From: Kineococcus mangrovi
GTDB lineage: Bacteria; Actinomycetota; Actinomycetes; Actinomycetales; Kineococcaceae
DNA length: 64,000 nt
Direction of reading: 5' to 3'
Assembly: GCF_041320705.1 (NCBI RefSeq)
Contig: NZ_JBGGTQ010000005.1
Coordinates: forward strand, 248,001 to 312,000
Shown: positions 1-64,000 of the stretch, piece by piece
How positions within the stretch are numbered: position 1 is the first letter of the stretch
Layout: each line of letters starts with the position of its first letter
Made by a program: the position numbers and the translations under genes
Notes under the pieces: model-generated
What the model saw: only the letters and a program-made list of their open reading frames with translations
Told to the model about the DNA's origin: nothing
Databases searched by the model: none

Positions 1-320
1 ACGAAGCGGAACCCCTCGGCCAGCTGGGCCCACACGGACTCGCGGAACGGGGTCCGGGCGTGCTGGCGGACCGAGTCGTAGACGATCTTGCCGAAGTCCT
101 GGTCGACCCAGTCGCGCCGGGCGAACCCGGTGAGGGCGAACCCCGGGGGCAGCAGCCCCCGGTTCGACAGGTCGTAGATCGCCGGCATGAGCTTCTTGCG
201 CGCCAGGTCACCGGTCACGCCGAACATCACCATGCCGCAGGGACCGGCGATCCGGGGGAGCCTGCGGTCCCGCGGATCGCGCAGCGGGTTCACCGCGTGC
301 GTCACCCGCGTGGGGCTCAC
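1..320 (-). CDS. zwf: Glucose-6-phosphate 1-dehydrogenase, N-terminal part (cut by window edge)
   Basis: Only the first ~106 codons are inside the window. Read on the minus strand from a GTG at 320, the protein has the nucleotide-binding start typical of Zwf ([19 protein letters not shown]), then LTGFARRDW. The enzyme oxidises glucose 6-phosphate to 6-phosphogluconolactone with reduction of NADP+ at the head of the oxidative pentose-phosphate pathway in the cytoplasm. The GTG overlaps the tal stop codon as GTGA, so it is probably translationally coupled in a tkt-tal-zwf operon, the usual actinobacterial order. The C-terminus lies beyond position 1. Confidence 0.93.
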
Positions 321-1468
321 CGGGCGTCTGCCTGCGTCTTCACGCGCTCCAGCTCGTCGGTGACGGTCTGCAGCAGCTCGGTCCAGCTCTTCTCGAACTT
401 GTCCACGCCCTCGGTCTCGAGCAGGTCGACGACCTCGGTGTAGGAGATGCCCAGGCGCTCGAGGTCGTCGAGGACCTTCTGGGCCTCGCCGTAGGAGCCG
501 CGGACGGTGTCACCGCTCACCTCGGCGTGGTCGACGGTCGCGTCGAGCGTCTTGCCGGGCATGGTGTTCACGGTGTTCGGCGCCACGAGCTCGGTGACGT
601 AGAGGGTGTCGGGCAGGTTCGGGTCCTTGACCCCGGTGGAGGCCCACAGCGGACGCTGTGGACGGGCGCCGGCCTCCTTGAGGACCTGCCAGCGCGGGGT
701 CGAGAAGACCTCCTCGTAGGCCTGGTAGGCCAGGCGCGCGTTGGCCAGGCCCGCCTGGGAGCGCAGGCCCTTCGCCTCCTCCGTGCCGATCTCGTCGAGC
801 CGCTTGTCGATCTCGGTGTCGACGCGGGAGACGAAGAACGACGCCACGGACTCGATCGTGGAGAGGTCGTGGCCGTTGACCTTGGCCTGCTCGAGGCCGG
901 TGAGGAAGGCCTGCATCACCGCGCGGTAGCGGTCCAGGGAGAAGATCAGCGTGACGTTGACGCTGATGCCTTCCGACAGCGCGGTGGTGATGGCGGCCAG
1001 GCCCTCGACCGTGGCGGGGATCTTGATGTAGAGGTTCTCCCGGCCCACGGCCTTCCACAGCGTGCGGGCGGACCCCTCGGTGGCGGCGGTGTCGCGCGCC
1101 ATGCGGGGGTCGACCTCGAGGGAGACGCGGCCGTCGAGGCCGTCGGTGCGGTCGAAGACCGGCTTGAGGACGTCGCAGGCGCGGCGGACGTCCTCGGTGG
1201 TGATCTCGAAGACGGCCTTCTCGGTGTCGGCGCCGGCGGCGACGAGCTCGGAGACCTGCTCGGTGTAGCGGTCGCCCTTGGACAGCGCCGTCGCGAAGAT
1301 CGTCGGGTTGGACGTGACGCCCAGGACGCCGAGGTCGACGAGGCGCTGCAGCTCCCCGCCGTCGGTCAGCTCGCGGGAGAGGTCGTCGAGCCAGACCGAG
1401 ACGCCGTGCTGGTGCAGGGCCTCGAGGGTGGGGCTGGTGCTGGTGGGGGTGCTGGTGGTGTCGCTCAC
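317..1468 (-). CDS. tal: Transaldolase
   Basis: 383 aa transaldolase of the actinobacterial type (families of 360-385 aa). It transfers a dihydroxyacetone unit between sedoheptulose 7-phosphate and glyceraldehyde 3-phosphate in the non-oxidative pentose-phosphate branch. The segment [14 protein letters not shown] carries the Schiff-base lysine, and [14 protein letters not shown] near the N-terminus is the conserved TSNPTIF block. The GTG at 1468 is chosen because the sequence after it (SDTTSTPTS) leads into the conserved domain and CGGAG lies about 9 nt upstream; the frame stays open to 1570, but that stretch is the hairpin-rich intergenic region. It lies between tkt (upstream) and zwf (GTGA overlap downstream). 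Confidence 0.95.
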
Positions 1469-1529
1469 GGGATTGCTCCGTTCCTTCGTCCACGGGGTGG
1501 TGGGCGCCGGGACGGCGCCCGCACGAGGT

Positions 1530-1559
1530 CCCGGGGGCCCGCCGGTGCGGGCCCCCGGG
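1530..1559 (-). terminator. Hairpin after tkt, between tkt and tal
   Basis: A perfect 13-bp inverted repeat (CCCGGGGGCCCGC, loop CGGT, GCGGGCCCCCGGG) starts 7 nt after the tkt stop in the direction of transcription. There is no T-run. It may act as a partial terminator or as a 3'-stabilising stem that sets the tkt to tal ratio. The stem is seen directly; the function is inferred. Confidence 0.7.
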
Positions 1560-1566
1560 GTGGTGC

Positions 1567-3657
1567 TCACTGCAGACCGGCGAGGGATTCCTTCGCAGCG
1601 GTCACGACCGCGGTGTCGGTCAGGCCGAACTCGCGGTACAGGTCCTGGTAGTCGGCCGACGCGCCGTAGTGCTCGATCGAGACCGAGCGGCCGGCGTCAC
1701 CGACGATGCCCTCCCAGCCGAAGGCCAGGGCGGCCTCGACCGAGACGCGGGCCTTGACCTGCGGCAGCAGGACGGTGTCGCGGTAGGCCTGGTCCTGCTG
1801 GGAGAACCACTCCCGGCACGGCATCGAGACCACGCGGGTGGGGACGCCCTCGGCCTCGAGCTTCTCGCGGGCCGCGACGGCGACCTGGACCTCGGAGCCG
1901 GTGCCGATGAGGATGACCTGCGGGGTGGCGGCCGAGCTCTCCACCAGGGTGTACGCGCCCTTGGCCACGCCGGAGGCGTCGCCCCAGCCGTCCTGCGAGC
2001 GGTCGAACGTCGGCAGGTTCTGGCGCGAGAGCGCCAGACCGGCCGGGCGGTCGGTGTGCCCGAGGATCGTGCGCCACGCCCACGCCGTCTCGTTGGCGTC
2101 ACCGGGCCGGACGACGTCCAGGCCCGGGATGGCGCGCAGCGCGGCGAGGTGCTCGATGGGCTGGTGCGTCGGGCCGTCCTCGCCCAGACCGATGGAGTCG
2201 TGCGTCCACACGTACGTCACCGGCAGCTGCATGATCGCCGCGAGGCGGACCGCCGGGCGCATGTAGTCGCTGAAGACGAGGAACGTGCCGCCGTAGGGGC
2301 GGGTGCCGCCGTGCAGCGCGATCCCGTTGAGGATGGCGCCCATGGCGTGCTCGCGGATCCCGAAGTGCAGGGTGCGGCCGTAGAGGTTGCCCTCCCACGT
2401 CTTCGTCGTGCGGCTCTCCGGCAGGAAGCTCGGCTCGCCCTTCATCGACGTCAGGTTCGACTCGGCCAGGTCGGCCGAGCCGCCCCACAGCTCCGGCAGG
2501 GTCGAGGCGAGGGCGTTGAGGACCTCACCGGACGCCTTGCGGGAGGCGATGGAGGTGCCGGCCTCGAAGACCGGCAGTGCCTGCTCCCAGCCGGCGGGCA
2601 GGGTGCGGGTGCGCATCCGGTCGAACAGCTCGGCGCGCTCACCGGCGCCGGCGCGCCAGGCGTCGAACTCCTGCTGCCACGCGGCGTGCTCGTCCTTGGC
2701 GCGATCGCGCAGGGCGCGGGTGTGGGCGAGGACGTCGTCGGCCACGGCGAACTCGGCCTCGGGGTCGAACCCGAGCAGCTCCTTGGTGGCCTTGACCTCG
2801 TCCTCGCCGAGGGCCGAGCCGTGCGACTTGCCGGTGTTCTGGGCGTTCGGCGCCGGGTAGGCGATGATCGTGCGCAGCACGATGATCGACGGCTTGGACG
2901 TCTCGGCCTTGGCGGCCTCGAGCGCGGCGTGCAGCCCGGCGACGTCCTCGGTGTACTCGCCCTCGCCGCCGTTGGTCCAGTCGATCGTCTGGACGTGCCA
3001 GCCGTAGGACTCGTAGCGCTTGGCCGTGTCCTCCCCGAGGGCGATCGCGGTGTCGTCCTCGATGGAGATGTGGTTCTGGTCGTAGATGACGACGAGGTTG
3101 CCCAGCTCCTGGACGCCGGCGATGGCCGAGGCCTCGGAGGTGACGCCCTCCTCGATGTCGCCGTCGGAGGCCAGCACGTAGACGTGGTGGTCGAACGGGC
3201 TCGTGCCGGGGGCGGCCTCGGGGTCGAACAGGCCGCGCTCGCGGCGGGCGGCCATGGCCATCCCGACGGCCGAGGACAGGCCCTGGCCCAGGGGACCGGT
3301 GGTCATCTCCACGCCGGCGGTGTGCCCGTGCTCGGGGTGGCCCGGGGTCTTCGAGCCCCACTTGCGCAGGGCCTTCAGGTCGTCCAGCTCCAGGCCGTAG
3401 CCGGCCAGGTACAACTGGACGTAGAGCGTGAGGCTGGAGTGCCCGCAGGAGAGCACGAACCGGTCGCGGCCGACCCAGTCCGGGTCGGCCGGGTCCTGCC
3501 GCAGCATCTTCTGGAACAGCAGGTAGGCCACCGGGGCCAGGCTCATCGCGGTACCCGGGTGCCCGTTGCCGGCGCGCTGCACGGCGTCCATGGCCAGGAC
3601 GCGGACGGTGTCGACCGCCTTCGTGTCGAGTTCGCTCCACTCGAGGGGCTGGCTCAC
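1567..3657 (-). CDS. tkt: Transketolase
   Basis: 696 aa, full length for a bacterial transketolase. It is a thiamine-diphosphate enzyme moving two-carbon units between ketose and aldose phosphates. Visible landmarks are [13 protein letters not shown] at residues ~31-43, the ThDP motif region SDGDIEEG followed by NLVVIYDQN (GDG...NN type), and the central FGIREHAMG block of the pyrimidine-binding domain. The GTG at 3657 is preceded by a near-perfect Shine-Dalgarno (GGGAGGAG, about 5 nt away), so this start is firm. It is first in a tkt-tal-zwf cluster divergent from ctaB, a well-known actinobacterial arrangement. Confidence 0.97.
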
Positions 3658-4009
3658 GTGTCTCCTCCCGTGCGAACCAGCTGACCGCCCAGCGCCCGGA
3701 TGGCGGTGGGGACCGGCCGTTGGTCCGCTCTGTCGTCTTCCGTCGCGGCCGGGACCGTGGTGTTCCGGTCCGGCGTCCGAGGCGTTCTGTGTGGTGACGC
3801 TCCGTGGCCGTCGCTCGCGGCGGTGTGGGGCGCGTCGCCTGCGAGGAGCCTACTCGCACGCGGGTGGGCCGCAGCTGGGCAGGGGTGCACCCCCGCGGGG
3901 GTGAGGCCGCGGTGGCGCCGACGCGCCCGCGACGCCCTCCCGGGTACGACAGCGCGTAGCAGAGGCGTAAGCTCGAGGCTGCCCGTTGCCGCCTCGCCCT
4001 GAGGACACT
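3658..4009. other. Intergenic region between tkt and ctaB (divergent)
   Basis: 352 bases without a convincing gene; ORFs here are short and lack conserved sequence. It must hold the divergent promoters. For ctaB a -10-like TAAGCT lies at 3968-3973 on the plus strand, giving a leader of roughly 30 nt before the GTG at 4010. I see no clear promoter on the tkt side. Confidence 0.6.
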
Positions 4010-5029
4010 GTGACCGTCGCCGACCCGCGTCTCTCCGACGCCCCCGCGCACTCCCGGACCAGCCTGCTGGGCCGGCGCCGCGGTGGGCGCCCCCCGCGCT
4101 TCCCCCGGGCCGCGGCGTACCTCGCCCTGACCAAGCCGCGCATCGTCGAGCTCCTGCTCATCACGACGATCCCGGTGATGCTCTTCGCGGCGGGCGGTCT
4201 GCCGTCGGGCCGGCTGGTGCTGACGACCTTCGTCGGCGGGGCGCTGGCCGCCGGCTGCGCCAACACGCTGAACTGCTACTTCGACCGCGACATCGACGCG
4301 CTGATGAAGCGCACCGAGAACCGGCCGCTGGTCACCGGTGCGGTGAGCCCGCGCCAGGCCCTCGCGTTCGCCGCCGTGCTGGGCCTGACCTCGACCGCGC
4401 TGTTCGTGGCCTTCGTCAACGTGCTGTCGGCGGCCCTGGCCGTCGCGGCGATCCTGCTCTACGTCGTCGGCTACACGCTGCTGCTCAAGCGCCGCACCTC
4501 CCAGAACATCGTCTGGGGCGGCGTCGCCGGCTGCATGCAGGTGCTCATCGGCTGGACGGCCGTGACGGGCTCGCTGAGCTGGGCGCCCTTCGTCCTGTTC
4601 GGGGTCATCTTCCTGTGGACCCCGCCGCACTACTGGCCGCTGTCGGTGCGCTACCGCGAGGACTACGCCAACGCGGGTGTGCCCATGCTCCCGGTGGTGG
4701 CCACGCCGACGACCGTCTCCCGCCAGGTCGTCGCCTACACGGTGGCGATGGTCCTGTGCTCCCTGCTCCTCGTGCCGCTCGGCGGCGCGGGGGTCCTCTA
4801 CGGCGTCGCCGCCCTCGCCCTCGGCCTGGCCTTCCTGGGGCAGACGATCGGCCTGCACCGGCGCGCCTCGCGCTTCGAGCGGGAGACCGGTGGCCGGGAC
4901 GCGGGCACGCTGGAGCAGCTGCGCCGCATCTCGCCCATGGGCGTCTTCCACGGGTCGATCACGTACCTGACGCTGCTGTCGGTGGCGGTGGCCCTCGACC
5001 CGTTCGTGCGGATCCCCTGGCCGTTCTGA
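4010..5029 (+). CDS. ctaB: Protoheme IX farnesyltransferase (heme O synthase)
   Basis: 339 aa integral membrane prenyltransferase of the UbiA family. It attaches a farnesyl group to heme B to give heme O, a step towards heme A of cytochrome oxidase. The sequence has the family motif [15 protein letters not shown] with the Asp residues that bind the Mg-diphosphate, followed by ENRPL, and multiple hydrophobic helices. The GTG at 4010 has GAGGA about 5 nt upstream; the frame extends a few codons further up, but only with a TTG and no ribosome site. It is divergent from tkt. The partner ctaA, often near the ABC/suf block in this phylum, is not in the window. Confidence 0.95.
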
Positions 5030-5113
5030 CCTGGTCGGCCCCAGCCGCGACGCTGGCCCCGCCCGTCGTGACGGTGGGGCACCCGGACGCGCACCGGCGC
5101 GCCGCCCGGAGAC

Positions 5114-5141
5114 GCGGCGCACCGCGCACGTGGTGCGCCGC
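5114..5141. terminator. Bidirectional hairpin between ctaB and the ABC permease
   Basis: A perfect 10-bp inverted repeat (GCGGCGCACC, 8-nt loop, GGTGCGCCGC) lies in the 271-base gap between two convergent genes (ctaB ends at 5029, permease ends at 5301). It could terminate both transcripts. The rest of the gap shows no gene. Confidence 0.65.
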
Positions 5142-5300
5142 ACCCCGTCCACCGCGACGCAGCGGGCCGGGACGTGCCGCTCCGGCGGCGCTCCTGCACC
5201 GCCGCTCGTGGTGGGGGTGCGCCGACGTCCGGTCAGCGCGGCGTCGACCGCGACGAACGCGCTCGGGGCCGGCACGACACCCGCCCGAGCGCCGGTGAGC

Positions 5301-6074
5301 TCACTCCCAGCGGAACCACCGCGCGCAGGCGAGGCTGCCGGCGATCGCCCAGACGGCCAGCACCACGAGCGGGCCGGCGGCGAGCGTCCCGGCCCCCAGG
5401 GCCTCGCGGACCGCGGTGCCGAGCGCGCCGGACGGCAGCAGGTCGGTGACGGGGGACAGGGGCGAGGGCAGGACGAGCCCGCCCCCGGCGAGCAGCAGCA
5501 CCCACGCGAAGTTGGCGACGGCCAGCGTCCCCTCGGCCCGCACGGTCCCGGCCAGCAGCAGGCCCAGCGCGGTGAAGGCCGCGACGCCGAGCAGCACGGC
5601 GGGCACCGCCAGGACCAGCCGGCCCGACGGCGACCAGCCCAGCGCCGCGGCCAGGGCGCCGAGCACGACGACCTGCACGACGACGAGGGCCAGGACGGCC
5701 AGGACCTTGCCGGCCAGCAACCCGCCGCGCCCCAGCGGCGAGGTCGCCAGCAACCGCAGGACCCCGTTGCGGCGGTCGAAACCGGTACCGATGGCCTGGC
5801 CCGTGAAGGCCGTCGAGACGACCGCGAGGGCGAGGACCCCGCCCAGGGCCAGCGCCGGGCGGTCCCCGGACCCGAGGTCCAGGGAGGTCACGCGGGTCAC
5901 GCCGACGAGGACGAGGGCCGGCAGCAGCAGCGTCAGCAGCAGCTGCTCACCGTTGCGCAGCGCGATGGTGGCCTCGAAGCGGGCCTGGCGCAGCACGCGC
6001 CGGGCGAAGGGGGCCGAGGCCCCGCCGGGGGTGAAGTCGAGCCCGTCCGCGGGCCTGGTCAGGGACGTGCTCAC
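5301..6074 (-). CDS. ABC-2 type transporter permease
   Basis: 257 aa membrane protein with about six hydrophobic segments (for example LLLTLLLPALVLVGV and VLAVLALVVVQVVVLGALAAAL) and the ABC-2 permease organisation with a soluble N-terminus. It is the membrane half of an exporter whose ATPase is encoded immediately upstream; the GTG start at 6074 overlaps the ATPase stop as GTGA. The same ATPase-permease pair sits next to sufR in mycobacteria (Rv1458c-Rv1457c region), so the linkage is conserved, but the substrate is unknown. Confidence 0.85.
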   Translation of the reverse strand: MSTSLTRPADGLDFTPGGASAPFARRVLRQARFEATIALRNGEQLLLTLLLPALVLVGVTRVTSLDLGSGDRPALALGGVLALAVVSTAFTGQAIGTGFDRRNGVLRLLATSPLGRGGLLAGKVLAVLALVVVQVVVLGALAAALGWSPSGRLVLAVPAVLLGVAAFTALGLLLAGTVRAEGTLAVANFAWVLLLAGGGLVLPSPLSPVTDLLPSGALGTAVREALGAGTLAAGPLVVLAVWAIAGSLACARWFRWE

Positions 6075-7033
6075 CGCAGGGTCCTCCCGGTCAGGTCGAG
6101 GAACACGTCCTCGAGGGTCTTGCGGACCGGGCCGATGCCTTCGGCCAGGACGTCGTGCGAGGCGCACCAGCTCGTGACGGTCGCCACCACGCGCGGGTCG
6201 ACCTCGACGCCGGTGACGGCGTAGCGGCCCGTCTCGACCTCGTCGACGTCGGCGCCGACGGGCAGGGCGCGCGCCAGGTCCCGCGTGGGCAGGCCCGGCC
6301 GGGAGCGGAAGGTCAGCGCGGCCGGCCCCGAGGTCAGCTCCGCGGGGGTGCCGGTCGCCACGACGCGGCCGTGGTCGACGACGACGACGTCGTCGGCGAG
6401 GCGTTCGGCCTCCTCCATGAGGTGGGTGGTCAGCACGACCGCGACCCCGGCCGCCCGCACCTGGCGCACCACGTCCCAGACCGCGAGGCGCGCCTGCGGG
6501 TCCAGGCCCGCGCTGGGCTCGTCGAGGAAGACCAGCTCGGGGCGGCCCACCAGCGCGCAGGCCATCGCCAGCCGTTGCCGCTGCCCGCCGGACAGGCGGC
6601 GCACCCGGGTGCGGGCGAAGGACGTCAGGCCCAGCCGCTCGGACAGGGCCCGCAGGTCGAGGGGGTCGGTGTGCAGGGCGGCCACGTGCGCGAGGGCCTC
6701 GTGGGCCGAGACCCCGGTGGGCAGCCCCCCGTCCTGCAGCATGACGCCCACGCGGGGCCGCAGGGCGGCGGCGTCGTGGACGGGGTCCAGGCCCAGCACC
6801 CGGACCGTGCCGGAGTCGGCGCGCTGCAACCCCTCGCAGATCGCGACGGTGGTCGTCTTGCCGGCCCCGTTGGGGCCCAGCACCGCGGTGACCCGGCCGT
6901 GCGCGGCGGTGAAGGACAGCCCGGCCAGGACGGCGGGCCCGGCGCCGAAGGTCTTGCGCAGGTCGCGGACCTCGACGGCCGCGGCTGCGTCGCCGTCCGT
7001 CGTCGCCGCGGGGGAGGGGGAGCCGAGCACCAC
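6071..7033 (-). CDS. ABC transporter ATP-binding protein (ABC-2 exporter)
   Basis: 320 aa. Walker A is GPNGAGKTT, the signature is LSGGQRQRL, Walker B is LVFLDEPSAGLD, and the H-loop is LTTHLME, so the ATPase is complete. A C-terminal extension of about 90 aa follows the nucleotide-binding domain, as in drug-export ATPases of this type. I place the start at the GTG at 7033: there is no Shine-Dalgarno, but TAGACT at 7042-7047 (minus strand) ends 8 nt before it, pointing to a leaderless transcript. The frame continues to 7108, but those codons would overlap the promoter. It is divergent from sufR, so the two genes share a short control region. Confidence 0.88.
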   Translation of the reverse strand: MVLGSPSPAATTDGDAAAAVEVRDLRKTFGAGPAVLAGLSFTAAHGRVTAVLGPNGAGKTTTVAICEGLQRADSGTVRVLGLDPVHDAAALRPRVGVMLQDGGLPTGVSAHEALAHVAALHTDPLDLRALSERLGLTSFARTRVRRLSGGQRQRLAMACALVGRPELVFLDEPSAGLDPQARLAVWDVVRQVRAAGVAVVLTTHLMEEAERLADDVVVVDHGRVVATGTPAELTSGPAALTFRSRPGLPTRDLARALPVGADVDEVETGRYAVTGVEVDPRVVATVTSWCASHDVLAEGIGPVRKTLEDVFLDLTGRTLR

Positions 7034-7113
7034 GAGGACGCAGTCTACGAGGGAGGTAGTAGCGCGCCCGACCGCTCGCCGGGGGGTGGTGCCGGACGAG
7101 CGGGTCAATTAGG

Positions 7114-7127
7114 TAACATGGATGTTG
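7114..7127 (+). promoter_or_regulatory. Probable SufR operator overlapping the sufR -10 box
   Basis: AACATGGATGTT at 7115-7126 is a perfect palindrome, and TAAC-N6-GTTG differs by one base from the CAAC-N6-GTTG site described for cyanobacterial SufR. TAACAT at 7114-7119 also fits a -10 box and is followed by 7 nt and a GTG at 7127. Binding here would block the polymerase directly, giving autorepression. The palindrome and -10 fit are seen; binding by SufR is inferred. Confidence 0.55.
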
Positions 7128-7903
7128 TGGAAATGGTGAGGACAGCCTCACCGGGACGGACGGCCGCCCCGGTGGGCGAGAGCCTGCCCGGGGTCGAGGA
7201 GGCCCGCACCCGCACCCGCGTCCGCACCAGCGTCGCCGAGCTGGGCCCCGTCAGCGCGGCCCGCGTCGCCGAGGTCCTCGGTCTCACCGGTGCCGCGGTC
7301 CGCCGCCACCTCGACGCGATGGTCGCCGACGGCGTGCTCGAGGTCCGCGACCCCCGGCCCGGGGCCCGTCGGGGCCGCGGGCGCCCGGCGAAGGAGTACG
7401 TCATCGGCTCGGCCGGTCACGACGACCTGCCCGCCGGGTACGACGAGCTGGCGCTCACGGCCCTGCAGTACCTGGCCGACACGCTCGGTCCCGAGGCCGT
7501 CACCGACTTCGCCCGCCGCCGGTTCGCCGGCCTGGAGGAGGCCCTGGCCGGTCTCGACGGTCCGCTGCCCGAGCGGGTCGACGCCCTCGTGCGGGCGCTG
7601 GCCGACCAGGGGTTCTCGGCGAGCTCGCGGCCGGTGGCCCGGGGAACAGCGGCCGAGGGCGTCCAGTTGTGCCAGGGGCACTGCCCCGTCCAGAAGGTCG
7701 CCGAGGCCTTCCCGCAGCTGTGCGAGGCCGAGCGGCGGACGTTCGAGACCGTCCTCGGCACCCGGGTCCAGCGCCTGGCGACCCTCGCCCACGGCGACCA
7801 CGTCTGCACGACGTTCGTGCCCCTCGAAGCGCTCCACCAGCACGAACCCCCGCAAGCCCCCCCGCACCACGACCAGCACGCCACGGAAGGACGACGACTG
7901 TGA
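7127..7903 (+). CDS. sufR: SufR-type iron-sulfur cluster regulator
   Basis: 258 aa DeoR/ArsR-like winged-helix repressor of the suf operon. The N-terminal HTH is [21 protein letters not shown]. The C-terminal half has the SufR cysteine pattern [21 protein letters not shown] with a further HVCTTF, the ligands of a sensing Fe-S cluster. ATGs at 7118 and 7133 and the GTG at 7127 are all in frame. I chose 7127 because a TAACAT -10 box sits 7 nt before it, as for many leaderless genes in this window, and overlaps the ATG at 7118. The gene overlaps sufB as GTGA, so regulator and machinery form one operon. Confidence 0.92.
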
Positions 7904-9336
7904 CCGACACCGTCTCCGAGACCCCGACCACCGCGGGCCCGCCCGAGCTCGAGGGTCTGGGCAAGTACCAGTACGGCTGGGCGGACTCCGACTCCGCCGG
8001 CGCGTCGGCCCGTCGCGGGCTGTCCGAGGACGTCGTGCGCGACATCTCGGCGAAGAAGGGCGAGCCGGAGTGGATGCTCGCGCTGCGCCTGAAGGCGCTG
8101 CGGATGTTCGGCCGCAAGCCGATGCCCGACTGGGGTTCGGACCTCACCGGGATCGACTTCGAGAACATCAAGTACTTCGTGCGCTCGACCGAGAAGCAGG
8201 CGACCAGCTGGGACGAGCTGCCCGAGGACATCAAGAACACCTACGACCGCCTCGGCATCCCCGAGGCCGAGAAGCAGCGGCTCATCGCCGGTGTCGCGGC
8301 CCAGTACGAGTCCGAGGTCGTCTACCACCAGATCCGCGAGGACCTGGAGGAGAAGGGCGTCGTCTTCGTCGACACCGACACCGGGCTGCGCGAGCACGAG
8401 GAGCTCTTCAAGGAGTACTTCGGTTCGGTCATCCCCGTCGGGGACAACAAGTTCGCCTCGCTCAACACGGCCGTGTGGTCGGGCGGGTCGTTCATCTACG
8501 TCCCCAAGGGCGTCCACGTCGACATCCCGCTGCAGGCCTACTTCCGGATCAACACCGAGAACATGGGCCAGTTCGAGCGCACGCTGATCATCGCCGACGA
8601 GGGTTCCTACGTGCACTACGTCGAGGGCTGCACGGCGCCGATCTACCAGTCCGACTCGCTGCACTCCGCGGTCGTCGAGATCGTGGTGAAGAAGAACGCC
8701 CGCGTGCGGTACACGACGATCCAGAACTGGTCGAACAACGTCTACAACCTGGTGACCAAGCGCGCCACGGCCGCCGAGGGCGCGACCATGGAGTGGATCG
8801 ACGGGAACATCGGCTCCAAGGTGACGATGAAGTACCCGGCCGTCTACCTCATGGGCGAGCACGCCAAGGGCGAGACCCTCTCGATCGCCATGGCCGGTGA
8901 GGGCCAGCACCAGGACGCCGGCGCCAAGATGGTCCACGCCGCCCCGCACACCGCCAGCTCGATCGTCTCCAAGTCGATCGCCCGCGGCGGTGGCCGCACG
9001 TCCTACCGCGGCCTCATCCAGGTCCTGGAGGGTGCTCACCACGCGGCCTCGACGGTCCGCTGCGACGCCCTCCTGGTCGACACCATCTCCCGGTCGGACA
9101 CCTACCCCTACAACGACATCCGCGAGGACGACGTCGTCATGGGGCACGAGGCCACGGTCTCGAAGGTCTCCGACGACCAGCTCTTCTACCTCATGAGCCG
9201 CGGCATGGCCGAGGACGAGGCCATGGCGATGATCGTGCGCGGGTTCATCGAGCCCGTCGCGCGCGAGCTGCCCATGGAGTACGCGCTGGAACTGAACCGC
9301 CTCATCGAGCTGCAGATGGAAGGGGCCGTCGGCTGA
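7900..9336 (+). CDS. sufB: Fe-S cluster assembly scaffold SufB
   Basis: 478 aa, the normal SufB length. SufB forms the SufBC2D scaffold on which Fe-S clusters are assembled in the cytoplasm. Characteristic stretches include [32 protein letters not shown] and the C-terminal [11 protein letters not shown] ... [11 protein letters not shown] ... [14 protein letters not shown]. The GTG at 7900 overlaps the sufR stop and has GGAAGGA upstream. sufD follows with a 1-base overlap (TGATG). Confidence 0.97.
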
Positions 9337-10589
9337 TGACCCTGGTCAACGAAGAGACCACCGCCTCCGCGCCGGGCACCCGCGCCGGCACGGTGGACAC
9401 CTCCGGGGCGCACACCCACGGCGGGCCCGCCGCCCCGGAGGCCTCGCGCGCCGCCCGGGCGACCTCCTTCGACGTGGTCGACTTCCCGGTGCCCACGGGC
9501 CGGGAGGAGGAGTGGAAGTTCTCCCCGCTGCGCCAGCTCGCGCCGCTGTTCGAGGTCGCCGAGCGCGCCGCCGGGAACTCCGCCGCCGTCGAGGTCAGCG
9601 CCCCCGCCGGCGTCGAGCACACCACCGGCACCCCGGCCGAGGTCGGGGCCGGGACCGCGTTCGTGCCCGGTGACCGCGCCGCCGCCGCGTCGTGGAACGC
9701 CACCGACGTCGCGCACGTCGTGCGCGTGCCCGCCGAGGTCGAGCTGACCGAGCCGGTCCTGGTGACCGTCCGCGGGCAGGCCGGGCGCACGAGCGAGGGC
9801 CACCTCGTCGTCGAGACCGGTCACCACGCCAAGGCCCTCGTCGTGCTCTCGCACGTCGGGTCCGGCGCCCACCGCGGCAACGTCGAGGTCCGCGCCGGCG
9901 ACGGTTCGGAGCTGACGGTCGTGAGCCTGCAGGAGTGGGACGACGACGCGCTGCACGTCGGCCAGCACGACGTCCGCGTCGGCCGCGACGCGCAGGTGCG
10001 CCACATCGTCGTCACCCTCGGCGGCAAGGCCGTCCGCGTCTCGGCGAACATCGGCTACGCCGCCCCCGGCGGGTCGGCGACCGCGCTCGGGGTGTACTTC
10101 GCCGGGTCCGGCCAGCACTCCGAGCACCGCCAGTTCGTCGACCACACGGCCGTGAACTGCCGCAGCTACGTCGAGTACAAGGGTGCCCTGCAGGGGGCCG
10201 ACGCCCACGCGGTGTGGATCGGCGACGTGCTCATCCGCGCCTCCGCCGAGGGCACCGAGACGTACGAGCTGAACCGCAACCTCGTCCTGACCGACGGTGC
10301 GCGCGCGGACTCGGTGCCGAACCTGGAGATCGAGACCGGCGAGATCGTCGGCGCCGGCCACGCCAGCGCCACGGGCCGCTTCGACGACGAGCAGCTGTTC
10401 TACCTGCAGTCGCGGGGGATCAGCGAGGAGGAGGCCCGCCGTCTCGTCGTGCGCGGCTTCTTCGCCAGCATCGTCGAGCGGATCGGCATCCCCGAGGTCT
10501 CGCAGCGACTCATGACCACGATCGAGGGCCGGCTGGCGCAGGACCCCACCGCGCCCGCCCCCGCCGCCCAGCCCGTTGAGGAGAACTGA
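9336..10589 (+). CDS. sufD: Fe-S cluster assembly protein SufD
   Basis: 417 aa paralogue of SufB and partner in the SufBC2D complex. The C-terminal half matches the SufB/SufD beta-helix core: EHRQFVDHTAVNCRSYVEYKGAL, then ATGRFDDEQLFYLQSRGISEEEARRLVVRGF. The N-terminus includes PVPTGREEEWKFSPL, typical of SufD. ATG at 9336 shares its A with the sufB stop. sufC starts directly after its stop. No Rieske ferredoxin gene is inserted between sufD and sufC, unlike in many other actinobacteria. Confidence 0.95.
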   Translation: MTLVNEETTASAPGTRAGTVDTSGAHTHGGPAAPEASRAARATSFDVVDFPVPTGREEEWKFSPLRQLAPLFEVAERAAGNSAAVEVSAPAGVEHTTGTPAEVGAGTAFVPGDRAAAASWNATDVAHVVRVPAEVELTEPVLVTVRGQAGRTSEGHLVVETGHHAKALVVLSHVGSGAHRGNVEVRAGDGSELTVVSLQEWDDDALHVGQHDVRVGRDAQVRHIVVTLGGKAVRVSANIGYAAPGGSATALGVYFAGSGQHSEHRQFVDHTAVNCRSYVEYKGALQGADAHAVWIGDVLIRASAEGTETYELNRNLVLTDGARADSVPNLEIETGEIVGAGHASATGRFDDEQLFYLQSRGISEEEARRLVVRGFFASIVERIGIPEVSQRLMTTIEGRLAQDPTAPAPAAQPVEEN

Positions 10590-11348
10590 ATGTCCACCCT
10601 GGAGATCCGCGACCTGCACGTGACGGTCGACGAGGCGGACGGTTCCGTCAAGGAGATCCTGCGCGGGGTCGACCTGACCATCGCCTCCGGTGAGGTCCAC
10701 GCCGTCATGGGCCCCAACGGGTCCGGCAAGTCCACGCTCGCCTACTCCATCGCCGGTCACCCCAAGTACACCGTCACCGGCGGCACCGTCACGCTCGACG
10801 GCGAGGACGTCCTGGCGATGAGCGTCGACGAGCGCGCCCGCGCCGGTATGTTCCTGGCCATGCAGTACCCGGTCGAGGTCCCCGGCGTCACCGTGTCGAA
10901 CTTCCTGCGCACGGCCAAGACCGCGATCGACGGCGAGGCCCCCAAGCTGCGCACGTGGGTCAAGGACGTCAAGCAGGCGATGGACGACCTGCGCATGGAC
11001 GCCTCCTTCGCCGAGCGCAACGTCAACGAGCACTTCTCCGGCGGGGAGAAGAAGCGGCACGAGATCCTGCAGATGGAGCTGCTCAAGCCGAAGTTCGCGA
11101 TCCTCGACGAGACCGACTCCGGCCTGGACGTCGACGCGCTGAAGATCGTCTCCGAGGGCGTCAACCGGTCGCTGGCCGCGGTGTCGCCCGGGGTGCTGCT
11201 CATCACGCACTACACGCGCATCCTGCGGTACATCAAGCCCGACTTCGTCCACGTGTTCGTGAACGGCAAGGTCGCCGAGCAGGGCGGCCCGGAGCTGGCC
11301 GAGTCCCTCGAGGAGACCGGGTACGACCGGTTCCTCGCCCCCGCCTGA
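10590..11348 (+). CDS. sufC: Fe-S cluster assembly ATPase SufC
   Basis: 252 aa ABC-type ATPase of the Suf complex. Walker A GPNGSGKST, signature FSGGEKKRHE, Walker B AILDETDSGLD and the H-loop LLITHYTRIL are intact. Its ATP hydrolysis drives the conformational change of SufB-SufD. The ATG immediately follows the sufD stop, with GAGGAG about 5 nt upstream. In many related genomes sufS (cysteine desulfurase) and sufU follow; here only 25 bases separate sufC from the sufT-like gene. Confidence 0.96.
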   Translation: MSTLEIRDLHVTVDEADGSVKEILRGVDLTIASGEVHAVMGPNGSGKSTLAYSIAGHPKYTVTGGTVTLDGEDVLAMSVDERARAGMFLAMQYPVEVPGVTVSNFLRTAKTAIDGEAPKLRTWVKDVKQAMDDLRMDASFAERNVNEHFSGGEKKRHEILQMELLKPKFAILDETDSGLDVDALKIVSEGVNRSLAAVSPGVLLITHYTRILRYIKPDFVHVFVNGKVAEQGGPELAESLEETGYDRFLAPA

Positions 11349-11373
11349 CCGGCCTCGACGACAGGGAGACACC

Positions 11374-11727
11374 GTGAGCGAGACCACCACAGCGACGGGT
11401 GCGGCGAACGGGCCGACCCCGGCGGCGCTGACCGACGTCGAGGAGGCCCTCAAGGACGTCGTCGACCCCGAGCTGGGGATCAACGTCGTCGACCTCGGCC
11501 TCATCTACGGGTTGACGGTGTCCGACGACAACGTCGCGACGATCGACATGACGCTGACCAGCGCGGCCTGCCCGCTGACCGACGTCATCGAGGACCAGAC
11601 CGCCCAGGCCCTCACCGACGTCGTCGCCGACCACCGCATCAACTGGGTGTGGATGCCGCCGTGGGGTCCGGAGAAGATCACCGACGACGGGCGCGAGCAG
11701 TTGCGCGCCCTGGGGTTCAACGTCTGA
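11374..11727 (+). CDS. sufT: SufT-like DUF59/MIP18 family protein
   Basis: 117 aa protein of the MIP18/DUF59 family, found at the end of suf operons and implicated in Fe-S cluster maturation. The core runs EEALKDVVDPELGINVVDLGLIYG, with the invariant DPE and a downstream SAACPLTD containing the conserved Cys, and ends in VWMPPWGPEKI...REQLRALGFNV. The GTG at 11374 has AGGGAGA 5-6 nt upstream. It is the last gene of the suf operon and is followed by a strong hairpin. Confidence 0.9.
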   Translation: MSETTTATGAANGPTPAALTDVEEALKDVVDPELGINVVDLGLIYGLTVSDDNVATIDMTLTSAACPLTDVIEDQTAQALTDVVADHRINWVWMPPWGPEKITDDGREQLRALGFNV

Positions 11728-11746
11728 CGCACCCCGGCCCGACGGG

Positions 11747-11782
11747 CCAAGGCCCCCGGACGTCCCCGTCCGGGGGCCTTGG
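11747..11782 (+). terminator. Terminator of the suf operon
   Basis: Perfect 16-bp stem (CCAAGGCCCCCGGACG) with a 4-base TCCC loop, starting 19 nt after the sufT stop. There is no T-run, which is usual for terminators in very GC-rich actinobacteria. Confidence 0.8.
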
Positions 11783-11857
11783 CGTGCCCGGACCCACCGG
11801 CCGGCTCGTAGACTGGCCCCACCCCCTGCCCGACCCGAGCCCCTGTGAGCTGCCCCC

Positions 11858-13456
11858 GTGATCGTCGCCACCGACATCGAACTGCGAGCAGGCGCGCGCC
11901 TGTTGATGGAGGGGGTGAACTTCCGGGTCGCCGCCGGTGACCGCATCGGACTGGTGGGCCGCAACGGGGCGGGCAAGACGACGCTGACCAAGGTGCTCGC
12001 CGGTGAGGGGCAGCCGGCGTCGGGGACGGTGACCCGGTCGGGGGAGATCGGCTACCTGCCCCAGGACCCGCGCGCCGGGGACCCCGAGATGCTGGCCCGC
12101 GACCGGATCCTGGCCGCCCGCGGGCTGGACGCCGTCGTGGCCAAGCTGCGCCGGGCCGAGGCGGACATGGCCAGTGAGGACCCCAAGGTCCGCGACCGGG
12201 CGATGGACCGCTACAGCAAGCTCGACGCCCGGTTCGTGGCCCTCGGCGGGTACACCGCCGAGAGCGAGGCGGCGCGCATCTGCGCGAACCTCAACCTGCC
12301 CGACCGCATCCTGGACCAGCAGCTCAAGACGCTGTCGGGGGGTCAGCGCCGCCGCGTGGAGCTGGCCCGCATCCTGTTCTCGGCCAGTGAGACCCTGTTG
12401 CTGGACGAGCCCACCAACCACCTCGACGCCGACTCCATCACCTGGCTGCGCGAGCACCTGCGCAACTACTCCGGCGGTCTCATCGTCATCAGCCACGACG
12501 TGGAGCTGCTCGACGTCGTGGTCAACCGCGTCTTCCACCTCGACGCCAACCGGGCCACGATCGACCTGTACAACGTGGGCTGGAAGAACTACCTCAAGCA
12601 GCGCGAGACCGACGAGAAGCGCCGCCAGCGCGAACGGGCCAACGCCGAGAAGAAGGCCGGGACGCTGCTGGCCCAGGCCGCCAAGATGGGCGCCAAGGCC
12701 ACCAAGGCCGTCGCGGCGCAGAACATGGCCAAGCGGGCCGAGCGGCTCCTGGACGGGCTGGAGGAGGTCCGCGTCCAGGACAAGGTCGCCAAGCTGCGCT
12801 TCCCCCGGCCCGCCCCCTGCGGCAAGACGCCCCTCATGGCCGAGGGGCTGAGCAAGTCCTACGGCTCGCTGGAGATCTTCACCTCCGTCGACCTGGCCAT
12901 CGACCGCGGCAGCCGCGTCGTCATCCTCGGCCTCAACGGGGCCGGCAAGACGACGCTGCTGCGCATGCTCGGCGGGGTGGAGGACCCCGACACCGGGCAG
13001 ATCGTGGCCGGGCACGGCCTGAAGGTGGGCTACTACGCCCAGGAGCACGAGACGCTGGACCACGACCGCACGGTGCTGGAGAACATGCGCTCGGCGTCCC
13101 CGGACCTGGACGACACCCGCGTCCGCACGGTGCTGGGCTCGTTCCTGTTCTCCGGCGACGACGTCGACAAGCCCGCCGGGGTCCTCTCGGGCGGGGAGAA
13201 GACGCGGCTGGCCCTGGCCACCCTCGTCGTCTCCAGCGCCAACGTGCTGCTCCTGGACGAGCCGACGAACAACCTCGACCCGGCCTCGCGCGCGGAGATC
13301 CTCGACGCGCTGAAGCACTACGAGGGCGCCGTCGTGCTCGTCACGCACGACGAGGGGGCCGTGGAGGCCCTGGGCCCCGAGCGCGTCGTGCTGCTGCCCG
13401 ACGGCGTCGAGGACCTGTGGAACGCCGGGTACGCCGAGCTCGTCTCCCTCGCCTGA
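11858..13456 (+). CDS. ABC-F family ATPase (duplicated ATPase domains, no membrane domain)
   Basis: 532 aa with two ABC ATPase domains: Walker A GRNGAGKTT and GLNGAGKTT, signatures LSGGQRRRV and LSGGEKTRL, Walker B LLLDEPTNHLD and LLLDEPTNNLD. A charged linker rich in K/R/E (KRRQRERANAEKKAG) separates them. ABC-F proteins act on the ribosome as translation factors or antibiotic protectors; the EttA/Uup-type layout fits a housekeeping role, but a resistance role cannot be excluded. GTG at 11858 is taken as start; there is no clear Shine-Dalgarno, and a TAGACT -10-like box lies at 11809-11814. In Streptomyces the same gene is followed by the small HTH gene found next here. Confidence 0.93.
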   Translation: MIVATDIELRAGARLLMEGVNFRVAAGDRIGLVGRNGAGKTTLTKVLAGEGQPASGTVTRSGEIGYLPQDPRAGDPEMLARDRILAARGLDAVVAKLRRAEADMASEDPKVRDRAMDRYSKLDARFVALGGYTAESEAARICANLNLPDRILDQQLKTLSGGQRRRVELARILFSASETLLLDEPTNHLDADSITWLREHLRNYSGGLIVISHDVELLDVVVNRVFHLDANRATIDLYNVGWKNYLKQRETDEKRRQRERANAEKKAGTLLAQAAKMGAKATKAVAAQNMAKRAERLLDGLEEVRVQDKVAKLRFPRPAPCGKTPLMAEGLSKSYGSLEIFTSVDLAIDRGSRVVILGLNGAGKTTLLRMLGGVEDPDTGQIVAGHGLKVGYYAQEHETLDHDRTVLENMRSASPDLDDTRVRTVLGSFLFSGDDVDKPAGVLSGGEKTRLALATLVVSSANVLLLDEPTNNLDPASRAEILDALKHYEGAVVLVTHDEGAVEALGPERVVLLPDGVEDLWNAGYAELVSLA

Positions 13457-13633
13457 GACCGGTTCGGGTGCAGCGCTGAAACGTTTTCGCAGGTGAGAGG
13501 CCCGCGGTGGGCGGTCCGACGCGGCTTCGACTGGCCAGGACGGGTCCCAGTGGTGACCATGGGGAGGGTCTGAGGTCGGCGAGGACGCGCAAGCACGGGG
13601 ACACGTGGACAGGTGGACATGGAGGAGGTCGAG

Positions 13634-13855
13634 GTGACCGAGACGATCAAGCGCGGTACCCGGTTGAGCGGGTCCGAACGCGAGCAGCTCGCCGGTGAGC
13701 TGTCCAGGGGGTACGCGGAGGGCAAGAGCATCCGGGCGCTGGCGGAGGAGACGGGGCGGTCCTACGGGTTCGTCCACCGGCTCCTGAGCGAGAACGACGT
13801 CACGCTGCGAAGCCGGGGTGGTGCCACGCGCGGCAAGGCGCGTCAGGGGGGCTGA
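13634..13855 (+). CDS. Small helix-turn-helix protein conserved in actinobacteria
   Basis: 73 aa. The core SIRALAEETGRSYGFVHRLLSENDVTLRSRGGATRG is a helix-turn-helix followed by a basic tail, very similar to a small protein that sits beside the same ABC-F gene in Streptomyces. Its target is unknown; it resembles a resolvase-type or Lsr2-like DNA-binding module. The GTG at 13634 is chosen because GGAGGAGG at 13621-13628 is at ideal spacing; in-frame ATG 13619 and GTG 13613 lack such a site. Confidence 0.85.
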   Translation: MTETIKRGTRLSGSEREQLAGELSRGYAEGKSIRALAEETGRSYGFVHRLLSENDVTLRSRGGATRGKARQGG

Positions 13856-13870
13856 GGCGCCCCGAGCGTC

Positions 13871-13914
13871 GTCCGCCCCGCCGGGCCGCCCGCGGCGGCC
13901 CGGCGCGGGCGGAC
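13871..13914. terminator. Bidirectional terminator between the HTH and SDR genes
   Basis: A 20-bp stem (13871-13890 against 13894-13914) with one bulged base and a 3-nt loop, lying between convergent genes that end at 13855 and 13919. It is the longest hairpin in this part of the window. Confidence 0.8.
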
Positions 13915-13918
13915 CCGT

Positions 13919-14671
13919 TCACAGGGAGCGGTCGGTCCCGCCGTCGACGAGCAACGAGGCTCCGGTGATGTAGCTGGCGGCGGGGGACAGCAGGAAGACC
14001 GCCGCGCGGGCGAACTCGTCCGGCAGCCCGGCGCGACGCAGCGGGATGGTGTCCAGCAGGTCCGTGGCCAGGTCGGCGGGGTCCTCGAACTCCAGCGGTG
14101 AGCTGGCGTCGACGTGACCGGCGAGCAGGTTGTTGATCCGCACCCCGCGCGGGCCGAGCTCGTCGGCCAGCGCCTTGGCGGCCATGGCCAGGCCCGGGCG
14201 CAGCCCGTTGGCGACGCCGGCGTCCATGACGGGACTGCGCGCGGTGCTCGACAGGAGCAGCACCATCGAGGCGCCCTCGCCGGTGGCGGCCTTGCCGACC
14301 GAGCGGGCCAGCCGCAGCGGTCCGAGCAGGCTGGACTCGAACGCCTCTCGCCAAGCGCCGTCGGCGGCCTCCAGGACGGTCGAGGTCGGTGGGGCTCCGC
14401 AGGAGATGACCGCGCCGTCGAGGCGGCCGAAGCGGGCGTTGGCGGCGGCCACGAGGCGGGTCTCGGTACCGGGGTCGGAGATGTCGCCGGGCACGAGCAG
14501 CATGCGCCCCGGGTCGCCGATGCTGGGGGCCACCGCGGCCAGCTCCTCCTCGTCGGCCGCGTGCAGCACGAGCAGTCCGCCCTCGTCGGCGAGCACCCTC
14601 GCACAGGCCAGGCCCAGACCGGTGGACGCACCGGAGACGATGTACACGCGGTCAGTGAGGCCCAAGTCCAT
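13919..14671 (-). CDS. SDR-family protein lacking the catalytic tyrosine
   Basis: 250 aa Rossmann-fold protein of the classical short-chain dehydrogenase size. The cofactor motif is SGASTGLG, the NNAG-like region is VISCGA, and the C-terminus ITGASLLVDGGTDRSL is typical. The catalytic serine (LLLSSTARS) and lysine are present, but where YxxxK is expected the sequence reads GLAMAAK, with Ala in place of Tyr. A related actinobacterial subgroup has the pattern LRPGLA-x-MAK. It may therefore bind NAD(P) without ordinary dehydrogenase activity. ATG 14671 is chosen because MDLGLTDRV leads directly into the Rossmann strand; the frame is open up to 14725. Confidence 0.82.
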   Translation of the reverse strand: MDLGLTDRVYIVSGASTGLGLACARVLADEGGLLVLHAADEEELAAVAPSIGDPGRMLLVPGDISDPGTETRLVAAANARFGRLDGAVISCGAPPTSTVLEAADGAWREAFESSLLGPLRLARSVGKAATGEGASMVLLLSSTARSPVMDAGVANGLRPGLAMAAKALADELGPRGVRINNLLAGHVDASSPLEFEDPADLATDLLDTIPLRRAGLPDEFARAAVFLLSPAASYITGASLLVDGGTDRSL

Positions 14672-14800
14672 GAGCCTATTGTTGCGCAGAGTGCCCGATG
14701 AGACACACATCATGATCCCATGCACCCGAACGGGCGAATTTGCGCGGGGTGACCGGGCTTCCTGCCGGTGGTGGTTCCCCTCGTTGGACGGTCCGTCCGG

Positions 14801-15790
14801 TCAGCGGTGCTCGACGCGGGCGTCGAGCTCGGCGTCCTCAGCCGCCTCGTCGACCCCCTCGCGCCGGCGCCGGCGGCGGGGTGCGGGCGGCGCAGCGGAC
14901 GTCGTGCCGGCTCCTCGTGGTGCCCGGTCCTGCGCGGTGCCCGGGGTGGTGCCCGGGGTGGGGTCCTGGGGGGTCTGGTCCTCTTCGGCGCGGGCCTGCA
15001 GCTCCCGCCGCCCGGCGACGACCCACACGACGAGCGCGGTGAGCGCGAACCCGAACCACTGCACCGTGTAGGCCAGGTGCGGTCCCTCGTCGACGGCCGG
15101 TCGTTCGGCCGGGGCCGGGGCCGGGACGGCGGCCGGGCTGGTCCCGGAGGCGGGTGCCTCCGAGGCCAGGAGCGCGTACCCGCCCAGCAGGCGGGGCGGG
15201 TCGTCGAGGGCCCCCTCGACGGCGGCGGTGACGCTGTCGCCGGCGATGGACGTCACCTGCCCGGCCGGGACGCGGCCGCGCTTGTCGTCCTCCCACTGCC
15301 GCAGCCGGGCCACGACCGTCACCCGCCCCGCCGGTGGGGCGGGGACGGCGTCGGGGCGCTCGGTGGAGTCGTCCCCGGCGGGCAGCCAGCCGCGGTCGAC
15401 GAGCAGCGCCGTCCCGTCGTCCTGGACGAGGGGGACCAGCACTTCGTAGCCGAACCGTTCGTCGCGGGGGCGGTTGCGGACCAGGACGGTCGCGTCGGTG
15501 TCGTAGGTGCCCGTCAGGCGCACGGGCGTCCAGACGTCACCGGGGGCCAGCACCTGCCCGTCGCCGAGCACGGAGTCCACGGGCACGGGCGCGGCGTCGT
15601 AGTTCTGCACCAGGGGGGCGTTGGCGGCCAGGCGTTCCTCGCGCCGGTGCCACTGCCACCGGCCCAGGGCGCAGCACACGAGGGCGACGAGGACGGCCAG
15701 GGCCAGCCCGCGCAGCCAGCGCGGTTCGCGCAGCAGCCGCAGGACGTTCCGGCTCGCCGGCCGGGCGTCCCGCACGCCTGCTCCCCTCAC
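14801..15790 (-). CDS. SURF1-family cytochrome oxidase assembly protein
   Basis: 329 aa. There is an N-terminal transmembrane helix (WLRGLALAVLVALVCCALGRWQWHRR, with the conserved GxWQ), a periplasmic domain with LLVDRGWLP, and a C-terminal helix (YTVQWFGFALTALVVWVV) with the conserved QWF. SURF1 proteins support heme A insertion and assembly of aa3 oxidase, which links functionally to ctaB at 4 kb. A long Pro/Ala/Arg-rich cytoplasmic tail of about 70 aa follows the last helix. The GTG at 15790 overlaps the upstream gene's stop as GTGA. Confidence 0.9.
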   Translation of the reverse strand: MRGAGVRDARPASRNVLRLLREPRWLRGLALAVLVALVCCALGRWQWHRREERLAANAPLVQNYDAAPVPVDSVLGDGQVLAPGDVWTPVRLTGTYDTDATVLVRNRPRDERFGYEVLVPLVQDDGTALLVDRGWLPAGDDSTERPDAVPAPPAGRVTVVARLRQWEDDKRGRVPAGQVTSIAGDSVTAAVEGALDDPPRLLGGYALLASEAPASGTSPAAVPAPAPAERPAVDEGPHLAYTVQWFGFALTALVVWVVAGRRELQARAEEDQTPQDPTPGTTPGTAQDRAPRGAGTTSAAPPAPRRRRRREGVDEAAEDAELDARVEHR

Positions 15791-16056
15791 GTCCTCAACT
15801 GTGCCACCTCGACGACCTCGCGCAGGAAACCCCTCGTGCCCAGGAACCGGCTGAGGTGCTCGCGGTGCTCCTGGCACGCCAGCCACGTCTTGCGGCGCTC
15901 AGGGGTGTGCAGGGTGGGGTTGTTCCACAGCAGACCGAAGTCGGCGTGGTGGGTGCAGCCGCGGGCGCTGCAGACGAGGTCGGAGGGTGGTTCGTGCGGC
16001 GAGGCCGCCGCCCAGGAGTGGTGGGTCGTTCCCCGGGGTTCCACGCGAGGTTCCAC
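15787..16056 (-). CDS. Conserved actinobacterial protein with possible zinc ligands
   Basis: About 89 aa. The conserved block is CSARGCTHHADFGLLWNNP...HTPERRKTWLACQEHREHLSRFLGTRGFLRE. A C-x4-C and a later C-x2-H suggest a metal-binding fold; homologues are commonly mis-named acetone carboxylase and lie beside SURF1 genes. Two in-frame GTGs (16056, 16041) lie in a short direct repeat of TTCCACGCG. I prefer 16056 because a CAGACT -10-like box ends 6 nt before it and no ribosome site is visible. Function unknown. Confidence 0.75.
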   Translation of the reverse strand: MEPRVEPRGTTHHSWAAASPHEPPSDLVCSARGCTHHADFGLLWNNPTLHTPERRKTWLACQEHREHLSRFLGTRGFLREVVEVAQLRT

Positions 16057-16141
16057 GCGGTCAGTCTGGCACCGCCGGGGCGGCTGTCCAACCCGTGAAC
16101 GTCCCCGTGCCGGCAGGTGTCCTCGCGGTGTCGGGCCGGTC

Positions 16142-16579
16142 TCACGTGCCGGGCCGCGGCCCGGGTCCGGAGGGGCCGGGGTCGTTCGGAGACCACACGT
16201 GGGTGATCTGCGCCTCCAGCGCGGGCAGCTCCTGCGGTTCGCGCGGGGCCTGGGGGGTCACGTCGAAGGAGTCCGGTGCCGGGCCGCGCGACTCGCGGCC
16301 GGCGTTGGCCAGCACGACGGCCACGTAGGGCAGGAAGACCGCACCGGCGATGAACAGCCAGCGCGACCAGTGGTCGATGAAGGCGAAGCACAGGAAGCAG
16401 GCGGTGCGGATGAGCATCGAGACGACGTACTTGCGGTACCGCACGCCGAGGTCGTCGGTGTGCGAGGTCGGTGCCGCGGTGATCCGGAAGGTCTCCTCCT
16501 GGGCGCGGTGGCCGTGCTGGGGCTGCTGGCCGGGCCGGGAGGGCGGGGTGCGTGCGTCGGAACTGCGCTGGTCGTGCAC
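16142..16579 (-). CDS. DUF3099 membrane protein
   Basis: 145 aa. Two hydrophobic helices (MLIRTACFLCFAFIDHW and WLFIAGAVFLPYVAVVLANAG) are preceded by RYRKYVVSM, the DUF3099 signature, with polar Pro-rich ends. Function unknown; common in actinobacteria. The GTG at 16579 is 6 nt downstream of TACCGT (16586-16591, minus strand), so it is likely leaderless. It is divergent from fabG. Confidence 0.82.
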   Translation of the reverse strand: MHDQRSSDARTPPSRPGQQPQHGHRAQEETFRITAAPTSHTDDLGVRYRKYVVSMLIRTACFLCFAFIDHWSRWLFIAGAVFLPYVAVVLANAGRESRGPAPDSFDVTPQAPREPQELPALEAQITHVWSPNDPGPSGPGPRPGT

Positions 16580-16649
16580 CGTTCAACGGTAAGCCCGCCC
16601 CCGCGGGCCGCACACCGGGACGGACGTGTGATGCGTTACGTTCCCCGCC

Positions 16650-17402
<753 letters not shown>

Positions 17403-17516
17403 GTGTCCGGTCCCTCCCCCTCGGGGGGCCGCAAGCTGGCCGTGCTGGGCGCCGTGATGATCGCCTTCATCGCGGGGCTGGCGCTGCTGTCGACGTGGGC
17501 CCTGGGGCACGGCTGA
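17403..17516 (+). CDS. Single-helix small membrane protein (37 aa)
   Basis: A GTG immediately follows the fabG stop and opens a 37-codon frame: a short polar N-terminus (SGPSPSGGRK) and one transmembrane helix (LAVLGAVMIAFIAGLALLST) ending WALGHG. Direct abutment to fabG and the single clean hydrophobic segment support a real, co-transcribed small protein. It is too small for most gene callers. Function unknown. Confidence 0.68.
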   Translation: MSGPSPSGGRKLAVLGAVMIAFIAGLALLSTWALGHG

Positions 17517-17526
17517 GCGCTGCGGG

Positions 17527-18774
17527 TCAGTCCCGGCCCAGGGCCTCGTCGGCCAGGTCGGCGTCCTCGACGTCCTCGCGGGTGATGCCCAGCAGCGGCA
17601 GGACCGCGTCCAGGTAGGGGACGTTGAGCGCGGCGTCGGCCTGTTCGCGCACGACGGGTTTGGCGTTGAAGGCGATCCCCAGACCGGCGGCGCCGATCAT
17701 GTCCAGGTCGTTGGCGCCGTCGCCGATGGCCACGGTGCGGTGCAGGGGCAGGCCCTCGGCGGCGGCGAACTCCCGCAGGGCGGCGGCCTTGGCGGCCCGG
17801 TCCACCACGGGTCCCAGGACGCGCCCGGTGAAGCGGCCGTGGACGACCTGCAGGCGGTTGGCGCGCACGTGCGCGATGCCGAGCTCGGCCGCCAGGGGCC
17901 CGACGACCTCCAGGAACCCGCCGGAGACCAGGGCGAGGGTGAACCCCAGCCGGTGCAGGGTGCGGCACAGCGTCCGCGCGCCGGGGGTCAGCGCGACGGC
18001 GGCGCGCACGTCCTGCACGACGGACACGTCGAGCCCTTCGAGGCAGGCGACGCGTTCGCGCAGGGAGGCGGCGAAGTCGAGCTCCCCGCGCATGGCCCGT
18101 TCGGTGACGGCCGCGACCTCGGCCCCGCGCCCGGCATGGGCGGCGAGCAGTTCGATGACTTCCTGCTGGATGAGGGTGGAGTCGACGTCCATGACCACCA
18201 GCCGGCGGCCCATCCGGGCCAGCCCGGCGGGGGAGACGGCGGCGTCCAGGCCGTGCCGGCCGGCCTCCACGGCCAGGGTGCGGCGCAGGGCCAGGACGTC
18301 GTCGGGGCCGCCGCGGGTGGACACGTCGAGTTCGACGCTGGTGACCGGTTCGGCCGACATCCGCCGCACGCGGTCGACGTTCGCCCCGGCCTGGGCCAGC
18401 ACCGTCGTGACGCGAGCGACCGCCGCCGGCAGCAGGGGGGCGCCGAGCAGGGTGACGTGCAGCCGGCGGGGCCGGTCGGTGACGTCCGTGCGCGGTGCGG
18501 TGCAGCGGATCTCCAGACCCTCCAGACCCTCCGGCCGCGTGCCGGCGACGGTGGCGCGCACCGCGTCGGCGCGGGTGAGCAGGACGGACAGGGTCAAGAC
18601 CCCGCCGACGACGACCTGCTCCACGTCGAGCACGTGGGTTCCGGTGGGTTCCAGGGCCGCGAACAACGCCGAGGTCACCCCGGGGCGGTCCGGTCCGGTG
18701 ACCGTCACGAGAACGCTGTCGGGCGCAGTGCCGGAGGGGGTGCCGGAGGGGGTGTCCGGGGTGGGGGTGGGCAC
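17527..18774 (-). CDS. serB: Phosphoserine phosphatase SerB with ACT-like N-terminus
   Basis: 415 aa. Two ACT-like domains (residues ~10-180, starting VLVTVTGPDRPGVTSALF) precede a HAD phosphatase domain with motif I MDVDSTLI, motif II LVSGGF and motif III/IV GDGANDLDMI. It dephosphorylates phosphoserine, the last step of serine synthesis; the ACT region suggests feedback by serine or other amino acids. Length and domain order match mycobacterial SerB2. The GTG at 18774 has no ribosome site but a TAGGGT -10 box (18782-18787, minus strand) 7 nt away, inside a palindrome. The N-terminus contains a short Thr-Pro-Ser-Gly repeat. Confidence 0.93.
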   Translation of the reverse strand: MPTPTPDTPSGTPSGTAPDSVLVTVTGPDRPGVTSALFAALEPTGTHVLDVEQVVVGGVLTLSVLLTRADAVRATVAGTRPEGLEGLEIRCTAPRTDVTDRPRRLHVTLLGAPLLPAAVARVTTVLAQAGANVDRVRRMSAEPVTSVELDVSTRGGPDDVLALRRTLAVEAGRHGLDAAVSPAGLARMGRRLVVMDVDSTLIQQEVIELLAAHAGRGAEVAAVTERAMRGELDFAASLRERVACLEGLDVSVVQDVRAAVALTPGARTLCRTLHRLGFTLALVSGGFLEVVGPLAAELGIAHVRANRLQVVHGRFTGRVLGPVVDRAAKAAALREFAAAEGLPLHRTVAIGDGANDLDMIGAAGLGIAFNAKPVVREQADAALNVPYLDAVLPLLGITREDVEDADLADEALGRD

Positions 18775-18804
18775 GCCCGGAACCCTACCGGGAGGGTTCC
18801 GGGC
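18775..18804 (-). promoter_or_regulatory. Palindrome containing the serB -10 box
   Basis: GCCCGGAACCCT (18775-18786) and AGGGTTCCGGGC (18793-18804) form a perfect 12-bp inverted repeat with a 6-nt loop. It starts 20 nt after the LLM gene's stop and ends at the base before the serB start codon. The proposed serB -10 (TAGGGT) lies within it. It could be the LLM gene's terminator, a repressor site, or both. Confidence 0.6.
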
Positions 18805-18824
18805 GTGGCCGGGTGCGGAGGCCC

Positions 18825-19682
18825 TCAGCCGTTCTTGCCGTCGCGCCAGGCGAGGAGGTCGGCCAGGACGGCGGTGTCGTGGTCGGGGCCGCCGACCCCG
18901 ATGGTGAACAGCCGCGCGCCGGCGGCGTACATCGTCTCGGCGTCCTCGACGGTCTCCACCCCCACGGAGCGTTCGATCTCCCCCGGGTCGCGACCGATCT
19001 CGGCGCAGCGCTCGTCCAGGACGGCGGACTTGCGGGTGAACGTCTCCACGTCGCCGAAGGTGTGCCAGATGTCGGCGTGCCGGGCCACCAGGCGCAGGGT
19101 CTTCTTCTCCCCGCCGCCGCCGATGAGGACGGGGATGTGGCGGGTGGGTGCGGGGTTGAGCTTGCCCAGGCGGGACTCGATGCGGGGCAGGTCGTCGCGC
19201 AGCTTGTCCAGGCGGCCGCCGGCGGTGCCGAACTCGTAGCCGTACTCGTCGTAGTCCTTCTCGAACCAGCCCGAGCCGATGCCCAGGACCAGCCGGCCGG
19301 TGCCGGGGTCCTGCGCGCTGCCGTGGGCGGAGATGTGGTCGACGGTGCGGGCCATGTCGGCGAGCAGTTCGGGGTTGCGGTAGGAGTTGCAGGAGACCAG
19401 CGCGCCGATCTCGATGCGGCTGGTGGCCTCGGCCCACGCGGCGAGCATCGTCCAGCACTCGAAGTGCAGGCCCTCGGGTTCGCCGTACAGGGGGTAGAAG
19501 TGGTCCCAGTTGAAGGCGATGTCGGCGCCCATCTCCTCCACCCGCGCCGCGGCGGCGCGGATCGCGGGGTAGGGGGCGTGCTGGGGCTGGATCTGGATGC
19601 CGATGCGCGCGGGCCTGTCCCCGGCGGTCCCGGGAGTTCCCGCGGGGTTCTCGGTGGTGTTCTCGGTGGGGGTGGTGCTCAC
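18825..19682 (-). CDS. LLM-class oxidoreductase, probably F420-dependent
   Basis: 285 aa TIM-barrel protein of the luciferase-like family. [21 protein letters not shown] at the start, [37 protein letters not shown] and [21 protein letters not shown] are typical of actinobacterial F420-linked members. The substrate cannot be read from sequence. The GTG at 19682 overlaps the glgC stop as GTGA, so it is co-transcribed with glgC, though no metabolic link is obvious. Confidence 0.85.
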
Positions 19683-20914
19683 GAGATGGTCTGTCCCTTC
19701 CCGACGACGGTGATGCCCGAGGGGGTGACGTGGAAACCCCGGGCGCGGTCCTCCTCGGCGTCGACCCCGATGCGGGCGTCGTCGGGGATGGTGACGAACT
19801 TGTCGACGATGGCGCGCTGGACCACGGCGTGCCGTCCGACCTGGACGCCGTCCATGAGGACGGACTCGGACACGTGCGCCCAGGAGTCCAGGCGCGCGTT
19901 GGGGGAGACGATCGACTTCTCCACCAGCGCACCGGAGACGACGGTGCCCTGGGAGATGATGGAGTTCACCGCGTGCCCGTAGGTGCCCTGCCAGCCGTGG
20001 ACGAACTTCGCCGGCGGGTAGAAGTCCTGCGCGGCGACGATGGGCCACTCGTAGTTGTAGAGGTTGAACACCGGCAGGACGGAGATGAGGTCCATCTGCG
20101 CCTCGAAGTAGGCGTCCAGCGTCCCCACGTCGCGCCAGTAGGCGCGGTCGCGGTCGGTGGCGCCGGGGACCTCGTTGTCCTTGAAGTCGTACACCGAGGC
20201 CAGCCCCCGGCCGACGAAGTCGGGGACGATGTCCCCACCCATGTCGTGCTTGGAGTCCTCCCGCTCGGCGTCGCGGGTGACGGCGTCGACGAGGGCGTCG
20301 GCGTCGAAGACGTAGTTGCCCATCGAGGCCAGCACCTCGTGGGGGGAGTCGTCCAGGCCCTGGGGGTCCTTGGGCTTCTCCAGGAACTGCGCGATCCGGG
20401 AGGAGCCGTGCTCGGTCTGGATGACGCCGAACTGGTCGGCCAGGGAGATGGGCTGGCGGATGGCGGCCACGGTGCACGGCGAACCGGAGGCGACGTGGGC
20501 CTCGACCATCTGGGAGAAGTCCATGCGGTACACGTGGTCGGCGCCGACGACGACGACGATGTCGGGGCGCTCGTCGGAGATGAGGTTCAGCGACTGGTAG
20601 ATCGCGTCCGCGGAGCCGAGGTACCAGCGCTGCCCGACGCGCTGCTGGGCCGGGACCGAGGCGATGTAGGAGCCGAACAGGTTCGACATCCGCCAGTTCT
20701 GGGAGATGTGCCGGTCCAGGGAGTGCGACTTGTACTGGGTCAGCACGACGATCTTGCGGTACGCGGCGTTGACCAGGTTGGACAGGGCGAAGTCGATGAG
20801 GCGGTAGGTGCCGCCGAACGGGACGGCGGGTTTGGCCCGGTCGGCGGTGAGTGGCATGAGCCGTTTGCCCTCCCCGCCGGCGAGGACGATCGCGAGGACG
20901 TTCGGTGTGGCCAC
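19679..20914 (-). CDS. glgC: Glucose-1-phosphate adenylyltransferase
   Basis: 411 aa. The N-terminal nucleotidyltransferase motif [25 protein letters not shown], the region [12 protein letters not shown], the glucose-1-phosphate site FLEKPKDP and a C-terminal left-handed beta-helix are present. It makes ADP-glucose for glycogen or maltosyl-transfer pathways. The GTG at 20914 sits 7 nt after TAGTCT (20922-20927, minus strand) without a Shine-Dalgarno, so it is probably leaderless. It is divergent from the glycosyltransferase glgM, exactly as Rv1213 and Rv1212c are in M. tuberculosis. Confidence 0.96.
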
Positions 20915-21015
20915 GAGGGGCAGACTAGGGCCCAGTACGCTGGCTTGCCCATCAGGTGGCTCAACACGGGCGCCGGTGCGCCGCCGCGGCGCCGGTTCCC
21001 AGGGAAGGACGTGCC

Positions 21016-22206
21016 GTGCGTGTCGACCTGCTCACCAAGGAGTACCCCCCGGAGATCTACGGCGGGGCGGGCGTGCACGTCCAGGAACTGGTCGCGGCGC
21101 TGCGCGCGGTGCCCGGCGGCCCGCAGGTGCAGGTGCGCTGCTTCGGCGCCGCACGCACCGAGCCGGACGCCACCGCCTACCCCGAGCCGGCCACCCTGAC
21201 CGGGGCCAACGCCGCCGTGCGCACCCTCGGGGTGGACCTGGCCATGGCGCAGGACGCCGCAGGCGCGGACCTGGTGCACTCCCACACCTGGTACGCCAAC
21301 CTGGCCGGGCACCTGGCCTCCCTGCTGCACGGCGTCCCGCACGTGGTGACCGCCCACAGCCTGGAACCGCTGCGGCCGTGGAAGGCCGAGCAGCTCGGCG
21401 GCGGCTACCGGGTCTCCTCCTGGGCCGAGCGGACCGCCTTCGAGGCCGCCGCCGCCGTCGTGGCCGTCAGCGCCGGGATGCGCGCGGACATCCTGCGCTC
21501 CTACCCGGCGCTGGACCCCGCCCGCGTCCACGTCGTCCACAACGGCATCGACGCCGCGCAGTGGGAACGCGTCGAGGGCCGGGACCTGGTGCGCGCCAAC
21601 GGGGTCGACCCCGACCGCCCCAGCGTCGTCTTCGTGGGGCGCATCACCCGGCAGAAGGGCCTGCCGCACCTGCTGCGCGCCGCGGCGCAACTGCCGCCGC
21701 AGGTCCAGCTCGTCCTGTGCGCCGGGGCGCCGGACACCCCCGAGATCGCCGCCGAGGTCGCCGGGCTCGTGCAGGAGCTGCAGCGCACCCGCGACGGCGT
21801 CGTGTGGCTGCAGCGGCACCTCAGCCGCGCCGAGCTGCTCGAGCACCTCTCGCAGGCCACCGTGTTCGTCTGCCCGTCGGTGTACGAACCCCTCGGCATC
21901 GTCAACCTGGAGGCCATGGCCTGCGGCGCCGCGGTCGTGGGCACCGCGACCGGCGGGATCCCCGAGGTCGTCCAGGACGGCACCACCGGGTGGCTCGTGC
22001 CCATCGAGCAGGTCACCGACGGCACCGGCGCCCCGGTCGAGCCCGACCGGTTCGTCGCCGACCTCGCCGCCACGCTCACCGAAGCCGTCTCCGACCCCGA
22101 CCGGGCCCGGGCGTTCGGGGCCGCGGGCCGCACCCGCGCGGTCGAGCGGTTCTCCTGGGACGCCATCGCCGAGCGGACCCTGCAGGTCTACCGCTCGGTG
22201 CTCTAG
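21016..22206 (+). CDS. glgM: ADP-glucose-dependent glycosyltransferase (GlgM/GlgA-like)
   Basis: 396 aa GT4-type glycosyltransferase. It starts [22 protein letters not shown], has [11 protein letters not shown] and [11 protein letters not shown], and the donor-site motif [20 protein letters not shown] with the catalytic E-x7-E. In mycobacteria the orthologous enzyme makes alpha-maltose-1-phosphate from ADP-glucose; older annotations call it glycogen synthase GlgA. The GTG at 21016 has GGAAGGA 7 nt upstream. Its TAG stop shares the four bases CTAG with the stop of the convergent epimerase gene. Confidence 0.9.
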
Positions 22207-23171
22207 GCGCGGGGACCGCGGGGCAGGGCGCGGCGGCGGGCGACCAGGTCGGCCGCCGCGTCCGGCCACGTGGGGTGGGTGAAGGTGAACCCGGCGCGCA
22301 GCAGCCGGCCGGGCACCACCCGCCGGCTCTTCAGCAGCAGCTCGGCGTCGGTGCGCAGGGCCAGCGCCCCGGCCCGGGCCATCCAGCGCGTCGCCGGCAA
22401 CCCGACCGGCCGTCCCCACGTGCGGCGCAGCACCCGCATCGTCTCGGCCTGCGTCAGCGGGTGCGGGGCGGCGAGGTTGACCGGCCCGGACAGCTGCGGG
22501 TGGGTCCGCAGGAAGTCCAGGGCGCGCACGAGGTCGTCGCCGTGGACCCACGACACGTACTGCCCGCCGCCGGCGACCGGACCGCCCAGCCCCAGGCGCG
22601 CCATCGTCGACAGCACGTCGAAGACGCCGCCGCGGTCGGGGGTCATGACCATCGCCGCCCGCAGCGCCACCTTCCGCGTCGCCGGGACGTCCGCCTCCTG
22701 CAGGGCCTGCTCCCAGCGGCGGGCGATGCGCACGCTGTACTCCCAGTACAGCGGGACGTGCGGTTCGGCCCCGCCGATCTCACCGTCCTCGTCGTGGGCC
22801 GGGCCGCGCGTGTCGGCGTAGACCGTCGCGGTGCTCATCTGCAGCCACGTCGCCGGCGGCCGGGCCGCGGCCGCGATCGCCTGGCCCACGACGCGGGTGG
22901 ACTGCACCCGCGAGTCCATCATCTGGCGCAGGTTGGCGTCGGTGTACCGGCAGTTCACCGTCCGCCCGGCGAGGTTCACCACGACGTCGGCACCGTCGAG
23001 CTCACCGGCCCACGCACCCAGCGTCCGGCCGTCCCACACCGCGTGCCGCACCCCCGGCTCCAGCCGCTCGGGCCGGCGCGAGAGCACCACCACCTCGTCC
23101 CCGCGCGCGACGTGCACCCGGCGCAGCAGCGCCCCGACCTGACCCGTGCCCCCCGGCAGGACGATCTTCAC
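22203..23171 (-). CDS. TIGR01777-family epimerase/SDR
   Basis: 322 aa extended SDR. The nucleotide motif is LPGGTGQVG at residues 5-13, then VVVNLAGRTVNCRY and a SWVHGDDLVRAL block, followed by VNLAAPHPLTQAE and the C-terminal DUF1731-like segment (VVPGRLLRAGFTFTHPT). The family is often called an epimerase or cell-division inhibitor SulA-like, but no reaction is established. GTG 23171 follows TACCGT (23179-23184, minus strand) by 7 nt. It overlaps glgM tail to tail and is divergent from the type III polyketide synthase. Confidence 0.85.
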   Translation of the reverse strand: MKIVLPGGTGQVGALLRRVHVARGDEVVVLSRRPERLEPGVRHAVWDGRTLGAWAGELDGADVVVNLAGRTVNCRYTDANLRQMMDSRVQSTRVVGQAIAAAARPPATWLQMSTATVYADTRGPAHDEDGEIGGAEPHVPLYWEYSVRIARRWEQALQEADVPATRKVALRAAMVMTPDRGGVFDVLSTMARLGLGGPVAGGGQYVSWVHGDDLVRALDFLRTHPQLSGPVNLAAPHPLTQAETMRVLRRTWGRPVGLPATRWMARAGALALRTDAELLLKSRRVVPGRLLRAGFTFTHPTWPDAAADLVARRRALPRGPRA

Positions 23172-23231
23172 ACCGCTGACGGTAGCCGCCCCGGACGACG
23201 GCCGCGCCGGGCCGGGTGCGAGGCTGCGCCC

Positions 23232-24293
23232 GTGGATCCGCGCGCGAGGCCCCGGGTGCTGGCCGTCGAACCGGTCCTGCCCACCCACCGCCACGACCAG
23301 GACGAGATCGCCGCCGAGCTGGCGCCCCTGCTCACCGAGCCCGGTCCGCGCCGGGAGCTGCTGCACCGGCTGCACGCCAACGCCGGGGTCCGCACCCGCC
23401 ACCTGGCCCTGCCGCTGAGCCGGTACGCCCACCTCACCACCCGCCCCGACGCCTTCGAGGCCGCGAACGCCGTCTTCGCCCAGGTCGGCCTGGACCTGGC
23501 CGAGCAGGCCGTCAAGGGGGCGCTCGCCAGCGCCGGGCTGGCCCCCGCCGACGTCGACGTCCTGCTGTTCACCACCGTCACCGGGGTCGCCGCCCCGTCC
23601 CTGGACGCCCTGCTGGTGGAGCGGGTGGGGCTGCGCCGGGACGTGGTGCGCTGGCCGGGGTTCGGCCTGGGGTGCGTGGCCGGGGCCGCGGGGATCTCCC
23701 GGCTGCAGGACCACCTCACCGGGCACCCCGGCCAGGTCGGGCTGCTCGTCAGCGTCGAGCTGTGCTCCCTGACGCTGCAGCCGGGCGACACCTCCGCGGC
23801 CAACCTCGTCGCCAGCGGCCTGTTCGGCGACGGCGCCACGGCCCTCGTCGTGGCCGGACCCGAGCGCGCCGGCACCCGCCCCGGGTGGGCGGTGCTGGAG
23901 CACGCCTCCCGGCTGCTGCCGGACTCCACCGACGCCCTCGGCTTCCAGGCCGGCTCGCGGGGGCTGCGCATCGTGCTCTCGGCGGGCCTGCCCGACGTGC
24001 TGCACCGGCACGTCGGCGCCGACGTGCGCGCCTTCCTGGCCGCCCGCGGCGTGGACCACTGGGTCGTGCACCCCGGCGGGCCGAAGGTGCTGGACGCCGT
24101 CGCCGACGCCCTCGACCTGCCCGCGGCGGCGCTCGCGACCTGCCGGCGGGTGCTGGCCGAGGAGGGGAACCTGTCCAGCTCGGCCGTCCTGCACGTCCTG
24201 GCCCGCACCACCGCGGCGCCGGGGGAGCGCGCCCTGGTGCTGGGGGTCGGGCCCGGGGTCAGCACCGAGACCGTCCTGCTGGAACGCGTGTGA
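23232..24293 (+). CDS. Type III polyketide synthase (chalcone/stilbene synthase family)
   Basis: 353 aa, the usual length. The catalytic triad is visible: Cys in GFGLGCVAGAAG (~residue 146), His in WVVHPGGPKVLDAV and Asn in EEGNLSSSAVLHVL. Such enzymes condense a CoA or ACP starter with malonyl-CoA units to give alkylpyrones or alkylresorcinols. The GTG at 23232 is likely the start: RPRVLAVEPVLPTH leads into the fold. An isoprenylcysteine-methyltransferase-like gene follows 28 bases downstream, a pairing known from bpsA-bpsB of Bacillus and srsA-srsB of Streptomyces; this suggests a methylated phenolic lipid or pyrone. Confidence 0.92.
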   Translation: MDPRARPRVLAVEPVLPTHRHDQDEIAAELAPLLTEPGPRRELLHRLHANAGVRTRHLALPLSRYAHLTTRPDAFEAANAVFAQVGLDLAEQAVKGALASAGLAPADVDVLLFTTVTGVAAPSLDALLVERVGLRRDVVRWPGFGLGCVAGAAGISRLQDHLTGHPGQVGLLVSVELCSLTLQPGDTSAANLVASGLFGDGATALVVAGPERAGTRPGWAVLEHASRLLPDSTDALGFQAGSRGLRIVLSAGLPDVLHRHVGADVRAFLAARGVDHWVVHPGGPKVLDAVADALDLPAAALATCRRVLAEEGNLSSSAVLHVLARTTAAPGERALVLGVGPGVSTETVLLERV

Positions 24294-24321
24294 ACCGCAG
24301 CCTGGACCGGAGGGGGACCGC

Positions 24322-24846
24322 GTGAGCGTCCTGTTCGTCGTCCTCGTCCTGGCCACCGCCCTCGAACGGCTGGCCGAGCTCGTCGTGTCCACCCGCAACG
24401 CGCGCTGGTCCTTCGCCCGCGGCGGGGTGGAGACCGGCCGCGGGCACTTCGGGCCCATGGTGGCCCTGCACACGGGGCTGCTGGTGGCGTGCCTGGTGGA
24501 GGCCGGGGTCGCCGACCGGCCCGTGCTGCCCGCCCTGGCCGCACCGATGCTGGTCCTGGTGCTGGCCTCGCAGGGACTGCGGTGGTGGTGCATCGCCACC
24601 CTGGGACCGCGGTGGAACACCCGCGTCATCGTCGTGCCCGGCCTGGCGCTGGTGGCGCGCGGGCCCTACCGCTGGTTCACCCACCCCAACTACGTCGCCG
24701 TCGTGGTCGAGGGCTTCGCCCTGCCCCTGGTCGGGTCCTGCTGGTGGACCGCGGCCGCGTTCACCGTCCTGAACGCGGTGCTGCTGCTGGGCTTCCGGCT
24801 GCCGGCCGAGAACCGGGCCCTGGCCGCCCTGCCCCCGGCGGGCTGA
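24322..24846 (+). CDS. Isoprenylcysteine carboxyl methyltransferase-like membrane protein
   Basis: 174 aa with about five hydrophobic segments. The C-terminal block ARGPYRWFTHPNYVAVVVEGFALPL ... NRALAALPP is the ICMT/PEMT signature that binds S-adenosylmethionine, and LGPRWNTRVIVVPGL precedes it. In comparable operons it methylates the type III polyketide product. GTG 24322 has GGAGGGGG about 8 nt upstream. It is followed by a bidirectional terminator. Confidence 0.88.
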   Translation: MSVLFVVLVLATALERLAELVVSTRNARWSFARGGVETGRGHFGPMVALHTGLLVACLVEAGVADRPVLPALAAPMLVLVLASQGLRWWCIATLGPRWNTRVIVVPGLALVARGPYRWFTHPNYVAVVVEGFALPLVGSCWWTAAAFTVLNAVLLLGFRLPAENRALAALPPAG

Positions 24847-24850
24847 GGAA

Positions 24851-24886
24851 CCCCCGCCGCGCCTGCGGGCACCGGGGCGGCGGGGG
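24851..24886. terminator. Bidirectional terminator between ICMT-like and FNT genes
   Basis: A perfect 10-bp stem (CCCCCGCCGC with GCGGCGGGGG) and a 16-nt loop in the 57-base gap between convergent genes. Confidence 0.65.
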
Positions 24887-24903
24887 CGACGGGCGGGGAG
24901 GGC

Positions 24904-25731
24904 TCAGGCTCGGTCCTGCTCGGCGGCGCGGCGCTCCTCGGCCACCCGGTGCGGCGCGCGCAGCACCCGGATCGCGGTCACCAGCAGCAGACCCCCGACC
25001 AGGTTGCCCAGCACGGCCCACCCGACCAGCTGCAGCCACGTCCCGTACCCGAACGGGGCCCCGACGTGCAGTGCCGCGAACATCAGCAGGGAGTCCAGGA
25101 CGCTGTGGAACAGCTGCGCTCCGGCCAGCAGCGCCCCGAACAGGATCGCCGGCACGATCTTGACGCCCACGCTGTCGGTGGCGTGCTGCATCCGGGTCAT
25201 GAGGGTGATGACCGCCCCGGCCAGCACGGCCAGCGCGAAGGACTGCCGGCTCACGCCGAGCTCGACGAAGTGCTCGGCCGAGGCCACGGCCGTGGGACCG
25301 ATCTCCGGCAGCGCCGTGACGATCAGCCAGCTCACCACCCAGCCCGCGGCGAGGTTCATCACCAGCGTCAGCACCCACAGCCGCAGGAGTTGCAGCACGG
25401 TCCCGCGGCGGGAGATGACCGCGGTGACGGGGACCAGGAAGTTCTCGGTGAACAGTTCGCTGCGGGCCATCAACAGGGCCACGAACCCGACCGAGAAGGC
25501 CAGCCCGGCCAGCAGGTCGCTGCCGGTCTCGTGCTTGACGACCAGGTAGGCCAGCAGGCCGCTGCCGATGTCGATGCCCCCCAGCAGCCCGACGCTGATC
25601 AAGGGCAGCAGCGGGCGGCGCACCCGGTCCTCGCCCTCGGAGACGAGGCGGTCGAAGGCGTCCTCCACCTCCGGTTCGGGCTCGTCGGGGCGGTCGGCGG
25701 CACCGGGCAGGTCAGAGCTCGTCTGGTCCAC
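24904..25731 (-). CDS. Formate/nitrite transporter (FNT) family channel, YfdC-like
   Basis: 275 aa membrane protein with six to seven hydrophobic helices and a short acidic N-terminus. ARSELFTENFLVPVTAV and LFHSVLDSLLMFAAL match the FNT pore region; the His of LFHS fits the central pore histidine of FocA. FNT channels pass small monovalent anions such as formate, nitrite or hydrosulfide, often coupled to protons. Its GTG (25731) lies inside the end of the blh gene, with 20 bases of overlap, so it is translated from the rhodopsin-blh transcript. The substrate is unknown. Confidence 0.88.
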   Translation of the reverse strand: MDQTSSDLPGAADRPDEPEPEVEDAFDRLVSEGEDRVRRPLLPLISVGLLGGIDIGSGLLAYLVVKHETGSDLLAGLAFSVGFVALLMARSELFTENFLVPVTAVISRRGTVLQLLRLWVLTLVMNLAAGWVVSWLIVTALPEIGPTAVASAEHFVELGVSRQSFALAVLAGAVITLMTRMQHATDSVGVKIVPAILFGALLAGAQLFHSVLDSLLMFAALHVGAPFGYGTWLQLVGWAVLGNLVGGLLLVTAIRVLRAPHRVAEERRAAEQDRA

Positions 25732-26842
25732 GTGCCGACTTTGCGGGGCGCACGGCCCCGGCGCCAGCGGTGATCCACCGGGAGCGGACCCACCGGGACC
25801 CGCTCACCGGCCCGTGCACCGCGGCGGGCGGCTCGGTCCAGCGCAGGCCGCGGTCCGTGCGGGCCACCACGACGCTGTGCGGGACGGTCAGGCACAGGAC
25901 CAGGGCCAGCCCCACCACGAGGACGGAGCGGCCGCCGGCCGGCACCGCGACCGCGCCGGCCACGACGGTCAGGGCGGTGGGCAGGGCCGCGGACCGGCAG
26001 AACCGCCGCAGGGCCACCGGCGGGCCCACCGCCTCGCGCAGGGCGTCGGTGGCGACCATGCGGGTGACCTGCCGCCAGGAGTGCCACAGCCCGAAGTAGA
26101 CGGCGAAGGCCAGCAGGGGGGTGACCAGCGTGAACAGGGCGGTCAGGGCGGCCGTCTCGCCCGCCGTGGCCCACCGGGCCCGGACCAGGGCCAGGACGCA
26201 GGTGGCCGCGGCAGCGGTCAGCGCCACGACGGTCCCGGCGCGGGCGAAGGCCTCCACGACGGGGGCGTGCCCACCGGACAGGCCGTCCAGGACCCCCTCG
26301 ACGGCCTGCCCGTGCAGGCCCAGGGGGACGGCGACGGGCACGGTGCCGGCGGCGAGCGCCTGCAGCACCCGCAGCGTCGGGGGCAGCGGGCCGGTGCCCC
26401 GGGCCCGCCAGCGGGCGGTGACGTCGTCGGCGGCGCCGAAGTGGACCGCGGCCAGCGCGAGCAGGGCCAGCAGGGCGGGCAGGGGTGCGAGCAGCCAGCA
26501 GCCGAGGGCCGTGAGGGCGCAGCCCAGGTAGGCCGCGGTGGCCAGGCGGCGGGAGCGGGGGGTGGCCCCGGGGTCCAGCACCTCCGGGCGCAGCAGGTCC
26601 ACGGCCCCGTGCGGCAGCCCCACGAGCAGGCTGGCGAGCAGGAGGGCCGCACCGGCCGGGCCGGCGGAGGCGCCGGGCCCGGTCAGCACGTCCACCGCGG
26701 TGCCCGGCGCCGACCGGCCGGCGGTGACGAGCACGGCCGCGGCCACCGTCGCGACCGCGACGGCGACGGGGGTGTCCAGGACACCGCGCCAGGCCCGGGT
26801 GGGGACCGGCAGCCGTTGCGCCGGGCCCTGGTGGGCGCTCAC
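25712..26842 (-). CDS. blh: Brp/Blh-family beta-carotene 15,15'-dioxygenase
   Basis: 376 aa polytopic membrane protein. It has the family's conserved histidines in GLPHGAVDLL, AVHFGAADD, YFGLWHSWRQ and VPHSVVVAR, expected to bind the catalytic iron. It cleaves beta-carotene into two retinal molecules, the chromophore for the adjacent rhodopsin. I chose the GTG at 26842, 4 bases after the rhodopsin stop; the frame stays open upstream within the rhodopsin gene, but that stretch is Pro/Ser-rich and unlike the family. No carotenoid synthesis genes lie in the window. Confidence 0.92.
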   Translation of the reverse strand: MSAHQGPAQRLPVPTRAWRGVLDTPVAVAVATVAAAVLVTAGRSAPGTAVDVLTGPGASAGPAGAALLLASLLVGLPHGAVDLLRPEVLDPGATPRSRRLATAAYLGCALTALGCWLLAPLPALLALLALAAVHFGAADDVTARWRARGTGPLPPTLRVLQALAAGTVPVAVPLGLHGQAVEGVLDGLSGGHAPVVEAFARAGTVVALTAAAATCVLALVRARWATAGETAALTALFTLVTPLLAFAVYFGLWHSWRQVTRMVATDALREAVGPPVALRRFCRSAALPTALTVVAGAVAVPAGGRSVLVVGLALVLCLTVPHSVVVARTDRGLRWTEPPAAVHGPVSGSRWVRSRWITAGAGAVRPAKSARGPDEL

Positions 26843-26846
26843 GTCC

Positions 26847-27830
26847 TCAGCGCCGCCGACCGTCGAAGGTCGGTTCCTCGTGGCTCGGGACGGGGGAGGG
26901 GGAGGGGCTGACCGTGACGGCGGCGGGGACGGACAACAGGGTGCCGGAGACCCAGACCTCACCGGGCAGGCTGTCGGGCAGGGTCACCGTCCGGTGGGCT
27001 TCGGTGTCGCCGCCGGCGGCCACGGTGTCCTCGGCGGTGCGCAGCTTGGCGACCTTGTGGATGACCAGGCCGAACCCGGCCTTGGCGGCGATGTCGGCGA
27101 AGGTGAACACGAGCTGTTCGGTGGTGGCCCAGCCGGCGTCGGAGGCCCCGGCCCAGGCGGGCACGAGGTAGGCCAGCGGGTAGGCGCCGAAGACGCTGAG
27201 CAGCAGGACGAGGGCGTTGCGGTAGCTGGTGCGGGTCTCGGCGGAGACCTCGTCCCGGGTGGACCGGTAGGCGCGCCAGGCCACGACGTACAGGACGACG
27301 AAGAAGACGGTGCTGACGGCCCCCCAGACCCACAGGGCGGCGCCGGTGCCCTGGCGCGCGTCGGCGCCGTAGACGACCCCGAGGTAGCCGGTGGCGATCA
27401 TGAGGAAGGCCGAGGGGACCGCGACGGTGCGCAGCCGGAACGCCTGCGAGCGGGTCAGGACCGCGACCGCGAGCAGCTCGACGGTCAGCAGCGGGACGGT
27501 CACCGACCAGTCCATGTAGCGCAGCTCGGTGACGACGGTGCCGGGCCGGGGGGTGAAGGTGGAGCCGTCGGGGGAGGCCTGGAAGCCGAGCACCCACTCC
27601 AGGACGAGCGCGACGTAGGCCAGCGTGGCGATCCAGCAGACGAGGGTGCTGGCCAGGACCGCCGGCCGGTAGGCCTTGGAGACCTCCGAGGTCGTCTTGG
27701 CCCCGTAGACCCCGGTGGCGAACAGGGCGAAGGCGGCGACGACGAAGGAGTACAGGACGAGGGAGTACTGGGCGGAGCTGTAGGTGGAGGTGGCGGTGAA
27801 CTCCGCCCCCGCCAGGGTCGTGGGGAACAT
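26847..27830 (-). CDS. Light-driven proton-pump-type microbial rhodopsin (xanthorhodopsin-like)
   Basis: 327 aa seven-helix protein. Helix C reads RYMDWSVTVPLLTVE: Arg104, Asp107 (proton acceptor), Thr111 and Glu118 (donor), the DTE motif of proteorhodopsin/xanthorhodopsin pumps. Helix G reads FADIAAKAGFG with Asp246 and the retinal Lys250. Gly170 in WVWGAVST lies where xanthorhodopsin has the glycine that leaves room for a carotenoid antenna. By eye, the helix-B histidine that pairs with the acceptor Asp in proteorhodopsin is Ala71 here. The C-terminal ~65 residues form a polar tail. ATG 27830 has GGAG 4 nt upstream; the frame extends to 27878 through the operator region. It is first gene of rhodopsin-blh-FNT. 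Confidence 0.95.
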   Translation of the reverse strand: MFPTTLAGAEFTATSTYSSAQYSLVLYSFVVAAFALFATGVYGAKTTSEVSKAYRPAVLASTLVCWIATLAYVALVLEWVLGFQASPDGSTFTPRPGTVVTELRYMDWSVTVPLLTVELLAVAVLTRSQAFRLRTVAVPSAFLMIATGYLGVVYGADARQGTGAALWVWGAVSTVFFVVLYVVAWRAYRSTRDEVSAETRTSYRNALVLLLSVFGAYPLAYLVPAWAGASDAGWATTEQLVFTFADIAAKAGFGLVIHKVAKLRTAEDTVAAGGDTEAHRTVTLPDSLPGEVWVSGTLLSVPAAVTVSPSPSPVPSHEEPTFDGRRR

Positions 27831-27854
27831 GGGGCTCCAATCTGTCGAGCGCAC

Positions 27855-27891
27855 CGCAACGCTTGCGTCGCGCAACACCTACGAAAGTAGG
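27855..27891. promoter_or_regulatory. Operator-like repeat array between rhodopsin and the MarR-GAF-PP2C gene
   Basis: Three 5-base half-sites alternate with 3-base spacers: CGCAA (27855-27859), TTGCG (27863-27867), CGCAA (27871-27875), an exact 8-bp period. Directly beyond is CCTAC-GAAA-GTAGG (27878-27891), a second perfect inverted repeat. The array starts 25 bp upstream of the rhodopsin start and ends 149 bp before the divergent regulator gene. Binding by the MarR domain next door is an inference. Confidence 0.6.
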
Positions 27892-28040
27892 CCCGGGCAA
27901 CGACAGGTGCGCGCCGAGGACCGGTCCCGGCTCCTGGGGATCTGCCGCCGATCTCCTGGACGGTCCCTGGCCCTCCCCGCCCGGGCCCCCACCGCCGACC
28001 TCGGCCCGCACCGCCGGAACCGGCACGGCAGGATGGACCG

Positions 28041-29798
28041 GTGGACGAGGACCTGCGCCGTGGACTGCTCAAGCTGTCCTCCGACGTGCTGCAGGGCACG
28101 ATGCGGGCCGCGGAGGCGATCGAACCGACGGTCACCCCGGCCCAGCTGCGGGTCCTGGCCGTCCTGGCCGACGGCGGCCCCCTGACGGTGAGCGCCCTGG
28201 CCGCGCACCTGGGCGTGGCCGTGTCCACCGCCAGCCGGCTGGGGGACCGCCTCAGCGGCGCCGGTCTGCTGATCCGGCAGAACGGCACCGACAACCGCCG
28301 CGAGGTCGAGCTGGCCCTGACCCGCCGCGGGCGGCTGGTCGCCGGGCGCTGGGCCGACGCGCGGGTGGAGGTCCTGTCCGACCTGCTGGCCCAGCTCGAG
28401 CACCCCGCCCGCCGGGCCGTCGAGGACGGGGTGCGCGTCCCGCCACCGCAGACCGCGAGCCCGCCGGGGACCCCGTCGGCCCCCGCCCGACCCGAAGGGG
28501 CCGCCGGGCCGGTGCCGGAGCCGGTCCGCACCCCCGCCTGGGCGCGGGCGGACGCCACGTCCCCGGCGTGCCACCGCCTCTCCGGCGCGCTGCGGGCCGC
28601 CGACCCGCACACGGCCCCCGACGTCCTGGTCACCGAGCTCGCCGAGGTCCTGGACTCCGCCGCGGTCGTCCTGCGGGTGCGCTCCCCCGACGGGCGGGTC
28701 CTGCGCCCGGTGTCCTGGCGGGGCCCGGCGGACGCGCCGGCGCCGCGGGAGGAACCGGTGGACCGCAGCCCGGCCGGCCAGGCCCTGCGACTGGACGACC
28801 TCGTCGTGGAGGTCGAGGGCGAGGTCGTGGTCGCGCACGCGCCCCTGACCCGCGCCGCGCAGCGCCTGGGCGTGGTCAGCGTCCACTGGCAGGCCCCCGC
28901 AGGGCAGGACGACCCCGGCGCGAGCGCCGCGCAGACGCAGGTGCGGGCGGGCCCACCGGAACGGTGGTCGGACCTGCTGCTGGCCCTGGTCGCGACCGCC
29001 GGGGCGCAGCTGGAGGCCGCCAGCACCGGCAGCCGGCGGATGCACCTGGCCTCCCGCACGCAGGAGTGGACCGTCGCCGCCGAGATCCAGGCCCGCCAGT
29101 CCGGCCCCGGCGCCGTCGCCGTCCTCGGGGCGCGCGCGGCCGCCCACACCGAGCCCTCGGCCAGCGGGGGCGCCGAGGCGCACGACCTGGAAGTGGTCAC
29201 GGCCCCGGCGCACCGCGACGGGCGACCGGGCACCGTGTCCCCGGTGCACCTGGACCTGGCCCTGGTGGACTGCCGCTCCCGGGGCCGGCAGGCCGCCGCG
29301 GCGACCGGGCTGGCCCTGGGCGCGCTGCGCCACGCCCGCAGCCTCGGGCTGGACCTGCCCGAGCAGGCCCGGCTCGTCGACCAGGCGGTCTTCGGCGAGC
29401 ACCGCGGCGAGCACGTCGTGGACGTGCTGCTGCTGCGCGTGGACTTCGACCCGTGGCGGGTGCACGTCCTGGCCAGTCCCGACACCACGGTCCACCTCCA
29501 GCGCGACACGTTCCTGCAGGAGCTGGACCTTCCGCGCCACGACCCCCTGGGCCTGACCGGGGAGGCCGACTACCGGGCCGTGTCCCTGGACCTCACCCGG
29601 GGCCAGCGCCTCCTGGTCACCGGGGACGGCTTCGGGCCGGTGCCCCAGCACGGCCGCCGCCGCGTGGAGACGGTCGCCAACCGGCTGCGCGACCTCAGCG
29701 CCGACGAGGTCGTGCGCCAGGTCATCACCGACCTGCTCGAGACCGCCGGCCCCGACGGCCCCGACGAGGACGCCACGGTCGTCTGCCTGGACCTGTGA
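28041..29798 (+). CDS. MarR-type HTH - GAF-like - PP2C (SpoIIE-type) phosphatase fusion
   Basis: 585 aa. Residues ~1-115 form a MarR winged helix (TPAQLRVLAVLADGGPLTVSALAAHLGVAVSTASRLGDRLSGAGLLIR...RREVELALTRRGR). After a Pro-rich linker, residues ~180-335 look like a GAF domain (LVTELAEVLDSAAVVLRVRSPDGRVL...AHAPL). Residues ~345-585 follow the SpoIIE/RsbU phosphatase layout: WTVAAEIQ, LDLALVDCRSRGRQAAAATGLALGAL, LLVTGDGFG and EDATVVCL. The first metal-site GGDxxD is degenerate (GGAEAHD), but the Asp of TGDG and of EDAT remain. GTG 28041 has AGGATGG upstream. It is divergent from the rhodopsin operon. A DNA-binding domain on a PP2C is unusual; ligand and partner are unknown. Confidence 0.85.
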   Translation: MDEDLRRGLLKLSSDVLQGTMRAAEAIEPTVTPAQLRVLAVLADGGPLTVSALAAHLGVAVSTASRLGDRLSGAGLLIRQNGTDNRREVELALTRRGRLVAGRWADARVEVLSDLLAQLEHPARRAVEDGVRVPPPQTASPPGTPSAPARPEGAAGPVPEPVRTPAWARADATSPACHRLSGALRAADPHTAPDVLVTELAEVLDSAAVVLRVRSPDGRVLRPVSWRGPADAPAPREEPVDRSPAGQALRLDDLVVEVEGEVVVAHAPLTRAAQRLGVVSVHWQAPAGQDDPGASAAQTQVRAGPPERWSDLLLALVATAGAQLEAASTGSRRMHLASRTQEWTVAAEIQARQSGPGAVAVLGARAAAHTEPSASGGAEAHDLEVVTAPAHRDGRPGTVSPVHLDLALVDCRSRGRQAAAATGLALGALRHARSLGLDLPEQARLVDQAVFGEHRGEHVVDVLLLRVDFDPWRVHVLASPDTTVHLQRDTFLQELDLPRHDPLGLTGEADYRAVSLDLTRGQRLLVTGDGFGPVPQHGRRRVETVANRLRDLSADEVVRQVITDLLETAGPDGPDEDATVVCLDL

Positions 29799-29829
29799 GC
29801 CGACCCCTCACCAGTCAGACCCCTCACCC

Positions 29830-30693
29830 TCAGGGCCGGGCGGGTTCGGCGTGCGCGTTGACGGCCGCCACCAGCGCCCGCCGCGCCACCGCACCGACCT
29901 CCCGCAGCGCACCCGCGCGCGAGGTCGCCTCCACGCTCGTGATGGCCGCGCCGTCGTCCTCGGCGGCCAGGTCCACGATCGCCAGGACCCGCGCAGCGGT
30001 CTGCAGGACCCGCATCGCCCGCGGCGACGTCACCGGCGGCACCGCGTCCCCGACGAGACCACCGTCGCGGACGGCGGCGATCCGGTCGGCGGCCTCCTCG
30101 CGCCAGCGCGCCACGTCCAGGCTCGCCAGCGCCTGCGTCGCCGTACCCAGCGCCACCCGCAGCTCCCGCTCGGACTCGGCCACGCTGGAGCTGTCCGGCA
30201 CCCGGCGCGCAGCGGCGGTGCGCACCGCCCACGTCACGAACGCCCCCGGCTCCAGGACCGAACCGAACTCGCTCACCTCCGGCACCAGCGCCCACCGTCC
30301 CTCGTGACCGTCGACCTCGGCCACGACGCACTCCCCGGCCTCCAACGCGGCCACGTTGACCTCGGCCGGGCCCGGCAACCCGCGCGGATCACCCGGCACC
30401 GGCAGCGCCAGCAGCAACCGCCCCCCGCACCCACCCCGCCCGCCGGGCCCCGCAGCGCACTCGGCGAACCCGGCCAGCAACGTCGTCACGTCGTCCGGGA
30501 CCGACCGCACCCCCGGCAGCGCCGCACCCTCCCACCGCACCACGTGCGGTTCGTCCTGACGGGTCACGGCGGCCACGGCGGCATCCAGGGAGACGTCGGC
30601 GCTCAGCACACCGGTGCCCCAGGCGGCCAACCGCGCGGAGCGGGGCAGGTCCAGCACAGCGGCGAGGATACGACTCGTTAGGGTCCCCACCAT
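29830..30693 (-). CDS. Conserved hypothetical actinobacterial protein
   Basis: 287 aa, no transmembrane segment. It starts MVGTLTSRILAAVLDLPRSARLAAWGTGVLSADVSLDAAVAAVTRQDEPH and contains FGSVLEPGAFVTWAVRTAAARRVP and a Leu/Ala-rich helical C-terminus. I do not recognise a family with a known reaction. The ATG at 30693 overlaps the start codon of the divergent ABC ATPase by two bases; GTG 30690 is the alternative. Conserved coding bias and length support a real gene. Confidence 0.72.
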   Translation of the reverse strand: MVGTLTSRILAAVLDLPRSARLAAWGTGVLSADVSLDAAVAAVTRQDEPHVVRWEGAALPGVRSVPDDVTTLLAGFAECAAGPGGRGGCGGRLLLALPVPGDPRGLPGPAEVNVAALEAGECVVAEVDGHEGRWALVPEVSEFGSVLEPGAFVTWAVRTAAARRVPDSSSVAESERELRVALGTATQALASLDVARWREEAADRIAAVRDGGLVGDAVPPVTSPRAMRVLQTAARVLAIVDLAAEDDGAAITSVEATSRAGALREVGAVARRALVAAVNAHAEPARP

Positions 30694-31474
30694 GAGCGAC
30701 GTGCTGGACCTGTCCACGGTGACCGTCCGCCGGGGGAGCAGCGTGCTGCTCGACGCCGTCGACCTGGCCGTGGACAGCGGGCAACGATGGGTCGTCCTGG
30801 GCCCCAACGGCGCCGGGAAGTCCACGCTGCTGTCCATCGCCGCCGGCCGCCTGTTCCCCACCTCCGGCACCGTCGGCATCCTCGGGGAGGTCCTGGGTCG
30901 CGTCGACGTCTTCGAGCTGCGCCCCCGCATCGGCCTGGCCAGCACCGCCCTGGCCGGGGCCGTGCCGAACCGGGAGAAGGTCCGCGACGTCGTCGTCACC
31001 GCCGCCTACGGCGTCACCGGCCGCTGGAACGAGGCCTACGACCCCGACGACGAGGCCCGCGCCGACGACCTGCTCGCCCTCCTCGGCGTCGCCCACCTCG
31101 CCCGACGCGCCTTCGGCACCCTCTCGGACGGGGAACGCAAGCGCACCCAGATCGCCCGCGCCCTCATGACCGACCCCGAACTGCTGCTGCTGGACGAACC
31201 CGCCGGCGGCCTCGACCTCGGTGGCCGCGAAGACCTGCTGCGGCGGCTGACGGCGCTCGCGGCCGACCCCGACGCCCCGACCCCGGTCATGGTCACCCAC
31301 CACGTCGAGGAGATCCCCGTGGGCACCAGCCACGCCCTGCTGCTGCGGGCCGGGCAGGTCGTGGCGGCCGGGCCGGTCGAGCAGACCCTGACCTCGGCGG
31401 CGCTGTCGGACACCTTCGGCCTCGCGCTGGAGGTCAGCGCCCGCGACGGCCGGTACGCCGCCCGCGCCGTCTGA
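30692..31474 (+). CDS. Stand-alone ABC ATPase (YlmA-like)
   Basis: 260 aa single ABC domain: Walker A GPNGAGKST, signature LSDGERKRT, Walker B LLLLDEPAGGLD, H-loop MVTHHVEE. No permease gene is adjacent, so it may act with a distant membrane partner or as a soluble ATPase, as for YlmA-type proteins. ATG 30692 is 7 nt downstream of TAGGGT (30679-30684) with no Shine-Dalgarno, a textbook leaderless layout. It is divergent from, and overlaps the start codon of, the hypothetical gene at 29830-30693. Confidence 0.88.
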   Translation: MSDVLDLSTVTVRRGSSVLLDAVDLAVDSGQRWVVLGPNGAGKSTLLSIAAGRLFPTSGTVGILGEVLGRVDVFELRPRIGLASTALAGAVPNREKVRDVVVTAAYGVTGRWNEAYDPDDEARADDLLALLGVAHLARRAFGTLSDGERKRTQIARALMTDPELLLLDEPAGGLDLGGREDLLRRLTALAADPDAPTPVMVTHHVEEIPVGTSHALLLRAGQVVAAGPVEQTLTSAALSDTFGLALEVSARDGRYAARAV

Positions 31475-31653
31475 GGTTGCACGGGCTCTGCCGGGGGAGC
31501 GGTCGCCCGGCGGGGGCGTGGGGCGATTCGGTCCGCCGCTCCCGGGTGACGCCGGTGGCCGCGCTCGCGCTCACGCCGACGAGCGCGACCGCGCGCATAT
31601 GACGAAAGTCGTGTGGGCGCGGCTCATGTCGATGCCGGTCGGATACTGGCTGC
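31475..31653. other. Intergenic stretch at the edge of the accessory region
   Basis: Gene-free gap of 179 bases, the first clearly less GC-rich spacer of the 31.5-35.4 kb accessory stretch. A weak 6-bp stem (GCCGGG at 31490, CCCGGC at 31506) might end the ABC transcript. Nothing else is recognised. Confidence 0.4.
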
Positions 31654-31869
31654 ATGACGCCACCCGAGGCCGACCCCACGGGTCCACGTCGCCGTCCCGT
31701 CAGTCGAGTGTTGGTGGCGCTCCTGGCTGCCACGCTGGCCGGGAACACAACGGCAGCGTTCCTCAGCCTCGCTAGCTGGACAGCGTGGCAGCGCGGCGTG
31801 CTGGGCGGCGTGGTCACCGTCGTCATCGTGGGTCTGCTTTGGAGATGGGCCTTCCAGCCCCCCAAATAG
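31654..31869 (+). CDS. Small two-helix membrane protein
   Basis: 71 aa. A polar Pro/Arg-rich N-terminus (TPPEADPTGPRRRPVS) precedes two hydrophobic helices (VLVALLAATLAGNTTAAFLSL and VLGGVVTVVIVGLLWRWAF). No family recognised. The ATG at 31654 lacks a ribosome site. It is the first of several unplaced genes in the accessory stretch, and its codon use is slightly less GC3-biased than its neighbours. Confidence 0.5.
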   Translation: MTPPEADPTGPRRRPVSRVLVALLAATLAGNTTAAFLSLASWTAWQRGVLGGVVTVVIVGLLWRWAFQPPK

Positions 31870-31927
31870 CTCGAACCGCTCGATCGTCCCGCGTTGTGCG
31901 CGGCAGGTCATGCCCGGTGAGCAGGAG

Positions 31928-32635
31928 TCAGGTGAGTGGCTGACCGGTCTCCTGGGCCGGAAGGACGCGCAGGTGCCCCGCCGGCAGCCCCTGCAGCCAG
32001 ACGCTCGCCTCCTCCAGCGCTGCCCGCAGCACCTGCACGGGACTGCTCCCCTCCCACTCACTGGCCGGGTACTCCGTCCCCGGCACCGGGATCGCCACCA
32101 TCCAGCTCCACGACCCCGACTCCCCGGCCGGGGCGTACCCGACGCTCACGTCCATGCCCGCGTCCTCGTCGGGCAGGTGGCAGCACAACCGGGCCACGTC
32201 CGCCAGCAGCTGCGACCATCCTCGCCACGACCATGCCAACTCCTGGACGAGGTCGTCCACCTCACTCGGGACCGGGACCTCACCTGTAGTGGAGAGGGTC
32301 TTGGTGAGCTCGTCGATCACCGCGGCGGGATGACCGGCCAGCTCGTAGGCGTCCTCGCCGGAGTGCGGAAGCCCGAAGTTGACCTCCCAGGACAGGTCGA
32401 CTCCCTCGTCCTCGCCCAGCTGGCTGTAGGGCACGTAGGCCAGGGTGAAGCCGCAGCTCGCAGGATCTAGGGCGATCATCGAGGCCAGCACCGTCGTGAT
32501 GGCCTGCTCCACCTCTGACCAGGGACGAGGGTCGCTCCACCCCTTCGCGTTCGGCGGGACGGCGAGGTCTTCTCGGTAGGCCACAGATCGAGCATCGCCA
32601 GACAGCTGGTCCCACGCCACCGACTTCACGGTCAT
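31928..32635 (-). CDS. Hypothetical protein
   Basis: 235 aa, soluble, rather acidic, Trp-rich (WSEVEQAITT, LSWEVNFGLP, LAWSWRGWSQLL, SGSWSWMVAIP). No domain recognised. The alternating aromatic and acidic composition is common among cytoplasmic immunity-type proteins, but nothing here proves that role and no toxin gene is next to it. ATG 32635 has no clear ribosome site; the CGGTCATCCCG repeat begins at the start codon. Confidence 0.55.
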   Translation of the reverse strand: MTVKSVAWDQLSGDARSVAYREDLAVPPNAKGWSDPRPWSEVEQAITTVLASMIALDPASCGFTLAYVPYSQLGEDEGVDLSWEVNFGLPHSGEDAYELAGHPAAVIDELTKTLSTTGEVPVPSEVDDLVQELAWSWRGWSQLLADVARLCCHLPDEDAGMDVSVGYAPAGESGSWSWMVAIPVPGTEYPASEWEGSSPVQVLRAALEEASVWLQGLPAGHLRVLPAQETGQPLT

Positions 32636-32640
32636 CCCGT

Positions 32641-32673
32641 GGTGCGCGCGGGCGCGCGGTCATCCCGCTATGT
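32641..32673 (+). repeat. Short interspersed repeat, copy 1
   Basis: Begins GGTGCGCGCGGGCGCGCGG and ends TCATCCCGCTATGT. It matches copy 2 at 32756-32790 at all but a few positions; both contain a GCGCGC-NNN-GCGCGC type stem. Confidence 0.6.
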
Positions 32674-32755
32674 GCGTCATGACTGCCCGATGATCTTGCT
32701 CTCATGTCGATGAGCGAAGTCAAGCTGATCGCGACGATCACCTGCATATCGTCGC

Positions 32756-32790
32756 GGTGCGCGCGAAGCGCGCGGTCATCCCGCTTATGT
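32756..32790 (+). repeat. Short interspersed repeat, copy 2
   Basis: Begins GGTGCGCGCGAAGCGCGCGG and ends TCATCCCGCTTATGT. GCGCGC-GAA-GCGCGC is a perfect small hairpin. The core CGGTCATCCCG recurs at 32629, 32657, 32773 and 35251, that is, on both sides of the PH-domain gene and the IS element. Confidence 0.6.
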
Positions 32791-32889
32791 GGGTGATCGG
32801 CGTCTGAGTGTGGTCACCCCCAGCCACGGCGCCCCTACACTCGCTGAGCAGCGAAATCACCGAACGCGGTCCGGAGCACACAAGCAGCC

Positions 32890-33453
32890 ATGCCTCAACG
32901 GGTCCCACCCCGGCGCCGGCGCATCCGCGACACGGTGTGGTCACGTCGAGGACGACGCGCCGTCGGCACCTTGTACGTGCTGTGCTTCTGGATCGCCTTC
33001 ATCTGGATCTGCCCCGAAGTCCCCATCGACCAGCTCCACTACCCCGCCGCGGTGCTCGCCCTCACCGCCTTGGTCGCCTACCGGCTGCTCGTCGCACCCC
33101 ACCTGCGACTGCAAGAACACTCATTGGTCGTCACTGACCTCCTGCGGACCTGGCGGATCCCCTACGGCCAGATCGAGAAGGTGGACGCCAGCAGCGGGCT
33201 GTCCCTCCTCCTTCAAGGAGGTGAAGAGGTCACCGTGGCGGCGATGTCCTCATCGCTACTGACGGCTCTGGATCGGGAGCGACGCCTGAAAGCTCTGGCA
33301 GTTGAGCTTGAAGCTCGGATCGCTGCCGCAGATGCAGGCTTCGAGCAGATACCTGAGGCGTCCTGGTCGCCTCTGATGAAGAGGAGCTTGACTCTTCTCG
33401 GCTTCGTCGCCCTGACCTACGCAGTCGCGCTGGTCTGCAAGCTCATCTTCTGA
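32890..33453 (+). CDS. Membrane protein with bacterial PH-like domain
   Basis: 187 aa. Two N-terminal helices (AVGTLYVLCFWIAFIWICPEV and YPAAVLALTALVAYRLLVAP) are followed by a PH-like stretch (LRLQEHSLVVTDLLRTWRIPYGQIEKVDAS) and a C-terminal helix (LTLLGFVALTYAVALVCKLIF). The 'rIPy.qI..v' pattern is typical of bPH2/bPH6 domains. Function unknown. ATG 32890 has a weak GGAG 15 nt upstream; TACACT at 32833-32838 could be a -10 box. Confidence 0.65.
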   Translation: MPQRVPPRRRRIRDTVWSRRGRRAVGTLYVLCFWIAFIWICPEVPIDQLHYPAAVLALTALVAYRLLVAPHLRLQEHSLVVTDLLRTWRIPYGQIEKVDASSGLSLLLQGGEEVTVAAMSSSLLTALDRERRLKALAVELEARIAAADAGFEQIPEASWSPLMKRSLTLLGFVALTYAVALVCKLIF

Positions 33454-33698
33454 CCACGACGTCTTCGTCAAAGCCGCAGGAAGCACAAGACCTCCCCGTG
33501 GTCGCATAGGCGCCCAAGGAGGCCTGGTCGCGACGTCGACCTCGCGGGCATCCCGCTGACCAGGACGTCCGGACGCACGCACATGACGATCTGCGAGCGG
33601 TCAGCTCCGGGCCTCTCAGCTGACAAGGGGTGCCTCTCGGGTGCACCGCAGCAGACATGATCGACGCATGAAGACCTGGCGCGGCTGGGTCAAGTCCT
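33454..33698. other. Region left of the IS element, possibly a broken gene
   Basis: No well-supported gene. An ATG at 33668 opens MKTWRGWVKSS and runs straight into the left end of the IS element, so a gene may have been cut by the insertion. I could not find a matching continuation on the right side. Confidence 0.35.
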
Positions 33699-35143
33699 CA
33701 GAGGTGGTGTACGACGGTTTCCTCGTGATGCTTCGTACGGTCAGGTCGTCAAGGCCTGCATCGTGAGGTCGGAGTTCACCTCCACCGGGCTCTGCGCGGC
33801 GTCGGCCGGGCTGGTGGGGTCGTCCGGGTCGGTGCCGCCGGGCATCGACGTGAGCCGGCAACGACCCAGCAGATCCAGCCCGAGGTAACGCCGGCCCTCG
33901 GTCCACTCATCGTCCTGCTCAGCCAGCACCGCCCCCACCAGCCGGATGAGGGAGGCGCGGTCAGGGAAGATCCCCACGACGTCGGTGCGGCGGCGGATCT
34001 CCCGGTTCAACCGCTCCTGCGGGTTGTTGGACCAGACCTGACGCCACACCTCCTTCGGGAAGGCGGTGAACGCCAGGACGTCGGCGCGGGCGGCGTCCAA
34101 GTGCTCAGCGACCTGCGGCAGCTTGACCTGGACCGCATCCAGCAGCCGGTCGAACTGGGCGTGCACCGACCCCGCATCGGGCTGGTCGTAGACGCTGTGC
34201 AGCAACGTCTTCACCCAAGGCCAACTCGTCTTCGGCGTCACCGCCATCAAGTTCGCCGCGTAGTGCGTCCGACACCTCTGCCAGGACACTCCAGTCAGGG
34301 TGGCCCCGATCGCGGCGACCAGGCCGGCGTGCGCGTCGGAGGTCACCAGCCGGACACCGGACAGGCCGCGGGCGGTGAGATCGCGGAAGAACCCGAGCCA
34401 GCCGGCTCCGTCCTCGGCCGAGGAGACCTGCAGACCCAGGATCTCCCGGTGCCCGTCGGCGTTGACCCCCACCGCCAGCAGAGCGTGCACGTTTGCGACC
34501 CGGCCGTCCTCGCGGACCTTCATCACCAGCGCGTCAGCGGCGAGGAACGTGTAGGGCCCGGCGTCCAGGCGGCGGGTCCGGAACGCTTCGACCTGCGCGT
34601 CCAGGTCCTTGGCCATCTCGCTGACCTGCGACTTCGACAACCTGGTGATGCCCAACGTCTCGACCAGCTTCTCCATCCGGCGGGTGGAGACCCCCAGCGG
34701 GTAGGCGGTGGCGACGACGGTGGTCAGGGCTCGTTCGGCGCGGCGGCGCCGCTCCAGCAGCCAGTCGGGGAAGTAGGAGCCTGAGCGCAGCTTGGGGATG
34801 GCCACGTCGATGGTGCCCATCCGGGTATCGAAGTCGCGGTGACGGTAGCCGTTGCGGACGTTGACCCGCTCCGGGCTCGACGCGCCGTACTGCGCGCCGC
34901 AGACGGCGTCGGCCTCAGCGGACATGAGGGTGTCGATGAACGAGCGCAGCATCGAGCGCATCAGGTCCGGGCTGGCCTGGGACAGCTGCTCGTCCAGCAG
35001 GTGGGCAGGGTCCATCATGGGGTTGGCGGTCATCGTGTTGGTCTCCTTCAAAGGCACTGTGAGAGGTCCTTCGAAGCATCACGCGGTGGCCGCCTTCTCC
35101 GTGTCAGCCACGCCCGTCAGCGGGGTGGTCGCGCACCACTCTG
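33699..35143 (-). mobile_element. IS256-family insertion sequence
   Basis: About 1.45 kb around one transposase gene. Imperfect terminal repeats are CAGAGGTGGTGTACGAC at 33699-33715 and, reading inward on the other strand, CAGAGTGGTGCGCGAC at 35128-35143. A second inner pair, CGTGATGCTTCG (33724-33735) and its reverse complement (35072-35083), lies closer to the gene, at unequal distances from the outer repeats. No clear target-site duplication is visible, so the exact ends are uncertain. Confidence 0.7.
33741..35033 (-). CDS. IS256 (mutator-type) transposase
   Basis: 430 aa, full length and apparently intact. Landmarks are VRNGYRHRDFDTRMGTIDVAIPKLRSGSYFP, FLAADALVMKVREDGRV (first Asp of the DDE triad region), VTSDAHAGLVAAI (second Asp) and the C-terminal NNPQERLNREIRRRTDVVGIFPD with the catalytic Glu. 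ATG 35033 has AAGGAG about 9 nt upstream; the frame is open to 35057. It inserts copies of the element by a DDE mechanism. Confidence 0.95.
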   Translation of the reverse strand: MTANPMMDPAHLLDEQLSQASPDLMRSMLRSFIDTLMSAEADAVCGAQYGASSPERVNVRNGYRHRDFDTRMGTIDVAIPKLRSGSYFPDWLLERRRRAERALTTVVATAYPLGVSTRRMEKLVETLGITRLSKSQVSEMAKDLDAQVEAFRTRRLDAGPYTFLAADALVMKVREDGRVANVHALLAVGVNADGHREILGLQVSSAEDGAGWLGFFRDLTARGLSGVRLVTSDAHAGLVAAIGATLTGVSWQRCRTHYAANLMAVTPKTSWPWVKTLLHSVYDQPDAGSVHAQFDRLLDAVQVKLPQVAEHLDAARADVLAFTAFPKEVWRQVWSNNPQERLNREIRRRTDVVGIFPDRASLIRLVGAVLAEQDDEWTEGRRYLGLDLLGRCRLTSMPGGTDPDDPTSPADAAQSPVEVNSDLTMQALTT

Positions 35144-35379
35144 GTGGACTCCACTCGCGGCTACTTCCTCATTGACCGTCGTCGCCGCAGAACCGATACG
35201 ACAGGTTAGTCCAGCTCGGTACCCGCTCACGTCTCCTGCGGCCAGCATCGCGGTCATCCCGCGGCGGGTGTGGTCACCGCCTGCTCTGCGAAGCAGCCCC
35301 AGGGGTCGCGATACCTTGATCATCACGTGTCACCGGAACAGTCGGTACCCGGTGCTCCACCAGCCAGATCGGGACCCCT
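35144..35379. other. Gap between the IS element and the serine hydrolase
   Basis: Gene-free. It holds the fourth copy of CGGTCATCCCG (35251-35261) and a TACCTT -10-like box near 35311 that could serve the serine hydrolase. Confidence 0.4.
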
Positions 35380-37470
35380 GTGCGCACTCCGCTGCTTCAC
35401 ATCGCCTTTCATCGACACGCCGCAGCCATGGCCAGGTGCGCCTTGGTCCTGATGCTCGCGAGTTGGCTTGCGCCGGGAGTCCCCGCTCGGGCCGACGCGA
35501 CGAGCATCGCCCAGGCGGTCAGCGCACCGGCAGCCGCTCACGAGCTCACCACCGGTGACGTCGACACCTGGCTGGACGGCTTCGTACCCACCGCTTTGGC
35601 ACGGGAAGGCATCGCCGGCGGCGTGGTCTCGGTCGTCCACGACGGGCAGGTCGTGACCCGTCGTGGCTTCGGCCTGGCCGACACCGGGGTCGACGAGTAC
35701 GACCAGGACGGTCCCGTCGGCCGGGCCACCACGCCGGTCGACCCTGATCAGACCCTGTTTCGGATCGGGTCCATCTCCAAACTCATCACCGCCACCGCGG
35801 TGCTGCAACTGGTCCAGGACGGAGTCCTGGACCTGGACACGCCCGTGCAGAACTACCTGGACTTCACCCTGCCCACCCGTTTCGCCCAGCCCGTCACCCT
35901 GCGGCACCTGCTGTCGCACACCGCCGGTTTCGAGGACCAGATCGCCGGGGTCATCCTGGCCCCGCAGGCCGTCCCGCCGACGCTGCTGTCGGTGGTCGCC
36001 ACCGACCCGCCCGAGCAGATCTTCGCCCCCGGCACCGTCCCGGCCTACTCCAACTACTCCAACGCGCTGGCCGCCTACGTCGTGCAACGCGTCACCGGCC
36101 GCGACTACGTCGACTGGGCCACCGAACACGTCCTGGTCCCTGCCGGCATGGGCACCGCCACCTTCGCCCAGCCGTTGCCGCAGGACCTGGCCGACCGGAT
36201 GTCGCACGGTTACGACTCCACGACCTCACCGCAGGTGCCCTTCGAGATCGTCGGTCCCGCCCCCGCCGATGCCATCTCAGCGACCGCAGCGGACATGAGC
36301 GCCTTCCTGCTGTCCCAGCTGGGACACGACACCAGCGCTGAGGGCAGCGCCGTTGCGGGCTCTTCGTCCGACTCGGGGCCCGGCCGCGTGCTGCCGCCAG
36401 CGGCCCTGGAACTCATGCACCGGCCCGCCCTCGGCTTCGACCAGCTGGGTGGCCTGGCCGCCGGTCCGCGCATGGCGCTGGGCTACTTCGACCAGTCCCG
36501 CAACGGTCACACCATCCTGGGGCACGCCGGCGACCTGACCGCCTTCCACGCCCAGCTGCAGATCTACCCCGACGACGACACCGGCATCTTCCTCGCCCTG
36601 AACAGCACCGGAGTGCGTCCCGACTCCAGCCTGGCCGTGCGCGAACAACTGCTCACCGGGTTCAGCGACCGCTACTTCCCTGACCAACGGCCCGCACCGG
36701 CACCCTTGCCGACGTCAGCGCAGCACAGCGCTCAGGCCGAGGGCAGCTAGCTCATCTCCCGGCGCAGCCAGAGCACTTTCGCGCGACTGTTCTTCCTGCT
36801 GTCGGCCATCGACGTGCGCGCCGCCGGGGACGGGACCTTGACCGTCTCGCAGATCACTGATCCCTCCGGTGCCCTCGTGCCGTTCGTCGAGGTCGAACCG
36901 TGGGTGTGGCAGGAGGTCGACGGTCAACGTCGCCTCGCCGCCGACCACGACGGCACCGCAGTGACCGCGATCGGCCTCGATCCCGCCTTCACCGTGCAAC
37001 CGATGCCCGCCCACCAAGCCGTCCTCCCGACGGTCCTGGCGGCCTCGCTGAGCATCATCCTGGCCTGGCTGCTGATCTGCCTCGTGACGGCCACCCACGC
37101 CTGGCGTCACCGGATCCGCCGGCACCGCACGCGAGGCGCTCGGTGGCTGCGTGCCGCCGACGTCTCGTCCGTGGTGGCCTTGGCCGCGGCTGCCGTCAGC
37201 TGGGGTGTGGTGGCCACTGCGCTGCTGAACGACGCCCCGCCCCCGGCCGCCTGGGTCATCAGGGCCGCCCAAGTGCTGACCGCGCTGGCGGTGCTGGGTG
37301 TCGTGCCCGCCGCGTGGTCCACCGTCCACAGCGCCCGGCGGGTCGTTCGGACTCGAGATCGCCGGGGATGGTTGGACGTCGCCCTGCGCATGGTGCTGGT
37401 CGCAGGTTTCGCGGGCCTCGGTCACGGCGTCCTCGTCGGGGGCTTGCTGGCGCCCAGCATCACTTGCTGA
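35380..37470 (+). pseudogene. Serine hydrolase / beta-lactamase-related protein interrupted by one in-frame TAG
   Basis: The first part (codons 1-456) has a signal peptide, the SxxK motif S131-I-S-K134 (RIGSISKLITA), YSN (PAYSNYSN) and LGHAGDLTAF (the KTG position), as in class C-like serine hydrolases. A TAG at 36748-36750 stops it, yet the same frame continues without any other stop to 37470: LISRRSQSTFARLFFLL, a beta-rich stretch and four hydrophobic helices. Relatives have a Tyr just before the SRRS segment (GTY.xSRRS), so TAC to TAG is the simplest explanation. The start may be GTG 35380 or ATG 35428. Either a recent nonsense mutation splits one ~696-codon gene, or the catalytic domain is now made alone. 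Confidence 0.75.
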
Positions 37471-37618
37471 GTCCGGATCCGCCGCGGACGCACCACCGAC
37501 GTCACACCCCCCCGGAGGTCCCCGCGCAATCCAGGTGACGCCACCGGCCGGGCTCTGCGAACCTCCAGCCGGTGATCACCGACGGTCCGTCCCGCACCTG
37601 GGGCCGGCAGGAGCAGAC

Positions 37619-38845
37619 GTGGACGAGGGCACGACCCGGCACCGGCGGCGTCCGGTGCTGCTGACCCGCCCCTTCACCACCCTGGCCGGCTCGGTGGTCC
37701 TGCTGGGTCTGGCCGATTCCGTCGTGGGCAGCTACTACGTCCTCTTCCTCCACGACCACGCCGACCTGTCCGCCACCCGGATCGGTCTGCTCTTCTCCCT
37801 GCCCGCCCTCGGCGGCATCGCCTTCACCCTGTGGAGCGGGCGCCGCTTCGACCGCCGCCCCACCCGCACCTGGGCGTTGCTGGCCACCGCCTCCAGCGCG
37901 GCCGGTTACGCCTTGCTGACCACGACCACGTCCTTCGCGTGGCTGCTACTCATCTCCGTGACCCTGCTCGCGGTCTACCAGGCCATCTACCCCCAGCTGT
38001 TCGCCATGGCCCCCACCGTCCTGGGCTCTGGGGCCTCGGGTCGGCGCGCCGTGCCGCTGCTGCGCTCGGGCTGGTCCCTGGCCTGGGCCCTCGGCCCGCT
38101 CGTGGCCGGCCTGCTCCTGGTCCCGCGGATCGGCTACCTCGGCATGCTGTGGGTCACCGTCGGGCTGCTGGTGCTGACCGTGCTGTCCACCGCCGCGGTT
38201 CCCTCACCAGGGGCTGGGCCCGCACCGATCCCCGACCTCGACCCGGGCACCGCCTCCGCAGCCCGGCCGAGAACCGTCCCGCGCGCCGGCCTGGTCCTGC
38301 TGACCGCCAGCGTGGTCCTGTTCTTCCTGGCGATGTTCGCCGGCGGTCTGGCCCTGCCGCTGTACGTCACGCAGGGTCTGGGCCTGCCCGAGGAGGTCGT
38401 GGGGACGCTGTTCGCGCTGTGCGCGGTCGTGGAGATCGTCGCCGCGGTGGCTCTGGTGGCCCTGCCACCCCGGCTGAGCCGGCGCGGACTCCTGGTGGGC
38501 GGGATCCTCGCCCTGGCGGTGCACTTCGCGCTGACCGCAGCCGCCGACGGTGTCGTCCTGCTGCTCGTCGCGCAGGTGCCGCGCGGGGTGGCGGTCACGG
38601 TCCTGGCCGCGGCGGGGATGCGCTTCTTCCACGAGGTCCTGGCCCCGGCGACCGGGTTCGCGACGACGCTGTTCTCCGCGGCCGCCGACGGCGGGTTCCT
38701 GCTCTCCGGTGTCCTGGGCGGGGTCGCCGTGGACGCCCTGGGCTACCGGTCCACGCTCATCTGCGGCGCCGTCGTGGCCGTCCTCGCGGCAGGTGTCCTC
38801 CTGGCTTCGCCGGTCACAGCGCCGCGCGCTGCTGCCCGACCGTGA
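37619..38845 (+). CDS. MFS transporter, SetA-like sugar efflux type
   Basis: 408 aa, twelve predicted helices. FTTLAGSVVLLGLADSVVGSYYVLFLHDHADLSATRIGLLFSLPALGGI and the loop SGRRFDRRPTR fit MFS motif A; the C-terminal half includes GGFLLSGVLGGVAVDALGYRS. The arrangement resembles sugar-efflux (SET) transporters; the substrate is unknown. GTG 37619 has GGCAGGAG about 6 nt upstream. It stands alone between the interrupted hydrolase and a convergent gene. Confidence 0.82.
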   Translation: MDEGTTRHRRRPVLLTRPFTTLAGSVVLLGLADSVVGSYYVLFLHDHADLSATRIGLLFSLPALGGIAFTLWSGRRFDRRPTRTWALLATASSAAGYALLTTTTSFAWLLLISVTLLAVYQAIYPQLFAMAPTVLGSGASGRRAVPLLRSGWSLAWALGPLVAGLLLVPRIGYLGMLWVTVGLLVLTVLSTAAVPSPGAGPAPIPDLDPGTASAARPRTVPRAGLVLLTASVVLFFLAMFAGGLALPLYVTQGLGLPEEVVGTLFALCAVVEIVAAVALVALPPRLSRRGLLVGGILALAVHFALTAAADGVVLLLVAQVPRGVAVTVLAAAGMRFFHEVLAPATGFATTLFSAAADGGFLLSGVLGGVAVDALGYRSTLICGAVVAVLAAGVLLASPVTAPRAAARP

Positions 38846-38940
38846 GGGTGCCCCTCGTCCAGGCTCACCCCGCGGTGCGCGCAGCGCCCGGCCGGGCCGG
38901 GGGGCCGGGGGGCGGGGGGCCGGCGACCGCACCGCCCCGT

Positions 38941-39606
38941 TCACGGCCGCAGCAGCTCGGTGTCCCAGCCACCCCCCTCGTCGCGGGAGTAGCGCAACCG
39001 CACGTGGTGGCCCTCCGGATCGGCCTGGAAGAACTCCATCCGCCCCGCGTCCACCCCCCACAACCGCCACGACGGGGCCGAGGCGGCGCCCGGTTCCTCC
39101 AGCTCCAGCAGCTCGGAGGGGTCGCCCAGGGCGTTGGACAACCACCCCTCGTCGTGCAGGGGGCGGCTCTGGCGGTCCACCAGCGCCTCGGTGCGCGCGT
39201 GCGCGGACAACCGCTCGAACGCCGCCGCCGTGCGGGCCTCGTCGCCGGCCCGGACCGCTCCCCGCACCCGCACCTGCCGGCCCTGCCGGGCCCAGTGGAA
39301 CACCAGCGCCGCCACCGGCACCCGGCCCAGCTGCTTGCCCTTGGGGCTGGACTCGCTGGCCGCGACCCAGAACGCGTGGTCGTCGACGTCCTCCAGCACC
39401 GTCACCCGCGCGTCCGGGCGCCCGGCCACGTCCACGGTGGCCAGCGTCAGGACGTGGGCGGCGGGCACGTCGTGCGCGACGGCCTCGCGCAGCCAGCGCT
39501 CGAACAGCACCACCGGGTCACCCGGAGCGGTCTCGGGGTCGAACGCGGGCGCCTGCGGGCGGGGCCAGGACAGTTCGGCGAGGAAGCCGGACAACTCACT
39601 GCGCAC
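38941..39606 (-). CDS. Pyridoxine/pyridoxamine 5'-phosphate oxidase family flavoprotein
   Basis: 221 aa. PVVLFERWLREAVAHDVPAAHVLTLATVD, RPDARVTVLEDVD, SPKGKQLGRVPVAALVFHW and the C-terminal LRYSRDEGGGWDTELLRP follow the PdxH pattern (FMN binding, C-terminal LxP). It oxidises pyridoxine or pyridoxamine phosphate to PLP, or acts on a related substrate. GTG 39606 lies 6 nt after TACCGT (39613-39618, minus strand) with no ribosome site, so it is probably leaderless. Confidence 0.85.
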   Translation of the reverse strand: MRSELSGFLAELSWPRPQAPAFDPETAPGDPVVLFERWLREAVAHDVPAAHVLTLATVDVAGRPDARVTVLEDVDDHAFWVAASESSPKGKQLGRVPVAALVFHWARQGRQVRVRGAVRAGDEARTAAAFERLSAHARTEALVDRQSRPLHDEGWLSNALGDPSELLELEEPGAASAPSWRLWGVDAGRMEFFQADPEGHHVRLRYSRDEGGGWDTELLRP

Positions 39607-39679
39607 CCCGCGACGGTAGCCCGTCACCCCGCCCGCCCCGGACACGGCTCCGGCCCGCCACCGCACCCGACCCCGCCGG

Positions 39680-40444
39680 TCAGGGACCGACGTCCCACAA
39701 CGCCCGGTAGTACGCCGTGCGCACCGGGTCCGGCTCCACGCCGTACGCGGCCAGGAACACCTCCTGCCACCCCGGCCCGTAGTTCCAGTCCAGGCTCATC
39801 GTCGCGACCGCGATGTCGGCCCACCGGTCACCCACCCCGACCCCCGACAGGTCCACCCACGCCACCGCCTCCCCGGTCCCCTCCGCCAGCAGCGTGTTCG
39901 GCGCGCACGCGTCGCCGTGGCACACCACCAGCCGGTCCACCGCCGGCGGCTCCCGCAACCCCGAGACGTCCCGCACCGCCCGCCGCAACCGGAACGGCAC
40001 CGACCAGTCGAACGGGCACCCGGACACCGGCAGCTCCTCGTGCCAGCGCCGCAGCGCCCGCCCCAGGGAGGGCACCACCACCTCCGGGCGCGCCAGCCAG
40101 TCCGGGTCCACCGCCGAACGACCCGGCAGCGCCCGCGACAGCAGCCACGACCCGCTCACCCCCGCGCCGGTCTCCACGACGTCGGGCACCGGCAGCCAGC
40201 GCGCCGCCCACCGCGCCTTCACCGCCTCCGCCGCCAGGTCCAGCCCCACCCCGGCCGGGGCCCACTTGCAGAACAGCGCACCCCCGGGCCGCTGGAGGCG
40301 GAACGTCGTCCCACCCGCCGCGTTCACCCACACCGCCGGCACCGCCGCCACCGCCGGCGGCGCGCCCCACCGGGCCAGCACCGGCCGCAGCTCCGCGGGC
40401 ACCGGCACCGGCCCGGCCGGCACCTGGCTGATCGGCACGCTCAC
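39680..40444 (-). CDS. Aminoglycoside phosphotransferase (APH)-like kinase
   Basis: 254 aa. The kinase-like fold is marked by GGTTFRLQRPGGALFCKWAP (ATP-binding Lys), CHGDACAPNTLL (catalytic HGDxxxxN) and WVDLSGVGVGDRWADIAVA (metal-binding Asp). Length and motifs are close to APH(3')-type enzymes, but chromosomal actinobacterial copies often phosphorylate other substrates, so resistance is not assured. GTG 40444 follows TAGGTT (40452-40457, minus strand) by 7 nt. It is divergent from the ECF sigma gene. Confidence 0.85.
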   Translation of the reverse strand: MSVPISQVPAGPVPVPAELRPVLARWGAPPAVAAVPAVWVNAAGGTTFRLQRPGGALFCKWAPAGVGLDLAAEAVKARWAARWLPVPDVVETGAGVSGSWLLSRALPGRSAVDPDWLARPEVVVPSLGRALRRWHEELPVSGCPFDWSVPFRLRRAVRDVSGLREPPAVDRLVVCHGDACAPNTLLAEGTGEAVAWVDLSGVGVGDRWADIAVATMSLDWNYGPGWQEVFLAAYGVEPDPVRTAYYRALWDVGP

Positions 40445-40467
40445 CCGGACCAACCTAGGGGTGGTGT

Positions 40468-40495
40468 CGAACCGTTTCCCCGCCCACCTCGTGAT
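40468..40495 (+). promoter_or_regulatory. Candidate ECF-type promoter of the sigma/anti-sigma operon
   Basis: CGAACC (40468-40473) and CGTGAT (40490-40495), 16 bp apart, resemble the GAAC / CGT boxes read by ECF sigma factors. They lie 38 bp before the sigma gene's start and suggest positive autoregulation. Confidence 0.45.
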
Positions 40496-40533
40496 GTCCT
40501 CGACAGGACGGACGACGAAGGGGAGGACCACCG

Positions 40534-41043
40534 GTGACCGGTGCCGACGAGGACCTCGTGCGCGCCCTGCACGACGAGCACGCCGGCGCCCTGTGGGCGT
40601 ACGTGGTCTCCCTCACCGGCGACCGCGTCAACGCCCACGACGTCGTCCAGGAGACGCTGCTGCGCGCCTGGCGCCACCCCGAGTCCCTCGACCCCGCCCG
40701 CGGCTCCACCCGCGCCTGGCTGTTCACCGTCGCCCGCCGCCTCGTCATCGACGACTGGCGCTCGGCGCGCAACCGCCGCGAGAGCGTGCACGCCGACCTG
40801 CCCGAGCGCGCCGTCCTCGACGAGTCCGAGCAGGTCCTGCAGCAGTGGGTCCTCGCCCAGGCCCTGACCCGACTCTCCGGCGAGCACCGCGCCGTCCTGC
40901 GCGAGTGCTACTTCGCCGGCCGCTCCGTCGCCGACGCCGCCCGCAGCCTCGGCATACCCCCCGGAACCGTGAAGTCCCGCACCCACTACGCCCTGATGAA
41001 CCTCAGACTGGCCCTGCAGGAGATGGGGGTGACCCACCGGTGA
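40534..41043 (+). CDS. ECF RNA polymerase sigma factor
   Basis: 169 aa with regions sigma2 (AYVVSLTGDRVNAHDVVQETLLRAWRHP ... RAWLFTVARRLVIDDWRS) and sigma4 (LSGEHRAVLRECYFAGRSVADAARSLGIPPGTVKSRTHYAL) and no extra domain. It directs transcription of a small stress regulon. GTG 40534 has GGGGAGG upstream. The gene overlaps its anti-sigma gene as GTGA. It resembles SigK/SigL-type actinobacterial ECFs, but the group assignment is tentative. Confidence 0.93.
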   Translation: MTGADEDLVRALHDEHAGALWAYVVSLTGDRVNAHDVVQETLLRAWRHPESLDPARGSTRAWLFTVARRLVIDDWRSARNRRESVHADLPERAVLDESEQVLQQWVLAQALTRLSGEHRAVLRECYFAGRSVADAARSLGIPPGTVKSRTHYALMNLRLALQEMGVTHR

Positions 41044-41837
41044 ACCAGCCACCCCGCCACGAGCACGACGACCACGCCTTCGACGCCGACCCGTACGCCA
41101 CGACCGCCGGCCCCTACGTCCTGGGCGCCCTGACCCCCTCCGACCGCGCCGACTTCGAGCACCACCTGCGCAGCTGCGCCGACTGCCGGCGCAGCGTCGA
41201 AGAACTCGCCGGCCTGCCCGGCCTGCTCGCCCGCACCCCCCGCGAAGTCGTCGACACCCTCACCGAGGACGACCCCCACGCCGCCCTGCGCGAGGGCACC
41301 GGCGTCCCCGACACCGTCCTGCCCGCCCTCCTGCGCGCCGTCCGCCGCCACCGCCTCACCCGCCGCGCCGCGCTCGCGGGCGGCCTGGTCGCCGCCGCAG
41401 GACTCGCGGCCCTCGCCCTCACCGGCGGACTGCGCCCCGACGCACCCGCACCGACCCCCCAGGCGCTGCCGACCGCACCGTCCTCCGCGCCGCCCTCCAC
41501 GCCGCAGACCCCCGCGGCCCCACCCGGTCCCGCGCTGTCCATGGACCCGCTGGTGCCCACGCCCATCACCGCCACCGTCGCCCTCACCGAGGTCGGCTGG
41601 GGCACCAAGGTCGACCTCGTCTGCGCCTACGCCGACGCCACCACCACCCAGACCCGCGGCTACGCCCTCTACGTCACCGGCACCGACGGCTCCACCCAGC
41701 AGATCGGCACCTGGACCGCGGTCCCCGGCGGCGACGCCCAGCTCAGCGGCGCCACGTCCTGGACCCCCGCGCAGATCAGGAGCGTGGAGATCAAGACCCT
41801 CGAGGGGGCCACCGTGCTGCGGCGCCAGGAGACCTGA
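41040..41837 (+). CDS. Zinc-type anti-sigma factor with extracellular domain
   Basis: 265 aa. The cytoplasmic N-terminal domain has the H-x3-C-x2-C signature (HHLRSCADC), the mark of zinc-associated anti-sigma factors, after GPYVLGALTPSDRADFEHHL. A single membrane helix (AALAGGLVAAAGLAALALTG) is followed by a Pro/Ala/Ser linker and an extracellular beta-rich domain (TATVALTEVGWGTKVDLVC...). It should bind and hold the co-encoded sigma factor. GTG 41040 overlaps the sigma stop. Confidence 0.9.
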   Translation: MNQPPRHEHDDHAFDADPYATTAGPYVLGALTPSDRADFEHHLRSCADCRRSVEELAGLPGLLARTPREVVDTLTEDDPHAALREGTGVPDTVLPALLRAVRRHRLTRRAALAGGLVAAAGLAALALTGGLRPDAPAPTPQALPTAPSSAPPSTPQTPAAPPGPALSMDPLVPTPITATVALTEVGWGTKVDLVCAYADATTTQTRGYALYVTGTDGSTQQIGTWTAVPGGDAQLSGATSWTPAQIRSVEIKTLEGATVLRRQET

Positions 41838-41901
41838 GGACCCGGGCACACCGCGACGGCGCGACCGCGCGACGTCCCGGGGCCCGGGGGCCGGGGCGGC
41901 G

Positions 41902-43122
41902 TCAGCCCCCGAACCCCTGCGCCGCCAACTCGTCGGCGACCCGCTGCACCAGCTGCACGTACCAGTCCGCGTGGTTGTACCGGAACACCGCCGCCGCCTC
42001 CGCCTCCCGGCCCCCGCCCGCCCCGTTCGCGCACAGGTACCCCGCCGCGCTGAACACCGCGTCCGCCGGGTCACCCGCCTCGACGTCCCCGTCACCGTCC
42101 CCGTCCACCCCGTACGCCGCGAACGTCGCCGGCATGAACTGCATCGGCCCCACCGCCCCCGCCGCACTCGGCCCGGTGCTCACCCCGTGCCCGCTCTCCA
42201 CCTGACCCACCGCCGCCAGCAACGCCGGACGCATCCCCGCGCACGTCGCCGCCGCCCGCACGTACAGGTCGGCGTAGTCCGCCGGCACCCCGCGCGCGTG
42301 GACCCCCGCCGCCCGCCCCGACACCGCCACCTCCAGCGCCGCAGCCGCCGCCTGCGCCGCGGCCAACGCCGCCGCCGCGTCCTCCGCGGCCTGCAGCTGC
42401 GCCGCCTCGCCCGCCAACGCCTCCACCCGCGCCCGCGCCACCCCCAGCGCCTCTTCCGCCCGGCCGACCCGCACCGCCACGTCCCCCAACGACGCCACCG
42501 CCGCGCTCGCCCCCGACTGCGCCTCCTGCGCCTGGCGCCCCGCCGCCGCCGCACCGGCTTCCCGCTGCGCCACCAGCGCCCGGTCCCCGCGCCGCACGGA
42601 CGAGAACGCCCGCTCGGCCACCGCCGGGTCACCCCCCGAGACCGCCGAGGTCAACAGCGCCAACCCCCGCCGCGCCCCCACCGCCCCCGACCCCAGCGCC
42701 CCGTCCATGTAGATCGCCCGCACCCGCGCCGTGGCCGCCGCCCGCTCCCGCCGCGCCGCCGCCGCCGACCGGTCCGCCTCCACCTGCGCCCGCACGCTCG
42801 CCCCGACCGCCACCCCCACCGCCGACGTCGACCGCGCCAACTCCTCCTGCGCCCGCGCCACCGCCACCACCGCCGCCTGCGCCGCGCTCGCCGCCGCCGC
42901 CGCGTCCGCACGCGCCTGCGCCGCCGTCCGGCCCGGGTCGGCGCTCGCGGGCGCGGCGGTCAGCAGGCCCGAGGCGGTGACGGTCGCGGCGAGCGCGAGC
43001 GCGAGACCGGTGCGGCGGGCGGTGGTGGGGGCGCTGGTCCGGTGGCCGCGGGCTCGGGTCGACACCGGGAGGTGATCGACCGCGGCGGGGAACGTCTTGA
43101 GGTTCCGGACGGCCCAAGACAT
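41902..43122 (-). CDS. Secreted lytic transglycosylase with coiled-coil N-terminal region
   Basis: 406 aa. A signal peptide (LALALAATVTASGLLTAAPASA) is followed by ~200 residues of Ala/Arg/Glu-rich coiled coil, then a lysozyme-like domain: MRPALLAAVGQVESGHG with the catalytic Glu, GAVGPMQFMPATFAAYGVDGDGDGDVEAGDPADA with a calcium-loop-like Asp-rich segment, and AVFRYNHADWYVQLVQRVADEL. It cleaves peptidoglycan outside the membrane. ATG 43122. It is divergent from the EAL gene, with a strong hairpin between. I looked for the c-di-AMP riboswitch often found ahead of such genes and could not see one. Confidence 0.88.
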   Translation of the reverse strand: MSWAVRNLKTFPAAVDHLPVSTRARGHRTSAPTTARRTGLALALAATVTASGLLTAAPASADPGRTAAQARADAAAAASAAQAAVVAVARAQEELARSTSAVGVAVGASVRAQVEADRSAAAARRERAAATARVRAIYMDGALGSGAVGARRGLALLTSAVSGGDPAVAERAFSSVRRGDRALVAQREAGAAAAGRQAQEAQSGASAAVASLGDVAVRVGRAEEALGVARARVEALAGEAAQLQAAEDAAAALAAAQAAAAALEVAVSGRAAGVHARGVPADYADLYVRAAATCAGMRPALLAAVGQVESGHGVSTGPSAAGAVGPMQFMPATFAAYGVDGDGDGDVEAGDPADAVFSAAGYLCANGAGGGREAEAAAVFRYNHADWYVQLVQRVADELAAQGFGG

Positions 43123-43173
43123 GAGCAGCGTGTGACCATGCGATTACCCCGATATGCTCCGCCACACGACGCC

Positions 43174-43205
43174 GGATCCTCACGCCGTGTTCACGGAGAG
43201 GATCC
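43174..43205. promoter_or_regulatory. Long hairpin between the transglycosylase and EAL genes
   Basis: GGATCCTC (43174-43181) pairs with GAGGATCC (43198-43205). Inside the 16-nt gap CCGTG (43185-43189) pairs with CACGG (43192-43196), so the whole element can fold into one stem. It lies 38 bp upstream of the EAL gene start, in its probable leader, or it may be a double-stranded operator for both genes. Confidence 0.55.
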
Positions 43206-43243
43206 AACGACGCTGCGGTCGGGAGCAGCTACGGGGAGCAACC

Positions 43244-44470
43244 GTGGCCGGTCCCGCGACGAGGGGGTGGGCAATGGGTGCTGCGCGTGACGTGGCGCAC
43301 CGGGGCAGGTGGCACCGACGACTGGACGGCGTCTGCGCCGACCCGGCCGCGCTGCGCCTGGTCCTGCACCCGGTGGTCGACGTGGGCGCCGGACGCGTCG
43401 CCGGGTACGAGGTCCTCAGCCGCTTCGCCTCCGACGTGCCGACCGAGGAGTGGTTCCGCGCGGCCCGCGCCCTGGACCGCGACGCCGACCTCGACCGCGT
43501 CGTGCTGGCCGGGGCGTTGCGCCTGCTGCCCGACCTGCCACCGGGCACCTTCCTGACCGTCAACGCCAGCCCCACCTCACTGGCCGACCAGCGCGTGCTG
43601 GACGTCCTGACCGCCCACGACCTCACCGGCGTGGTGCTGGAGCTGACCGAGCACGCCGACTGCGACCCCCGCCAGCTCCTGGAACCACTGCGGCTGCTGC
43701 GCGCCCACGGCGCGCTCGTCGCCCTCGACGACGTCGGCACCGGGCACTCGGGGCTACTGCGGATGGCGGTCGTGCGCCCAGAGATCCTCAAGGTCGACCT
43801 GCAGCTCGTGCGCGACCTGCACCGCGACCTCGTCAAGCGCTCCCTCGTGCAGTTCCTGGGGGAGTGCGCCGGACGGCTCGACGCGTGGATCATCGCCGAG
43901 GGCGTCGAGACCGTCGACGAGCTGGACGTCCTGCGCGCCATGGGCGTCCCCCTCGTGCAGGGGTTCCTGCTGGCCCGGCCCGCAGAACGCTTCGCCGATC
44001 TCGACGACCACGCCCGCCGGCTGCTGCACCCCACCCGCGGCCCCCACCGCCCGTCCGCCACGACGGGGGGGCACGCGCGGCGGGCGAGGGACCTGGCCCG
44101 GCGCACCAAGACCGACCGCACCGTCGGCGACGCCGTCCGCACCGCCGCGGAGCAGAGCGCCCCGGTCGTCGTCGTGGACGCCGAGGACGTCCCCCGCGTC
44201 ATCGTCCTGCCGGCCCAGCGCCCCGGTGAGGCCCCCCGGGTGGAACCGGTGGAGGTGACCGTGGCCCCGGAGACGGCCGTCACCGACGTGGCGGCCCGCG
44301 CCGTCGCCCGCTCGGCCGGGGTCCGCTTCGACCCGCTGGTGTGCACCGACGCCGCCGGCCGCTACGTCGGCGTCGTCGGCGTCGAGGACCTCGTGCTGGA
44401 CCTTGCGGTGACCCCCCGGGGCCGTCCCGCGGTGCCGGCCGGAGCAGGGGAGTGGAGGAGAGGCGCGTGA
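43244..44470 (+). CDS. EAL-domain protein (probable c-di-GMP phosphodiesterase) with CBS-like tail
   Basis: 408 aa. The EAL domain (residues ~30-260) has EVLSR in place of EAL.R, TVNASPTSL (Asn), VVLELTEHAD (Glu), ALDDVGTGHSGL (DDFGTG-type loop), ILKVDLQLV (Lys-x-Asp), AEGVET and QGFLLARP, so metal- and substrate-binding residues are largely intact. The C-terminal ~130 residues look like degenerate CBS repeats (FDPLVCTDAAGRYVGVVGVEDLVLDLA). It probably hydrolyses cyclic di-GMP. GTG 43244 has GGGGAG 6 nt upstream; ATG 43274 is an alternative. It overlaps the DUF1059 gene as GTGA. Confidence 0.88.
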   Translation: MAGPATRGWAMGAARDVAHRGRWHRRLDGVCADPAALRLVLHPVVDVGAGRVAGYEVLSRFASDVPTEEWFRAARALDRDADLDRVVLAGALRLLPDLPPGTFLTVNASPTSLADQRVLDVLTAHDLTGVVLELTEHADCDPRQLLEPLRLLRAHGALVALDDVGTGHSGLLRMAVVRPEILKVDLQLVRDLHRDLVKRSLVQFLGECAGRLDAWIIAEGVETVDELDVLRAMGVPLVQGFLLARPAERFADLDDHARRLLHPTRGPHRPSATTGGHARRARDLARRTKTDRTVGDAVRTAAEQSAPVVVVDAEDVPRVIVLPAQRPGEAPRVEPVEVTVAPETAVTDVAARAVARSAGVRFDPLVCTDAAGRYVGVVGVEDLVLDLAVTPRGRPAVPAGAGEWRRGA

Positions 44471-44637
44471 AGGCCTTCCGCTGCGGGGACGTCGTCCCCG
44501 GCTGCACCCGCGAGTTCACCGGCACCGACCGGCAGGACATCCTCGAACAGGTCGCCGAGCACGCTCGCGCCGACCACGACCTCGACCCCGACCCGACCCT
44601 CACCCAGGCCGTCGAGGCCCACCTGCGGGACCGCTGA
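44467..44637 (+). CDS. DUF1059 small protein
   Basis: 56 aa: KAFRCGDVVPGCTREFTGTDRQDILEQVAEHARADHDL is the DUF1059 pattern, with Cys-x6-Cys and a conserved HARxDHDL end. The cysteines and histidines might bind a metal. Function unknown. The GTG overlaps the EAL stop (GTGA), and GGAGGAG lies upstream, so the two are co-translated. Confidence 0.85.
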   Translation: MKAFRCGDVVPGCTREFTGTDRQDILEQVAEHARADHDLDPDPTLTQAVEAHLRDR

Positions 44638-44667
44638 CGCGGTCCCCGCGGACGGTGCCCCGGGGCC

Positions 44668-45135
44668 TCAGCCCGCCAGCCGGGCCGGGAAACCCCCGGT
44701 GGCGATCGGGCCCCAGCGTTCGGCCGTCAGCCGCATCAGCGACTTGCCCTGCTCGCGCATGGCCTGGCGGTACTCGGCCCAGTCGGGGTGCTCACCGGAG
44801 ATGCAGCGGAAGTACTCCACGAGGGGTTCCACCGCGTCCTCGCCGTCCAGGACCTCCCACCGCCCGTCCACCTGCACCCACGCGCCGCCGAAGTCGTCGG
44901 ACAGCACCAGCACCGAACCGCGAGGGTCGCGGCGGGCGTTGTTCGCCTTGGCCCGGTCGGGGTAGGTCGAGACCACGATGCGGCCCGAGGCGTCCACACC
45001 GGCGGTGACGGGGGAGGACTGCGGGAAACCGTCGGCGCGGAACGTCGAGGCGACCACGTGGTGACGGGGGCGGACGAAGTCGAGGAGTTCGGGCAGGTCG
45101 ACACGACGCGCGGTCGCGATGGTTCGCGGGCTCAT
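44668..45135 (-). CDS. PPOX-class flavin/F420-dependent oxidoreductase
   Basis: 155 aa split-barrel protein: RRVDLPELLDFVRPRHHVVASTFRADGFPQSSPVTAGVDASGRIVVSTYPDRAKANNARRDPRGSVLVLSDDFGG is the typical cofactor-binding start of the PNPOx-like F420 family. The substrate is unknown. ATG 45135 follows TAGCGT (45144-45149, minus strand) by 8 nt and lacks a ribosome site. It is divergent from the ABC exporter. Confidence 0.87.
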   Translation of the reverse strand: MSPRTIATARRVDLPELLDFVRPRHHVVASTFRADGFPQSSPVTAGVDASGRIVVSTYPDRAKANNARRDPRGSVLVLSDDFGGAWVQVDGRWEVLDGEDAVEPLVEYFRCISGEHPDWAEYRQAMREQGKSLMRLTAERWGPIATGGFPARLAG

Positions 45136-45311
45136 GCCCGGCGACGCTACCCGCCCACGCGCTCGGCACCACCAGGAGACGCCGCGAGGTCCACCACGAG
45201 GGGCCGCGGGAACCGGCCCCGGACCGCGCCACACCGCGCCACACCCCCGCACGGTGCCGGTCCGGCAACCGCGGTGGCCCCCCACCCCGACGCGGCACCT
45301 AGCGTCGGGGC

Positions 45312-45329
45312 ATGGAGTTCTGCTCGTGA
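45312..45329 (+). CDS. Leaderless five-codon uORF upstream of the ABC exporter
   Basis: TAGCGT (45300-45305) is followed by 6 nt and an ATG that encodes Met-Glu-Phe-Cys-Ser and stops at TGA 45327-45329. The stop overlaps the exporter's GTG as GTGA. The same architecture occurs at uppP. It is likely to couple or gate translation of the exporter; the product itself may be irrelevant. Confidence 0.5.
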   Translation: MEFCS

Positions 45330-47221
45330 GCATGGAGAACGTCGCCCAGACCGCCCTGTGGAAGGCGACCAGCGCACCCGAAGGCGCCCCCGGCGCACGC
45401 CCCTTCCGCCCCACCACCCCCCGCCGCGTCCTGGCCATGGCCCGCGAACGATCCCGCCTGCTCGCCCTCTTCGTCCTCGGCAGCGTCGTCCTCGCCGTCC
45501 TCGCCGTGGCCACCCCCGTCCTGGCCGGCCGCGCCGTCCACGCCGTCAGCACCGGTGACCGCTCCCTCGTCACCACCCTCGCCCTGCTCATCGCCGCCGT
45601 CGCCCTCGCCGAAGCCGCCCTCGGCCTCCTCGTGCGCTGGCTGTCCTCCACCCTCGGCGAGGACCTCATCCTCGACCTGCGCACGCGCGTCTTCGACCAC
45701 GTCCAGCGCATGCCCGTCGCCTTCTTCACCCGCACCCGCACCGGCGCCCTCGTCAGCCGGCTCAACAACGACGTCCTCGGCGCCCAGCGCGCCTTCAGCG
45801 ACACCCTCTCCGGCATCGTCAGCAACGTCGTCGCCGTCGCCCTCACCGCCGCCGTCATGATCGGCATCTCCTGGCGCATCACCGCCCTGGCCCTCGTCCT
45901 GCTACCGGTGTTCCTGCTGCCCGCCCGCCGCACGGGCCGGTCCCTCGCGCTGCTGGCCCGCCGCGCCGCGCACCTCAACGCCACCATGATCAACCAGAGC
46001 ACCGAACGCTTCTCCGCCCCCGGCGCCACCCTCGTCAAGCTCTTCGGTCGACCCGAGGAGGAGTCCCGCGCCTTCGCCCGCGCCGCCCGCGCCGTCCGCG
46101 ACATCGGCGTCACCACCGCGGTGCGCCGCACCGTCTTCGTCACCGCCCTCACCCTCGTCTCCGCGCTGGCGCTCGCCGTCGTCTACGGCGTCGGCGGTCT
46201 CGCCGCCATCGCCGGCACCCTCGACGCGGGCAGCATCGTCACCCTGGCCCTCCTGCTCACCCGCCTCTACGCACCCCTCACCGCCCTCGCCGGCGCCCGC
46301 GCCGACGTCACCAGCGCACTCGTCAGCTTCGACCGCGTCTTCGAGGTCCTCGACCTTGTGCCCCTCGTGCGCGAACGCCCCGAGGCCCACGACCTGCCCG
46401 ACGGCCCCGTCGCCCTCGAGTTCGACCACGTCGGCTTCGCCTACCCCGCCGCCGCCGACGTCTCCCTGGCCTCCCTCGAGGACGTCGCGACCCTGGACGC
46501 CCGCGGTGGCGTCCCCGTCCTGCACGACGTGTCCTTCCGCGTCGAACCCGGCCAGGTGGTCGCCGTCGTCGGCTCCTCCGGAGCCGGCAAGTCCACCCTC
46601 GCCCAGCTCCTGGCCCGCCTGTACGACGTCGACACCGGCGCCGTCCGCATCGGCGGCCACGACGTCCGCGACGCCACCACCGAGTCGCTGCGCCGCACCG
46701 TCGGTGTCGTCACCCAGGACGGGCACCTCTTCCACGAGTCCCTGCGCTCCAACCTGCGCCTGGCCCGCCCCGAGGCCACCGACGCCGAACTGCTCGACGC
46801 TCTCGACCGCGCTCGCCTCACCGACCTCGTCGCCGCTCTGCCCGAGGGGCTCGACACCGTCGTGGGGGAGCGGGGCTACCGCTTCTCCGGCGGTGAACGC
46901 CAGCGGCTCACCATCGCCCGCCTGCTCCTGGCCCACCCCCGCATCGTCGTGCTCGACGAAGCCACCGCCCACCTCGACAACGCCTCCGAGGTCGCCGTCC
47001 AGGCCGCCCTCGACGAAGCCCTCGAGGGCCGCACCGCCGTCGTCATCGCCCACCGGCTGTCCACCGTCCGCGGCGCCGACCAGATCCTCGTCCTGGAAGC
47101 CGGACGCGTCGTCGAACGCGGGACCCACCGCGAACTGCTCGCCCTCGGTGGCCGCTACGCGGAGCTGCACCGGCACGGCGGGCAGGAGGAGGACGCCTCC
47201 GCGGTGGGCCTCACCCCCTGA
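45326..47221 (+). CDS. ABC exporter, fused transmembrane and ATPase domains
   Basis: 631 aa. A six-helix membrane domain (residues ~40-330, from LLALFVLGSVVLAVLAVATPVLAG) is followed by a nucleotide-binding domain: Walker A GSSGAGKST, Q-loop VTQDGHLF, signature FSGGERQRL, Walker B IVVLDEATAHLD and H-loop VIAHRLST. It works as a homodimer or heterodimer exporting lipids, peptides or drugs; no substrate can be assigned. I chose GTG 45326 because GGAG lies 9 nt upstream and a leaderless micro-ORF stops over it; ATG 45332 is the alternative. It is convergent with a MarR gene. Confidence 0.92.
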   Translation: MSMENVAQTALWKATSAPEGAPGARPFRPTTPRRVLAMARERSRLLALFVLGSVVLAVLAVATPVLAGRAVHAVSTGDRSLVTTLALLIAAVALAEAALGLLVRWLSSTLGEDLILDLRTRVFDHVQRMPVAFFTRTRTGALVSRLNNDVLGAQRAFSDTLSGIVSNVVAVALTAAVMIGISWRITALALVLLPVFLLPARRTGRSLALLARRAAHLNATMINQSTERFSAPGATLVKLFGRPEEESRAFARAARAVRDIGVTTAVRRTVFVTALTLVSALALAVVYGVGGLAAIAGTLDAGSIVTLALLLTRLYAPLTALAGARADVTSALVSFDRVFEVLDLVPLVRERPEAHDLPDGPVALEFDHVGFAYPAAADVSLASLEDVATLDARGGVPVLHDVSFRVEPGQVVAVVGSSGAGKSTLAQLLARLYDVDTGAVRIGGHDVRDATTESLRRTVGVVTQDGHLFHESLRSNLRLARPEATDAELLDALDRARLTDLVAALPEGLDTVVGERGYRFSGGERQRLTIARLLLAHPRIVVLDEATAHLDNASEVAVQAALDEALEGRTAVVIAHRLSTVRGADQILVLEAGRVVERGTHRELLALGGRYAELHRHGGQEEDASAVGLTP

Positions 47222-47252
47222 GCGCGCGGTCCGCGGACCCCGGTCGGGCGGC

Positions 47253-47684
47253 TCACTCCCCGAGGACCTTGCGGCACAGCCGTGCCAGCTCGGCCAGCTC
47301 CTCGACCGTCAGCGCCGAGAACTCCCGCGCGACCCCGGCCGCGTGCCGGCCGCCGACCTCCCGCTGGAGCGCGGCGCCGTCGCCGGTCAGCACGACGACG
47401 ACCCCGCGACCGTCGTGGGGGTCGGGTTCGCGGGTGAGCAGGCCGCGCACGACGAGGCGGTCGACGAGCCTGGTCAGCGACGGCTGCGGGAGGTAGACCT
47501 CCTGCGACAGCCCACCGAGGCGACACCGACCACCGGAGCGGGCGAGCGTGTAGAGCACGTCGTACTCCCGCACGCTCAGCCCGCCCCAGACCTCCTGAGC
47601 GCTGAACCGGCGCAGGAGGGTGGCCTGCACCCGGAACACCTGCTCCCAAGCCCTGACCGCGGCCCGGGTCCGACCGTCAGGCAC
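47253..47684 (-). CDS. MarR-family transcriptional regulator
   Basis: 143 aa. The winged helix is clear: LSVREYDVLYTLARSGGRCRLGGLSQEVYLPQPSLTRLVDRLVVRGLLTREPDPHDGRGVVVVLTGDG, with the usual D-x-R wing. Its GTG (47684) lies 8 bp inside the end of the upstream LLM gene, so both are on one transcript. It probably controls that operon through the palindrome at 48795-48808 and responds to a small aromatic or an oxidant. Confidence 0.9.
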   Translation of the reverse strand: MPDGRTRAAVRAWEQVFRVQATLLRRFSAQEVWGGLSVREYDVLYTLARSGGRCRLGGLSQEVYLPQPSLTRLVDRLVVRGLLTREPDPHDGRGVVVVLTGDGAALQREVGGRHAAGVAREFSALTVEELAELARLCRKVLGE

Positions 47685-48774
47685 CGGGGGTCGCGGCGCT
47701 CGTCCTCGCGGCGACCCGGGACGCGTGCGAGGGCGGGTCGCTCGGCACCCCCGGGGCGCGACGGGCCTCGAACTCCTGGCGCAGCACCGGGACGACGTGT
47801 TCGCCGAGGAGGTCGAGCTGTTCGAGGACGGTCTTCAGCGGCAGGCCCGCGTGATCCATGAGGAACATCTGACGCTGGTAGTCGCCGAAGAACTCCTGGA
47901 AGGTCAGGGTCTTCTCGACGACCTGGTCGGGGGTCCCCACGGTGAGCGGTGTCTGCTGGGTGAACTCCTCCAGCGACGGCCCGTGCCCGTAGACGGGGGC
48001 GTTGTCGAAGTAGGGACGGAACTCGCGCACCGCGTCCTGGGAGTTCATCCGCATGAACACCTGCCCGCCGAGCCCGACGACCGCCTGCTCCGGCGTGCCG
48101 TGCCCGTAGTGGGCGTAGCGCTCCCGGTACAGGTCGATGAGCCGGATGTAGTGCTCCTTCGGCCAGAAGATGTTGTTGGCGAAGTACCCGTCCCCGAAGT
48201 ACGCGGCGATCTCGGCGACCTGCGGGGTCCGGATCGACCCGTGCCAGACGAAGGGCGGCACGCCGTCCAGGGGTCGCGGGGTGGAGGTGAACCCCTGCAG
48301 CGGGGTGCGGAACTGCCCCTCCCAGTCGACGACCTCCTCGTCCCACAGGCGGCGCAGCAGCTGGTAGTTCTCCACCGTCAGCTCGACGCCGCGCCGGGGG
48401 TCCTGGCCGAACCAGGGGTAGAGCCGGCCGTCGTTGCCGCGGCCGAGGACGAGGTCGACGCGCCCCCCGCTCAGGTGCTGGAGCATCGCGTAGTCCTCGG
48501 CCATCCGCACCGGGTCGTTCGTGGTGATGTGCGCGATGGACGTCGAGACGGTCAACCGGCGGGTGCGGGCGGCCACCCACCCCAGGAGGGTCGTCATGGC
48601 GGACGGCACGAACGGGGGGTTGTGGTGCTCCCCGACCGCGAAGACGTCGAGCCCGACCTGCTCGGCGTGCTCGGCGATGGTCACCAGCGCCTGGATGCGC
48701 TCGTGCTCGCTCGGCGCGCGGCCGGTGGTGGGGTCGGGGGTGATGTCGCCGACGCTGAAGATCCCGAACTGCAT
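47677..48774 (-). CDS. LLM-class flavin monooxygenase (luciferase-like)
   Basis: 365 aa. The start MQFGIFSVGDITPDPTTGRAPSE, LDVFAVGEHHNPPFVPSAMTTLLGWVAARTRRLTVSTSI, GGRVDLVLGRGND and GTPDQVVEKTLTFQEFFG are typical of bacterial luciferase-type monooxygenases that use reduced FMN and oxygen. The substrate is unknown. ATG 48774 has GAGGAG about 6 nt upstream. It forms an operon with the overlapping MarR gene. Confidence 0.88.
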   Translation of the reverse strand: MQFGIFSVGDITPDPTTGRAPSEHERIQALVTIAEHAEQVGLDVFAVGEHHNPPFVPSAMTTLLGWVAARTRRLTVSTSIAHITTNDPVRMAEDYAMLQHLSGGRVDLVLGRGNDGRLYPWFGQDPRRGVELTVENYQLLRRLWDEEVVDWEGQFRTPLQGFTSTPRPLDGVPPFVWHGSIRTPQVAEIAAYFGDGYFANNIFWPKEHYIRLIDLYRERYAHYGHGTPEQAVVGLGGQVFMRMNSQDAVREFRPYFDNAPVYGHGPSLEEFTQQTPLTVGTPDQVVEKTLTFQEFFGDYQRQMFLMDHAGLPLKTVLEQLDLLGEHVVPVLRQEFEARRAPGVPSDPPSHASRVAARTSAATPGA

Positions 48775-48794
48775 GTCCGCTCCTCGTCAAAGTC

Positions 48795-48808
48795 CATGCG
48801 TTTGCATG
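48795..48808. promoter_or_regulatory. Operator-like palindrome ahead of the LLM-MarR operon
   Basis: CATGC-GTTT-GCATG is a perfect 5-bp inverted repeat 21 bp upstream of the LLM start. It is flanked by two TCAAAG direct repeats (48786-48791 and 48816-48821). It is a plausible site for the operon's own MarR protein. Confidence 0.5.
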
Positions 48809-48886
48809 TACCTCCTCAAAGAGTTTCGGAGGTGCGTCTGTTCCCGGGACCGGGGGGGCGGACGACCGGGTGCCCCGGTGCGGCGG

Positions 48887-49168
48887 TCAGGCCGTGCGCG
48901 CGACCCTGATGATCTTGCGCCGGAGCCACACCTTGCGGCTGCCCCCCATGTAGAGGCGCACCCGGGCGAGCTCCCAGCGCCCGTACTCGGCGTGCTCGGT
49001 GAGCAGTCGGCGCGCGTCCGAGCGGGAGGTCTCCCGGGGCAGCGTCAGCACCCGGTACTCGTACTCCTCCGGGCTCCCCGGACCCGACGTCCTGCCCGTG
49101 CCCCGACCGGGACGACGACCCTCCGGTCGGTCCGGCGTGTTCCCCTCGTGCGCAGCCATCGCGACCAT
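48887..49168 (-). CDS. DUF5703 family protein
   Basis: 93 aa. The conserved core EYEYRVLTLPRETSRSDARRLLTEHAEYGRWELARVRLYMGGSRKVWLRRKIIRV is the DUF5703 pattern. It is a small basic protein of unknown function, common in actinobacteria near uppP. ATG 49168 or ATG 49159 could start it; neither has a clear ribosome site. It is divergent from the acidic-protein gene. Confidence 0.8.
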   Translation of the reverse strand: MVAMAAHEGNTPDRPEGRRPGRGTGRTSGPGSPEEYEYRVLTLPRETSRSDARRLLTEHAEYGRWELARVRLYMGGSRKVWLRRKIIRVARTA

Positions 49169-49215
49169 GATGCACCCGGTGGGGCGGCGGCACCCGTTCC
49201 CGGTACGGTCGGTCC

Positions 49216-49524
49216 ATGACGCCCGACCCGCGCGCGGCCCTGGCCCGACTCGTGGCAGCCCTCGAGGACCACCTCGCCGCCGCCGCCAACCGGCGCGGTG
49301 AGACCGACCCCGCCGTCGCCGACGCCTACCAGCGCGTGGCGGACGCCTTCGAGGTGTACGAGGAGGCGATCTACGACGCGTACGACGAGGTCACGCCCTT
49401 CGTCCTCTACGACGACGTCGAGGACGAGCGCGAGGACGAGCGCGAGGACGACGACGAAGACGACGAGGACGACGAGGACGACGAAGACGACGAAGACGAG
49501 GACGAGGGCCCCGCACCCCTCTGA
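49216..49524 (+). CDS. Conserved actinobacterial protein with long acidic tail
   Basis: 102 aa. The first 65 residues (AALARLVAALEDHLAAAANRRGETDPAVADAYQRVADAFEVYEEAIYDAYDEVTPFVLYDD) are well conserved in actinobacteria, where the protein is sometimes mislabelled primosomal protein. The last ~30 residues are almost pure Asp/Glu, encoded by imperfect GACGAG/GACGAC repeats (49420-49505) that could vary in copy number. ATG 49216 follows TACGGT (49204-49209) by 6 nt, so it is probably leaderless. Function unknown. Confidence 0.8.
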   Translation: MTPDPRAALARLVAALEDHLAAAANRRGETDPAVADAYQRVADAFEVYEEAIYDAYDEVTPFVLYDDVEDEREDEREDDDEDDEDDEDDEDDEDEDEGPAPL

Positions 49525-49611
49525 CCGTCGCGTGTGAGGGTTCCGTGCGGCCCCGGTGACGTGCCGGGTCGCCGGGCGGTGGCCTCCGGGGTGGCCCGAT
49601 AGCGTTCGGCC

Positions 49612-49674
49612 GTGCTCACCCCCAGTTCGCGCGTCATCACCCCCTGCCCGCCGACGGGGGGTGCCCCGGCGTGA
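49612..49674 (+). CDS. Leaderless 20-codon uORF upstream of uppP
   Basis: TAGCGT at 49600-49605 is followed by 6 nt and a GTG that opens a 20-codon frame ([12 protein letters not shown], then PPTGGAPA). Its TGA (49672-49674) overlaps the uppP GTG as GTGA. Position, spacing and the overlap argue for a translated leader peptide coupled to uppP. It contains one Cys and five Pro. Confidence 0.55.
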
Positions 49675-50519
49675 GCATGGGCGTCCTCGAGGGTGCGTTC
49701 CTCGGGCTGGTGCAGGGGCTGACGGAGTTCCTGCCCATCTCCTCCAGCGGCCACCTGGCCATCGTCGGCACGCTCGTCGGGACGCAGGACCCCGGTGCGG
49801 CGTTCACCGCCATCAGCCAGCTCGGCACCGAGGCGGCCGTCGTCCTCTACTTCCGCCAGGACATCGCGCGCATCATCAGCCGGTGGGTCCTGTCGCTGAC
49901 CGGCCGGGTGCCGCGCGCGGACCCCGACGCCCGGATGGGCTGGCTCGTCATCCTGGGGACCATCCCCATCGGCGTCCTCGGCCTGCTCTTCCAGGACGCG
50001 ATCGAGACCACGCTGCGCGGGTTCGTCGTCATCGCCACGACGCTGTGGGTCTTCGCCCTCGTGCTCGGCGCGGCCGACCGCTTCGGTCGCAAGCAGCGGA
50101 CGCTGGACCGGCTGACGTGGAAGCACGGCGTGCTCTTCGGGCTGGCGCAGTCGATGGCCCTCATCCCCGGCGTCTCGCGCTCGGGCGGCACCATCTCGAT
50201 GGGTCTGCTGCTCGGGTACACGCGGGAGGCGGCTGCCCGCTACTCCTTCCTGCTGGCGATCCCGGCGGTCGTGCTGTCGGGCTTCTACCAGCTCTACGAC
50301 GAGGTGAGCACGGGCGCGGCCATCGCCTGGGCCCCCACCGCGGTGGCCACCGTCGTCGCGTTCGCGGTGGGGTACGTCGTCATCGCCTGGCTCATGCGCT
50401 TCATCACCACGCACAGCTACACCGTGTTCGTCGTCTACCGCATCGCCCTGGCCGCCGTGGTCTACGGCCTCGTGCTCACGCAGGTCCTGCCGGCGTGGCA
50501 CGGCACCAGCTTCGGCTGA
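49671..50519 (+). CDS. uppP: Undecaprenyl-diphosphate phosphatase UppP (BacA)
   Basis: 282 aa integral membrane phosphatase. [20 protein letters not shown] is the family's N-terminal motif and [36 protein letters not shown] the second active-site block. It recycles the undecaprenyl lipid carrier for peptidoglycan synthesis; overexpression in other bacteria gives bacitracin resistance. GTG 49671 has GGGGGG upstream; ATG 49677 is an alternative. A leaderless uORF ends over the start codon. Confidence 0.96.
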
Positions 50520-50543
50520 GACGGCGGGACCGGCACCGGGTCG

Positions 50544-51578
50544 TCACAGCCACCCCGAGCGCTTGAAGAGGCGGTACAGGGTCGCGCAGACCGTGAGCAT
50601 GACCAGCACGCACACCGGGTAGCCGTACCGGAAGCCGAGCTCGGGCATGTGCTCGAAGTTCATCCCGTAGATCCCCGCGATGAGCGTGGGGGCCACCGCG
50701 ATCGCCGCCCACGCCGAGATCTTGCGCGCGTCGTCGTTCTGCTGGACCGACACCTGCGCGAGGTGGGCGTTGAGGATGTCGGTCAGCAACCGGTCGTACG
50801 TCTCGACGTGCTCGACGGTGCGGACGAGGTCGTCCAGCACGTCGCGCAGGACGAACAGGGCCTGCACGTCCGCGGGGTGGTGCGCGTCCTCGGGGCCGCG
50901 AGCGGGCTGCTCGCCCGCCCCGGCGTCGACGAGCTTCTTCAACGGCGCGACCAGCGGGAAGGCTCCGCGGCGCACCTCGAGGACCTCCCGCTTGAGGGAG
51001 TAGATGCGCTCGGCGTCGGAACTGCGGCTGGGGGAGAAGACCTGCTCCTCCATCTCCTCGACGTCCCGCTCGAGCTCACCGTCGATCGCCACGTAACCGT
51101 CGACGACGTGCTCCATGACGGCGTGCAGCACGCCCTGGGGTCCCCGGGCCAGCCGGCGCCGGTCCTGCTCGACGGCGGAACGGACACCCGTCAGCGCCCC
51201 CACCGCGCCGTGCCGGACGGTCACCACGAACCGGCGGCCGACGAACAGCACGATCTCGGCGGTCTCGACGCTGGAGGTCTCGTCGAAGTACGCGAGCACC
51301 TTCAGCACGACGAAGACCGTGTCCCCGAACCACTCGATCTTCGGCCGCTGGTGCCCCTCGACCGCGGCCTCCACGGCGAGGCGGTGCAGCTGCAGGGCCG
51401 CCGCGATGTCCGCGAACTCCTCCGCGGTCGGGTCCTTCAGGCCGAGCCAGAGGAAGTCCTCCTGCGCCGGGTCGGCGGCGGGTCCCGGACCGTCCTGCCG
51501 GCACGCGCGGAGGGCGGCGGGCAGGTCGGGGACCTCGTGCCGGCGCCCGTCCCGGTAGGTGGCCACGTCGACGATCAC
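50544..51578 (-). CDS. corA: CorA-family magnesium/divalent cation channel
   Basis: 344 aa. The long cytoplasmic domain ends in two membrane helices with the signature YGMNFEHMPEL (GMN) between them: ISAWAAIAVAPTLIAGIYGMNF ... YPVCVLVMLTVCATLYRLFKRSGWL. It conducts Mg2+ and possibly Co2+ or Ni2+ as a pentamer. GTG 51578 is the probable start. It is convergent with uppP and divergent from the phosphatase gene. Confidence 0.92.
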   Translation of the reverse strand: MIVDVATYRDGRRHEVPDLPAALRACRQDGPGPAADPAQEDFLWLGLKDPTAEEFADIAAALQLHRLAVEAAVEGHQRPKIEWFGDTVFVVLKVLAYFDETSSVETAEIVLFVGRRFVVTVRHGAVGALTGVRSAVEQDRRRLARGPQGVLHAVMEHVVDGYVAIDGELERDVEEMEEQVFSPSRSSDAERIYSLKREVLEVRRGAFPLVAPLKKLVDAGAGEQPARGPEDAHHPADVQALFVLRDVLDDLVRTVEHVETYDRLLTDILNAHLAQVSVQQNDDARKISAWAAIAVAPTLIAGIYGMNFEHMPELGFRYGYPVCVLVMLTVCATLYRLFKRSGWL

Positions 51579-51589
51579 CGGTGCATCAC
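51575..51589 (-). CDS. Possible four-codon leaderless uORF ahead of corA
   Basis: On the minus strand CACGAT (51596-51601), 6 nt, then GTG-ATG-CAC-CGG-TGA. The TGA overlaps the corA start as GTGA. It repeats the layout of the uppP and exporter uORFs, but the -10 is weaker and so short an ORF can arise by chance. Confidence 0.3.
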   Translation of the reverse strand: MMHR

Positions 51590-51694
51590 GGGGCCATCGT
51601 GCCGCACTCCCAGAACAACGATGGAAGTTCAGTTACCGGAGCTAATTTTGGTTAAGCGTGTTTGCCCTTGAAAAACCGCGCCTACAGTGACGCC

Positions 51695-52423
51695 GTGCCG
51701 ACTCTCCTACTCGTCCGTCACGGCCGCAGCACCGCCAACACCGCCGCCGTCCTCGCCGGCTGGACGCCCGGGGTCCACCTCGACGACACGGGGCGTGCCC
51801 AGGCCGAGGGACTGGCCCAGCGGCTCGCCCCGGTACCGGTGGCCGACTTCGTCGTCTCGCCGCTGGAACGGTGCCAGGAGACGGCCCGGGCGCTGGGCGC
51901 GGTGGACGGGCCGGCGGGGCCTCGCCCGGCCCTGCGCACCGAGGAACGACTGGGGGAGTGCAAGTACGGCGACTGGACCGGTAAGGCGCTGAAGGACCTC
52001 GCCAAGGAACCGCTGTGGCGGACCGTGCAGTCCCACCCCTCGGCGGCGGTCTTCCCCGGCGAGGGCGGGGAGGGGCTGGCGACCATGCAGCACCGGGCCC
52101 TGGAAGCGGTGCGCGAGCACGACGCCCGGGTGGCGGCCGAGCACGGGGACGACGCGGTGTGGGTGGCCGTCAGCCACGGTGACGTCATCAAGGCGGTGCT
52201 GGCCGACGCCCTCGGCATGCACCTGGACCTCTTCCAGCGCCTGTCCGTCGACCCGTGCTCGGTGTCGGTCGTGCGCTACGCACCCCTGCGGCCCTTCGTG
52301 TTGCGGATGAACGACTCCGGTGGCGACCTCGCCGGGTTCGCGCCGGCGAGGAAGAAGCGCCGCTCGACGCGCCGGGCGGCCAGCAGCGACGCGGTCGTCG
52401 GCGGCAGCACGGGCTCGGCGTAG
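51695..52423 (+). CDS. Histidine phosphatase (phosphoglycerate-mutase-like)
   Basis: 242 aa. The catalytic phosphohistidine motif is LLLVRHGRSTAN at the N-terminus; SPLERCQETARAL and VWVAVSHGDVIKAVLADALGM complete the active site. The family member beside uppP and DUF3090 (Rv2135c-like, MSMEG-type) has no settled substrate. GTG 51695 follows TACAGT (51683-51688) by 6 nt; it starts a conserved run of four same-strand genes ending with mshC. Confidence 0.88.
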   Translation: MPTLLLVRHGRSTANTAAVLAGWTPGVHLDDTGRAQAEGLAQRLAPVPVADFVVSPLERCQETARALGAVDGPAGPRPALRTEERLGECKYGDWTGKALKDLAKEPLWRTVQSHPSAAVFPGEGGEGLATMQHRALEAVREHDARVAAEHGDDAVWVAVSHGDVIKAVLADALGMHLDLFQRLSVDPCSVSVVRYAPLRPFVLRMNDSGGDLAGFAPARKKRRSTRRAASSDAVVGGSTGSA

Positions 52424-52433
52424 GGTCGCCACC

Positions 52434-52982
52434 ATGCCCGTGCACGAGTACGACCCGCCCGAACGCTTCGTGGCGGGCACCGTCGGTCAACCGGGGCAGC
52501 GCACCTTCTTCCTGCAGGCGCGGGCCGGGGGGCGGTTGACGTCCGTGGCGCTGGAGAAGACGCAGGTCTCCGCCCTCGCCGAACGCGTCGGGGAACTGCT
52601 CGACGAGATCGTCCGCCGCTCCGGGGGTGCCGCACCGGTGCCGGCCATACCGCCCACCGGCAGCGAGGACACCGCGCCCCTGGACCTGCCCATCGAGGAG
52701 GACTTCCGCGTCGGCACGATGAGCCTGGCCTGGGACGGTGAGCGCGACGTCGTCGTCATCGAGTGCTTCGAGGTCAGCGAGTCCGACGTCGACCCCGAGC
52801 AACCCGAACCGGGGCCGGACCAGAACCTCCTGCGCGTCTCCCTCGACGGGGCCGCCGCTCGTGCGTTCGCCGCCCGGGCCCTGGCCCTCGTGGCCGCGGG
52901 CCGTCCGCCGTGCCCGTTCTGCGCCGGTCCGCTGGACCCGGCCGGTCACGTCTGCCCGCGCGCGAACGGGTACCGGCGCTGA
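52434..52982 (+). CDS. DUF3090 family protein
   Basis: 182 aa. HEYDPPERFVAGTVGQPGQRTFFLQARAGGRLTSVALEKTQV and the C-terminal CPFCAGPLDPAGHVCPRANGYRR (C-x2-C...H-x-C, a probable zinc site) define the family. Function unknown; it always travels with the next gene. ATG 52434 follows TAGGGT (52421-52426) by 7 nt, and the TAG of that box is also the previous gene's stop codon. Confidence 0.9.
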   Translation: MPVHEYDPPERFVAGTVGQPGQRTFFLQARAGGRLTSVALEKTQVSALAERVGELLDEIVRRSGGAAPVPAIPPTGSEDTAPLDLPIEEDFRVGTMSLAWDGERDVVVIECFEVSESDVDPEQPEPGPDQNLLRVSLDGAAARAFAARALALVAAGRPPCPFCAGPLDPAGHVCPRANGYRR

Positions 52983-52999
52983 GCGCGACGTTCGCCGGG

Positions 53000-53827
53000 G
53001 TGGACGAGCAGGAGGCGCTCGTCCGGCTCGCCTCGGGGGAGCTGGAGATCCACGGCCGCCTCGCCGACGCGTCGAACGCGACGCTCTACGCGACGGCCAC
53101 CACGGACGAAGGTCCCCTGGCGTGCGTCTACAAGCCCGTCTCAGGGGAACGTCCGCTGTGGGACTTCCCCGACGACACCCTGGCCCGCCGGGAGGTCGCG
53201 TCCTACGCGGTCTCGGCGGCGACGGGGTGGGACGTGGTGCCGCCCACGGTGTTCCGGGACGGGCCGCTGGGCCCGGGATCGGTCCAGCTGTGGTTGCAGC
53301 AGGACGGGGCCGACCCCGCTGACGCCGCCGAGGTGGTGCTGCCCTCGCCGGGGGCCGGGCTCGTCGACATCCTCCCGCCGCGACGGGTCGACCCCGGCTG
53401 GCTGACCGTGCTGGAGGCCGAGGACGGGGCGGGCCGGCCCGTGTCCCTCGTCCACGCCGACGACCTGCGGTTGCGGCGGATGGCCGTCCTGGACGTCGTC
53501 CTGAACAACGCCGACCGCAAGGGCGGTCACGTCCTGCCCGGCTGGTCCGGTGCCGTCCACGGCGTGGACCACGGCCTGACCTTCCACGAGGAGCCGAAGC
53601 TGCGGACGGTCCTGTGGGGGTTCGGGGGCACGCGGCTGCTGGCCGAGGAGCGCGAGGTCCTGAGCGTCCTCGTGGGCGACCTCGACGGAACCCTCGGGGA
53701 CGTGCTGGGGGAGCTGTTGTTCGTCGAGGAGGTCGTCGCGACGCTGGAGCGGACCGAGCGGCTCCTGGCGGCCGACCGGATGCCGAGGCCGCGCGGGCAG
53801 CGCACCATCCCGTGGCCGCCGTTCTGA
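53000..53827 (+). CDS. SCO1664-type protein (PI3/4-kinase-like fold)
   Basis: 275 aa from GTG 53000. CVYKPVSGERPLWDFPDDTLARREVASYAVS, RRMAVLDVVLNNADRKGGHVLP and VHGVDHGLTFHEEPKLRTVLWGF resemble a lipid-kinase-like catalytic core (Lys, NNADRK..., DHG). The family is conserved beside DUF3090 and mshC; no reaction is established. The reading frame also covers a CTG at 52979 that would overlap the DUF3090 stop as CTGA, so the true start could lie there. Confidence 0.85.
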   Translation: MDEQEALVRLASGELEIHGRLADASNATLYATATTDEGPLACVYKPVSGERPLWDFPDDTLARREVASYAVSAATGWDVVPPTVFRDGPLGPGSVQLWLQQDGADPADAAEVVLPSPGAGLVDILPPRRVDPGWLTVLEAEDGAGRPVSLVHADDLRLRRMAVLDVVLNNADRKGGHVLPGWSGAVHGVDHGLTFHEEPKLRTVLWGFGGTRLLAEEREVLSVLVGDLDGTLGDVLGELLFVEEVVATLERTERLLAADRMPRPRGQRTIPWPPF

Positions 53828-53850
53828 CCGGCGCCAGGTAGGTTCGGCCC

Positions 53851-55104
53851 GTGCGTTCCTGGCCCGTCCCCGCCGTCCCGTCCCTGCCCGGTCGGGGTCC
53901 CCGCGTCCACCTCCACGACACCTCGACCGGGAAGGTCGTGCCGGTCGGTCCGGAAGGGGGCACCGCGACGCTCTACGTCTGCGGCATCACCCCCTACGAC
54001 GCGACGCACCTGGGTCACGCGAACACCTACGTCGCCTTCGACCTGCTGGGGCGCGCGTGGCGCGACGCGGGGCTCGACGTCCGCTACGTGCAGAACGTCA
54101 CCGACGTCGACGACCCGCTGCTGGAGCGCGCCACCGCCACGGGTGTCGACTGGCGCGACCTCGCCGCCTCGCAGATCGACCTGTTCCGCGCCGACATGGA
54201 GGCGTTGTCGGTCGTCCCGCCGCAGGAGTACCTCGGCGTCGTGGAAGCCGTCGACCTCGTCTCCACCGCCGTGCGGGACCTGCTCGCCGCCGGTGCGGCG
54301 TACCGCGTCCCGGGTGTCGACGGGGAACCGGACGGAGACGTGTACTTCCCCGTCGCCGCCGACGAGGCGTTCGGCGAGGTCAGCGGCGCCGACCGCGACA
54401 CGATGCTGGACCTGTCCGCCGAGCGCGGCGGCGATCCGCAGCGGCCGGGCAAGCGGGACCCGCTGGACCCGCTGCTGTGGCGGGTGGAGCGCGCGGGGGA
54501 ACCCGCGTGGGACGCCGGGGACCTCGGACGGGGACGCCCGGGCTGGCACGTGGAGTGCACGGCGATCGCGTTGCAGCACCTGGGGATGCCCATCGACGTG
54601 CAGGCCGGCGGGTCGGACCTGGTGTTCCCGCACCACGAGATGGGGGCTTCCCACGCGCACCTGCTGCGTCCGGGGTCGCGTCCGTTCGCCCGGGCCTACG
54701 CGCACTCGGGGATGGTCGCGTTCGACGGCGAGAAGATGAGCAAGTCCAAGGGCAACCTCGTCCTCGTCTCCAAGCTGCGCGCGGCCGGGGTCGAACCCGG
54801 CGCCGTCCGGCTCGCGCTCGTCGCCCACCACTGGCGCAGCGAGTGGGAGTGGACCGAGGAGGTCCTGGCCGCGGCGCGGGAGCGGTTCGCGGCGTGGAGC
54901 GCCGCCGTCGACCGCCCCGCCGGTCCGCCGGCCGAGGACCTGCTGGCGACGGTGCGGGAACGGCTGGCCGACGACCTCGACGCCCCCGGGGCGGTCGCGG
55001 CCGTCGACGCGTGGGTCGCGTCGGGGGAGGGCACCGACGAGGCCGCGCCCGGGCTGGTGCGCGACCTGGTGGCGGCGCTGCTCGGGGTGGAACTCGCCCG
55101 CTAG
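53851..55104 (+). CDS. mshC: L-cysteine:1D-myo-inositol 2-amino-2-deoxy-alpha-D-glucopyranoside ligase MshC
   Basis: 417 aa CysS-like ligase that joins cysteine to GlcN-Ins, the third step of mycothiol synthesis. [30 protein letters not shown], the zinc site including [11 protein letters not shown] and [10 protein letters not shown], and KMSKSKGN are present. GTG 53851 follows TAGGTT (53839-53844) by 6 nt. Its TAG stop overlaps the convergent dipeptidase stop (CTAG). It marks the organism as an actinobacterium using mycothiol. Confidence 0.95.
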
Positions 55105-56117
55105 TCCACCGACGTGCCGTCCTGCGCCTCCTCCAGGACGCGCAGGGCGTTGCCGCAGGTGAGGGCCCGCAGGTCCGCGGCCGACCAGCCCCGGTCGGCC
55201 AGGGCCTGCAGCAGGGCCGGGTAGCAGGACACGTCGGCCAGCCCGTCGGGGAACGCGTCGGTGCCGTCGTAGTCGCCGCCGAGGCCGACGTGCTCGATCC
55301 CGACGACCTCGCGCGCGTGCTCGAGGTGGCGGACGACGTCGTGGAGGGTCGCCCGGTCGGTGCCGGGTGCCGACACGAACGCCGGGACGAAGGTCACCAT
55401 GAGCACGCCCCCGTTGTCCGGCAGGCGTTCCAGCACGCCGTCCGGCACGTTGCGCGGGTGGTCGGTGACCGTCCGGCAGGAGGAGTGCGAGAACAGCACG
55501 GGCCGCGTCGTGGTGTCGAGGGCGTCGTGCATGGTGCGTTCGTGGACGTGGGAGAGGTCGACGAGGACGCCGGTCCGGTTCATCTCCCGGACGACGTCGC
55601 GGCCGAACCCCGTCAGCCCGTGGTCGACGGGTTCCCCGGTCGCCGAGGCCGCCCACGGGGTGTTGTCGTTGTGGGTCAGCGTCACGTACGCCAGGCCCGC
55701 GCGGCGCAGTTCCCGCAGGACAGCGAGCGAGCCGGCGATGGAGTGCCCGCCCTCGGCCCCGACGAGGGAGGCGATGCGGCCCGCGGCCACCGCCTCCCGC
55801 ACGCCCGTCGCGGTGGGCGTCCACGCGAAGACGTCGGGCTGGGCCCGCACGACGCGGCGCACGACGTCGACCTGTTCCAGCACGGCGACCGTCGCCGCGG
55901 CCGGGTCCAGGTCCGAGGGCACGTAGACCGACCAGAACTGCGCCCCGACGCCCCCGGCGCGCAGCCGGGGGACGTCGGTGTGCAGGGTCGGCTGGTCCAG
56001 CAACCCCGCCGCGACGGGGTCGGAGCCGAACCGTTCGCGCACTTCCCACGCCAGGTCGTTGTGCCCGTCGAAGACCGGGTGGGTGGTGAGCACGTCGCGG
56101 TGCAGGTCCACGCTCAC
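55101..56117 (-). CDS. Membrane dipeptidase family (M19) peptidase
   Basis: 338 aa. Zinc ligands appear in [12 protein letters not shown] (HxD), [11 protein letters not shown] (Glu) and LFSHSSCR (His), with [17 protein letters not shown] near the C-terminus, the renal-dipeptidase pattern. It should cleave dipeptides, possibly with D-residues. GTG 56117 overlaps the stop of the AIM24 gene as GTGA; it is the last gene of a four-gene operon. Confidence 0.9.
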
Positions 56118-56887
56118 TGCTGGTGCTGCGAGAGCTGCTGCTGGATGACGCCCGACAGGTGCCGCAACTGGTTGGGCCCCAGCTGGTGCACCTCGCCCTC
56201 GAGCCGGCGCACGACCTGCGGGTCCTCCAGCACGCGCTCCGAGCTCTGCAGCAGGACCGTCCCCGCACCGGTGAAGTCGTACTGCCGCTCCTCCCCGGAC
56301 CGCGTCCCGAACAGCGCGCCCCGGGCGGCGCCGAGGAAGTGCCCCATCCAGCCGGCGTCGAAGTGCTGGGAGGGGGCGGGGCAGTCGGCCCAGCCGACGA
56401 GCGCCTCCGGGTCCACCCGCACCGGGGGCTCGACGAAGATGACCGGCCCGGAGGAGCTGGCGAGGAACTTCCCCGTCCCGATGAGGGTGAGGAACCCCGG
56501 GATGATCGACTCCTTGAGCTCCAGGCTCGCGTCGAACGCCAGCAGGTTCGCGGCGCGGACGGTGAGGTTCCCGTCGTCGAGGTCGTAGGAGTTGATGTCG
56601 TACCCGCGGTCGCCGAGCAGGACGTGGCCCTGGCCGTTCGCGACGACCCAGTCCCGGCTGTAGAGGGGGGAGGAGAACGTGGAGGCGACCATGGCGGTCA
56701 TCGACGTCGCCGTCAGGGGTTCGAACCGGATCGTCCCGCCGCCGGCGGGGTAGTAGGCGATCATCCGGCCGGTCTGCATGAACAGCGGACCGGTGAGCCG
56801 CACGCAGTACGCGTACGGGTTGTCCGGGAGGTTGTCGTGGTCCGGCAGCGACTGCGGGTCGAGGGGCTGGGGGCTGGTGGAGGCCAT
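56114..56887 (-). CDS. AIM24-family protein, third paralogue
   Basis: 257 aa beta-rich protein: [100 protein letters not shown] and a Gln-rich C-terminus ([14 protein letters not shown]). AIM24/TIGR00266 proteins are of unknown function. ATG 56887 overlaps the stop of the preceding paralogue by one base. It is the most diverged of the three. Confidence 0.85.
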
Positions 56888-57555
56888 CAGAGCTTCTCCT
56901 CGCTCGCCTGGACGTAGACGGTGCCCTCGCCGGACACCTTGAGCTGCACGCCTTCCCCGGACCCGCGGCCCACGGCGTCGCGCCAGGAGACCGCCGTGGC
57001 CACGTCCAGGCGCAGGTTCCCGACGTGGGCGACGTACGCCTGCGGGTCGACGACGACCTGCCGGCTGCCGCCGACCGGGAGGGCGAAGGTGCCGCCGTGG
57101 GACAGGACCGCGACGGTGCCGCGGCCGGACAGCTGCGTGGTGAACAGGCCTTGACCCGTCACCGCCCCCCGCACCGCGCCGCGCAACCCGCCCTGCTGGC
57201 CGAGGAAGACGACCGAGCTGGAGAGGTTCGCGTCGTGGGCGAGCAACCGGTCGGCCTCGACCGACATGGGCTGGGAGCCGTCGAGGTCGACGACGGTGAC
57301 GTGGTGCCCGCGGAAGCCGTAGTGCACCGTGCCGTCGCCCTCGGCGACCATGAGCGGGACCGCCTCGCCCTGCACGCCGCGCGCGAGCGCCGAGGCGATG
57401 CCGCCGCCGTACGCGCCGCCACCGGGACCGCCGACGACGGGGGAGAAGGCGATCTGCCCGGTGGTGGCGAGCATCGCGCCGCGGCGGGCGAGGACCTCGG
57501 CGCCGGGGCGGACCTCGGCGAGGACGACCTTGGAGGTGACCTTGGTGAACCCCAT
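56887..57555 (-). CDS. AIM24-family protein, second paralogue
   Basis: 222 aa. [73 protein letters not shown] and [12 protein letters not shown] show the TIGR00266 jelly-roll. ATG 57555 has GAGGAG about 8 nt upstream and overlaps the previous gene's stop by one base. Confidence 0.87.
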
Positions 57556-58184
57556 CACCGCTCCTCGGGCTGGATGTAGACGACGCCCTGGCCCTCGAAC
57601 CGCAGGGAGAACGCCTCGCCGGAGCTCTCGCCGATGAGGTTGCGCCAGGAGACGTCGGTGACGAAGGACTGGGACAGGTTCCCGACGGCGCCGATGTAGG
57701 CGTCGGGGTCGACGACGAGCGGGGTCTGCGGGGTGACGCGCAGCGCGATGGGCGGCCCGCCGAGGGAGAGCAGCGCGACCTGGCCGTGACCGGTGACGGT
57801 GGTGGTGAACAGGCCCTGGCCGCTGGAGGCGCCTTGCAGGCCGGTGAAGGTGACGTCGGTCTTGAGGCTGTCGTGCAGGCAGAGCAGGCCCTCGGACTCG
57901 GCCTTGAGGGTGTCGCCGGCGAGGTCGAGGACGAGGACGTAGCCGGCGGCGACGGCGAAGTGGACGGTGCCGCGGCCGGTGACCTCCATGAGGGACAGGG
58001 ACTCGCCGGTGACGCGCTGCTTGAAGGCGGCGCGCAGGCCGCCTCCGCCGCCCATCCCGGCGTTCTTGAACTGGACCTCGCCCTCGTAGGCGACCATCGA
58101 GCCGGTCTGGGCGCGCACGGCGCTGCCCTTGGACCCGTCGAGGTCGACGACGAGGACGCGCGGTGTTTCGAGCCGCCAGGACAC
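57555..58184 (-). CDS. AIM24-family protein, first paralogue
   Basis: 209 aa. LETPRVLVVDLDGSKGSAVRAQTGSMVAYEGEVQFKN, GRGTVHFAVAAGYVLVLDLAGDTLKAESEGLLCLHDSL and the end GVVYIQPEER fit the family. I chose GTG 58184 because GAGGAG lies just upstream and the AIM24 fold begins a few residues later; the frame is open beyond 58220. First of the operon AIM24-AIM24-AIM24-dipeptidase. Confidence 0.85.
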   Translation of the reverse strand: MSWRLETPRVLVVDLDGSKGSAVRAQTGSMVAYEGEVQFKNAGMGGGGGLRAAFKQRVTGESLSLMEVTGRGTVHFAVAAGYVLVLDLAGDTLKAESEGLLCLHDSLKTDVTFTGLQGASSGQGLFTTTVTGHGQVALLSLGGPPIALRVTPQTPLVVDPDAYIGAVGNLSQSFVTDVSWRNLIGESSGEAFSLRFEGQGVVYIQPEER

Positions 58185-58321
58185 GAGCTCCTCCTCGGTG
58201 TTCGGCACGTCGTTGCGCACATCGGGGACTGCTGTCGGACCATCATGGCGCGGGCCGGTCCGGGGACGCCGCGGGGGCGGTCGCGTGGTGGTGACCGCCC
58301 CCACGGGCTGGTGCTGTCGGC

Positions 58322-58780
58322 TCAGGACTGGCCGGGCTGGCCGTACTGGTTCGGGCCGCCGAACTGAGGGGGCTGCCCGGGGAACCGGCCGTAGCCGGCG
58401 TCGACCCCCTTGGGGTTGGGGCCGAAGCGGTTGGGACCGGGCTGGCTGTCCTTGCAGGCCCAGACGATGAGGAGGACCAGGAAGACGATGCCAGCCAGGG
58501 GGATGAAGATCGTCAGGAACCAGAGACCGGACTTGTCGATGTCGTGCAGGCGGCGCCAGGTGACCGCGAGGCCCGGCAGCAGCAGGGCCAGACCGACGAG
58601 GCCGCCGAACAACCCGGACCCCGAGCTGGTCGTGGTCCCGGCGACGGTGTCCAGGACGCTGGCGACCGCACCGGCCAGGAACGAGAAGAGCGTCCAGTAC
58701 CAGTACTCCGAGCGCCGTGCTCTCCCGGAGAAGGTCACGTACTTGGAGAAGCCGGTCTTGACGGCGGTCTGGACGTTCAC
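58322..58780 (-). CDS. DUF805 membrane protein
   Basis: 152 aa. FSGRARRSEYWYWTLFSFLAGAVASVLD, LALLLPGLAVTWRRLHDIDKSGLWFLTIFIPLAGIVFLVLLIVWACKDS match DUF805, with four hydrophobic helices and a Pro/Gly/Gln-rich tail (GRFPGQPPQFGGPNQYGQPGQS). Function unknown. GTG 58780 has GGGGGA upstream. Confidence 0.9.
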   Translation of the reverse strand: MNVQTAVKTGFSKYVTFSGRARRSEYWYWTLFSFLAGAVASVLDTVAGTTTSSGSGLFGGLVGLALLLPGLAVTWRRLHDIDKSGLWFLTIFIPLAGIVFLVLLIVWACKDSQPGPNRFGPNPKGVDAGYGRFPGQPPQFGGPNQYGQPGQS

Positions 58781-58875
58781 GGTGTCCCCCTCGGCCGGAC
58801 GGTCCGGTCCCCACCAGTCTGCCGTGATCTTCGTCCCGGTGCGGGGTGGTCGGCCGACCGTGTCACCCGGCCAGG

Positions 58876-59748
58876 TCAGCCGCGGCGCGGCGGGTCGTCG
58901 CGCCGGCGCAGGTAGCGCTCGAACTCCCGGGCGATGGCCTCCCCGGAGGCCTCGGGCAGCTCGGCGGTGTCCTTGGCCTCCTCGAGCTGCTGGACGTACT
59001 CGGCGATCTCGGTGTCCTCGGCGGCGAGCTCGTCGACGCCGCGTTCCCAGGCGCGGGCGTCCTCGGGCAGCTCCTCCAGGGGGATGGACAGGTCGAGGAG
59101 CTCCTCGATGCGGCGCAGCAGCGCGAGGGTCCCCTTGGGGGAGGGCGGTTGACCGACGTAGTGCGGGATGGCGGCCCACAGGGAGACCGAGGGGATGCCG
59201 GCGGCGGTGACGGCGTCCTGGACGACGCCGACGATGCCGGTGGGGCCCTCGTAGCGGGAGGGTTCGATGTCGAGCTTCTCGACGAGCTCGGGGTCCTCGC
59301 TGCTGGAGGTGATGGGCAGGGGGCGGGTGTGCGGGACGTCGGCGAGGAGGGCGCCGAGGGTCAGGACGAGGGAGGCGTGGTGGGTGCGGGCGACCTCGAC
59401 GAGCTCCTGGGCGTAGGTGCGCCAGCGCATGGAGGGTTCGATGCCGCGCACGAGGATCACGTCGCGGGGGCCGTCGGGCAGCTGCACGGCGGAGATGCGG
59501 GTCGTGGGCCAGGTGAGGCGGCGGCGTCCGTCGTCGTCGAAGTGGACGGTCGGGCGGTTGACCTGGAAGTCGTGGTAGAGCTCGGGGTCGAACTCCGTGA
59601 CGTCGGTGGCGTCCCACACGTCGTGCAGGTGCGCGACGGCCTGGCTGGCGGACTCGCCGGCGTCGTTCCAGCCCTCGAAGGCCGCGATGACGACGGGGTT
59701 GCGCAGGACGAGGTCGTCCGTCGTGGGGTCGGCAGGCTGCTCTGGCAC
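58876..59748 (-). CDS. PAC2 family protein
   Basis: 290 aa. VVIAAFEGWNDAGESASQAVAHL, DFQVNRPTVHFDDDGRRRLTWPT, ILVRGIEPSMRWRTYAQELVEVA, PTGIVGVVQDAVTAAGIPSVSLWAAIPHYVGQPPSPKGTLALL define the PAC2 family, related to the proteasome assembly chaperone. In actinobacteria the role is unproven. GTG 59748 follows TAGGGT (59755-59760, minus strand) by 6 nt; the -10 overlaps that of the divergent HAD gene. Confidence 0.92.
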   Translation of the reverse strand: MPEQPADPTTDDLVLRNPVVIAAFEGWNDAGESASQAVAHLHDVWDATDVTEFDPELYHDFQVNRPTVHFDDDGRRRLTWPTTRISAVQLPDGPRDVILVRGIEPSMRWRTYAQELVEVARTHHASLVLTLGALLADVPHTRPLPITSSSEDPELVEKLDIEPSRYEGPTGIVGVVQDAVTAAGIPSVSLWAAIPHYVGQPPSPKGTLALLRRIEELLDLSIPLEELPEDARAWERGVDELAAEDTEIAEYVQQLEEAKDTAELPEASGEAIAREFERYLRRRDDPPRRG

Positions 59749-59754
59749 GGCTCA

Positions 59755-59764
59755 ACCCTAGACT
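59755..59764. promoter_or_regulatory. Overlapping divergent -10 boxes
   Basis: ACCCTAGACT reads TAGGGT on the minus strand (59760-59755, for PAC2) and TAGACT on the plus strand (59759-59764, for the HAD gene), sharing the TA. Each is 6 to 9 nt from a start codon. Both promoters cannot be occupied at once. Confidence 0.6.
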
Positions 59765-59773
59765 CCGGGGCTG

Positions 59774-60517
59774 ATGAGTCCCCACGAAGCGCCCGCCGGA
59801 CACGCCCCGGACCCCGTGACCGCCCCCGAGTCCCTGCCCGCGGCGGTGCTGTGGGACATGGACGGCACGCTGGTCGACACCGAGCCGCACTGGATCGCGG
59901 CCGAGACGTCGCTGCTGGGCCGGTACGGGGCGGCGTGGAGCCACGAGCAGGCGCTGGCGCTGGTGGGCAGCGCGCTGCCGGACTCGGGTCGGGTCCTGGC
60001 CGAGCACGTCGAGCGCAGCACGGGGGTGGTCCTGGACGCGGGCGCCGTCGTGGACGAGCTGGTCGAGGCGGTCATCGCCCAGGTGCGCGCGGCGGTCGTG
60101 TGGCGGCCGGGGGCGCTGGACCTGCTGGGGGCGCTCGGCGAGGCGGGGGTCCCGTGTGCGCTGGTGACCATGTCGTACCGCAACCTCGCGGGGACGGTCG
60201 CGGCGATGCTGCCGGGTGCCTTCTCGGTCGTGGTGGCCGGGGACGAGGTGGAGCGCGGCAAGCCGGCGCCGGACCCGTACCTGCGGGCGGCCGAGCTGCT
60301 GGGGGTGGACCCGGGCGACTGCGTCGTGGTGGAGGACTCCCCGACGGGGGTCGCCTCGGGGGAGGCCGCGGGGGCGCACGTGCTGGCCTGTCCGCACATG
60401 GTGCCGATCCCGGCCGCGCCGGGCCGCAGCCGGGTCGCGTCGCTGGCCGAGGTGGACGTGGCGGCGCTGGGTCGCATCGCCGCCGGCCGGCCGCTGGACA
60501 CCGTCCCCGTGGGCTGA
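59774..60517 (+). CDS. HAD-superfamily phosphatase (beta-PGM/CbbY-like)
   Basis: 247 aa. Motif I is LWDMDGTLVDTEPHW, motif II ALVTMSYRN, and motifs III/IV GKPAPDPYLRAAELLG and VVVEDSPTGVASGEAAG, so the phosphatase set is intact. The substrate is probably a sugar phosphate or a nucleotide, but is not known. ATG 59774 is 9 nt after TAGACT without a Shine-Dalgarno. Confidence 0.9.
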   Translation: MSPHEAPAGHAPDPVTAPESLPAAVLWDMDGTLVDTEPHWIAAETSLLGRYGAAWSHEQALALVGSALPDSGRVLAEHVERSTGVVLDAGAVVDELVEAVIAQVRAAVVWRPGALDLLGALGEAGVPCALVTMSYRNLAGTVAAMLPGAFSVVVAGDEVERGKPAPDPYLRAAELLGVDPGDCVVVEDSPTGVASGEAAGAHVLACPHMVPIPAAPGRSRVASLAEVDVAALGRIAAGRPLDTVPVG

Positions 60518-60522
60518 CCACG

Positions 60523-60696
60523 GTGCTCTGGGGGCACTCCTCGGGGTGCTCGACCGCGCAGGCCGCGGCCTACCGGGCGGACGGGAAGCCCCTCGTGCGG
60601 CCGGCGAGCGGACCGCCGGGGGAGCTGTTGGGGCGGTTGTCGTTCAAGGCGTTGGACGCCCTCGACGACGCATTGCGGTTGCACCTGGATCTTTGA
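60523..60696 (+). CDS. Small ORF resembling the C-terminus of MazF/PemK toxins
   Basis: 57 codons from GTG 60523, six bases after the HAD stop. The end GRLSFKALDALDDALRLHLDL resembles the last helix of MazF/PemK mRNA interferases, but the catalytic N-terminal half is missing. TTG Leu codons and the final CTT are unlike the GC3-rich neighbours, suggesting transfer. It may be a toxin remnant or a chance frame. Confidence 0.35.
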   Translation: MLWGHSSGCSTAQAAAYRADGKPLVRPASGPPGELLGRLSFKALDALDDALRLHLDL

Positions 60697-60746
60697 GCCT
60701 GCTGACGAGAACGACCCCATCGGGGGATGACCGTGATGTCCACCGT

Positions 60747-61280
60747 CTACCGCGACTCCAGCCAGTGGTCAGGTGGTACGTCGGGTCGATGCGGGACAGG
60801 ACGTTCCTGCTCACCCCACGCACCGGACCCGAAGGCGAGGTCGGCCACCGTGCGCCAGAAGCGCCCGGCCCCGGGGTTGTCGTGCTGGAAGGCGATCGAC
60901 CACGGCCCGTGGTGTCGGCCCAAGACGTCCAAGGCGAGGTGACGTCCCAGCCCCTCACGGCGGACGACGGGGGCGATCCACAGCGCCGCCAGGCCGCGGC
61001 GCCGGCCGGTGAGGCCGTCCACCACGGCGAAACCGACGGGGGCCTGCTCACCGGTCCTGGGGTGGGCCCGCCAGGCCAGGTACGCGACGTGATCCTCACC
61101 AGGTGCGCGGGGCAGGTCCTGGACCTGGTAGCGCCCGTCGGCGTAGGGCAAGGCGCCGACGGTGGGGGCCAGGTCGTGGCGCAAGCACTGCCACAGCCAG
61201 GCCAGGACGTCCCACTCCTGCTCGACCTGCACAGGCCGGATCGACACGGCAGGCGCGCTCTTCACGGGTTCGGTCATCAT
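60747..61280 (-). CDS. GNAT-family N-acetyltransferase
   Basis: 177 aa. The acetyl-CoA loop is APVVRREGLGRHLALDVLG (R/Q-x-x-G-x-G/A type), followed by GPWSIAFQHDNPGAGRFWRTVADLAFG, where GNATs carry the N/F motif. The substrate is unknown. ATG 61280 begins 10 bases after the stop of the upstream GNAT gene, so they form an operon. Confidence 0.8.
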   Translation of the reverse strand: MMTEPVKSAPAVSIRPVQVEQEWDVLAWLWQCLRHDLAPTVGALPYADGRYQVQDLPRAPGEDHVAYLAWRAHPRTGEQAPVGFAVVDGLTGRRRGLAALWIAPVVRREGLGRHLALDVLGRHHGPWSIAFQHDNPGAGRFWRTVADLAFGSGAWGEQERPVPHRPDVPPDHWLESR

Positions 61281-61290
61281 CGGTCGGTGA

Positions 61291-61773
61291 TCACCGGTCC
61301 AGGGGGCGGACGAGTTCGCGGAAGGTCCGGCCGGCGGGGCCGGTGAAGTCACGCACGGCGACGAAGCCGGCCTTGCGGCACAGGGCCAGGGAGCGTTCGT
61401 TGAAGGTGGCCACGGCGGTGCGCAGCTGGACGGGCCCGAAGAGGTCGCGAGCCAGGGTGGCGACCTGCGGCAGCAGCTCGGAGGCCAGACCGCGGCTGAC
61501 CAGGTCCGGGCGCACGCCCAGGCCGACGTCGAGGCCGTGCTCGTGGGGGTGCTGGCCGCGCACGCGTGCCTCGGGGCCCAGGACGCAGAAGGCGACGACC
61601 GCCCCGTGCTGGTCCAAGGCGGGGTAGTAGCCGTGACCGGCGTCGTCGCGGTCGGTGAACAGGGCGGTGTCGTCGGGGTCGACGTCGTAGAGGTCGAAGG
61701 GAGCTGGGTAGCTCCACGCGGCGACGGTGCGGGCTTCCTCACCGGTCATGGCGCGCGTCAGCAACGTCGGCAC
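61291..61773 (-). CDS. GNAT-family N-acetyltransferase (RimJ/RimL-like)
   Basis: 160 aa. DVGLGVRPDLVSRGLASELLPQVATLARDLFGPVQLRTAVATFNERSLALCRKAGFVAVRDF has the acetyl-CoA loop R-G-L-A and the N-x-R-S-L-x-L-C-x-K-x-G-F end of the fold. GTG 61773 follows TACCGT (61781-61786, minus strand) by 7 nt; the frame runs further but without support. First of the two-GNAT operon. Confidence 0.83.
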   Translation of the reverse strand: MPTLLTRAMTGEEARTVAAWSYPAPFDLYDVDPDDTALFTDRDDAGHGYYPALDQHGAVVAFCVLGPEARVRGQHPHEHGLDVGLGVRPDLVSRGLASELLPQVATLARDLFGPVQLRTAVATFNERSLALCRKAGFVAVRDFTGPAGRTFRELVRPLDR

Positions 61774-61929
61774 CCGCGTCACGGTAGTCGGGCGAGCTGA
61801 CGTGATCGCGCGCCTTTTGCCGCACGAGCGCGACATCGGTAGCCACTCGAAACCGCACCACGCGGGACGACCGGATGCGTGGCGAGGACTTCACCTGGTG
61901 CGGAGCGGATCGCTGGGGCAGTGCGTCTG

Positions 61930-62421
61930 ATGGACGTGCGACGTCGTCAGGCCCTTACGGCTACCGGTGCACTGGCCTTCGTCTGCCTGACGTTGGGCAT
62001 GGCCCCCGGGGTCTTCCCCACCACGTCTGCCGCGGCCAGCTGCGTGGGCCCTCAACTGGCGATCGGCTCCGACCCCGCCGCGGCGGAGCCAACCGCCCAG
62101 GAGAGCCCGGCGCCGGTCCCCGTCCCCGCTAGTGAGCCCCTGCAGGTGTCCGGACAGTGGTTCCACGAGGGCTGCGACGACACCGGCACGGGTGGAGCGG
62201 GTTGCGCTGGGCCGATCACGACTTCGCAGAGCCCCATGAAGGACGTGGATCTGGTCCTGACGCAGGAAGAGGAGTCGTGGACGCTGGGCACGGCGGACGC
62301 CGCCGGTCAGGCCGAGCACTACGCCATCGGCTGGGAGGTCGAACTACCCGATGACGTCGCGCCGGGTCCGGCCGTGCTCAGCGCTGCTGGCACCGAGGTG
62401 ATGGTGCAGGTCAGCGGCTGA
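61930..62421 (+). CDS. Secreted hypothetical protein
   Basis: 163 aa. A signal peptide (ALTATGALAFVCLTLGMAPGVFPTTSAAAS) is followed by a Pro/Ala-rich stretch, then QWFHEGCDDTGTGGAGCAGP with two Cys and a beta-rich end (GWEVELPDDVAPGPAVLSAAGTEVMVQVSG). No family recognised. ATG 61930 is the best start; GTG 61921 is possible. Confidence 0.6.
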   Translation: MDVRRRQALTATGALAFVCLTLGMAPGVFPTTSAAASCVGPQLAIGSDPAAAEPTAQESPAPVPVPASEPLQVSGQWFHEGCDDTGTGGAGCAGPITTSQSPMKDVDLVLTQEEESWTLGTADAAGQAEHYAIGWEVELPDDVAPGPAVLSAAGTEVMVQVSG

Positions 62422-62559
62422 CACCTGCAGGCGCAGGGCGGGTGGTTCTCCGCTCACGGCACCATCCGACTTTCGGCAGGAGCGCAGACCGCGACGTCGC
62501 CAGCAACCGCCGACCGCGCACCACGCAGGATGACCGTGCGCCGCGCGCACCGCGGGAAG

Positions 62560-63006
62560 CTACGCCGGCAGCGTGTAGTGAGCGGTGCGCTGCTGACCCC
62601 AGCCGAAGCGGCTCTCAGCGATCCAGTCCTGCAGGTGGTCGGCGAGGCGGGCTGCGCACAGCTGCACGTCGATGGACTGCAGCTCACCGCCCGCCCCTGT
62701 TGCGGCGTCATCGCTGGCGCCCCACGTCGGGGAGGTGAGCCAGTCCTGGAACACCTCACCGCACGCCAGGACTCGGACCCAGGTCTCGCCGCTGGACCTG
62801 TCCTGGTCCCAGTGGACGCTGATGTGCTCCAGCTCGGCGTCGGTCACCAAGGAGGTGACGACCGGATGGGCCAGCCGGTGCTTGAGCTGGCGCAGCTGCT
62901 CGTCGTCAGCGTCGGTGATGTCGCTAGGGCCAGGGCTGGTGGTGGTCGGGGAGTCGGGGCCGTAATGCAGCGTCAGCTTGCTGGTGCAGGCCGGTCCACC
63001 GCTCAT
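62560..63006 (-). CDS. Hypothetical protein
   Basis: 148 aa, soluble, acidic: LTLHYGPDSPTTTSPGPSDITDADDEQLRQLKHRLAHPVVTSLVTDAELEHISVHWDQDRSSGETW. No domain recognised. ATG 63006 follows TACGGT (63013-63018, minus strand) by 6 nt, a leaderless layout that favours a real gene. Confidence 0.55.
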   Translation of the reverse strand: MSGGPACTSKLTLHYGPDSPTTTSPGPSDITDADDEQLRQLKHRLAHPVVTSLVTDAELEHISVHWDQDRSSGETWVRVLACGEVFQDWLTSPTWGASDDAATGAGGELQSIDVQLCAARLADHLQDWIAESRFGWGQQRTAHYTLPA

Positions 63007-63189
63007 GGCTTCACCGTAAGCGGCATCGGTTGTCGCACCTCGTCACCGACGTCCTGGTCTGCGGGACGACCGGGACGTCACGTGCAGCCCGTCGTGACAG
63101 GACGATCCGTTGTGCGCCGCGAGGGAAGGAGGGCCCGTAGCGTCAGACCAGGGCCACGGGACGTGAGGTGCTGATGCCGCAGGACGGGA
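63007..63189. other. Spacer without a gene
   Basis: Apart from the -10 box of the gene at 62560-63006 (63013-63018), I see no conserved signal here. Confidence 0.4.
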
Positions 63190-63666
63190 TCAGGGGGTCG
63201 AAGAAGGCGAGGTGCTGCCCCACACCCCGACGGCGTACTCCACGTCGTCACCGGTCAGGACGTACAGCCGGGTTGGCGTACCTGGCAACTGCTCGGTCGG
63301 GTAGCTGGTGAGCGCGCCGCCGCCGACGCCGCCGCACGGCACGTTGGACTGCGCGGGCCAGACGAACCGGTCGTCACCGAGACCGATGGTCACCGATCCA
63401 CCGGTCTGCTCCTCACCGCAGTCGGCCCCCGCGCTCAGCACGGAGTAGTCGATGCCCTCAGGCAGCTCGAAGACGTGCGAGCCGGTGTGCACCTGCGTCA
63501 GCAGAGCGGTGTCGCCGTCCGGCGGGCTCACGTGCGGAGCCTGGTCGTTGGACGTCACCGGCGCGACCTCGGCGGGGGAAGGTGCGGGAGTGGTCCCGTG
63601 GAGCGAGGAACACGCTGCCGTGGCGAGCAGCACGGTCGTGATCAGTACTGCTGCGCGTCGTCGCAT
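63190..63666 (-). CDS. Lipoprotein
   Basis: 158 aa. The N-terminus RRRAAVLITTVLLATAACSS is a lipoprotein signal with lipobox LATAAC, so the Cys should be lipidated and the protein anchored outside the membrane. The rest is Thr/Ser/Gly-rich with two further Cys pairs. Function unknown. ATG 63666 has GGGAGAG about 5 nt upstream; the frame extends to 63690 without support. Confidence 0.7.
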   Translation of the reverse strand: MRRRAAVLITTVLLATAACSSLHGTTPAPSPAEVAPVTSNDQAPHVSPPDGDTALLTQVHTGSHVFELPEGIDYSVLSAGADCGEEQTGGSVTIGLGDDRFVWPAQSNVPCGGVGGGALTSYPTEQLPGTPTRLYVLTGDDVEYAVGVWGSTSPSSTP

Positions 63667-63839
63667 CGTCTCTCCCGAGGGCTGGTCCAAAGCGCCACCC
63701 TAATCACGGCCGGTCCGCGGCGGGTCGATCTGCACATCACACGCGCTCTTCGACAAGACCGCGACAGCGTGGCCATCGTCATGACCGTGACGTCGCCCGA
63801 GGTGTGCTGGGTGAGTGAGCTTGCTTGGTACCGCGGTGG

Positions 63840-64000
63840 TCAGCCGAGGTAGCCGGTCGCGGGGTTGCTGTCGGCAAGGAAGTTGGCGATGGACCGCCGC
63901 ATGTCGGCTTCGGTGATGGCCGAGCCGTTGGAGGTTCCCAGGCTGAAGCCGTAGTCAGGGTTGGGGCCGGTCAGCCAGGCGAAGTGGTAGATGCCGGGCG
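63840..64000 (-). CDS. C-terminal end of an unidentified protein (cut by window edge)
   Basis: The last ~53 codons, ending GIYHFAWLTGPNPDYGFSL, then SITEADMRRSIANFLADSNPATGYLG-like sequence with a TGA at 63840-63842. The aromatic-rich core suggests a secreted or enzymatic domain, but no family is clear. The gene continues beyond 64000. Confidence 0.6.
   Translation of the reverse strand, partial: PGIYHFAWLTGPNPDYGFSLGTSNGSAITEADMRRSIANFLADSNPATGYLG

Follow-up and report, generated by a model that had tools for sequence, protein, structure and literature searches.

The window, a stretch of 64,000 nucleotides from a contig of Kineococcus mangrovi, carries uppP (bacA) and, immediately ahead of it, a short upstream ORF (uORF) whose stop overlaps the uppP start codon. 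The features of this locus are as follows.

49600..49605, + strand: -10 box TAGCGT of a presumed leaderless promoter, kept as TAGNNT in 11/11 family orthologues
49612..49674, + strand: leaderless uORF of 20 codons plus TGA, with its GTG start as presumed +1 (from sequence and conservation)
49656..49663, + strand: Shine-Dalgarno (SD)-like GGGGGGTG of uppP, within the uORF (from sequence and a predicted anti-SD duplex)
49671..49674, + strand: GTGA, the uORF stop overlapping the uppP start codon; RTGA is found here in 11/11 family loci
49671..50519, + strand: uppP (bacA), undecaprenyl-diphosphate phosphatase, 282 aa (from Pfam and NCBIfam)

The downstream gene is identified as uppP/BacA by Pfam (BacA, E 6e-83) and by the NCBIfam model for undecaprenyl-diphosphate phosphatase, which it matches above the cut-off. 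The homologue search for uppP gave one match at E<=0.001 in the host genome. Second, distant BacA-like genes (L011-L015, 42-44% identical to uppP) occur in genomes G001, G002, G005, and G009 (two in G009), and genes of this type were not found in the host genome. An earlier, sequence-only reading had described a -10 box, a 6-nt spacing, a GTG, 20 codons, and a GTGA overlap, and this description proved correct at every coordinate. The 6-nt gap separates TAGCGT (49600-49605) from the uORF GTG (49612-49614), and the uORF stop TGA (49672-49674) overlaps the uppP start GTG (49671-49673). The 20-aa peptide contains one Cys and five Pro, as had been reported, and the Gly-Gly close to its C-terminus is the coding sense of GGGGGGTG. 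A second possible uppP start, an ATG at 49677 (two codons on), is ATC in locus L016, so the RTG at 49671 is taken as the conserved start.

No -35 element was recognisable upstream of the -10 box and none was common to the 11 aligned family promoters; a sigma-70 scan that requires the -35 consensus returned no promoter at the uORF. A scan of the uORF region gave no terminator-like site. In an Rfam search of 49300-49800 (E<=1), no family reached its cut-off, and the sole match (a snoRNA on the opposite strand, inside uppP) was far below the cut-off and was taken as chance. Further upstream, TGTGAGGGTTCCGTGC is located at 49533-49548, 63 nt before the uORF; it is unique in the genome, also when one mismatch is tolerated, and five Kineococcus relatives (L002, L004, L005, L006, and L008) carry it as TGTGAGGGTTC(C/G)GTGC. 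It may be the site of a regulator or an element at the end of a gene. An ORF of 102 aa (49216-49524, + strand), whose long tail is rich in Asp and Glu, lies directly before uppP and had no match in a Pfam search. GACGAGGAC stretches, like those of the 102-aa ORF, are also present before uppP in L005 and L008.

The usual distance between a -10 box and a leaderless start was examined with a home-made gene caller, which called 586 genes in 800 kb of genome G004 and 270 genes in 400 kb of the window's contig. TANNNT was located 6 or 7 nt before candidate gene starts at 28 sites in G004 and 16 sites in the window's contig, as compared with 0-3 sites at any other single spacing. The 6-nt spacing of the uORF equals this leaderless spacing of the genus, which serves as a proxy for an RTG at the transcription start. 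Since the -10 spacing matches the genus rule of 6-7 nt, the uORF GTG is predicted to be the likely 5′ end. The complete uORF layout appears to be rare ahead of other genes, with 2/586 cases in G004 and 2/270 in the window's contig at 6-8 nt, counts that are lower bounds because the caller missed the window's uppP, where a spurious opposite-strand ORF won. The two cases in G004 are uppP and one doubtful call, and a further census with other limits found 2 cases in each stretch at the same spacings. The window may contain one more leaderless mini-ORF, at 45312-45329 (+ strand), where TAGCGT is followed after 6 nt by an ATG and a 5-codon ORF (MEFCS) ending 2 nt before the in-frame ATG of an ORF that resembles an ABC transporter by eye.

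In the Kineococcus family (Kineococcus and one other genus), uppP is present in 10/11 genomes of the genus and 11/12 genomes of the family, the family genome without a match being an assembly of about 1060 contigs. Conservation in related genomes, proposed earlier as a check on the uORF, was borne out. The whole layout (TAGNNT-N6..8-GTG and an ORF ending RTGA on uppP) was detected in 11/11 family orthologues, and 39/50 Geodermatophilaceae loci show TANNNT, 6-8 nt, GTG, an ORF of 16-39 codons, and a stop within -7..+4 of the uppP start. In the former family, the -10 box and the uORF GTG are 6-7 nt apart in all ten loci of Kineococcus and 8 nt apart in the other genus; a -10 box 6-8 nt before uppP itself was observed in 0/11 loci. 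The uORFs of the 11 family loci have six distinct lengths (20 codons in six loci, and 23, 29, 31, 32, and 35 codons in the others), and the frame relative to uppP is kept in all of them.

For the Geodermatophilaceae, a family label assigned through a 100% match to a Geodermatophilus query, 57 genomes were searched, of which 55 had a uppP match, with 63 places listed; the statistics use 50 places, one per genome. Besides the 39 loci with the layout, uppP itself is located 8 nt after the -10 box in 6/50 loci and no such promoter is found in 4/50 (L209, L212, L213, and L214). In the one remaining locus, L160, the promoter and the GTG are in place, but the ORF has 6 codons and its stop falls 28 nt short of uppP. 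The uppP gene of L160, a natural exception to the layout, has a purine-rich GGTGGGAGAGGAAGAG ahead of its ATG. Twelve further places comprise one with a uORF (L305), six without such a promoter (L301-L304, L306, and L307), and five distant homologues (L308-L312) unscorable by the anchor used; a weak fragment in G586 was left out of this reading. Over 62 places in total, a uORF is present in 40, neither a uORF nor a leaderless promoter in 10, and 5 are unscored. When both families are considered, 50 loci show the layout, and the uORF is 16-23 codons long in 42 of them.

This layout is beyond chance. In dinucleotide shuffles of the 160 nt upstream, it arose in a mean of 0.05/11 loci in the Kineococcus family (max 2; real 11/11) and 0.03/50 in the Geodermatophilaceae (max 1; real 39/50). 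At other -10-to-GTG spacings, the layout was absent from the real loci, except for 3/50 at 12-14 nt. Frame tests were based on the 51 loci with a promoter-GTG pair (11 of the Kineococcus family and 40 of the Geodermatophilaceae). The GTG frame stops at uppP in 50/51 loci, as compared with 0/51 for each of the +1 and +2 frames. Premature stops occur in 1/51 cases in frame 0 versus 20/102 in the other frames (Fisher p 0.002), figures that, like the other counts, are descriptive and not strict probabilities because the loci are related and the counts non-independent. When uORF interiors were shuffled (2000 trials), the stop position was retained in a mean of 5.8/40 Geodermatophilaceae loci (max 10). 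The same shuffle gives 9.9/11 by chance in the Kineococcus family and is uninformative there because any ORF in the right frame meets a stop in the GTGA of uppP; support in that family rests on frame and spacing. In the Geodermatophilaceae, the stops are scattered over -7 to +4, and therefore no single fixed tetramer imposes them.

The encoded peptide behaves differently from its reading frame. Synonymous and nonsynonymous changes were compared in 54 overlapping pairs of related loci whose uORFs have equal length (uppP stretch >=80% identical, uORF body >=55%), with the start codon and the last six codons excluded. The uORFs gave pN 0.311 and pS 0.306, compared with 0.059 and 0.232 for 90 codons of uppP, and the changes by codon position were 191/196/185 in the uORFs and 343/228/955 in uppP. 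The 55% floor removes the most diverged pairs, which biases the comparison towards conservation, and still no conservation of the peptide was seen. Cys is present in 29/51 uORFs, at shifting places, and absent in 22/51, and some of these Cys residues belong to a Gly-Gly-Cys encoded by the SD (GGGGGTGC). Pro occurs in all 51 peptides (1-8 each). Thus, the uORF peptide evolves neutrally; the position and openness of the uORF are conserved, and its product is not.

It is probable, in our judgement, that the uORF serves as a leaderless leader cistron and supplies uppP with ribosomes by termination-reinitiation, constitutively and not as a sensor. Briefly, the -10-only promoter would start transcription at or beside the G of the GTG at 49612, and a ribosome would initiate at this 5′-terminal GTG without a Shine-Dalgarno sequence. 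About 20 arbitrary codons would be translated up to termination at the TGA (49672-49674). Reinitiation would then occur at the overlapping uppP GTG, presumably aided by GGGGGGTG just upstream, and the degree of coupling is likewise presumed. Selection would retain the start at the promoter, the open frame, and the stop on the uppP start, with the peptide as a by-product.

An ordinary leadered uppP, transcribed from near 49612 and initiated at its own SD, with the uORF little read or without effect, appears unlikely, though it has some basis in the sequence: high G+C content lengthens chance ORFs, and the SD-like sequence at 49656-49663 is strong. The predicted SD/anti-SD duplex, calculated with anti-SD letters that we assumed, has -14.8 kcal/mol here and a mean of -10.9 kcal/mol in the 11 family loci. 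However, such a gene would leave unexplained both the frame and stop position of the uORF (50/51 loci in frame 0 and none in either other frame) and the leaderless spacing in all 11 family loci. The layout also persists in the Geodermatophilaceae, where SD-like pairing is weaker and differs between loci (mean -8.1 kcal/mol, range -14.0 to -2.6). Since uppP has a good SD-like sequence itself, independent initiation at uppP may carry much of its expression alongside the ribosomes delivered by the leader cistron.

It was also proposed in the sequence-only reading that the Cys and Pro codons could stall ribosomes and thereby regulate uppP. A regulatory leader of this kind, in which stalling tunes uppP to a signal, or translation of the uORF does so by opening a hairpin that masks the SD, seems quite improbable. 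The RNA of the window does pair CACCCCC with GGGGGGTG, but this fold does not stand out from shuffles (z -1.46, 19/200 shuffles at least as stable). Nor is the SD-masking hairpin conserved beyond shuffles over the 51 loci: the openness of the SD and start is 0.28 in real versus 0.29 in body-shuffled RNAs for the 11 family loci and 0.35 versus 0.34 for the 40 others, and no conserved fold hiding the uppP SD was found across the 51 loci. Pro is universal among the peptides, although G+C content favours Pro codons, and a Cys that is found in little more than half of the uORFs, at shifting places in a neutral peptide, argues against a stalling signal. The attenuator or stalling class was therefore rejected, as neither conserved regulatory codons or arrest residues (Cys 29/51, pN close to pS) nor a terminator or SD-masking alternative structure (fold, scan, Rfam, and openness tests) was detected. 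Of the earlier proposal, the leaderless start and the coupling are well supported by conserved geometry and frame, with the transcription start as a prediction, while regulation by Cys/Pro stalling is abandoned. Single Cys or Pro codons appear to be poor ground for inferring stalling signals. A small protein acting in trans is scarcely credible, for although the uORF is probably translated, its residues show no purifying selection and the 50 loci with the layout encode unrelated sequences of 16-39 codons.

If the uORF is such a ribosome-delivering leader cistron, its relation to uppP genes that are themselves leaderless is of interest, and genus g194 of the Geodermatophilaceae contains both arrangements. 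Among the main uppP loci of its eight genomes, a uORF is present in two, L171 and L198 (the locus of G580, also listed as L313), and uppP is leaderless in six. In a full-length protein tree with Kineococcus outside, the eight loci form one clade (99/98), in which the six leaderless loci make up a nested inner clade (98/93) and the two uORF loci diverge before it. Second uppP copies of three g194 genomes (L301-L304) form a separate group (100/99) and have no leaderless promoter; these closer second copies have the start GTGAG and may overlap the end of the upstream gene. The branching suggests that the uORF probably came first and the leaderless uppP later, so that one genus would show the uORF giving way to the gene's own leaderless start. 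Because of this nesting, a 5′-terminal start via a mini-ORF and a direct one seem interchangeable. No deletion event can be claimed, since the sequences upstream of the leaderless uppP genes show no straightforward alignment with L171.

The occurrence of both types in other actinobacteria was surveyed in named loci, using the best 80 matches listed, an uneven sample from which 8 were dropped (one Kineococcus duplicate, six titled non-actinobacterial, and one lacking the uppP start) to leave 72. Among these best matches listed, uppP is located 6-8 nt after TANNNT in 26/72 (Arthrobacter and relatives, Klenkia, Occultella, and Curtobacterium) and a leaderless-type uORF is present in 10/72 (Geodermatophilus, Blastococcus, Amycolatopsis, and Embleya). 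A long ORF has its stop at the uppP start in 6/72, none of these types is seen in 29/72 (15 of them Streptomyces), and 1/72 had no anchor. A class-wide extension of the layout was cut back, as the automatic uORF label (54/173 distinct loci) is unreliable outside the two families. For example, L120, L129, and L143 have 12 codons of similar sequence that seem to be the tail of a preceding gene, and the labels of L180 and L219 (56-58 codons), L137 (8 codons), and L066 (also a leaderless uppP) are doubtful. Plausible but isolated uORF loci outside the two families are L017, L105, L106, L113, and L228. A quick tree (LG+G4, with 10 rows under half filled) gave 15 label changes, doubtful rows included, and its figures were not used. 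It is tentatively suggested, as a possibility and little more, that the uppP genes of many actinobacteria are tied to 5′-end (70S-type, SD-independent) initiation, either directly or via a length-constrained neutral cistron, and hence follow leaderless initiation capacity. If true, lipid-carrier recycling by UppP would track this capacity, for example when stress lowers SD-led initiation.

Small ORFs of a similar kind have been described in mycobacteria. The 'coupled' leaderless ORFs reported there have an RTG at the leaderless start, are 5-50 codons long, and overlap the following gene as RTGA (Shell et al. 2015, PLoS Genet, PMC4633059), and, according to the main text of that article, their leaderless start and linkage are conserved while their primary sequence is not. 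The same main text contains no mention of uppP, Rv2136c, undecaprenyl, or bacA. Mycobacterial Cys-rich leaderless uORFs, located before cysA2 and other genes, were proposed in the same article as attenuators with conserved peptides (PMC4633059); the uppP uORF is likewise leaderless and ahead of a gene, but its peptide is neither conserved nor Cys-rich. In a review, short ORFs are said to 'deliver' ribosomes to a downstream start by translational coupling (PMC12548453), a general concept that describes the same role as the one proposed here; its passages on delivery give no uppP example. Among the literature matches listed, with most subscription papers outside their scope, no title concerned a uppP leader ORF, and none was found that joins undecaprenyl pyrophosphate phosphatase and uORF. 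By title, matches for uppP and leaderless dealt with bacteriocins or antimicrobial peptides, and those for Kineococcus and leaderless were off topic.

The uppP uORF, as a case predicted from its conserved geometry, adds to the 'coupled' leaderless small ORFs known from mycobacteria. With these it shares, as far as they are described in the main text of PMC4633059, a length within their range (20 codons in this Kineococcus), a GTGA overlap with RTGA in 11/11 family loci, and a linkage that is conserved while the peptide is not. It differs in its place, at uppP in Kineococcus and the Geodermatophilaceae, and in being known from sequence alone; in addition, the layout has been traced through 50 loci, and the neutrality of its peptide was tested. 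In the Geodermatophilaceae, the stop often lies 1-7 nt before the uppP start, unlike the overlapping RTGA type of Shell et al. The mycobacterial layout would thereby reach further actinobacteria and a gene of the cell envelope, and the two families appear to provide a clean comparative case of a leaderless uORF that is kept for its position alone while its peptide drifts neutrally.
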